A stretch of 34,279 nucleotides of DNA from Planctomycetota bacterium (GTDB lineage: Bacteria > Planctomycetota > Phycisphaerae > Sedimentisphaerales > Anaerobacaceae). Both the position numbers and the translations under genes were made by a program. The stretch is from positions 1-34,279 of the forward strand of contig JACNGQ010000155.1 of the NCBI GenBank assembly GCA_014384025.1. Direction: 5' to 3'. Below are positions 1-34,279 of this stretch, one piece after another; positions within the stretch are counted from its first letter, which is position 1, and each line of letters opens with the position of its first letter. The notes under the pieces were generated by a model. It was given only the letters and a program-made list of their open reading frames with translations, had not been told where the DNA came from and searched no databases.

Positions 1-56
1 GGTAGAATGTCAGCTTCCCAAGCTGGACGTCGTGGGTTCGAATCCCATCGCCCGCT
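1..56 (+). tRNA. tRNA-Gly (CCC anticodon), 5' end cut off by the window
   Basis: The 3' part of a tRNA is visible. The anticodon stem TCAGC/GCTGG (10-14 and 22-26) encloses the 7-base loop TTCCCAA with anticodon CCC at 17-19. The T arm is GTGGG-TTCGAAT-CCCAT (32-48). The acceptor 3' strand CGCCCGC ends at 55 with discriminator T at 56. The sequence closely resembles E. coli glyU tRNA-Gly(CCC) as I remember it. No CCA is encoded. The acceptor 5' strand and most of the D arm lie upstream of the window. Confidence 0.93.
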
Positions 57-97
57 TTTGCCTTTAGCGGTTCAAGGGCGAAAACTTGCGATTGCCT

Positions 98-120
98 AAA
101 GCATAGAAAATCTTTGCTTT
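98..120 (+). terminator. possible weak stem-loop after the tRNA
   Basis: AAAGCA (98-103) pairs perfectly with TGCTTT (115-120) around an 11-base loop. The bases that follow (GGTTTGTT) are T-rich but not a clean T run, so a terminator role for the tRNA transcript is only possible. No good promoter was recognised between the tRNA and the antiporter gene. Confidence 0.2.
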
Positions 121-183
121 GGTTTGTTCCTATCAAAATAAGGTCAATATTTCCAGCAAGTTACTTTTAAAGATAACAGTCAT

Positions 184-1878
184 TTGAAATCAAAAGCAAT
201 AACAAAAAGTGCGGCGGCGGTTATTATCTTTGGTGTAATATGTGCTTTTACAGCTTACATTGCGCCGGATGGCGAAAAAGATTTGCAAACAAGCGTGTGG
301 TATAGTGTAGTTCCTCCTCTACTGGCAATTATTCTGGCTTTTTTGACGCGGCATGTCCTTCTGAGTCTGGGAATTGCCATTATAGTAGGAGGTTTGCTGA
401 CTAAAGTTCCGCAAAGCCCCTTGAGTGTGGTTGCCTGGCTGGAGGGTTTTAAATCAGTAGGTATTTATGTAGCAGGTACTGTTACAAGCAGAGCGAATTT
501 GCAGATACTTGCGTTTCTGCCGCCAATCTTCGTGATGATAGAGATAGTCATAGCCTCCGGAGGTTTTAAGGGAATCATTGTGTGGCTCTTGAAGTGGGTA
601 AAAGGCAGGAAATCCACACAAACGGCTACCGCTCTGATGGGAATACTGTGTTTCATTGACGACTATACTAATGCCATAATCGTTGGCTCGATGATGCAGC
701 CAATCACAGACCGGTTTCGTGTCAGTCGCGAAAAACTTGCCTTTCTTGTTGACGCCACCAGCGCACCTATTGCCGGACTCGCAGTGATTAGTACATGGAT
801 AGCCTATGAAGTAGGTCTTCTGAGCCAAATCGCAGATGAGCTGAGCATTGATAGAAGCGGATATTCACTGTTCTTCGATGCACTGAGTTTTCGTTTCTAT
901 TGTCTGCTGATGATTGCTTTTGTCTTTTTGCATATTATTTTTGGCAGAGATTTCGGTCCGATGAAAACTGCTGAAGACCTGGCAAAAAATGCGCCCGATG
1001 AAAATAACCAAATCGGTCCGTCTCAAATTACTTCTGATTCTGCTCAAATAGCTGTCGAACATCAATCCTCACGGGCAATCAAGGCACTTGTCCCATTGGG
1101 CGGACTAATATTGTTTCATATAACCGGGCTTTGGATTGATGGCGGCGGGCCTGCTATGCTTCGGCAAGGCGGTTCGCTTCTTAGTTGGGTTTACTGGCGT
1201 GATGTTATTAGCGCCGCCGAAAATACACACCTGATTCTCGACTTCGCAGCACTCTTCGGCCTGGCATTGGCCTTACTGTGTTCGCAGCTCTTCGGTTCAC
1301 TGCGTATGCCCGTTATTAGCAATTGCTTCAAGCGAGGTGTCAAGCGGGCTATGATCCCCTTTGTCATACTTGTTCTCGCCTGGTCGCTCAAGAATTGCTG
1401 CGACAGCCTGAAAACCGGAGAGTTCCTGACAGCAATTCTGGCCGGTAGAGTCTCACCTCATTGGTTTCCGCCGGCGGTTTTCTTCGTTGCCTCGGTGACC
1501 TCATTTGCCACAGGCACGAGCTACGGAACGATGGCTATTCTCATTCCCACTGCTATTCCAGTCGCATTTGCGCTCGATGGGAATACCTACGGCCTGACCA
1601 CAATGATAAGCCTCGGAGCAGTCTTGGACGGTGCAATCTTCGGCGACCATTGTTCGCCCATCTCCGATACGACGATTATGAGTTCTATTGCCAGTTCCTG
1701 TGACCTCATCGAGCACGTTCGTACGCAATTACCCTACAGTCTGTTTGTTGCCGGGCTTGCTTTGTTCTGTGCATACCTTCCCAGTGCTTTTGGTCTTGCG
1801 CCTGGATGGAGCTTTGTTCTGGCAATATCGGTTATGACATGCTTTTTTGTCGCTCTTGCTCGATACAAGAAAGCATAG
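184..1878 (+). CDS. NhaC-family Na+/H+ antiporter
   Basis: This is a 564-residue polytopic membrane protein with about eleven or more hydrophobic segments. Family-type motifs are the acidic FIDDYTNAIIVGSMM segment (around residue 157), GTSYGTMAILIPTAIP (around 445) and GDHCSPISDTTIMSS (around 486). These are typical of NhaC-like Na+/H+ or substrate/Na+ antiporters of the inner membrane. A charged hydrophilic stretch near residues 265-300 is probably a cytoplasmic loop. The start is TTG at 184: an in-frame stop lies at 139-141 and there is no in-frame ATG before residue 152. No clear Shine-Dalgarno site is visible. The gene stands apart from the polysaccharide genes, with 504 bases of non-coding DNA after it, and is probably not part of that locus. 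The exchanged ion or substrate cannot be decided from sequence alone. Confidence 0.88.
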   Translation: MKSKAITKSAAAVIIFGVICAFTAYIAPDGEKDLQTSVWYSVVPPLLAIILAFLTRHVLLSLGIAIIVGGLLTKVPQSPLSVVAWLEGFKSVGIYVAGTVTSRANLQILAFLPPIFVMIEIVIASGGFKGIIVWLLKWVKGRKSTQTATALMGILCFIDDYTNAIIVGSMMQPITDRFRVSREKLAFLVDATSAPIAGLAVISTWIAYEVGLLSQIADELSIDRSGYSLFFDALSFRFYCLLMIAFVFLHIIFGRDFGPMKTAEDLAKNAPDENNQIGPSQITSDSAQIAVEHQSSRAIKALVPLGGLILFHITGLWIDGGGPAMLRQGGSLLSWVYWRDVISAAENTHLILDFAALFGLALALLCSQLFGSLRMPVISNCFKRGVKRAMIPFVILVLAWSLKNCCDSLKTGEFLTAILAGRVSPHWFPPAVFFVASVTSFATGTSYGTMAILIPTAIPVAFALDGNTYGLTTMISLGAVLDGAIFGDHCSPISDTTIMSSIASSCDLIEHVRTQLPYSLFVAGLALFCAYLPSAFGLAPGWSFVLAISVMTCFFVALARYKKA

Positions 1879-2382
1879 CAGAAATGTCAGAACTAATATT
1901 ATCCTGCATTGAATTATGATATGAGTAACCGCCAAACAAGCAACCGTTAACAACTTTCCTAAACGATGCTGACCATCCTTAAATCTGAATTTGTAATCCT
2001 CGGGATATTGATTTAAACATAATCCCTGAAAAATACTTCTTCTGCGATAGCTAAAACAAGCACATCATTGTAATTGAATATGAGAAGTTCGAGGGATTAT
2101 TATCGGAACTCAAGCAGTTATCTCCATAAGCAATGTGCGGTGAAAAAGGTGCAGTTTTGTCGCTTATCCCCCTATTATCGGGGCTTATCAAAAAACTGTC
2201 GATTGTTATTTTTTTGGTCTATTGGCTTGACGAAACACCTTTATTATGATAAAAGAAATGCTCTATCATTGGCGATCTCACGGAGGGGTTTCCGGAATAT
2301 TTCTGCAGAGAAGAGAATATCATTTGGGCTGAAGGAACGTTTTTTTTTGTATTAATATACTACTTTAGGAATATAGCCTTTT
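1879..2382. other. 504-base intergenic region upstream of the polysaccharide locus
   Basis: No convincing gene is seen here; a 93-codon frame starting with TTG at 2074 has a composition unlike a protein and overlaps the promoter candidate. The stretch holds a small GC hairpin, CCCC/GGGG (2169-2172 and 2180-2183), flanked by a direct repeat CTTATC (2163-2168 and 2184-2189). It also holds a sigma70-like promoter candidate at 2222-2250 and a T-rich run near 2341-2348. It is the likely control region for the downstream genes. Confidence 0.5.
2222..2250 (+). promoter_or_regulatory. sigma70-like promoter candidate for the epsI end of the locus
   Basis: TTGGCT (2222-2227, four of six matches to the -35 consensus) is followed after 17 bases by TATGAT (2245-2250, five of six matches to the -10 consensus). 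Transcription would start near 2257, giving a leader of about 125 bases before the ATG at 2383. It is the best promoter-like pair I found in the interval, but it lies in AT-rich DNA where chance matches are common. Confidence 0.35.
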
Positions 2383-3162
2383 ATGTATATTATTGGGTCT
2401 AACTACAAGCTATTACGGCATAGATCACTTTCTTTGGCATATAAGGCATCAGGCAGAATACCGCTTTGGTCCATTTGGATCCTGGCCATTGTGCTTTTGG
2501 TGTCTGCCGGCATAACTTACCGTATTTTGGCGTCCAACCTGGAACGCGTTGTTAATAGAACTATAAAGTTACCGGTACCGATGAGTGCGTTCCCATTACA
2601 AATTGGCAACTGGTCAGGAAAAGACCTGCCCATTCCAAATACTACTAAGGAATATATGGAGAAGAACTTTGCGGACGATTATTTCAGCAGACAATATGAT
2701 AATTCTGACACTGGGGCCAGGGTTAACGTTTATGTCGTATATTGCTCGTCCCGGCCGGGAGGTATAGTAGGTCATCGGCCTCAAGTGTGCTATCCCGGAA
2801 ATGGCTGGACACGCGATAGTACTGAAACTGAGCAGTTTATCTCGCGTGCCGGCCAGAAAATACCTTTTCTGATACATCGTTTCCATAAACTGGAGATGAC
2901 CGACCAGGCAGTTGTTTTGAACTTCTATGTCTTAAACGGCAAGCTTACTGCCGACGAAAAGGACTTTTCCGGATTATTTGGGCAAAGGCTCAATATTGCC
3001 GGTGACTTGGCTCAATACGTGGCACAAGTACAGATAAGCTCAGTACAGGAAAAATCCGTCCGAATGATGGCAAAGGATGTAGTAGATTTGATTCTGGATT
3101 ATCTCCCGGACCAGAGCGGTAAAGTCCGTGCGGTTGATGATAACAATCTCTATAGAAGATAG
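2383..3162 (+). CDS. exosortase-associated EpsI-family protein (DUF3485-like)
   Basis: This is a 259-residue protein with one N-terminal membrane segment (about residues 29-48) and a periplasmic domain. The domain contains the EpsI-type features FPLQIGNWSGKDLP (from about residue 70) and HRPQVCYPGNGW with Cys136. In known exosortase systems EpsI accompanies the exosortase, as a separate protein or fused to it, and is linked to exopolysaccharide production; its biochemical role is unsettled. Here it stands alone, some 19 kb upstream of the exosortase domain gene (22045-24042). AGGA near 2367 is a poorly spaced ribosome site for the ATG at 2383. A 325-base gap separates it from the next gene, so it may form its own transcript. 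The family call is firm; the function within the family is not. Confidence 0.85.
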   Translation: MYIIGSNYKLLRHRSLSLAYKASGRIPLWSIWILAIVLLVSAGITYRILASNLERVVNRTIKLPVPMSAFPLQIGNWSGKDLPIPNTTKEYMEKNFADDYFSRQYDNSDTGARVNVYVVYCSSRPGGIVGHRPQVCYPGNGWTRDSTETEQFISRAGQKIPFLIHRFHKLEMTDQAVVLNFYVLNGKLTADEKDFSGLFGQRLNIAGDLAQYVAQVQISSVQEKSVRMMAKDVVDLILDYLPDQSGKVRAVDDNNLYRR

Positions 3163-3487
3163 TGTTTTAAAATTGGCTATCTTGAAACCGATGAATGCAG
3201 GAATCGGATAGCAATAATAAGTTGTATTTTTACTCGAAGTTACATTGATTTTTCAATGCAACCGACGGGGACGGAGTATAAGCAAACCAAATAACAGGTT
3301 CTATATAGACAACATACAAACATACAGGCACGATAGTATAGTCATATCTTCTTTTGCTGATAATGAATTCAACTGCAAAGATCTCGGAAAAAGCAAAGAA
3401 AGAATATTGTTGCAAGCCCCAAAAGATAGTGTACTTATATTAAACTGCTAAATACACTAACAAAGCTGTCTGATAAGGAAAAGGACA
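3163..3487. other. 325-base intergenic region with a stem-loop near its start
   Basis: No believable gene is present; the frame at 3245-3451 looks random. A two-segment stem (3176-3212) follows the epsI stop codon. AACC/GGTT can form a small hairpin further on, in the AT-rich DNA before the next gene. A TATATT at 3436-3441 resembles a -10 box but lacks a well-spaced -35. A good ribosome site (AAGGA) lies just before the ATG at 3488. Confidence 0.4.
3176..3212 (+). other. bulged stem-loop after epsI
   Basis: GCTAT (3176-3180) pairs with ATAGC (3208-3212). Immediately inside, CCGAT (3188-3192) pairs with ATCGG (3203-3207) around a 10-base loop. A 7-base bulge (CTTGAAA) sits on the 5' side. A short T-rich run (GTATTTTTA) comes about 13 bases later, too far for a classical terminator. 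It could stabilise the epsI mRNA end or be part of a leader. Confidence 0.3.
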
Positions 3488-4438
3488 ATGAAAAAATTTG
3501 CTTTGATCGGTGCGGGAGGCTATATCGCACCCAGGCATATGAAAGCAATGAAGGAAACAGGGAACGTTCTTATTGCAGCATTGGACCCGAATGATTCTGT
3601 CGGTGTCATTGATTCATATTTTCCAAATGCTGATTTTTTTACAGAGTTTGAGCGTTTTGACAGACACCTTGAAAAATTGCGTCGTGAAAACAACCAGCGT
3701 ATTGACTATATTAGTATTTGTTCTCCCAATTATCTTCATGATGCTCATATTCGGTTTGCTCTGCGAATAGGAGCGGATGCTATATGTGAAAAGCCGTTGG
3801 TATTAAATCCCTGGAATGTTGATGCTCTTGAGGAGATTGCCAGGGAGACAGGGAAAACGGTTAATACTATTCTGCAGCTTCGGTTGCATCCGGCTATATT
3901 AGATCTGAAGAAACGCGTTGATAAATCGCCAAAAGGAAAGAAGTATGACATTGACTTAGCCTATATTACCGCTCGCGGGCATTGGTACATGATTTCATGG
4001 AAAGGTAATATCTCAAAATCAGGTGGTGTTGCTACTAATATTGGCATTCATTTTTTTGATATTTTGCAGTGGATTTTTGGCGGAGTTAAATACAATTTAG
4101 TTCATTTGGATGAGCCGCAGAGAGCTGCGGGATTTCTTGAACTTGAACATGCCCGGGTCAGGTGGTTTCTGTCGATAAAACGAGATGATTTGCCACAAGA
4201 ACCCGAACCTGGGAAACCTGTGGCGTATCGCTCTATGACTATCAATGATGAAGAAATTGACTTTTCGTGCGGTCTTACTGATCTTCATACTAAAAGTTAT
4301 CAGGAAATACTCAACGGCAGGGGATTTGCTTTGCAGGATACAAAACCTTCAGTTGAAATTGTATCAACAATTCGACGAGCTAAAACTATAGGCTTGAAAG
4401 GAGATTATCATCCATTATTGAAACGTTCTAAAGATTAG
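3488..4438 (+). CDS. wbpB: WbpB/WlbA-type UDP-N-acetylglucosaminuronate 3-dehydrogenase
   Basis: This 316-residue Gfo/Idh/MocA oxidoreductase matches the usual length of WbpB. It begins with the nucleotide-binding GAGGYIAPRH motif (residues 8-17), which is characteristic of WbpB/WlbA. It has the catalytic EKP motif (E101-K102-P103) and GIHFFD with H188 and D191. Segments such as SICSPNYLH and YITARGHWY also match WbpB as I know it. Known WbpB oxidises the 3-position of UDP-GlcNAcA using NAD. The next two genes are the acetyltransferase and aminotransferase of the same pathway, in the order B-D-E. The ribosome site AAGGA sits just upstream of the ATG. The UDP-GlcNAc 6-dehydrogenase that would make the substrate is not in the window. 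Confidence 0.92.
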   Translation: MKKFALIGAGGYIAPRHMKAMKETGNVLIAALDPNDSVGVIDSYFPNADFFTEFERFDRHLEKLRRENNQRIDYISICSPNYLHDAHIRFALRIGADAICEKPLVLNPWNVDALEEIARETGKTVNTILQLRLHPAILDLKKRVDKSPKGKKYDIDLAYITARGHWYMISWKGNISKSGGVATNIGIHFFDILQWIFGGVKYNLVHLDEPQRAAGFLELEHARVRWFLSIKRDDLPQEPEPGKPVAYRSMTINDEEIDFSCGLTDLHTKSYQEILNGRGFALQDTKPSVEIVSTIRRAKTIGLKGDYHPLLKRSKD

Positions 4439-4524
4439 TTGTTTTTGTGTCATGATTATATTCCATTAATTTAAATACTGAGCAGTATTTTGAATAAGAA
4501 AGAGTAGTAAGGAAAGAATTCTTA

Positions 4525-5217
4525 ATGACAAAGAAGGAATTGACGGATTGCCTAAAGCCGCAAAATAAAGAGTATTTCGTACACGAGTCTGCCTATGTGG
4601 ACCAGCCGTGTGAGATTGGCAGCGGCACAAAGATTTGGCATTTCTGTCACATAATGAAAAACGCCAAAATCGGTAGGAACTGTATATTCGGGCAAAATGT
4701 AAATGTGGCGAGCGGCGTCGTTATCGGCAACAATGTAAAAGTCCAAAATAATGTTTCCATTTACACGGGTGTGATAATTGAGGATGATGTTTTTCTTGGT
4801 CCGAGCTGCGTTTTGACGAATGTTACAAATCCACGGTCGCAGATTGTTCGTCATGATTTATACGAGAATACGGTTTTTCGCCGTGGAGCAACTGTCGGCG
4901 CGAATTCAACCATTGTTTGTGGGATTGAAATTGGGCGGTATTCGTTCATAGCGGCTGGTGCAGTGGTGACTAAAGATGTGCCGGATTATGCATTGGTTAT
5001 GGGTGTGCCGGCACAACAGGTTGGATGGATAAGCCGGCACGGTATTCCGCTTCCGAAACCGGATGCCGAAGGTATTATGATTTGTCCGGAAGGGGGCTAT
5101 CGTTACAAAGAAGTGGAGCCGGGGGTGCTCAGATGCTTGGATTTAGACGAAGATGCTTGTCTCCCACCGGAAAAAGCTATAGGTAAAGCTTCGTACACAG
5201 ATATTAAAGGAAAATAA
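4525..5217 (+). CDS. wbpD: WbpD/WlbB-type UDP-3-amino-sugar-uronate N-acetyltransferase
   Basis: This is a 230-residue left-handed beta-helix acyltransferase. Hexapeptide repeats run from about residue 25 to 165 ([23 protein letters not shown] and onward; the loop [12 protein letters not shown] is also present). Family members transfer acetyl from acetyl-CoA to the 3-amino group of the UDP-sugar uronate. Typical WbpD/WlbB are about 190 residues; the extra C-terminal 40 or so residues (from CPEGGYRY) are a longer tail also known in relatives. AAGGAAAG at 4509-4516 is a good ribosome site for the ATG at 4525. It sits between the wbpB and wbpE homologues, which supports pathway assignment over a generic acetyltransferase. 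Confidence 0.9.
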
Positions 5218-5253
5218 ACTACGATACCCCCTTTAACCATGAAAGATGACATA

Positions 5254-6351
5254 ATGAACGTGCCTTTATTAGATTTGAAAGCCCAGTACACAACAATAAA
5301 GGATGAGATTGTGAGTGCCGTTTCCGAAGTGCTCGAATCGCAGAGATGTATAGGCGGCCCGAAAGTCAACGAGCTGGAAGAAAAAATAGCTGATGTCAGC
5401 GATTGTAAATTTGCGGTTGGCGTTTCCAGCGGAACAGACGCAATTTTAAACAGCCTGATGAGTTTGGATATTGGCAGTGGTGACGAGGTTATTACTACCC
5501 CTTTTACGTTTTTTGCGACGGTTGGCTGTATTGTCCGTGCCGGCGCAAAACCGGTATTCGTGGATATCGATCCGGAGACTTTCAATATCAAAGCAGAGCT
5601 TATCGAATCGGCGGTGACGGAAAGGACCAAGGCTGTTATGCCCGTTCATTTGTTCGGGCAAATGGCTGATATGGACCCGATTATGGAAGTTGCAAATAAA
5701 TATAATCTTGCGGTCATAGAGGATGCAGCGCAATCGATTACGAGTACATACAAAAACAGAAAAGCAGGCAGTATCGGAACTGTTGGCTGTTTCAGCTTTT
5801 TTCCCAGTAAGAACCTTGGCTGTGCAGGTGATGGTGGTATGATTGTCACCAACGACAAGGATTTGCACGACCGGCTCAAAATAATGCGAAACCACGGCGC
5901 CAATCCCAAATACTATCATAAATATATTGGCGGAAACTTTCGGCTCGACCCTATTCAAGCGGCGGTTCTTTTAGTTAAGCTCCGGCATCTGGACAGTTGG
6001 TCACGGGCCCGTAGAAGTAATGCTGCCTTTTATGATGAAAAGTTCGCAGGTACGGTGGTCAAAACACCGTATATCAATCCGGATTGTTTAAGCGTATATA
6101 ATCAATATGTCATCAGGATACTTAAAAGGGATGAGTTGGCAGCTCATCTGCAGGATAAAGGCATTGGTTGCGCGATCTATTATCCGGTTCCTATGCACTT
6201 GCAGGAATGCTTCGGATATCTCGGCTATAAAATGGGTGATTTCCCACAAGCGGAGAAAGCCGCAAAGGAAGTTCTTGCCATTCCAATCTATCCAGAGCTT
6301 ACGGATGAAATGAAAACTTATGTCTGTGAGGCTATCTTGTCTTTTTGTTAA
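5254..6351 (+). CDS. wbpE: WbpE/WlbC-type PLP aminotransferase (DegT/DnrJ/EryC1/StrS family)
   Basis: This is a sugar aminotransferase of about 365 residues. The PLP-binding lysine is K186 in FFPSKNLG. VSSGTDAI (cofactor phosphate region) and IEDAAQS (Asp contacting the pyridine nitrogen) are also present. WbpE transfers the amine from glutamate to the 3-keto sugar made by WbpB. The start at 5254 gives the family-typical beginning MNVPLLDLKAQY; an in-frame ATG at 5239 would add five residues, and neither has a clear ribosome site. It follows the acetyltransferase by a few dozen bases, so the three genes are probably one transcript. Assignment within DegT aminotransferases rests mainly on the neighbours. 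Confidence 0.9.
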   Translation: MNVPLLDLKAQYTTIKDEIVSAVSEVLESQRCIGGPKVNELEEKIADVSDCKFAVGVSSGTDAILNSLMSLDIGSGDEVITTPFTFFATVGCIVRAGAKPVFVDIDPETFNIKAELIESAVTERTKAVMPVHLFGQMADMDPIMEVANKYNLAVIEDAAQSITSTYKNRKAGSIGTVGCFSFFPSKNLGCAGDGGMIVTNDKDLHDRLKIMRNHGANPKYYHKYIGGNFRLDPIQAAVLLVKLRHLDSWSRARRSNAAFYDEKFAGTVVKTPYINPDCLSVYNQYVIRILKRDELAAHLQDKGIGCAIYYPVPMHLQECFGYLGYKMGDFPQAEKAAKEVLAIPIYPELTDEMKTYVCEAILSFC

Positions 6352-6361
6352 TAATTAAAAG

Positions 6362-7870
6362 ATGAGATGTCACGTGTGTGAGATTTCGGCACACAAAATC
6401 TACAAGCCCAATAACATGTCACAAAGCAGAACAGTAAAAGCCGGTATTCTTGCCTCAGGCACATTTCTGACGACTTGTGTAAGTCTGATTAGTGCAGTTG
6501 TTCTTGCGCGTGTGCTGAGCATGTACGATTATGCCACATACAAACAGACTCTGCTTGTATACGCATTCGTGTCTCCATTATTAATGCTTGGATTACCCGA
6601 TGCCTTGTATTACTTTTTGCCGGGAGAAAACAAACGGCCTCGTTCTCTGTTGATTGAGAATCTCCTGTTGCTTGGTTTTATGGCCGGACTATTTTCTCTT
6701 TTCCTTCTTTTTGGAGGAAATCGACTTTTGGCCTGGCGTTTTAAAAATCCGGACTTAGCTCGAATGCTGCTTATACTGGCTCCTTATCCTTTATTTATGT
6801 TGCCAGTTTCAGGGCTTAGTGCCTGTCTTATAGCTCGTAATAGAGTAAAACAAGTTGCCGTTTTTAATGTATTAAGCCGCTTGTTTATGCTTGCCACGGT
6901 GTTAACCGCTATCATGATTAGTCGTACTCCAGCTGCGGCTATTGTCGGTACAGTCGTTGCGACGGGAATAGTGTTTTTTCCAGCGTTGAAATTAATGTTT
7001 GCTGCCTGTAACCTTGGTTCGTGGCTGCCAAGTACAAATAGCATGTGGTCTCAGTTAAAATATGCAGTCCCATTGGGTCTGGCTGTAATGATTGGAACTA
7101 TTTCCAAGTCATTAGACAAGATGATTGTTTCTTCAATGTGTTCTCCGGAACAATTCGCGGTTTATGTAAATGGTGCTATAGAGATACCTTTGATAGGAAT
7201 ATTGACCGGTTCGGTTATTGCAATTCTTATTCCTGACCTTGTCAAATTGTACAAGGCAGCCCAATATCAGGAACTCATGGAGCTATGGCACAGGGCAATG
7301 GTAAAGTGCGCGCTTTTGATTTTTCCTATTATGATTTTTCTGTTTGTAATGGCACCTGAGGTTATGCGAATACTGTTTTCGGTAAAGTATGAAAATAGTG
7401 CAGTACCTTTTCGGGTTTACTTATTGCTTCTCCCCATCCGGATAACAACTTTTGGGGCAGTATTTATGGCGGCAGGGAAAAACACATTGATACTTTATCG
7501 TGTCATAGTGGGACTAGCACTCAATTTAGTTTTAAGTATTATTTTAGTTAAGCTTGTTGGCGCTATAGGTGCCGCTGTTGCTACAGTTATAGCCATATAT
7601 GTTTGGAATATACCTTATTGTTTATTTTTCATTGGAAAAATTCTGCATACAGGAGTTTTTCGCATTTTCCCTTATCAGCGCCTTGCTAATATATTGTTAA
7701 TTGCGGTTTTGCCGAGTGTTATTTTAGTAGCTGGATTAGTCTGGGATGTATCAGATATTGTAAAGGTAATCACTTTGGGTAGTTTATACTCATTAGCCAT
7801 AATTCTTTTGTATGGGTGGCGTAAATGGGTTAGACTACAGGAATGGAGGTTCAAATGGGGGCAGATATAA
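6362..7870 (+). CDS. Wzx-like polysaccharide flippase
   Basis: This is a 502-residue integral membrane protein with about 12-14 hydrophobic segments. The opening ILASGTFLTTCVSLISAVVLAR and YATYKQ resemble the Wzx/RfbX oligosaccharide flippases of the MOP superfamily. These move lipid-linked repeat units across the inner membrane. The first 18 residues (MRCHVCEIS...) are unlike the family, so the in-frame ATG at 6416 is an attractive alternative start; neither start has a strong ribosome site. The end of the gene contains the ribosome site and start of the next gene. Confidence in a flippase role is high from topology and context, while the transported unit is unknown. Confidence 0.87.
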   Translation: MRCHVCEISAHKIYKPNNMSQSRTVKAGILASGTFLTTCVSLISAVVLARVLSMYDYATYKQTLLVYAFVSPLLMLGLPDALYYFLPGENKRPRSLLIENLLLLGFMAGLFSLFLLFGGNRLLAWRFKNPDLARMLLILAPYPLFMLPVSGLSACLIARNRVKQVAVFNVLSRLFMLATVLTAIMISRTPAAAIVGTVVATGIVFFPALKLMFAACNLGSWLPSTNSMWSQLKYAVPLGLAVMIGTISKSLDKMIVSSMCSPEQFAVYVNGAIEIPLIGILTGSVIAILIPDLVKLYKAAQYQELMELWHRAMVKCALLIFPIMIFLFVMAPEVMRILFSVKYENSAVPFRVYLLLLPIRITTFGAVFMAAGKNTLILYRVIVGLALNLVLSIILVKLVGAIGAAVATVIAIYVWNIPYCLFFIGKILHTGVFRIFPYQRLANILLIAVLPSVILVAGLVWDVSDIVKVITLGSLYSLAIILLYGWRKWVRLQEWRFKWGQI

Positions 7871-8571
7871 TTCCCGAGAAGATACCTGAGGATTTTAGAT
7901 ACGATGATTCATACTATGAGGCGCTTGGCTTGCCGAAGGGGATTTTAACTTTAAAGGATAGAATAAGATTTCTTCATGCCTCTAAATGGATTGCGGGAGA
8001 TAGCTTGCTTGATGTAGGTGCTTATTACGGAGATTTTATTAAATTGGTCCGGCAAGAACACAAGCTTAAATCAGTTTATGGCACAGAAGTGTGTGATCAA
8101 CGTCTTAAACTGGCAAATGAGAATATTGGAAAACATGTTGTGCAAATGGGATTTAGACACGGTGATCTGGATAGCTTCGAAGAAAACAGTGTAGATACAA
8201 TTACCTGTATGGAAGTTCTCGAGCATGTAGATGATCTGGATAGAGCGGTTGGAGAACTGCTCCGTGTGGCCAGGAAGAGAATTATAATTACAGTTCCATG
8301 GGAACAAAAGATAGCATACCAACTGTGTGTTTACTGTGGCGGATATACGCCGGAAAGCGGTCACCTCCGGCGGATTGACAGGGAAATTATAGAGCGTCTT
8401 TTCGGCGGAAAAGTTGCAAATTATACTATTTTACCCATTGTCAATAAGCGTCTTTTGAGGATTTGCCGATTACTTCATATCAATTCACCGGAATTGATTG
8501 CTTCTGTGGACAAACTGTGGAGATTTAATATGAGGGGATGTTTATGGGCAATGATTATAGTTGATAAATAA
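7855..8571 (+). CDS. class I SAM-dependent methyltransferase
   Basis: This 238-residue protein has the Rossmann-type SAM motif LLDVGAYYGDF, and the downstream TCMEVLEHVDDL and IIITVPWE segments are typical of Methyltransf_11/23-type enzymes. The start chosen is ATG 7855 because GGAGG (7845-7849) precedes it by 5 bases; an upstream in-frame ATG at 7843 overlaps that site. The reading frame overlaps the end of the flippase gene by 16 bases, implying translational coupling. A sugar or lipid-linked glycan is the probable substrate, judged from context only. About 180 bases after it show no gene. Confidence 0.83.
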   Translation: MGADIIPEKIPEDFRYDDSYYEALGLPKGILTLKDRIRFLHASKWIAGDSLLDVGAYYGDFIKLVRQEHKLKSVYGTEVCDQRLKLANENIGKHVVQMGFRHGDLDSFEENSVDTITCMEVLEHVDDLDRAVGELLRVARKRIIITVPWEQKIAYQLCVYCGGYTPESGHLRRIDREIIERLFGGKVANYTILPIVNKRLLRICRLLHINSPELIASVDKLWRFNMRGCLWAMIIVDK

Positions 8572-8747
8572 ATGATGCCTTTTTTCCTTGGTTGTCTTCG
8601 GCGGAATGCCCGGGAACAAATATTCAGGATTGTGAAGCAGATTTTGTGAAAACAAAGGCCTGATTAGTAATGTGTCAGCAAAAGAGATAAGAGAAATTAG
8701 TCCTTATAAAGGTAAGGTGGACTTGTAATCTGGTTTAAGATTAAACG

Positions 8748-9569
8748 ATGGAACGCTCAAATAAAATAGTTTATCTTTGCACAGAGAATAATGCCAAGTC
8801 ATACTGGGGTCTGGAAGAAATTCTAAAGGACGAATGGAATGTTGTGTTAGTCATTGCTTATGTTCATACCCCACAACAGATGGCTCACAAGTGTTTATAT
8901 AAGCGGGTCAGGCAGACGCTGGCCTCGCCAGGCCGTACTTTTTTAAGGTTATATGCCCGGCTTAAAAGGTTCTTGGGGAAGAAAAAACCTCTTGAATTAA
9001 CGTGTATAGAAAAGTTGTGTGAGCTACATGCTGTTAAGTATGTACAGACCACAGATAAATCGCTTCAAACTATGAAGGACTGTATAGCCGCTGTTTCGCC
9101 CGATGTAGTGCTGTCAAATGGATGGATGTTCAGGATTACAGAGGACGTATTTTCTCTGGCGAATTTGATTGCACTAAACTGTCACTCAAGTTACTTGCCT
9201 GAATATCGCGGTGGCAACGTTACATTTGCCCCACTTATCAATGAGGAAAGACAGAGCGGAGTGACTGTTCATCAGCTTGTAAAACAATTTGATGCCGGTC
9301 TGATTCTGGCTCAAGAGCGTGTTAATATCGAGCCTGGTGAAAGTCCCGTGTCTTTGAATACTAAACGTGCAAAAATTACAGGGCGTGTTCTCATAAAAGC
9401 GTTCGAGACAGTCGGTCATGAGGGACTTTATAAAAAGAATCCCCCAAATCCCTTTTATTTCCGTTGCGATTATGCAACGTATAGACGTTTTAAACGAATA
9501 AACTTTTTGCGAAAAATCATCGGATTACCTATCAAGCGTTATGAGCCAGAGGAACGATTCGACATCTAA
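8748..9569 (+). CDS. formyltransferase-fold enzyme, probably a sugar N-formyltransferase
   Basis: This 273-residue protein has the Formyl_trans_N catalytic triad: N144 and H146 in NCHSSYLPEYRGG, and D182 in QFDAG. The spacing from His to Asp (36 residues) equals that recalled for E. coli Fmt (H110-D146). The enzyme lacks the C-terminal tRNA-binding domain of true Met-tRNA formyltransferase and has an unusual basic insertion around residues 55-85. N10-formyl-tetrahydrofolate is the expected donor and an amino sugar the likely acceptor, as in Vio4N-type formyltransferases. Its last 29 bases overlap the next gene. The role is inferred from context; a phosphoribosylglycinamide-type activity is less likely. 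Confidence 0.8.
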   Translation: MERSNKIVYLCTENNAKSYWGLEEILKDEWNVVLVIAYVHTPQQMAHKCLYKRVRQTLASPGRTFLRLYARLKRFLGKKKPLELTCIEKLCELHAVKYVQTTDKSLQTMKDCIAAVSPDVVLSNGWMFRITEDVFSLANLIALNCHSSYLPEYRGGNVTFAPLINEERQSGVTVHQLVKQFDAGLILAQERVNIEPGESPVSLNTKRAKITGRVLIKAFETVGHEGLYKKNPPNPFYFRCDYATYRRFKRINFLRKIIGLPIKRYEPEERFDI

Positions 9570-10359
9570 ATCAAATAACTTTGTATCAATTAACATACGA
9601 AATAAGATCATCGACTATTGGGATACTGAACAGTTATGTAGCCTTGAAAGTTCCACGAGTCAAGCCGATCCGGATTTAGCTTACCTTGACAATGCTATTG
9701 AGAATCGCGTATTAGGACAACTTTTGAATACTTGGGCAGAAGGTCGCCGTAGGTGTTTGGATGTTGGGGCGGGATATGGTCGATTCACAGAGCTTTTATA
9801 TAGATTCTATTCAGAAGTTGTTCTTTTGGAAGCAGCCGAGCGGATTTACAGCAGATTGGTAAAGCTTTGGGCTGATCGACCAGGTATCAGATGTCACAAG
9901 TCTGTTTTCGAATCATATGTTGACGAAGAAAAATACGATCTTATCTTCGCGAGCGGTGTACTTTACCTATACAGTGATGAAATGCTGTACGCTTTTGCCA
10001 AAAAAGCTGTTTCAATGCTTACCAAAGATGGACTATTTGTACTTAGGGATTTTCTATCTGTGCAAAAGCCTCAGGTGTGCAAGTCCAATTATGTTAAAGA
10101 TGTTTTTTGCTATTATCGCACACCCCAGTTTTGGATTAACTTTGCAACTCACTTCGGGCTGGAACTGCGGCTAATCAAGAGGTCGAAACCACGGATTTCT
10201 TGGCTCCGATATAGTCGTGTTCTCCGCATTATGAAAAAACTGCGATTGAAATGGTGTTACAGGTGCCTACCGGTTATAAGCGCATTAATGCATCTCGGTA
10301 GCTTCCGAATAGGTGGCAGGGGGATTCAGACCGTGTTTATTGCGATGAGTGTGAAATGA
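9541..10359 (+). CDS. class I SAM-dependent methyltransferase
   Basis: This 272-residue protein has the SAM-binding motif CLDVGAGYGRF (about residues 70-80), an acidic residue after the second strand (LLEAAE), and the LIFASGVLYLY and GLFVLRDFL strands of the methyltransferase fold. The C-terminal half is basic and not recognised. It overlaps the formyltransferase gene by 29 bases and its stop overlaps the next start (ATGA at 10356-10359), so it belongs to a tightly coupled run of genes. The substrate is unknown; O- or N-methylation of the glycan is the natural guess. Confidence 0.8.
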   Translation: MSQRNDSTSKSNNFVSINIRNKIIDYWDTEQLCSLESSTSQADPDLAYLDNAIENRVLGQLLNTWAEGRRRCLDVGAGYGRFTELLYRFYSEVVLLEAAERIYSRLVKLWADRPGIRCHKSVFESYVDEEKYDLIFASGVLYLYSDEMLYAFAKKAVSMLTKDGLFVLRDFLSVQKPQVCKSNYVKDVFCYYRTPQFWINFATHFGLELRLIKRSKPRISWLRYSRVLRIMKKLRLKWCYRCLPVISALMHLGSFRIGGRGIQTVFIAMSVK

Positions 10360-11582
10360 CAGCCATAGTATTTAACTGCCATTACAACGGCTTAAGCATT
10401 ATTCAGGAATTGGGACGGCATAATGTTGAAGTTTTTGCTTTAGACAGTGTTCGGTCTGTCGGAACTTACAGTCGATACGCTAAATATCTAATATGTCCAG
10501 ACCCGCTCACTTCAGAAGGAGCGTTCATTGACAGAATGCTGGAGCTTGGTCGATCGTTCAAGAACCGTCCAGTACTCTTTCCGACGAATGATCACTGGGC
10601 TGCGGCTGTCTCTCGGCATAAGCAGGCTCTTTCACAGTATTATCTTCCTTGTGTGGCTGATTGGGCAACGATGGAATTACTAATTCGAAAGCAACGTTTC
10701 TATGAGTGGGCTGAGCATAAGGGTTATCCTGTCCCCCGAAGCTGGAAACATTCACAAATCGATAGCTTGGCGAAAGATACCTTTCCGGTCGCAGCCAAGC
10801 CGGAATATCGACGTATTTCGGGTGATGATCCTGCGGCCAAAGAGTTGTCGCAAAACCTTGATCAACTAAGGCTGACAGTCCTGAAGAATCAGACTGAACT
10901 CAATCAATTTGTAGCTCTCCATACCGACCTATTAGAATATTTTATATTCCAGGAGTATGTCGAAGGATTATCTGATTGTATGTTCACAGTTGGAGTATAT
11001 GCTAATCGACAACACGAGGTCCTTGGGTTATTCAGCGGACGTAAGGTTCGTGGATTTCCACCAGATGTTGGTGATTGCATTTTGGGTCAGGCCGAGGAAG
11101 TACCCACATCGCTCAAACAAGTAGTAAAGCAAATGTGTCGAGAGCTTGAGTATCATGGCATAGCGGAATTCGAGTTTAAAAGGGATGCTGTCACAGGTGA
11201 ATTCAAACTGATTGAGATCAATCCGAGAAGCTGGTCCTGGGTTGGTATTACGCCTGCCTGTGGTGTCAGTTTGCCCAGGATGGCATATTTGGATCTGACA
11301 GGAGGTCAGACAGTTCAATACACAGAGAGCAATGTCACGACAGGAACGATCAAATGGGTAAGGATCCTTGATGACTTTCTGAACTGTTTTTATTTTAACC
11401 GGCGAAGAGGTTTTCCTGAGTGGGATATGGCACCCTTACAGTGGTGGAAGACGATTCGAGCGAACCGTCTGGTTGTAGCAGAATTTGCGAGGGATGATCT
11501 ACTACCAGGTTTATACTCTTTGTACTTAACATTTAAGAGTCTTCTATGCGGGCTGGCTCACAAGCTCGGCCTATGGAAATAA
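10356..11582 (+). CDS. ATP-grasp carboxylate-amine ligase-like protein
   Basis: This 408-residue protein has a pre-ATP-grasp region ending near residue 105 (VLFPTNDHWAAAV), then an ATP-grasp fold. FPVAAKPEYRR contains a nucleotide-binding lysine, FQEYVEG lies near the adenine pocket, and LIEINPRSW carries the metal-binding Glu and Asn. It resembles the predicted carboligases grouped as COG3919. Such enzymes join a carboxylate to an amine through an acyl-phosphate. In this setting it could amidate a uronic acid or attach an amino acid to an amino sugar, which is inference. It starts in an ATGA overlap with the preceding methyltransferase and ends 4 bases before the next GTG start. Confidence 0.83.
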   Translation: MTAIVFNCHYNGLSIIQELGRHNVEVFALDSVRSVGTYSRYAKYLICPDPLTSEGAFIDRMLELGRSFKNRPVLFPTNDHWAAAVSRHKQALSQYYLPCVADWATMELLIRKQRFYEWAEHKGYPVPRSWKHSQIDSLAKDTFPVAAKPEYRRISGDDPAAKELSQNLDQLRLTVLKNQTELNQFVALHTDLLEYFIFQEYVEGLSDCMFTVGVYANRQHEVLGLFSGRKVRGFPPDVGDCILGQAEEVPTSLKQVVKQMCRELEYHGIAEFEFKRDAVTGEFKLIEINPRSWSWVGITPACGVSLPRMAYLDLTGGQTVQYTESNVTTGTIKWVRILDDFLNCFYFNRRRGFPEWDMAPLQWWKTIRANRLVVAEFARDDLLPGLYSLYLTFKSLLCGLAHKLGLWK

Positions 11583-11586
11583 TATT

Positions 11587-12918
11587 GTGCTTGAACAAAA
11601 CAAAATAGATACTTGTTTGGATTACACTCTTCGAGTACTTCTCGGTGACGAGAGCATTGATGCTTTGAGAAAATATATTTCTTATTCTGAGTCAAAGCCT
11701 CGGATGGAAAACACTGTTCGCCTGTGTATCATTCCAAGTGGTTTCTTTGGTGAGGATTATGGCAAATCATCTTCGCTGCCTGCACTTCCTTTAGAAAAAA
11801 TTGAAGATACTCCTTTGCTTTATGGCACAAATCAAATACGGCGTGAGGACGGTCGTTTGATTATTCATGCCGACATCATAGCATCGGCATATTTCCTTGT
11901 AACCCGCTATGAAGAAATGGTTGCCTGCGATATTCGTGACGAACACGGTCGATTTCCTGGTACAAAGTCCTTACCATGTCGTGCAGGATTTATCCATCGA
12001 CCTATTGTTGATGAATATGCTGCTTTATTGCGTAAATGGTTAAAAGAAGCGGGTGTCGATGTGCCTGAAACGAAAAGATGCTTCTCTGTACTTCCAACTC
12101 ATGACGTTGATACTTTGCGTAAGTACCGACATGCTTTTCGGCCGCTCAGGTCTATACTTGGTGCAATGCTTGGTCGTCAGCCATTCCGAAATATTCCTGA
12201 GAGTTTGGCAATTGCCCTGGGTTTAAAGGATGACCCGTTAGACACATTTGCGCGGATAATAGCTTTTGATGCGAGCTGTAGCGTTGGATTGGCTCAATCG
12301 CCAACATACTTCTTTATGGCCGGCGGTAAGAGCCAGTTTGATGGTATGTATAATATTCGCAGTAAAGTAGCAAAAAGTACAATTAAACTGGTTTGTGAAT
12401 CCGGAGCGGAAATAGGACTTCACACAAGCTACGAGGCGGGCATTCATCCGGAGCAGATTGCTGAAGAAAAAGCGGCACTCGAGGAAGTCTGTGGATTTCC
12501 GGTTCATTATAATAGGAATCACTTTCTAACATGGCGCGAGATTGAAAATGGTTGGGCATTAGCAAAGGCCGGGATAAACAGAGACTCTTCATTAGGATAT
12601 GCAGATGTCGCAGGTTTCCGACTTGGTGTATGTCGGCCTATACCTCTGTTCGATCCAATTAAGATGCAAGTGTTCGGAATTGAGGAACATCCCTTGATTG
12701 TTATGGATTGCACGCTGAGCAACGACAATTATATGAATCTAAATGAAGAAGAGGCATTTAGTTACTGTCAGAGACTTATCGAGCAAACGCGAAAGCATCA
12801 CGGTGAGTTTGTTATGTTGTGGCATAATACAATGTTTGTTCCAGAGCAAAACAATTATCACCCAAAACTTTATCAGAGATTGCTGCGCGAGCTGGATTGT
12901 GGTGACAAAAATAAATGA
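11587..12918 (+). CDS. NodB-like polysaccharide deacetylase family protein
   Basis: This is a 443-residue protein with an N-terminal domain of about 160 residues (resembling the domain called DUF7033) followed by a NodB-type barrel. The barrel opens with LPTHDVDTLRKY, where D173 would be the base of the usual TFDD motif. GAEIGLHTSY supplies only the first His of the usual HxxxH metal motif. EFVMLWHNTMF near the C-terminus would provide the late His. The altered metal ligands are common in this subfamily, so activity is uncertain rather than excluded. The start is GTG at 11587, 4 bases after the ATP-grasp stop codon. It probably acts on an N-acetyl sugar of the locus's glycan. Confidence 0.8.
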   Translation: MLEQNKIDTCLDYTLRVLLGDESIDALRKYISYSESKPRMENTVRLCIIPSGFFGEDYGKSSSLPALPLEKIEDTPLLYGTNQIRREDGRLIIHADIIASAYFLVTRYEEMVACDIRDEHGRFPGTKSLPCRAGFIHRPIVDEYAALLRKWLKEAGVDVPETKRCFSVLPTHDVDTLRKYRHAFRPLRSILGAMLGRQPFRNIPESLAIALGLKDDPLDTFARIIAFDASCSVGLAQSPTYFFMAGGKSQFDGMYNIRSKVAKSTIKLVCESGAEIGLHTSYEAGIHPEQIAEEKAALEEVCGFPVHYNRNHFLTWREIENGWALAKAGINRDSSLGYADVAGFRLGVCRPIPLFDPIKMQVFGIEEHPLIVMDCTLSNDNYMNLNEEEAFSYCQRLIEQTRKHHGEFVMLWHNTMFVPEQNNYHPKLYQRLLRELDCGDKNK

Positions 12919-12962
12919 ATGTAAAAGCATGCGGAATAGCCTTTGTTCTGAGGGCTGGTAGA

Positions 12963-13034
12963 TTTGTGGCTAAAAGTTTTACAAGCTATTCAGCCACTGG
13001 TGGTGTACCCACAAAAGTGATTTCTCTTTGTGGC
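12963..13034 (+). promoter_or_regulatory. structured leader with alternative hairpins before the epimerase gene
   Basis: The octamer TTTGTGGC occurs twice (12963-12970 and 13027-13034). Between the copies lie AGCCAC (12992-12997) and CCACAAA (13009-13015), both complementary to it. Copy 1 with the next T pairs perfectly with AGCCAC, and CCACAAA pairs perfectly with copy 2 around an 11-base loop. The swapped pairing of copy 1 with CCACAAA is also perfect. Mutually exclusive folds of this kind are typical of regulated leaders, but no ligand or terminator was recognised. Confidence 0.35.
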
Positions 13035-13078
13035 CTGGAACTTTCCTCTGTCAGTGAAAAAAGTAAGGAGCAAACCCA

Positions 13079-14191
13079 TTGAGTAAGTCTATTAAACTTG
13101 TTACCGTGGTTGGAGCCAGGCCGCAGTTCATTAAAGCGGCGGCAGTTAGCCGGGCGATTGCTGCGCATAATGAAAAATTCCCTGATTCTATACTCGAAGA
13201 AAAAATTGTTCACACTGGCCAGCATTACGATGAGAATATGTCTAAAGTATTCTTTGACGAACTTGAGATTCCACATCCGGACTACAACCTGGGTGTCGGT
13301 AGCGGCTCACATGGTGAACAAACAGGGAAAATGCTTCAGAAGATTGAGGACGTTCTTGTCAGGGAAACGCCTGATTTCACTATCGTGTATGGTGATACCA
13401 ACTCGACCCTTGCCGGAGCCTTGGCGGCAGCAAAACTTCATATTCAAATTGCTCACGTAGAGGCGGGATTGCGTTCATTTAATCGCAGAATGCCTGAAGA
13501 GATTAATCGGGTCCTGGCTGACCATGTTTCAGACTTTCTGTTTTGCCCAACTGAAGCAGCTGTCAACAATCTGTCGAACGAAGGGATTTCGAACGGTGTT
13601 TATCAAGTCGGGGATGTAATGTATGACAGCATACTATTCTATGCGAAAAAGGCGAAAAATATCGAGCAGAAAATCCTAAAACAGCTTGGTTTGGATTCAA
13701 AGTCATATTACCTTGCGACAGTCCACCGCGCTGAAAATACGGACAATATTAAACGTCTTCGAAATATTTTTGAGGGATTCAATAATATTTCTGCCTCAGA
13801 ATGCCCTACTCTGCTTCCGTTGCATCCGCGAACGAAGAAAAAACTTTCGGAGCTTGGATTAGTATGCCCCAACTATGTCAGGATTATTGAGCCAGTTTCG
13901 TACCTGGAAATGATAGCACTTGAGCAAAATGCGCGGGCGATATTGACAGATTCCGGCGGTATTCAAAAAGAAGCCTACTGGTTTAAGGTGCCTTGTATTA
14001 CTCTTCGTGAGGAAACGGAGTGGGTGGAAACAGTACAATCTGGGTGGAATGTAATAGTAGGAGCTGACGAACAGAGTATTATTAACGCTGTCTCGGGTGC
14101 CGATAAGTTACACGCTATTTATCAAAGAGCAATATATGGCAACGGGGATGCAAGCAATCGAATCTGTGAAATCATACAGGACAGCAGTTGA
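13079..14191 (+). CDS. wecB: non-hydrolysing UDP-GlcNAc 2-epimerase family (WecB/WbpI)
   Basis: This 370-residue epimerase carries the conserved motifs VVGARPQFIKAA, HTGQHYDENMS, VYGDTNSTLAG, HVEAGLRSFNRRMPEEINR, VHRAENTDN and LTDSGGIQKEA. WecB makes UDP-ManNAc; the close relative WbpI epimerises UDP-GlcNAc(3NAc)A to UDP-ManNAc(3NAc)A. The wbpB-D-E homologues in the same locus make the WbpI reaction attractive, but sequence alone does not separate the two. The start is TTG at 13079, supported by AAGGAG at 13065-13070 with an 8-base spacer. The leader upstream can form alternative hairpins. The stop overlaps a TTG that may start a tiny ORF. Confidence 0.93.
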   Translation: MSKSIKLVTVVGARPQFIKAAAVSRAIAAHNEKFPDSILEEKIVHTGQHYDENMSKVFFDELEIPHPDYNLGVGSGSHGEQTGKMLQKIEDVLVRETPDFTIVYGDTNSTLAGALAAAKLHIQIAHVEAGLRSFNRRMPEEINRVLADHVSDFLFCPTEAAVNNLSNEGISNGVYQVGDVMYDSILFYAKKAKNIEQKILKQLGLDSKSYYLATVHRAENTDNIKRLRNIFEGFNNISASECPTLLPLHPRTKKKLSELGLVCPNYVRIIEPVSYLEMIALEQNARAILTDSGGIQKEAYWFKVPCITLREETEWVETVQSGWNVIVGADEQSIINAVSGADKLHAIYQRAIYGNGDASNRICEIIQDSS

Positions 14192-14370
14192 AATTGTACC
14201 ATCGAGTTATAGAAATGGCAGAAATGATTCCTGAATTTGAAAACGGTTTGTATTATGTGAACCGATTGGAAAGCCAAGGATATTGCAATGATCCAAATCA
14301 TTCAGGTAAAATGACGTTTTGTAACGTGCAGGACTGTTGTTTATGGAGATCTATGGGAAATTCCGGATGA
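14188..14370 (+). CDS. possible small Cys-containing protein (60 residues)
   Basis: A short frame starts at a TTG overlapping the epimerase stop (TTGA, 14188-14191). It encodes 60 residues with a C-terminal half carrying Cys, His and paired Cys (GYCNDPNHSG, then TFCNVQDCCLW), which could suit metal binding. The N-terminal half is hydrophilic with three Met residues. The stop-start overlap matches the coupling seen elsewhere in this locus, but there is no independent ribosome site and I do not recognise the family. It may be spurious; if real, it sits between the epimerase and a methyltransferase. Confidence 0.35.
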   Translation: MKLYHRVIEMAEMIPEFENGLYYVNRLESQGYCNDPNHSGKMTFCNVQDCCLWRSMGNSG

Positions 14371-14422
14371 ACATTGTTAGGCCAAACAATAAACAAATAA
14401 CAGAAGAAAGGAAATAATCAGA

Positions 14423-15328
14423 ATGTCATCAGAGCATGTTTACCTTCTCGACACCGAAGCTCTTGATTCATTTGCCCTTAAAGGGCGGAGCACACCTCAG
14501 ATCGCCAATGCTAACGGGCTCACGGTGCGACGAGTAATGCAAATCATTCGAGACACTGCAAAGTTACCATTTGATCAGCTTCGGATTCTTGACTTCGCAT
14601 GTGGTGAAGGAGTGTATGCCATTGAAGCAGCATTACGCGGTTCTGAAGTGGTAGCATTCGACGTCCGAAATGAACGAATGGACGAAGGGGTGAAAGTTAA
14701 AGAGCGTTTCGGTCTCGACAATCTTCGGTTTGAACAGACCGACATCCGGAACGTCGATGTCGGCTCATATGGCGGGGCTGATGTTGTCCTGTTTCTTGGC
14801 ATCCTCTACCATCTCCACCATCGTGACGTCTTTAAGGTTGTGCGTAACATCTACGATATGTGTCGTCAGTTTGTAATCATCGACACTCATATTGCATTGC
14901 ATGGCCGGATAAAGATCGAGCACGACGGCCGAAGCTATGAGGGAAGGCAGTATCGTGAACATGCCGACGATGATCCGGAGGAAGTACGCAGAAGTCGTTT
15001 ATTGGCTTCGTTAGATAACTCTCTGAGTTTTTGGTTTACAAAAGAGTCATTATTTCGATTACTCAATGATGTGGGTTTTACTTCTGTTTTCGAATGCAAC
15101 GTTCCCCTGGAACCATTCAAGCTTGAAAACAGAATTACAATTATTGCGTACAAAGGAGAACCAGTAAAAGTCTCCTCATATCCGTGGGTGAACGACAAAA
15201 CTGAAGATCAGATCAGAGAGGTAGTTTCTCTGAATCACACATTATCTCACTTTGGAGTGAAGCAATTTGTAAAAACCGCAGTCAATGGAGTTTTGCACCG
15301 CTTTGGACTTGAGCTTAGGCGAATATAA
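14423..15328 (+). CDS. class I SAM-dependent methyltransferase
   Basis: This 301-residue protein has the SAM motif ILDFACGEGVY (about residues 55-65), an acidic ribose-binding position in VVAFDVRNERM, and VLFLGILYHLHHRD, a segment resembling the CmoB/DUF1698 type of methyltransferase. The middle has a charged stretch (HADDDPEEVRRSR). AAGGAAA at about 14409-14414 gives a good ribosome site for the ATG at 14423. Substrate is unknown. Context suggests glycan methylation; a role on tRNA, as for CmoB, is unlikely because the CmoB N-terminal domain is missing. Confidence 0.82.
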   Translation: MSSEHVYLLDTEALDSFALKGRSTPQIANANGLTVRRVMQIIRDTAKLPFDQLRILDFACGEGVYAIEAALRGSEVVAFDVRNERMDEGVKVKERFGLDNLRFEQTDIRNVDVGSYGGADVVLFLGILYHLHHRDVFKVVRNIYDMCRQFVIIDTHIALHGRIKIEHDGRSYEGRQYREHADDDPEEVRRSRLLASLDNSLSFWFTKESLFRLLNDVGFTSVFECNVPLEPFKLENRITIIAYKGEPVKVSSYPWVNDKTEDQIREVVSLNHTLSHFGVKQFVKTAVNGVLHRFGLELRRI

Positions 15329-15444
15329 ATTGGCTATTTGTCTTTAAAACCTGCCAGGTCAATGTCTGCCATAAGCTTGACATGCTTTCTGAATGATTCT
15401 GTAGCAAAAGAATAGAATGTTAGTCAGAGATGGCATAAACGAAG

Positions 15445-16692
15445 ATGATTAAGAAAAAAGTTTTGATTATTGCTTACCATTATCCTCCCGCTAATAATGG
15501 GGGTATAGAAAGACCGTATAGGTTTGCGAAGTATTTACCACAATACGGGTATGACCCAATAGTTATTACAACAGATGCTTATGGGCAGATTGAAGGCGAG
15601 AAAGATGTTTTCAGGTTTAGAGATATTGTTGGTCAAAATGTCAAAAAAACAAGCGGAATTCTATTTTTCCTCTTAAGGGCTCTAAGAAAAATTGTTGTTA
15701 TGATAGGTTTGTTTAGTTATGGCTGGTATTTTACTGCGAAAAAGAATATCGAAAATATTGTTCTTAATAATAAAATCGATATTGTATTTTCTACTTATCC
15801 GCCTATAACCACAGTACTTTTGGGTTTACATTTGAAGAGAAAGTACAACATCCCATTAGTCGTTGATTTTAGAGATGGGTTTTTGTTTGAAAGATGCAGG
15901 AAGCTTAACTTTGTTCAGGAATATTGTGCAAAAATAATTGAAAAAGAGATCGTAAAGCACGCTGATTTTATAATTACAGTTTCTCCGCCTATCACCAATT
16001 ACTTTAAACAGAGATACAAAGTTAGAGATTTGGCTACGATTTATAACGGATTTGACACATCGGATTTGGATGACATCAAAGATATAGATACCCCAGAACT
16101 TGAAGAAAGACCTTTTCTTATGAAATATTTCGGCAGGTTTAGCAAATCTTCTGAAAATCGTAAACCTGCGAATTTATTCAAGGCACTATCTATACTTAAA
16201 GAAGAAGGATTGATTAGTAAAGATAGTTTTCATTTGGTTATGTTCACCGACTTGTCAGAGTCTGAATCGAGTTTAATAAAAAAACTAAAGATTGAAAATA
16301 TTGTTACAGTTAACACTATTATAAATAGAGATGATGCCCTAAGGGAGATGAAAGTCTGTGACTTTTTACTTTTTCATGGAGATGTGGGCAGCTCCAGTGT
16401 GGTTAGTACAAAGCTTCTCGAGTATATCTTTATGGAAACGCCCATACTGGGTATTTGCAAAAATAATGAGGCGGAACATGTAATTGAAAAGACAAATACA
16501 GGTATTGTAACAGGATTTGAAGTAGATGAAATTATCGATGGCCTCAAGAAGGCGTTAAATTATAACTCAAGAGATTTTAAGCCCAACTATGATGAAATCA
16601 ATAAGTTCACAAGAAAAAAAATAACAAGGGAATTAGCAAATGTTTTTACGTGCATAAAACAGAATGCCCAAACCTCAAAAATCTTTGATTAG
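15445..16692 (+). CDS. GT-B glycosyltransferase (GT4-like)
   Basis: This 415-residue protein begins KKVLIIAYHYPPANNGGIERPYRF, a hallmark of family-4-like glycosyltransferases with an N-terminal acceptor domain. It continues with IVFSTYPPITTVLLG and VVDFRDGF, then LATIYNGFD at the domain boundary. The C-terminal donor half includes LLFHGDVGSSSVVSTKLLEYIF, where S/T-K-L-LEY fits the usual donor-binding region. It would add one sugar to the lipid-linked repeat on the cytoplasmic side. The gene is visibly more AT-rich than those on either side. There is no strong ribosome site (GAAG just before ATG). A TTGACA at 15377-15382 lies upstream but lacks a good -10 partner. Confidence 0.82.
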   Translation: MIKKKVLIIAYHYPPANNGGIERPYRFAKYLPQYGYDPIVITTDAYGQIEGEKDVFRFRDIVGQNVKKTSGILFFLLRALRKIVVMIGLFSYGWYFTAKKNIENIVLNNKIDIVFSTYPPITTVLLGLHLKRKYNIPLVVDFRDGFLFERCRKLNFVQEYCAKIIEKEIVKHADFIITVSPPITNYFKQRYKVRDLATIYNGFDTSDLDDIKDIDTPELEERPFLMKYFGRFSKSSENRKPANLFKALSILKEEGLISKDSFHLVMFTDLSESESSLIKKLKIENIVTVNTIINRDDALREMKVCDFLLFHGDVGSSSVVSTKLLEYIFMETPILGICKNNEAEHVIEKTNTGIVTGFEVDEIIDGLKKALNYNSRDFKPNYDEINKFTRKKITRELANVFTCIKQNAQTSKIFD

Positions 16693-16874
16693 TACAAGAC
16701 ATGACATTTAGGAACATCTGCTGGCTATGCACAAAATGCTAATGACTGTGCCCCATTTCAATGGATTCTCATTCTTAGCGAACTGGCATTTAAGGCTGAA
16801 GTAAGAGGCTCGATAAAAAAATCTTATTTCACTTTGGTAAATGCGTAAAGACATCTTGTTTTTATATTGACTTG

Positions 16875-16887
16875 GATTTATTAAATC
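16875..16887. repeat. short palindrome GATTTA-T-TAAATC
   Basis: A perfect 6-base inverted repeat with a single central base lies next to TTGACT (16867-16872), within the 238-base gap before the next glycosyltransferase. It could be an operator or chance in AT-rich DNA. No correctly spaced -10 box for the TTGACT was found; TTTAAT at 16893-16898 is 20 bases away. Confidence 0.2.
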
Positions 16888-16930
16888 AACTCTTTAATTA
16901 CCAGCTTAACGCAGCAACGGAGCATATTCG

Positions 16931-17737
16931 ATGATTTCGGTAGTTTGCGTACATAATAACAAAAAAATCTTAAATGACTGTTTATTAAAGAGTCTAAAAA
17001 ATCAAACAGTCAACTTTCAACTTATTACCTTGGACAGTACTGAAGGAAAATTTCGGTCGGCAGCGCAAGCGTTAAATCACGGAGGAGAAGGGGCAATAGG
17101 GAAATACATCATGTTTGTGCATCAGGATGTGGATTTGTGTTCAAACACATGGTTGGAAGAGTCGGAAAAAATATTAGAGTCCATATCCGATTTAGGAATT
17201 GCTGGTGTAGCCGGTATGAGTGTAAATAAAAATTCTAATGGAAAAAGAGGAAGAAATATTATCAAGCATGGAAAGTCGGCAAAAATTTGGTCGTTTGGAA
17301 CTGCCATTCAAAAACCTGAAACTGTACAAACACTCGATGAATGCTTAGTAATAATACCCAAATCTGTATTTGATATGCTCCAGTTTGATGAAAATGTGTG
17401 TGATAACTGGCATATGTATGCGGTGGATTACTGCTTAAGTGTACATGAGGAAGGTTTGGGAGTCTATGCAATACCGATGTTTATATATCACAAATCTACA
17501 GGCGCCACTATCAAGAACCGCCTTAAAGTTGTTTTGTCCATGGGTTGGTTATCTCATGAATATTATCAAACTCTTGATAAGCTTTTAAAAAAACACAAGC
17601 TCCATGTTAAATGGATTTATACAACTGTGGGCGATTGGAATACTTCGTATCCCGTGGCAATACAAAGAATTCAGAAGCTTGCGAAGAGAGGAATGGGATA
17701 TCTAATGAGAAGATTGTTAAGGAACTGCAAAAAGTGA
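16931..17737 (+). CDS. GT2-like glycosyltransferase
   Basis: This 268-residue protein begins MISVVCVHNNKKILNDCLLKS and contains MFVHQDVDLCS, the acidic DVD equivalent to the metal-binding DxD of GT-A enzymes. Family members of this short type (the group whose motif reads F.H.D.D) are found in capsule and exopolysaccharide loci. The C-terminus is basic (YLMRRLLRNCKK), suggesting membrane association. ACGGAG (16917-16922) is a good ribosome site for the ATG. The gene is AT-rich like the preceding one, and its stop lies one base before the TTG of the next frame. Confidence 0.77.
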   Translation: MISVVCVHNNKKILNDCLLKSLKNQTVNFQLITLDSTEGKFRSAAQALNHGGEGAIGKYIMFVHQDVDLCSNTWLEESEKILESISDLGIAGVAGMSVNKNSNGKRGRNIIKHGKSAKIWSFGTAIQKPETVQTLDECLVIIPKSVFDMLQFDENVCDNWHMYAVDYCLSVHEEGLGVYAIPMFIYHKSTGATIKNRLKVVLSMGWLSHEYYQTLDKLLKKHKLHVKWIYTTVGDWNTSYPVAIQRIQKLAKRGMGYLMRRLLRNCKK

Positions 17738-17738
17738 C

Positions 17739-19049
17739 TTGCTCTGGCGTCTTTTCCGTAACCATCAAAGGAAATGTACAGAAGTGAAGCCTGAAACAAT
17801 ATTTGTTACATCTGTTCTTGTCATACTTACGATGACAGTACCTCGGAAGTGGATACTTTTGCCGTTTGTTATGGCGGCCTGCATAGTCCCTCCGGATCAG
17901 CGAATCATTATATTTGATCTGGATTTTACAACCCTTCGATTCTGTATCTTTTTTGCAGTATTGCGTCTTTCTTTGTTCGACGACGTGCGGCGAATTAAAT
18001 GGAATGCCTTTGATAAGCTATTTTTGACCTGGGTTATTGTGGGCGCAGTCGTTTACTGTGTGCAATGGCATAATATGCGTGCTGTTATCTACAAAAGTGG
18101 CGTGCTGTACGATTCTCTGGGACTCTACTGGATATTCAGGATGTCTATCTTCTCCTGGGATGATATTCATCGTGTTGTCAAAATGTTCGCGATTTTTGCG
18201 CTCATCTCTGCACCCCTGATCATCTACGAAAGAGTGACGCTAAATAATCCGTTCGCGCTTTTGGGACGCGTCGCCGGTAACTTTCATGGTGGGCGGATAA
18301 GATGTACAGGTCCTTTTTCGCATTTCATCATGATGGGCTTGTTTTGGGCCAGCCTGGTACCAATATTTGTTTCGTATTTTATGATTCGGCGGTCAAAGTT
18401 ACTTTATGTCTTGGCTTCGTTGAGTGCCTTGGTTTGTGTTATTCTAAGTGCTTCCAGCACCCCGTTAATGACAGTTCTTTCCATAGCTTTCTTTGGAGCA
18501 CTTTGGAAGTATCGCAGCTATGGAAGGACAATCACCCTTGGAATTGGGGCTATGATATTTGCTCTTCATGTTGTTATGGAGGCACCGGTTTGGCATCTCG
18601 TATGTAGAATCAATGTTTATAGTGGGTCAACTGGTTGGCACCGTTTCATTCTTTTTGATCAGTTTGTCAAAAATATCGGGGAATGGTTCTTCTTTGGCTG
18701 TCATGGTGTTGAACATTGGGGTATATACAAAGGCGACATCACAAATCAGTATGTTCTTGAGGGTGTCAGAGGGGGGGCATTAACACTCGTAATATTTATT
18801 ATTCTGGTTGTTCAGGCGGTTTGGATTACCGGGATTTGTTCTATAAAAATTCGAAATCGGGAGAAACGCATTCTTTGCTGGGGATTTTGCGTGTCTATTC
18901 TGGGTCATTGTGTATCTTTTTTTGGGGTCTCCTATTTTGACCAGATTATGTTGTTGTTATACTTTACCCTGGCAATAGTCAGTTTTCTTGAAGGTAAGAA
19001 ACGCCTCAAGTTTGCAACAAAACATCAAACTGCCGTCAAATGTAGTTGA
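17739..19049 (+). CDS. Wzy/O-antigen-ligase-like polytopic membrane protein
   Basis: This 436-residue protein has about ten to twelve hydrophobic segments. A longer extramembrane loop between late helices (around VYSGSTGWHRFILFDQFVKN and NQYVLEGVRGG) is the arrangement seen in Wzy polymerases and O-antigen ligases (Wzy_C family). In a Wzx/Wzy locus it is the natural polymerase candidate, joining repeats on the periplasmic side. The start is uncertain. The TTG at 17739 lies one base after the previous stop. The GTG at 17784 has AAAGGAAA (17767-17774) at good spacing and would give 421 residues. Wzy proteins vary greatly in sequence, so the call rests on topology and context. Confidence 0.72.
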   Translation: MLWRLFRNHQRKCTEVKPETIFVTSVLVILTMTVPRKWILLPFVMAACIVPPDQRIIIFDLDFTTLRFCIFFAVLRLSLFDDVRRIKWNAFDKLFLTWVIVGAVVYCVQWHNMRAVIYKSGVLYDSLGLYWIFRMSIFSWDDIHRVVKMFAIFALISAPLIIYERVTLNNPFALLGRVAGNFHGGRIRCTGPFSHFIMMGLFWASLVPIFVSYFMIRRSKLLYVLASLSALVCVILSASSTPLMTVLSIAFFGALWKYRSYGRTITLGIGAMIFALHVVMEAPVWHLVCRINVYSGSTGWHRFILFDQFVKNIGEWFFFGCHGVEHWGIYKGDITNQYVLEGVRGGALTLVIFIILVVQAVWITGICSIKIRNREKRILCWGFCVSILGHCVSFFGVSYFDQIMLLLYFTLAIVSFLEGKKRLKFATKHQTAVKCS

Positions 19050-19104
19050 TTGTATTTGGGGACAATGTGCAAGTTGCTTTTCTAAAGGATTGCACAAGTA
19101 AAAT

Positions 19105-20070
19105 ATGAGCATTACTGATGTTTCAATCATTGTAGTTAACTGGAATACGCAGGATATTCTCCGAAACTGCCTTAATTCGATATATGAGCAGGGTGGTGAA
19201 GCATCTCTTGAGGTGATTGTCGTAGATAACGCCTCGACCGACGGCTCGGCCGAAATGGTCACGAAAGACTTCCCGCAGGTAATTCTCATTGAGAATTCTG
19301 AGAATCGTGGTTTTGCCGCCGCTAATAACCAGGGAATAGCTGAAGCCAGGGGGCGATATGTTTTGCTACTTAATAGCGATACAGTAATATTGGACAAAGC
19401 GGTTGAAAAAACAATTTCTTTCGCGGATGCACATCCAGAAGCTGCAATTGTTGGATGTCGCGTTCTCAATCCGGACCGGACATTGCAGCCGACCTGCTTT
19501 ATGTTCCCGTCTATATTGAACATGCTGCTCTCAACCACTTACTTATATAAACTCTTCCCGAAGAATAAATTCTTCGGACGCGAACAAATGACATGGTGGA
19601 ACAGGAATGACATAAGGGAAGTGGATGTTGTAACCGGTTGTTTTATGCTTGTCCGGCGTGAGGCGATTGAGCAAGTCGGTACAATGGACGAGCGGTTTTT
19701 TATGTATGGTGAAGAAACGGATTGGTGCTATCATTTCAAAAAGGCCGGCTGGAAAATTATATTCACTCCGGCAGGTGAAATTATACATCTTGGCGGCCAA
19801 AGCAGCAGACAAAAACGATGTGAGATGATACTGCAATTACGTGGCAGTATATTGCTCTTTTTGAAAAAAAATAGAAGTTTTTTGACATACACTTTGGCGT
19901 GCCTGCTGGTGGCACTATTTTTCTTCCTGAGAGTTCCCTATTGGCTGGTCAGGGCAGTGTTTTCGCGCAATAGCAAAAGAAATGACATTTTAATCTCGCG
20001 AACATATTTAACTGGAGCCTGCAAAGCCCTGTTAGGGGCTGGAATTCTGTGTAAAAAAAATGAACGGTAA
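19105..20070 (+). CDS. GT2-family glycosyltransferase (rhamnosyltransferase-like)
   Basis: This 321-residue enzyme has a GT-A domain: DVSIIVVNWNTQDILRNCL, VVDNASTDGSAE, ENRGFAAANNQG and LLLNSDTVI with the metal-binding region. Next come VTGCFMLVRREAI and FFMYGEETDWCYHFKKAG with the late acidic catalytic motif, as in WbbL/rhamnosyltransferase-type GT2 enzymes. A hydrophobic segment near residues 268-285 (YTLACLLVALFFFLRVPYW) is probably a membrane anchor. The gene overlaps the next glycosyltransferase by 11 bases. The donor sugar cannot be fixed from sequence. Confidence 0.88.
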   Translation: MSITDVSIIVVNWNTQDILRNCLNSIYEQGGEASLEVIVVDNASTDGSAEMVTKDFPQVILIENSENRGFAAANNQGIAEARGRYVLLLNSDTVILDKAVEKTISFADAHPEAAIVGCRVLNPDRTLQPTCFMFPSILNMLLSTTYLYKLFPKNKFFGREQMTWWNRNDIREVDVVTGCFMLVRREAIEQVGTMDERFFMYGEETDWCYHFKKAGWKIIFTPAGEIIHLGGQSSRQKRCEMILQLRGSILLFLKKNRSFLTYTLACLLVALFFFLRVPYWLVRAVFSRNSKRNDILISRTYLTGACKALLGAGILCKKNER

Positions 20071-21235
20071 TAATAAACGAATCGACACTATATGCTTCGG
20101 CAGTGAAGACTGGTGGTACCATAATCGTAGCCACGTCGATATGCAGTTGATGAGGCGGTTTGCCCGGATGGGGACGGCTCTTTATGTCAATTCAATCGTT
20201 ATGCAAAAGCCCAGCCTCAAGAAGAACACGGGGGGTGGAAAGAGTTTTACTCATAAATTGATTCGCAAAACAAAAAGCATACTCCGTGGCTTACGCGAAA
20301 GTGGGGCAGGCTTTTGGGTATATAGTCCATTTGCACTGCCGGTGCATCATATTTCATGGGCTCTGTCTTTGAATGAATTACTTTTAAGAAAACAAATAGA
20401 AAAAATCGTACGAAAGCTGGAAATACACGAGCCGATCATTTTGATTGCCTGTCCAACGGCAAGCGATATAGCTATCAATTTGAAGAAGGCAAAATTGATA
20501 TATCTGAAAACCGATGTGTATGAAGAATTTCCTAACGTTGATATTGAATTAATTAGAAAGCATGACCTGAGATTAAAGGCTGTTGCCGATATGACAATAT
20601 TTGTGAGCAGGGCTTTGTATGATGAGGAATTTGGTCAATGCAAGAAAGCGATTTATCTGGACCATGGTGTTGATTTCCATTTATTTGCATCGGCAGCGCA
20701 GGACCCCTACAAACCCGAAGACATTGCCGAAATACCCAAACCGATAGTAGGATTTTTCGGTGAGATTGCCGACTACACGGTAGATATAGGTCTTATTGAG
20801 AAAGTAATAGATTATTTGCCTGGAAAATCCTTCGTATTTGTTGGTGAAACATCGGCAGATTGTTCCGGCTTAGTTGAGAAAGATAATGTATGGATGCTGG
20901 GTAAGAAGCCATATGAGGAAATTCCACACTATGGTAAATGTTTTGATGTGGCAATCATGCCATGGCGGCAGAACCGGTGGATTAAGTTGTGCAATCCAAT
21001 AAAGCTCAAGGAATATTTAGCATTAGGTAAGCCTGTGGTTAGTACACCTTTTTCTGAATTGCAGGGCTTTCGCGATGTGGTGGACGAAGCAAGAAACCCT
21101 GAAGATTTTGCTGAAAGTATCAAAAGAGCAATATCTGAGAATAACTCTGACCTCATTTCCAAAAGAAAAGATAAAGTAAAGAATGAATCTTGGGACATCA
21201 AAGTAAAATTGGTGCTTGAAGAGTTATATGGCTAA
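20060..21235 (+). CDS. GT-B glycosyltransferase (GT1/GT4-like)
   Basis: This 391-residue protein has a short N-terminal domain (TICFGSEDWWYHNRSH) and a GT-B donor domain: PIVGFFGEIADYTVD, FVFVGETSADCSG, NVWMLGKKPYEEIPHY, and IMPWRQNRWIKLCNPIKLKEYLALGKPVVSTPFSE. This layout matches a group of glycosyltransferases common in exosortase-linked exopolysaccharide loci. It starts within the end of the upstream GT2 gene and its own end overlaps the next gene, indicating coupled translation of three consecutive transferases. Confidence 0.85.
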   Translation: MNGNNKRIDTICFGSEDWWYHNRSHVDMQLMRRFARMGTALYVNSIVMQKPSLKKNTGGGKSFTHKLIRKTKSILRGLRESGAGFWVYSPFALPVHHISWALSLNELLLRKQIEKIVRKLEIHEPIILIACPTASDIAINLKKAKLIYLKTDVYEEFPNVDIELIRKHDLRLKAVADMTIFVSRALYDEEFGQCKKAIYLDHGVDFHLFASAAQDPYKPEDIAEIPKPIVGFFGEIADYTVDIGLIEKVIDYLPGKSFVFVGETSADCSGLVEKDNVWMLGKKPYEEIPHYGKCFDVAIMPWRQNRWIKLCNPIKLKEYLALGKPVVSTPFSELQGFRDVVDEARNPEDFAESIKRAISENNSDLISKRKDKVKNESWDIKVKLVLEELYG

Positions 21236-21977
21236 AACCATTAATATTATTGGCACAAAAATAGATAATATAACTTTGGATGAAGCAGTATCTACTATTC
21301 TTAAATGGATAGACAGCCACGACACTCCGCGATACGTGGTGACTCCAAATGTTGATCACATTGTAAGACTACAACATGATAACGAATTCAGGAACATATA
21401 CCAGAACGCCGATTTAGTATTAGCCGATGGAATGCCTTTATTATGGGCGGCAAAGTTCTTGGGAACTCCTCTTCATGAGAAGGTATCCGGATCAGACTTA
21501 TTCACAAAGTTTTGTGAAACTGCGCCGAGGAATAAGTGTAGATTGTTTTTCTTAGGAGGCAATCCGGGAGATGCACAAAAGGCCAAAGAAGTCCTTGTCC
21601 GGCAGAATCCAGGATTACTCGTTGTAGGTGTTTACTGTCCACCATTTGGTTTTGAAAAAGACGAGCAAGAGAAAAAAAAGATAGTTGAACTAATCAAGGC
21701 AGCCAATCCTGACATACTTTTCGTTGGATTGGGGGCACCGAAACAAGAAAAGTGGATATATGAACACTACCAAAAAATCAAAGTTCCAGTAAGTATAGGC
21801 ATAGGTATAAGCTTTTCATTCGCTGCCGGGACAATAAAACGAGCTCCGGTGTGGATGCAAAAAGCAGGCTTAGAATGGTTTTGGCGTATAATGAAGGAAC
21901 CGAGGCGTCTCTGGAAACGTTACTTTGTCGATGACATGAGGTTTTTTGGGTTAGTTTTAAAGCAAAAGCTTTTATAG
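21228..21977 (+). CDS. WecG/TagA/CpsF-family glycosyltransferase
   Basis: This enzyme of about 249 residues carries the family signatures VVTPNVDHIVRL, ADLVLADGMPLLWAAKFLG, LFFLGGNPGDA, PDILFVGLGAPKQEKWI and RAPVWMQKAGLEWFWRIMKEPRRLWKRY. Members (CAZy GT26) transfer ManNAc or ManNAcA-type residues to lipid-linked acceptors. That fits a locus with WbpB/D/E and a 2-epimerase, making this the leading candidate to add the predicted manno-configured acidic sugar (inference). ATG 21228 is preferred: GAAGAG precedes it and it overlaps the previous stop by 8 bases. An in-frame TTG at 21216 would add four residues. Confidence 0.93.
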   Translation: MAKTINIIGTKIDNITLDEAVSTILKWIDSHDTPRYVVTPNVDHIVRLQHDNEFRNIYQNADLVLADGMPLLWAAKFLGTPLHEKVSGSDLFTKFCETAPRNKCRLFFLGGNPGDAQKAKEVLVRQNPGLLVVGVYCPPFGFEKDEQEKKKIVELIKAANPDILFVGLGAPKQEKWIYEHYQKIKVPVSIGIGISFSFAAGTIKRAPVWMQKAGLEWFWRIMKEPRRLWKRYFVDDMRFFGLVLKQKLL

Positions 21978-22044
21978 CTATGAAGCAGTTGATACGATTC
22001 GTCGTTTTCTGAACAAATTACAGGACTAAAACCGGATAAAATTA

Positions 22045-24042
22045 GTGAGTAGAAATCAGTCAATAAAAGCTATTATACTTGTTGGCAGTCGTGATTTTGG
22101 AAGATGTCCCTTAACATCAAAGCTGCCGACCGCTTTGTGGCCGGTGTTGGGAAAGCCCGTCTTAGAACAACTGCTGACTTCTTTAGCCGACCAGGGTATA
22201 AGGCAGGCAGCAATCTGTTCCAATGGTAACGGCTCACAGCTTGTAAAATTGATTCATGCTGATAACCGTTTAGAGTTGAAGTATTTGGATGAACCGCTGC
22301 CGGCCGGTACGGCTGGTTGTATTCGTGATGCTGCCGGCGTTGAAACAGATGCTCTATATCTTGTATTTTCTGCCGGTATAATATGCCCTCCGGTAATCGA
22401 TGTATTGATAAAGGCCCATCGCGAAGGTCAGTCCGATTTGACTGTGATGTTTAATCCCGTAAATAAAAATAGTAAATTACAGGGAGAACCGGCAGGGATT
22501 TATGTCTGTGAAGCCAGTATCCTTAAACACATCCCCAAGGCAGGTTACTTCGATATTAAGGAAGGCTTGATTCCTGAAATGCTCCGTGCAGGCAAAACTA
22601 TTCATGCAGCAACATTGCCAAATCACGCCGGTAATTTTCGAGACCGTCAGGGATATCTATTCGGCATTGCCAATTATCTGAAAAACAAGCCGAAGCTTAA
22701 TTCGGACTTGAAAGCCTGCAAGGGTGACGATTCACAAGCTGTGTGGATATCAGCAAATGCTAAGGTTGAACCGGAAACGCGAATTTGCGGCCCGACTGTT
22801 GTTATGAATGGTGCTCATATCTCAAGTGGAGCGGTCGTTCTTGGGCCGGCCATACTCGGAAAGAATGTTACTGTCGGCGCCGATAGCGTTGTGGTAAACA
22901 GCGTGCTGTGGGATGGTGCAAAGGTAGGCTCGAACTGCCAAATCCGGCGATGTGTACTCGACCATAACTCGACTTTGCAAGCTAATGCCGTTGTGGAGGA
23001 AAAATCAATACTATTTAAGCAGAAGGGAATACTTGAAAAATTTGCTATTCAGGCCTTAAAAGTTACGCACAATAAGGCAGGTAAAATGCAGCATGAATTA
23101 CAACCACTGTTTCGTAAAATCAATGAAAGATTACCAAATTGGATACAATCTCGCAAAACAAGATTTGTTCACTGGCTTGCGGGTGTTCTGGTTCTACTTG
23201 CATTTCTCTGGTGTTATAAGGCCGGATTTGAAGACCTTTGGAATATATGGCATAGAAGTGATGAGTATTCCAGTGGTTTTTTAGTCCCTTTTCTGGCTGT
23301 CTATATTCTGTGGTCAAGACGTCATGAAATTGCTCAGTGCAGAATCAAACCTGCTGTTTGGGGTTTGCTTGCTTTTATAGCTGCTCAGGCCGCCAGAGTT
23401 TTTGGGCTTTTCAATATGTACAGCTCAGCTGAAAGATTATCCATCGTTTTAACTATCGCTGCCTTGATACTGCTTCTGTTCGGCTGGCAGCTTCTCCAAA
23501 AGGTATCAACAGTATTGTTATTTCTGTGTTTGATGTTGCCCTGGCCCAATCGTGTCCAGGCTGCCGTTACGTTGCCTTTACAGAGTTGGGCAACTTCATC
23601 TGCGGTATTTTGTCTTGAGGTGGTAGGTTACGATGTTATACGGGAAGGTAATGTTATTCATATCGGTGGTATAAAGGTTGCAGTTGCTGAAGCCTGTAAC
23701 GGCCTGAGAATGATCACAGCTTTTTTTGTTATTAGCGGTCTGGTTGCTCTACTTGTAAAACGAGCATGGTGGGAAAAACTGTTGGTTCTGATTTCGAGCC
23801 TGCCTATTGCCTTGTTATGTAACACTATTCGATTAGCAATAACCGCAATGTTTTTCACGATACTCAAAGGGGAGTATTGGGAAAAGTTATTCCACGATTT
23901 TGGCGGATATGCAATGATGCCATTAGCTCTTGCGGCTATGGTTGCTGAGCTTTGGCTTTTGAAAAAACTAACCACACTTCCAGACAAGGAAGAAGCTATA
24001 ATAATCACACGGCAAATGGGCGAAAAATCCCAGGAGCAATAA
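22045..24042 (+). CDS. fusion: degenerate sugar nucleotidyltransferase + LbH + exosortase
   Basis: This is a 665-residue three-part protein. Residues 1-220 resemble a GlmU/mannose-1-phosphate guanylyltransferase-type nucleotidyltransferase (KAIILVGSRDFGRCPLTS), but the usual catalytic PK is PT (KLPTALWPV) and the metal-binding GD is absent (LVFSAGIICPP). Residues about 235-330 are hexapeptide-like left-handed beta-helix repeats (LGKNVTVGADSVVVNS). From about 375 onward comes a polytopic exosortase domain with the catalytic triad C551 (AEACNGLR), R596 (NTIRL) and H617 (FHDFGG). Exosortases cleave sorting-signal proteins at the inner membrane. The start is GTG at 22045 with a weak upstream GGA. 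No stop or frameshift separates the parts, so the fusion is real in this sequence. Confidence 0.88.
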   Translation: MSRNQSIKAIILVGSRDFGRCPLTSKLPTALWPVLGKPVLEQLLTSLADQGIRQAAICSNGNGSQLVKLIHADNRLELKYLDEPLPAGTAGCIRDAAGVETDALYLVFSAGIICPPVIDVLIKAHREGQSDLTVMFNPVNKNSKLQGEPAGIYVCEASILKHIPKAGYFDIKEGLIPEMLRAGKTIHAATLPNHAGNFRDRQGYLFGIANYLKNKPKLNSDLKACKGDDSQAVWISANAKVEPETRICGPTVVMNGAHISSGAVVLGPAILGKNVTVGADSVVVNSVLWDGAKVGSNCQIRRCVLDHNSTLQANAVVEEKSILFKQKGILEKFAIQALKVTHNKAGKMQHELQPLFRKINERLPNWIQSRKTRFVHWLAGVLVLLAFLWCYKAGFEDLWNIWHRSDEYSSGFLVPFLAVYILWSRRHEIAQCRIKPAVWGLLAFIAAQAARVFGLFNMYSSAERLSIVLTIAALILLLFGWQLLQKVSTVLLFLCLMLPWPNRVQAAVTLPLQSWATSSAVFCLEVVGYDVIREGNVIHIGGIKVAVAEACNGLRMITAFFVISGLVALLVKRAWWEKLLVLISSLPIALLCNTIRLAITAMFFTILKGEYWEKLFHDFGGYAMMPLALAAMVAELWLLKKLTTLPDKEEAIIITRQMGEKSQEQ

Positions 24043-24148
24043 CAATACACATGGAACCTGCTTGTGGCGGGCCATTTCAAAAAACATTGCAAAATATTGT
24101 GCTCGAAATCTGATTATTATTACAAATCACAGATGGAGGTATAAAAGA

Positions 24149-26491
24149 ATGAATGATTTAATAAGATATCATGACAATGACCAGGTGATTGAACAAAACA
24201 TTGTTAGCTTTGAATCTCCACCCGAATCTTACGGAGAAAGCACATCAAACTTAATGCTGGGCATACTGCGGCGCTGGCCCATCGTGTTTCTGGTATTCAT
24301 TTTAATAGGCGCGATTGGAATTCCGGCAATATGGTTTCTGGTTGAACCTCTTCACACCGTCGCAGGTGCGATAAAGGTTGAACCTATTCTTGAAAACATC
24401 TTGACAGGCGAAGGAGACAGAGGACTTATATCAAATTATCAAAACTATATGAACACTCAGGCAATCCTAATCACCAGTAACGAAATTGTGCAAGGAGCAG
24501 CAGATTACCTGGTAGATAAAAATCTTTCATTCTTTAGTGGTGAGCCTACTAATCCTGTCATGAAAATTAAACAAAAAATAATGAATACTAGGAAAAGTAC
24601 TGACATTGCAGAAATTTTGAAACAGGCAATATCTGATGAAATTATCACAGTCGCTCCGGTTGATCGTACTGAATTAATAACAATAACTATGAAAAGCTCA
24701 GAGTCGAAAGAAGCTCAACAGATTGTGGATGCTTTTATCCGCTCCTATATGGCTAAGGAAGGAAGAGGCTTAACCCGGGAACAGAACAGAAAACTACAAC
24801 TATTGAATGACGAGAGAAGTAGCCTGGAGAATGCATTAATAACTCATCAGGAACAAATCCGTCTTAAGGCGAAACCATATGGAACCCCTTCCCCTGCTGA
24901 CGGGAATGATATACTGCAACGCCAACGTATTACCTTGTTATACGCCGAACTCGCTAAGTTAGAGTCACGCGAAATTAATCTTAAAACGCAAGTGGAATTA
25001 CTTAAGGAGTTTCCGGAGCAGGGTATAGAGCCTGAAGAAATGATAAGAATTCGAAACGAATATGTAAACTCCAATCCGGCAGTACAGGAATTGACCCGAA
25101 CGATTATTCAACTTGAACGTGACTTGATTATGGCGCAACAGAATTTATCGGTTGAAAATCCGGCTCTTCGACAAAAACAAGAGCTTATAGATGCATTTCA
25201 ATTACGCCTTAAAGATGAACGTGAGGAAGCAGAGAAAGAATTCGATCTGATGGTCTTAAAAGAGGCCATTAACGCCAGCATAGTAAAACGGAGAACTGCA
25301 GAGGCGGAGCTGACACAAACGGAAAAACATAAAGAGCGTTTAAAGAATGAGCTGGCTGATGAAAATATTGTAATGGTTAGAGTTGGCAACACGCAACTGG
25401 AAATTAGGGATTATCAGTATGCATTTGAGCGGGACAAAAAAATGTATGATCAAGTAACTCGTCGAATACAGGAATTGCAAATGGAACAAAAGCGCCCTGC
25501 AAGGATTTATGTTGCTTATTTTGCAGAAATTGGCCCCGGTCTTGATAAGCGTATGAAATACATAATGGCCCTTTTATTCGGAGCACTGGCTTCTGGAGTG
25601 CTGTTGGCTTCCCTGATAAACAAATTGGACTTGCGTTTGCAAAAACCTGATGATGTTAGTAAGAGTATCGGCCTGCGAATAATAGGCACTACTACCAGTT
25701 CACACAATATCAAACCATATCTTCTTCCTGAACAAATAGCCGGAGATTACCAAACCATTCGGACCAATTTAGGATTGATAAATGACGAAGGAATACCACG
25801 GAAATTAGTAGTTACAAGCCCGGGTATGCGGGAGGGTAAGACCACCTTTTCTGTTAATCTGGCGACAAGCATGTCCAGGGCGGGGAAAAAGGTTCTGCTT
25901 ATAGATGGCAACTTAAGAAAACCTGATGTTGCGCAAATGTTGGGTATCCCTGAAGGTTCAAGATATGGGTTGCAGGATGTACTTTTGGGAGAAGAATTTG
26001 ACAACGCAGTTTATACTATGCCTTCAACCGGCCTGGATGTGCTGATTGCCGATTCACAAAGTAGAATAAATGATTACGAACTATTAGCTTCTCCAGGGAC
26101 ACGCCAGTGTATAGATATGCTTAGCCAGTATTACGATCATGTGATTATAGATACTACTCCGATCCTGGCTTTCCCTGATGCACTCATATGGGCTAGGCTT
26201 GGAGATGCGGTTATTTTAGTCAGCTACGCCGGCTACACGACTACGACGGATCTCAAGGAAGCTAAGGATCGGCTGACCAGAATAAATGTAAAAGTATTGG
26301 GTACAGTATTGAGTAACGTCCAGTCTGAGTACAGTTATTTTCGCAGTGATATGAAACGTGATGCACAAAAGGGCAAATCAAGAGGGGGCATCAGGCGAGG
26401 AAAGAGAAAGCCATCTGTTAATATGCAAAGCATGGAAGACAATACGGACGATTCTACAACCACTGAGTTGAATCAGCAAGTCGAAGATTAG
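24149..26491 (+). CDS. Wzc-like chain-length determinant / bacterial tyrosine kinase
   Basis: This 780-residue protein has an N-terminal Wzz-type region with a membrane segment at about residues 45-65 and a long periplasmic coiled-coil region (about 200-440). A second membrane segment lies near 470-490, followed by a CpsD/BY-kinase domain. The kinase shows Walker A MREGKTT (K564), a Walker A' variant LIDGNLRKP (D586) and Walker B VIIDTTPI (D668). The C-terminal tail is basic and has only two close tyrosines (YSYF) instead of the usual Tyr cluster. The ATG at 24149 is chosen because GGAGG (24135-24139) precedes it by 9 bases; the frame extends upstream to a TTG at 24062. It would control polymer length and export, with autophosphorylation possible but limited by the tail. 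Confidence 0.93.
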   Translation: MNDLIRYHDNDQVIEQNIVSFESPPESYGESTSNLMLGILRRWPIVFLVFILIGAIGIPAIWFLVEPLHTVAGAIKVEPILENILTGEGDRGLISNYQNYMNTQAILITSNEIVQGAADYLVDKNLSFFSGEPTNPVMKIKQKIMNTRKSTDIAEILKQAISDEIITVAPVDRTELITITMKSSESKEAQQIVDAFIRSYMAKEGRGLTREQNRKLQLLNDERSSLENALITHQEQIRLKAKPYGTPSPADGNDILQRQRITLLYAELAKLESREINLKTQVELLKEFPEQGIEPEEMIRIRNEYVNSNPAVQELTRTIIQLERDLIMAQQNLSVENPALRQKQELIDAFQLRLKDEREEAEKEFDLMVLKEAINASIVKRRTAEAELTQTEKHKERLKNELADENIVMVRVGNTQLEIRDYQYAFERDKKMYDQVTRRIQELQMEQKRPARIYVAYFAEIGPGLDKRMKYIMALLFGALASGVLLASLINKLDLRLQKPDDVSKSIGLRIIGTTTSSHNIKPYLLPEQIAGDYQTIRTNLGLINDEGIPRKLVVTSPGMREGKTTFSVNLATSMSRAGKKVLLIDGNLRKPDVAQMLGIPEGSRYGLQDVLLGEEFDNAVYTMPSTGLDVLIADSQSRINDYELLASPGTRQCIDMLSQYYDHVIIDTTPILAFPDALIWARLGDAVILVSYAGYTTTTDLKEAKDRLTRINVKVLGTVLSNVQSEYSYFRSDMKRDAQKGKSRGGIRRGKRKPSVNMQSMEDNTDDSTTTELNQQVED

Positions 26492-26527
26492 ATTACTATT
26501 TACGAGGCATTGGTTATTAATCCCCAA

Positions 26528-28183
26528 ATGAACCTGATTATCGTACACGAAAAACAAACAACCACTTCGTACACATCAGACAGCAGTGATAGTTTACTTC
26601 GGTTTGCTCTGGCCAACGAGCCTGTTGCTGGTGTTGTTCTCGATGGCTTAAGCAGATGCTTGCGTTGGAGCCGCAACGGAAAAATCTTTTGCGCCATCCC
26701 GGAAGAATGGAACATTGAAACTCATGTGCCAAGGTTAAAGACAGTGGCTTATGCTGAAAATGTGCCAATCTGCCCGGAGTTTCTGCAAAAGGCTAAGCGA
26801 AGATTTTGGCTTGTTATTTCCAATGCTCAGTTTGCCGCTCATATTGACCACCTACTGCTCAACAAACTGCTGGCTAAAATCCAGGCCGACTTGGTGGCGG
26901 TTAATGTCGAGCCGGACCTGTCGGAAAAACGAGAAAAAATGCGTTTGACAGCTCAGGGTAAAGTAGCAGGTTTTCGTCGGTTATATTATGATTCGACTGA
27001 ACCGGCTCCCATTTTTAATAATTGGCCTCATTATCTATTTATTAAAACCAGCATTTTTGAACAGCTTCTCGTTGATGGTGCTTTACCTCAATCCTTTTCC
27101 ACTCTTATAGAGAACTGCCGATCAAATTCTTTGAAGTCATATGCGGCTAATATAGGGGGGATTGTATTTGATTTAGAGACGCAGGAAGGCTTGCTGAGCT
27201 TTTGCGGGGCCGGAATTTCTAAAATGAGAAATTCTAAATTCGAATTTCATAATTCGAATAAAATATCACAGGATTCAAAATTAATCGGGAAGGTGTTGTT
27301 AGGAAAAAATGTTTGCATCGGTCCAAAGACAACCGTCATTGGCCCAACCATCATCGGAAACAACGTTAAAGTTCAACACGGAGCAGTAATAAACTCATCT
27401 ATCATTGACTCTGAAGTCTCTGTACCCCGGAACAAAGTTGTGCATAACCGAGTTATAAAAGGACCGCAGTATGATTGGAAACAGTTAACTCCCTCGACTA
27501 ACAATAGTGCCGTCTTCAATTCGGCCAGCAAACGGCATATCATTGAGAGTTTCCGCTGCTGGCCAAGATGTTCTTACACCGGCTGCTTCAAGCGAATTAC
27601 TGATTGTTTCGTTGCAATAATAGTGCTAATTCTATTTGCCCCCATAATACCTTTCATTGCCTTAGCGACAAAATTAACTTCACCAGGCCCGGTGTTTTTT
27701 AAGCATAAACGTCAGGGGCGCTATGGGAAAATATTCAACTGTCTAAAGTTTCGGACAATGAAGCTCGGTGCCGATAAGATGCAGGATAAGCTTCGGTTTG
27801 TTAGCCAGGTCGATGGTCCGCAATTCAAGATAGATGATGACCCGCGAATCGGTACTGTCGGCAGATTCCTGCGGGAAACCTATTTAGATGAAATACCTCA
27901 ATTCATCAATGTATTACTTGGCCAAATGAGCATTGTTGGTCCAAGACCTTCTCCTGAATCAGAGAATACATTATGTCCGTTTTGGCGTGATGCGAGATTG
28001 TCTGTTCGCCCGGGGATCACGGGACTATGGCAGGTTTGCAGAACACGTCAGCCAATGAAAGACTTTCAGGAATGGATACATTATGACACTGAATATGTCA
28101 GAAATCTGTCACTATGGTTGGACTTGTGGATATCCTGGAAGACAACAAAAAAACTATTTGAAAACTTCGTCAGCCAATTCTAA
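26528..28183 (+). CDS. fusion: nucleotidyltransferase-like/LbH + initiating sugar-phosphate transferase
   Basis: This is a 551-residue protein. Residues 1 to about 245 are only faintly like a sugar nucleotidyltransferase and lack the GxGxR...PK signature. Residues about 252-310 are LbH hexapeptide repeats (LIGKVLLGKNVCIGPKTTVIGPT). From about 355 onward is a bacterial sugar transferase domain (PF02397 type): one hydrophobic hairpin (CFVAIIVLILFAPIIPFIAL), then KRQGRYGKIFNCLKFRTM, LDEIPQ (D454-E455), MSIVGPRPSPE and RPGITGLWQV. Such PglC/WcaJ-type enzymes put the first sugar phosphate on undecaprenyl phosphate. ATG 26528 is preferred over the TTG at 26510; neither has a well-placed ribosome site. 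The usual WcaJ N-terminal membrane domain is replaced by the LbH module, paralleling the exosortase fusion upstream. Confidence 0.87.
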   Translation: MNLIIVHEKQTTTSYTSDSSDSLLRFALANEPVAGVVLDGLSRCLRWSRNGKIFCAIPEEWNIETHVPRLKTVAYAENVPICPEFLQKAKRRFWLVISNAQFAAHIDHLLLNKLLAKIQADLVAVNVEPDLSEKREKMRLTAQGKVAGFRRLYYDSTEPAPIFNNWPHYLFIKTSIFEQLLVDGALPQSFSTLIENCRSNSLKSYAANIGGIVFDLETQEGLLSFCGAGISKMRNSKFEFHNSNKISQDSKLIGKVLLGKNVCIGPKTTVIGPTIIGNNVKVQHGAVINSSIIDSEVSVPRNKVVHNRVIKGPQYDWKQLTPSTNNSAVFNSASKRHIIESFRCWPRCSYTGCFKRITDCFVAIIVLILFAPIIPFIALATKLTSPGPVFFKHKRQGRYGKIFNCLKFRTMKLGADKMQDKLRFVSQVDGPQFKIDDDPRIGTVGRFLRETYLDEIPQFINVLLGQMSIVGPRPSPESENTLCPFWRDARLSVRPGITGLWQVCRTRQPMKDFQEWIHYDTEYVRNLSLWLDLWISWKTTKKLFENFVSQF

Positions 28184-28203
28184 TAACGGGAAAGGAAAAG
28201 GAA

Positions 28204-31200
28204 ATGCCAAGAAGATACTTTAACTGGAAACTGGCAATTGTTCTGATAATCAGTATTTGTGTTTTGGGAGTGACGGCCTTTGGACTGCGCCAATGGCAAA
28301 GAACTAACAGGGCTGATCAGGGGCTTATTCTCGGCAATAAGGCATATGACGAACAAAGGTGGGAAGAAGCAGCAGAGAATTTTGGTCGTTATCTTGCGAT
28401 TGAGCAGATTGATGTGCCGATATTACACAAATACGCCGAGGCACAACTTAAAATCAGACCTTCCAAACGCAGTAATATTGCTCAAGCCGAGAATGCTTAT
28501 CGAATTATTCTGAGAGTGGATAAGGATAATTTCAAAGCTGCTATGCAGCTTACTGAATTATATTTATCGAGGTATATGTATAGGCCGGGCGAGGCTGAGT
28601 TAATTGCCTCGAAATATCTCGACAACAATGACGATTCTGATCCTAAGCTTCGTGAGATGTTGGCCCTGGCAATGGCCAGGCAACGAAAGTTCACTGAAGC
28701 CGCAGCGGAATTGAGGGCTATTGTACAAGAGCACCCTGGCCAAATATTAGCCTATGAAATGTTGGGACTGCTAACAGAGCAGCGGCCGGATGATTTTCCT
28801 GATCCTGTACAATGGTTAGACGAAGCTGTAAAGAATAATCCGTCTTCGGCCCTTGCATATATAGTCCGTGCCGGTTTCTATCAAAGCAAAGACAGCGCCA
28901 AAGCTTTAACTGACCTGGAACAGGCTGAAAAGCTGGATTTGTCCGACCCTAATGTGGAGTTGCGCCTTGCTGGCGAATTTATTATTACAAATGACTTGGA
29001 TAAGGCGGAGAAACATCTAATTTCTGTACAAGCGTCCATTCCGACAGACACGCGCGTGTGGGCAAGATGGGCCGAGCTCGCGATGAAATCGAATTCAAAG
29101 GAAAAGATGCAGAAGATAGCCGAGGCCGGCTTAAAGGAGCTTTCTTCTCAACCCTGGGATTTTATGCCCACAGCTACAGAACTGTTTATCCGGTCTGGCC
29201 AACTCGACCGTGCTGCCGAGTATATATCTGAAATGAATCAAAAGGATATTGCACCCATAGAAGTTACATTCCTGGAAGGACGTTTAGCTGCCGAGAGGGG
29301 ACATCTGTTTAAGGCCATTAACTATTGGCAGGAGTCGATGGGATTGGGTAATACGTTCCCACAGGTTCGATTGGCGTTATCATCAGTTCTGTCTCGCGTT
29401 GGTAATACTCAATCAGCACTGCGACAATTACGCGCCCTGGTTTCTGAAAATCCAGATTTTATAACTGGACATCTGGCATTGGCTAAGCTGTTGGCGCAGG
29501 GAAGAAATTGGGCTGAGTCAGCCAGGTATGCTGCAATTGCTAAGCAACTTTCGCCGGAAAATTCAGAAGCTATTTTGCTGGATTTACAAGCTAAGATCCA
29601 ATTGCAGGCATTAAGCTCCGCGGGTAAAAATGTTCAAATGTTTCAGGACATAGAAAAAGAATTGACCGAATTGGAGAAGGCTGTAAATAACCTTCTTGAG
29701 ATCAAACTTTTGAAGTTCCAGCTTGCGCTGCTGCAGAACAATTTCACCGATGCCCAGGCGTTAGTAACTCAATTGAAAAATGACTATCCTTCGCAGATAA
29801 TGACTACTATGGCTGAAGTTGGCTTACTTGTTGCTCAGGACAAAAAAGATGAAGCAATGTTGATATTATTAAAAGCATTGGATGAATTTCCACAGGCTAT
29901 TGAGCCGGTAATATACCTTACAGATTTATTAGACCGGCAAGGTGATAAGGAAAAATGTGAAGAAATTATTAAAGAGGCTTTAGAGCGTATCGACCAGCCT
30001 GTTGCCAAGCGTACATTAGGTCTGCTGCTTAGAGATTTATATATTAAATGGAATCAGAATGACAATGTTTATTCACTTCTTAATACACTTGTACAAGAAC
30101 TGCCCGAAGACATTCTTTTAAAACGACGGCTTTTATTTTGCGAACAAGTTATCGGTGACCCTGAAAGAGCCCAGAAACTCGTTGAAGATATCAAGTCACT
30201 TGAGGGCGAGGAAGGTTGGCAATGGCGATATGAACAAGCAAAAATCTGGTTATTATCCGAAGATTTCGAAGCTCATTATGCGCAAATCGTTTCACTTCTA
30301 CAGAAAAACTTACAGGTAAATCCGAACGACCAGGGAAGTCGGATGCTCTTAGCGGTAGCCTACGATATTTCCGGCGTGCTGCAACTGGCAATTTCAACAT
30401 ACCGTGAAGCACTTAGCCGCTCTCCGGATCACCCTCAGATTGTTGCTGCACTTGTAGCTGCTCTCTACAAAGCAAAGGAAGATGAAGAGGCCCAGCGGCT
30501 TCTGGAACGAGCTTCCCAGCAAACGCCCGATAACCCGCAACTGCAATTGCTAAGCTATCAAAGCTACCTCAGACGCGACGAGTTAGGTTCAGCTTCAGAT
30601 GTGTTAGAGGATTTTCTCAGTAATGACCCCAATAATCAAGCTGCCCGTTTAGCCTTTGCAAAACTCAAGACACAACAAGGTCATTTTGACGAGGCTGAAG
30701 AATTACTGACTAAACTGAAAATCCAGGACCCTAACTCACTGCCGGTAGCTGTTGCACAAATACAGCTTAATATTCGTCAAAACAAACCCGCAGAAACATT
30801 GAAACTTTGTGATGAAATAATAAGCAATCTTGACAACGCAGATGCTTATATGATTCGCGCCGGAACATACTCTTCTTTTGGGCAAAATGATAAGGCAATA
30901 GAAGACTTTGAGCACGCTGCTGCCATCGAACCCAACAACGTTGAGGTTTGGATGGCCAAAAGCGAGTTTTACCGTTTCATAGGCCGGCCGGTTGAAGCGA
31001 TTGCTGATATAAAGTATGCGCTGTCTTTGGCCTCGAGCGATATCCGAATACAAAAACAGGCTATCCGGTTGTTTTTAGAGTCAGGCGACGCGGACAAAGT
31101 TCTTCAGGGAAAGACTATCCTTACTGAAGCTCTAAACTCAAATCCTGATGATAACGACTTGCTTTTATTCGAAGTGGGTGTACTGATTAGCGAAAGAACA

Positions 31201-32382
31201 GCTCCGTCTTTTAACAAAGCGGAACAGCACCTTCGGAAGATAACCGAAGGCCAACCCGAAATCAGCAGGGCTTGGGAGCTTCTTGGAGAAATCTTTTTAA
31301 TACAAGGACAGGCCGAAAAAGCTATGGAAACCGTATTTCGGGGTCTTTCATATACACCAAACGATAAGGAGCTACTATTGTTAAAAGCTCATCTTGAGAA
31401 GAAACGTTCACCGGTACTGGCGATTCCAACTCTCAAGGCGCTGCTTGAAGTGGACCCTAACAATACTAATGCTACATTGAGTCTGGCTGGAATATATATT
31501 AAAGTTAGCGAACCTGAGAAAGCAGTAAATCTTCTCGAAGCACAATTAGCTTCTCGCATCGGTACCCCTGAGGAGAGAATAATAAAAATAGCCCTTGCAG
31601 TAGCATTACACAAGAACGGTGACAAGGCGGATGCGCAAAAGCATTTTGACTCTCTACTTAAATCTGAACCTGATGACCCAGCTCCCTTAGTAAATCAGGT
31701 AGGATTGCTTAGAGATGAACAATTATGGACTCAGCTAAACCAGAAGGTTGCTGAGTGGTATCATAAGCACCCAGAAGATAGTCGTACGCTCATCAATATT
31801 GCCAGAGATCTGATGGCATTTAATGATATCCAATCCAAGACAGCGGCTGAAGATGTACTTCGGATGGTACTGAAAAACGAATCTGATTCTATTGATGCTA
31901 TGACTACCATTGCTACACTATTATATTCCGGCGGTCGTTCTGATGAATCGGTACCACTCTATCAAAAGGTGATACAGCTTCAGTCTAATAATCAAGTTGC
32001 TATTAACAATCTGGCCTGGATATTATGTGAAGATAATGGTAAGCCCCAGGAGGCACTTGAGCTTGCTCAGAAAGGTCTAAAAATATATCCGGACTACATT
32101 GATCTTATCGATACACGTGGTTTTATTTATTACCAAATGGGTGAATACGACAAGGCAGTAGAGGATTTTACGACGTGCACTGAAATGTATCTGAAAGGAA
32201 TGCCGGCGGCTGTTGCTTCACATTTTCGTTTAGCAAAGACTTTTGTAAAACTCGGACAAAATGTAAAAGCTATTAATCATCTGAACCAGGCTTTGAACTT
32301 GGAGAGCCAAATTGGGGGTTTATCAAATTTAGAAATTGATGAGGCTCAACGTTTGCTCAAACAGTTACAGGAGGGCAATTAA
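28204..32382 (+). CDS. giant membrane-anchored TPR protein (PEP-CTERM/EPS-system type)
   Basis: This 1392-residue protein has an N-terminal membrane anchor (about residues 10-28, LAIVLIISICVLGVTAFGL) and then near-continuous TPR-like helical repeats to the end, for example NKAYDEQRWEEAAENFGRYL and GFIYYQMGEYDKAVEDF. A Cys lies in the anchor but not in a lipobox, so it is probably not a lipoprotein. The comparable PrsT-type TPR protein of exosortase loci is usually about 900 residues, so this one is long. A strong ribosome site (AAGGAAAAGGAA) lies directly before the ATG. It may scaffold export or processing machinery in the periplasm (inference). The final codons contain the ribosome site of the next gene. 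Confidence 0.87.
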   Translation: MPRRYFNWKLAIVLIISICVLGVTAFGLRQWQRTNRADQGLILGNKAYDEQRWEEAAENFGRYLAIEQIDVPILHKYAEAQLKIRPSKRSNIAQAENAYRIILRVDKDNFKAAMQLTELYLSRYMYRPGEAELIASKYLDNNDDSDPKLREMLALAMARQRKFTEAAAELRAIVQEHPGQILAYEMLGLLTEQRPDDFPDPVQWLDEAVKNNPSSALAYIVRAGFYQSKDSAKALTDLEQAEKLDLSDPNVELRLAGEFIITNDLDKAEKHLISVQASIPTDTRVWARWAELAMKSNSKEKMQKIAEAGLKELSSQPWDFMPTATELFIRSGQLDRAAEYISEMNQKDIAPIEVTFLEGRLAAERGHLFKAINYWQESMGLGNTFPQVRLALSSVLSRVGNTQSALRQLRALVSENPDFITGHLALAKLLAQGRNWAESARYAAIAKQLSPENSEAILLDLQAKIQLQALSSAGKNVQMFQDIEKELTELEKAVNNLLEIKLLKFQLALLQNNFTDAQALVTQLKNDYPSQIMTTMAEVGLLVAQDKKDEAMLILLKALDEFPQAIEPVIYLTDLLDRQGDKEKCEEIIKEALERIDQPVAKRTLGLLLRDLYIKWNQNDNVYSLLNTLVQELPEDILLKRRLLFCEQVIGDPERAQKLVEDIKSLEGEEGWQWRYEQAKIWLLSEDFEAHYAQIVSLLQKNLQVNPNDQGSRMLLAVAYDISGVLQLAISTYREALSRSPDHPQIVAALVAALYKAKEDEEAQRLLERASQQTPDNPQLQLLSYQSYLRRDELGSASDVLEDFLSNDPNNQAARLAFAKLKTQQGHFDEAEELLTKLKIQDPNSLPVAVAQIQLNIRQNKPAETLKLCDEIISNLDNADAYMIRAGTYSSFGQNDKAIEDFEHAAAIEPNNVEVWMAKSEFYRFIGRPVEAIADIKYALSLASSDIRIQKQAIRLFLESGDADKVLQGKTILTEALNSNPDDNDLLLFEVGVLISERTAPSFNKAEQHLRKITEGQPEISRAWELLGEIFLIQGQAEKAMETVFRGLSYTPNDKELLLLKAHLEKKRSPVLAIPTLKALLEVDPNNTNATLSLAGIYIKVSEPEKAVNLLEAQLASRIGTPEERIIKIALAVALHKNGDKADAQKHFDSLLKSEPDDPAPLVNQVGLLRDEQLWTQLNQKVAEWYHKHPEDSRTLINIARDLMAFNDIQSKTAAEDVLRMVLKNESDSIDAMTTIATLLYSGGRSDESVPLYQKVIQLQSNNQVAINNLAWILCEDNGKPQEALELAQKGLKIYPDYIDLIDTRGFIYYQMGEYDKAVEDFTTCTEMYLKGMPAAVASHFRLAKTFVKLGQNVKAINHLNQALNLESQIGGLSNLEIDEAQRLLKQLQEGN

Positions 32383-32385
32383 CTC

Positions 32386-32736
32386 ATGAACAAATCACCA
32401 AATCTACCAATTGAGAATGTTGCTGGCTATGATTTCCGCGGTAGGGATCAAGAAATCATATTGCTTAATACAAAAGAGTGGTCGTACGTTAAAAAGCGAT
32501 ATAACTTAACACCTCGTGAGTGCCAAATCGCCGAGTTGATCTGCCAGGGTCTGCACAATGGTAAAATAGCTAAAGATTTGCGCATCAGTCCTGGTACTGT
32601 AAAAACTCACACGAGAAATATTTATCGAAAGACTCGCGTCAAAAGCAAAATTGCAATGCTCTTAAGGTTTGTCACTGATGTAAGAGCAATTTCTTCCCAA
32701 TATGATCAGACACATTTCACTAAAATCTCAGATTAA
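32386..32736 (+). CDS. small LuxR-type (GerE) HTH regulator
   Basis: This 116-residue protein has an N-terminal segment of about 40 residues of unknown type, then a LuxR/GerE helix-turn-helix: LTPRECQIAELICQGLHNGKIA followed by LRISPGTVKTHTRNIYRKT, with the conserved E, the GTVKTH recognition helix and K positions. There is no receiver domain. It starts 3 bases after the TPR stop codon, with AGGAGGG (32369-32375) inside the TPR gene, so it is translated with the locus. It is a candidate local regulator of the polysaccharide genes; what it senses, if anything, is not visible. Confidence 0.9.
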   Translation: MNKSPNLPIENVAGYDFRGRDQEIILLNTKEWSYVKKRYNLTPRECQIAELICQGLHNGKIAKDLRISPGTVKTHTRNIYRKTRVKSKIAMLLRFVTDVRAISSQYDQTHFTKISD

Positions 32737-32868
32737 AAAAAAGTATGACTGGATTTTGCCATCTTATTAAAAAATATAATTCAAAAAAAATATCAGCATT
32801 TCACGGAAAACTGCTTCAATACTAAACTTTGTATTTACTCTTCAATTTGCAGTAATTCTCACTTGCCA

Positions 32869-32889
32869 ATGAATGGTATTGTCATTCAT
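32869..32889. repeat. 7-bp inverted repeat between convergent genes
   Basis: ATGAATG (32869-32875) and CATTCAT (32883-32889) form a perfect stem with a 7-base loop in the 217-base gap between the regulator and rho, which face each other. No T run follows on either strand, so it is not a standard terminator. The rest of the gap is AT-rich with no gene. Confidence 0.3.
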
Positions 32890-32953
32890 ATTCTATAAAA
32901 CACTTCCAACCTCAGTATCTTAGCCCGACAACAAGCAGTCTTTGTTTATTCTC

Positions 32954-34072
32954 TCAGCTTCCGGAACACATACTCTCCAGAAACTCTCCGTTTGCAGGAT
33001 ATTTCCTGAGCAGCTTAAACAGGGATTCCATGGCTTCTCGCGGCCCGTAGTTCGACAACACACGCCTGAGCGTGGCCAGACCGCGGCTATAATCCTGACT
33101 GTAGAGCTTGTCTTCCTTTCGTGTACCGCTGGCCGGGATGTTGATTGCGGGAAAGATTCTTGCTTCGGCCAAAGACCGGTCGAGAACTATTTCACTGTTC
33201 CCCGTCCCCTTGAACTCTTCAAATATTAACTGATCCATTCTTGAGCCGGTATTGATAAGACACGTTGCGATAATGGTAACAGAGCCTCCGTTTTCAATAT
33301 TACGTGCCAGTCCGAAGAGACGGCGTGGTACTTCCAGTATGCCTGCTTCTAATCCGCCGCTCATAGTATGACGGCGTGGTTCATTTCGTCGCCGGGGTCG
33401 GTTATTAAATGCTCTTCCAAGACGCGTGAGACTGTCAATTAACAGTACTACCTCACGCCCGCACTCCAGTTCTGATTGTACATGGGCGAGTATCAGCTCG
33501 GCCAGTTCGACGTGTTTTTCCGTACCGTGGTCACTTGTACTGGCCACCACTTCCACGTTCTCAACAGCTCTGCGAAAGTGGGTGACTTCCTCCGGCCGTT
33601 CATCCACCAAAAGCACAATAATACGGCTTTCAGGAGAACATTGGCGAATCGCCTGGATAGATTGTTCCAGGAGAATGGTCTTTCCCGCTTTGGGCGGAGA
33701 GACAATCAGTTGACGTGTACCTTTACCTATTGGGGCGATGAGATCAACTATGCGCATACTTTCTTGACCGCAGCTGCCCAGGTCAAATCGTTCATTCGGA
33801 TCGATTGCTGTCAGATCGGCAAAGCGTGTGCGTTTGAGGAAGGTTTCAGGTTGCATGCCTCCGAGAGATTCGATAGATACTAATCTGAGTCCGCCTTTTT
33901 TCCGTTCGACCAGACCGGTGACGGCGGCTCCTTCAGTAAGGGCAAAGCGTCGATTCAAATCCGGGTGCACCCTTACCTCGGATGGCCCCGAACGATAAGA
34001 ACGGTCGACGGTTCTTACTGCAAACTGTCCTTTATTTATACGCTTCAGTATTCCAGTAATTGTCTTGGTCAT
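32954..34072 (-). CDS. rho: short, divergent transcription termination factor Rho
   Basis: This 372-residue Rho lacks the usual N-terminal helix bundle and starts directly with the cold-shock-like RNA-binding domain (TGILKRINKGQFAVR). Its motor is complete: P-loop PPKAGKT (residues 126-132, K131), DERPEEV (158-164), Walker B LLIDS, FEEFKGTGN and SGTRKEDKL. Compared with E. coli Rho, the primary-site aromatics F62, F64 and Y80 align with Q16, A18 and R34. An Arg-rich stretch (NRPRRRNEPRRH) sits just before the pore Q-loop where E. coli has a shorter neutral one. Rho is a hexameric RNA translocase that ends transcription. GGAAG before the ATG is a fair ribosome site. A second copy elsewhere in the genome cannot be excluded. 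Confidence 0.93.
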   Translation of the reverse strand: MTKTITGILKRINKGQFAVRTVDRSYRSGPSEVRVHPDLNRRFALTEGAAVTGLVERKKGGLRLVSIESLGGMQPETFLKRTRFADLTAIDPNERFDLGSCGQESMRIVDLIAPIGKGTRQLIVSPPKAGKTILLEQSIQAIRQCSPESRIIVLLVDERPEEVTHFRRAVENVEVVASTSDHGTEKHVELAELILAHVQSELECGREVVLLIDSLTRLGRAFNNRPRRRNEPRRHTMSGGLEAGILEVPRRLFGLARNIENGGSVTIIATCLINTGSRMDQLIFEEFKGTGNSEIVLDRSLAEARIFPAINIPASGTRKEDKLYSQDYSRGLATLRRVLSNYGPREAMESLFKLLRKYPANGEFLESMCSGS

Positions 34073-34124
34073 GAAAATCTTCCGTGATAATACTTTTAAA
34101 AGTGGTGTTTAAGGAAAAACTAAT

Positions 34125-34152
34125 ATTATAGCATCTTTTTCCATATTGACAA
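34125..34152 (-). promoter_or_regulatory. sigma70-type promoter for rho
   Basis: On the minus strand TTGTCA (34152-34147, five of six to the -35 consensus) is followed after 16 bases by a perfect TATAAT (34130-34125). The predicted transcript starts near 34118, giving a leader of about 45 bases to the rho ATG at 34072. This is the clearest promoter in the window. The remaining 127 bases to the window end show no gene. Confidence 0.65.
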
Positions 34153-34279
34153 GTGGTTGATGATGGTCTTGTGCATTATTTTATTTTTTACTGATGTCTG
34201 TTATCAATATTCAGGCGTTCAGATCATACTGTAGTCGTATGGTTTCCGCATCTCACGGGCAATATACCTGTTTGCTTCA

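Follow-up and report, generated by a model that had tools for sequence, protein, structure and literature searches.

Exosortases, membrane enzymes with a presumed role in sorting proteins to the cell surface, have been known among exopolysaccharide (EPS) genes since 2006, and we know of no physical reason for the proximity of the two. For EpsH-type exosortases, the described fusion partners are EpsI and, in rare cases, a CAAX-protease-like domain (Haft et al., PMC1569441). Among sugar nucleotidyltransferases (NTs), GMPPA, whose NT domain is dead, retains GDP-mannose binding and has a regulatory effect on its partner (PMC11228364). WbaP, a priming phosphoglycosyl transferase (PGT), carries an N-terminal domain, PF13727, to which a nucleotide-sensing role has been assigned (PMC10942596).

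Here, we describe an exosortase that is preceded in the same frame by a degenerate NT domain and a left-handed beta-helix (LbH). It is encoded in a 34,279-nucleotide stretch of Planctomycetota DNA, referred to below as the window, whose features are collected in Table 1. The frame is open from end to end. An earlier note on this DNA had read it as one uninterrupted frame joining an NT-like domain, an LbH and a full exosortase with C551, R596 and H617. Pfam and NCBIfam searches recovered the domains in this order, and the three residues are invariant in 68/68 aligned fusions. Specifically, NTP_transferase (PF00483) matched residues 9-141 with an E value of 2e-10 and 41.1 bits against a cut-off of 21.2, a fold-level match above cut-off. 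Residues 232-332 matched Hexapep above cut-off (E 1.2e-9) and LbH_EIF2B one bit below its own cut-off (E 3.9e-14, 53 bits). The membrane domain matched Exosortase_EpsH (PF09721) over residues 385-639 (E 4.5e-58, 197.1 bits against a cut-off of 25.7) and 8TM_EpsH (TIGR02602) with 152.3 bits against 105.55. The named exosortase subtypes among the matches listed were all under cut-off, with 183.7 bits against 400 for XrtD, 172.4 against 425 for XrtW and 148.5 against 208 for XrtA, and XrtB was under cut-off as well. A hydropathy scan, rough enough to miss at least one segment, placed positive charges ahead of the first transmembrane segment, as would suit a cytosolic N-terminus, and the NT-LbH module is predicted to lie on the cytosolic side. 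AlphaFold predictions had mean pLDDT values of 33 and 31, from alignments of 3 and 2 sequences, and what we say of the NT pocket is therefore drawn from sequence only.

Table 1. Features of the EPS locus in the window.
Feature	Positions	Strand	Basis
EpsI (DUF3485), separate gene in same cluster	2383..3162	+	domain match, gene order
WecG/TagA/CpsF glycosyltransferase, upstream of fused gene	21216..21977	+	domain match
Fused gene: degenerate NT - LbH - exosortase, 665 aa, GTG start	22045..24042	+	ORF, Pfam, NCBIfam
Degenerate NT domain, ~residues 8-230	22066..22734	+	Pfam and motif alignment
LbH (hexapeptide), residues 232-332	22738..23040	+	Pfam
Variable linker reaching first transmembrane segment	23041..23172	+	dN/dS ~0.5-0.6, above either domain
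Exosortase/EpsH membrane domain with conserved C551 (codon 23695-23697), R596 and H617	23173..23964	+	Pfam, NCBIfam, alignment
Wzc/EpsG-type chain-length determinant and tyrosine autokinase, next gene in operon	24062..26491	+	domain match, gene order
Priming PGT: Bac_transf residues 361-550, LbH 249-316, second, more degenerate NT-like N-terminus	26510..28183	+	domain match, profile comparison
PrsT-like TPR protein of XrtA/PEP-CTERM-type EPS loci, conserved downstream	28204..32382	+	domain match, gene order

Both halves are found in one frame in about 52 of the 89 genomes of the window's family, two of these frames being truncated by the end of a contig. The fusion is not confined to this family: other families of the order have it, and so do a subgroup of the class's family f19 and family f57, which belongs to another Planctomycetota class; close named relatives are Phycisphaerae/Planctomycetota metagenome-assembled genomes (MAGs). 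Several fusion-bearing assemblies consist of a single contig. A frameshift or an assembly join between the domains, which the earlier note had named as grounds for refutation, is ruled out by contiguous homologues in many independent assemblies of the family, of other families and of another class, one-contig assemblies included. When genomes were searched with a module profile, 122 of the 397 sampled across the class were positive, as were 14 of the 392 sampled across the phylum. Outside the fused clades the module is mostly a stand-alone protein of 340-450 aa, and the catalytic motifs are lost there also. The NT-LbH module is a separate Planctomycetota family, found alone or fused. Two loci have unusual architectures. 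L042 (713-2452) encodes a 580-aa fusion in which no LbH was detected between the NT part and the exosortase, and the same genome holds a stand-alone module, L039. In L152 (G012:C211, 2-4153) no stop codon separates the module, the exosortase and Wzc, which together form an open frame of 1384 aa; the three parts may be fused, or this one MAG may simply lack a stop.

We next consider the NT half. The signature of the window's NT domain reads VGSRDFGRCPLTSKLPTALWP where active enzymes read GGxGTRxxPLT...PK; PT stands at the PK position, VGSRDFGR at the position of GxGTR, and AG in place of the GD metal motif. The loss of the catalytic lysine and of GD, pointed out in the earlier note for this one protein, extends to the whole family: GxGTR, the PK lysine and the GD metal motif of active sugar nucleotidyltransferases (PF00483) are gone in essentially all 76 aligned modules, the window's included. 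A lysine at the PK position is present in a single row (L013), where GD is lost too, and position 111 is S, A, N, G or T in at least 71 of the 76 rows. Other positions are kept. The GTAG loop, which touches the base in canonical NTs (GlmU/RmlA-type enzymes), is retained at residues 88-91 of the fused protein, and a GYFDIKEGLIP motif lies at residues 167-177. Among the module-specific residues, G88, G91 and D170 are present in 76/76 aligned modules and K172 and H125 in 75/76; A90 and E173 are nearly invariant, and a DFGRC motif is present in most modules. When the window was compared with three close relatives, dN/dS was 0.16-0.20 for the NT domain, 0.11-0.15 for the exosortase and ~0.5-0.6 for the linker; a fourth comparison (L006-L007), noisy and with few substitutions, gave 0.35 for the NT domain. 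Degenerate throughout, the NT half is nevertheless under purifying selection and has conserved motifs of its own. It is apparently a conserved, dead copy of a sugar-activating enzyme.

The surroundings of the module are similarly constant. Among the loci compared, the order is nearly always module (with or without exosortase), Wzc, PGT, TPR protein. Wzc lies nearby in 72/73 exosortase fusions, and a PGT is near in 35/35 of those with more than 5 kb of downstream sequence; for stand-alone modules the PGT is near in 20 of the 21 with enough sequence and Wzc in 21 of 26, all of these counts being descriptive and no test, as they cover loci picked for holding the module, many of them related. A conserved operon order by itself would equally come from shared regulation. 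The module is not specific to exosortases, and therefore its centre of gravity lies with the PGT operon and not with the exosortase: it belongs to the EPS-initiation machinery. Three further observations concern the window and its source genome. A 436-aa ORF at 17739-19049 has no Pfam or NCBIfam match and is conserved near the operon in several relatives. On the minus strand, beside the EPS cluster, 32954-34072 encodes a 372-aa protein, possibly Rho-like, with ATP-synt_ab and weak Rho RNA-binding matches. Finally, the source genome has a second exosortase (L085, G000:C12) of another clade, with Wzc and TPR genes of its own, of a kind that is nearly ubiquitous in the family.

The PGT of the operon has an N-terminus of the same type. 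CoA_binding_3 (PF13727) had no match at E 0.05 in the neighbouring PGT in any of the 30 family members scanned, including that of the window. Instead, the N-terminus of the window's PGT looks NT-like, for example in carrying NGR or NAQ at the site of the NGD of NTs. When profiles of the PGT N-termini beside the module were compared with the exosortase-borne module by hhalign, the two aligned with 99.2-99.3% probability and E ~1e-20, collinearly over residues 75-308 and 75-319, a signal that is mostly carried by the LbH. The NT part alone gave E 0.18 against the PGT N-terminus, which is not significant, and homology in the NT region therefore rests on the LbH, on collinearity and on intermediate sequences. 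In two such intermediates (L055 and L056) the alignment of the PGT N-terminus extends further into the NT part, and one of them keeps NGD. Homology of the PGT N-terminus to the module, as judged from these alignments, is well supported for the LbH and the C-terminal part of the NT domain and likely for the remainder. In six loci (L118-L122 and L149) a full-length dead NT-LbH module is directly fused to the PGT (E 8e-52 to 2e-62), with no separate module gene nearby. The degenerate NT-LbH sits where large PGTs normally have their nucleotide-sensing domain and seems to replace it.

In a tree of the modules, four stand-alone and two split forms fall inside the clade of fusions from the window's order (41 rows, support 100/100). 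In the stand-alone loci L037-L040 the Wzc frame begins ~20-70 bases after the module, with no exosortase between. In G037, G045 and G110, a search at E 1e-40 turned up no close exosortase at other sites. As the stand-alone modules nest in the fused clade and these genomes hold no close exosortase at that threshold, we conclude that about three lineages lost the exosortase and kept the module, Wzc and the PGT, an approximate number read from a tree in which some branches are modestly supported. The exosortase tree suggests two independent exosortase fusions, and a single clade was not rejected (AU p 0.173). Unfused neighbours exist as well: in L136 the module lies directly upstream of an exosortase, and L035 and L036 are split.

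We also surveyed potential exosortase substrates. PEP-CTERM proteins occur in 89/89 family genomes, whether the fused exosortase is present or absent, at 1 to 46 per genome. By eye, their number showed no link to the fused exosortase across these 89 genomes; for example, there are 20 in G009, which has it, versus 30 in G010, which lacks it, while G026, which has it, and G027, which does not, hold 26 each. A further exosortase is present in nearly all genomes of the family.

On balance, we lean towards a non-catalytic, cytosolic module that serves EPS initiation as a regulatory or scaffold subunit, tethers the exosortase to the Wzc/PGT machinery and perhaps senses a nucleotide sugar. According to this model, the pseudo-NT and LbH would work with the Wzc kinase and the priming PGT at the priming step, and the fusion in the window's lineage would put the exosortase into the same assembly. 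The LbH modules borne by the exosortase and by the PGT could pair, and the retained base loop could sense a nucleotide or nucleotide sugar. The physical assembly, the cytosolic placement and the sensing through the base loop are inferences, for which the nucleotide-sensing role assigned to the WbaP N-terminal domain and the nucleotide-sugar binding of GMPPA are precedents. The earlier note had suggested that the N-terminal part may sense or bind a nucleotide sugar, or trimerise the exosortase, and thereby couple protein sorting to polysaccharide supply. That idea is plausible, and it is now better grounded: the module lies in the EPS machinery, other lineages have it fused to the PGT, and it outlasts the loss of the exosortase.

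The alternatives differ mainly in what the NT fold is taken to do. It may bind no ligand at all, with the module only oligomerising the exosortase or docking it on the PGT/Wzc complex through its LbH. The phosphate- and metal-binding catalytic signatures are indeed lost, and of the links between the operon's two modules the LbH is the best conserved; however, few positions in the family are as strongly conserved as those of the base loop and of GYxDIKE (G88, G91, D170 and K172), and some members, such as L042, have no detectable LbH. We find a pure scaffold rather doubtful. Continued enzyme activity, with altered chemistry or on an unusual substrate, would fit a fold that is under purifying selection and has its own set of conserved motifs, but the arginine of GxGTR, the PK lysine and the GD aspartate have disappeared from essentially all members in several lineages, and this makes residual catalysis very improbable. 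We give least credence to a neutral relic in which operon neighbours merged and the NT part is passenger sequence. Fusion and fission do appear to be easy, given the unfused and split neighbours L136, L035 and L036, yet the NT domain is constrained (dN/dS 0.16-0.20), the fusion has been retained across an order and in a second class, and the module survives the loss of the exosortase.

A different kind of alternative concerns the exosortase itself: the exosortase-like domain of this clade may act on a polymer- or operon-linked substrate instead of PEP-CTERM proteins, with the module regulating something else. The numbers in G009 and G010 and in G026 and G027, which do not track the fused exosortase, and the additional exosortase in nearly all family genomes are in line with such a reading. 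Against it stand the invariant catalytic Cys, Arg and His and the presence of EpsI and the PrsT-like protein in the cluster, and we think it unlikely.

Returning to the tethering subunit that we favour, its fullest form is a tentative proposal, possible in our view though short of probable: an undescribed pseudo-NT-LbH family would sense nucleotide sugar, and paired modules on the exosortase and the priming PGT would join sorting and EPS initiation in one regulated Planctomycetota membrane complex. A module shared by the exosortase in some lineages and by the priming PGT in others is a concrete, testable link between protein sorting and polysaccharide. The earlier note knew of no described NT/LbH-exosortase fusion; likewise, we found none in the domain catalogues and open-licence literature searched, which is weak evidence of absence, and of the papers there that name both exosortase and hexapeptide, none deals with such a fusion by its title or abstract.

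How, then, does the locus compare with described systems? With the EpsH/exosortase family (PF09721, TIGR02602) it shares the C-terminal domain with invariant Cys, Arg and His and an EPS cluster with EpsI and a PrsT-like TPR protein, but the window's protein bears an N-terminal NT-LbH module and falls under the cut-off of the named subtypes listed. The module resembles the NT-LbH of mannose-1-phosphate guanylyltransferases (7whr, GMPPB) in having an NT followed by an LbH, collinear over most of its length; unlike GMPPB, it lacks the catalytic lysine, GxGTR and GD, has DFGRC and GYxDIKE, and is fused to a membrane enzyme. The window's PGT has the same catalytic Bac_transf domain as the large monotopic PGTs WbaP and WcaJ and, like them, an N-terminal accessory domain, but the usual N-terminal four-helix bundle was not recognised, and in place of PF13727 there is a degenerate NT-LbH. 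GMPPA, the dead regulatory paralogue of GMPPB, is likewise a dead NT-LbH protein with a partner and a precedent for nucleotide-sugar binding without catalysis. The conservation of the base loop and the gene neighbourhood suggest that the module may share this trait, binding a nucleotide sugar and acting on a partner enzyme. GMPPA is eukaryotic and soluble and regulates an active NT paralogue, whereas the module here has a PGT, a Wzc kinase and an exosortase as its neighbours. The module adds a widespread bacterial pseudoenzyme family that is comparable in kind to GMPPA.
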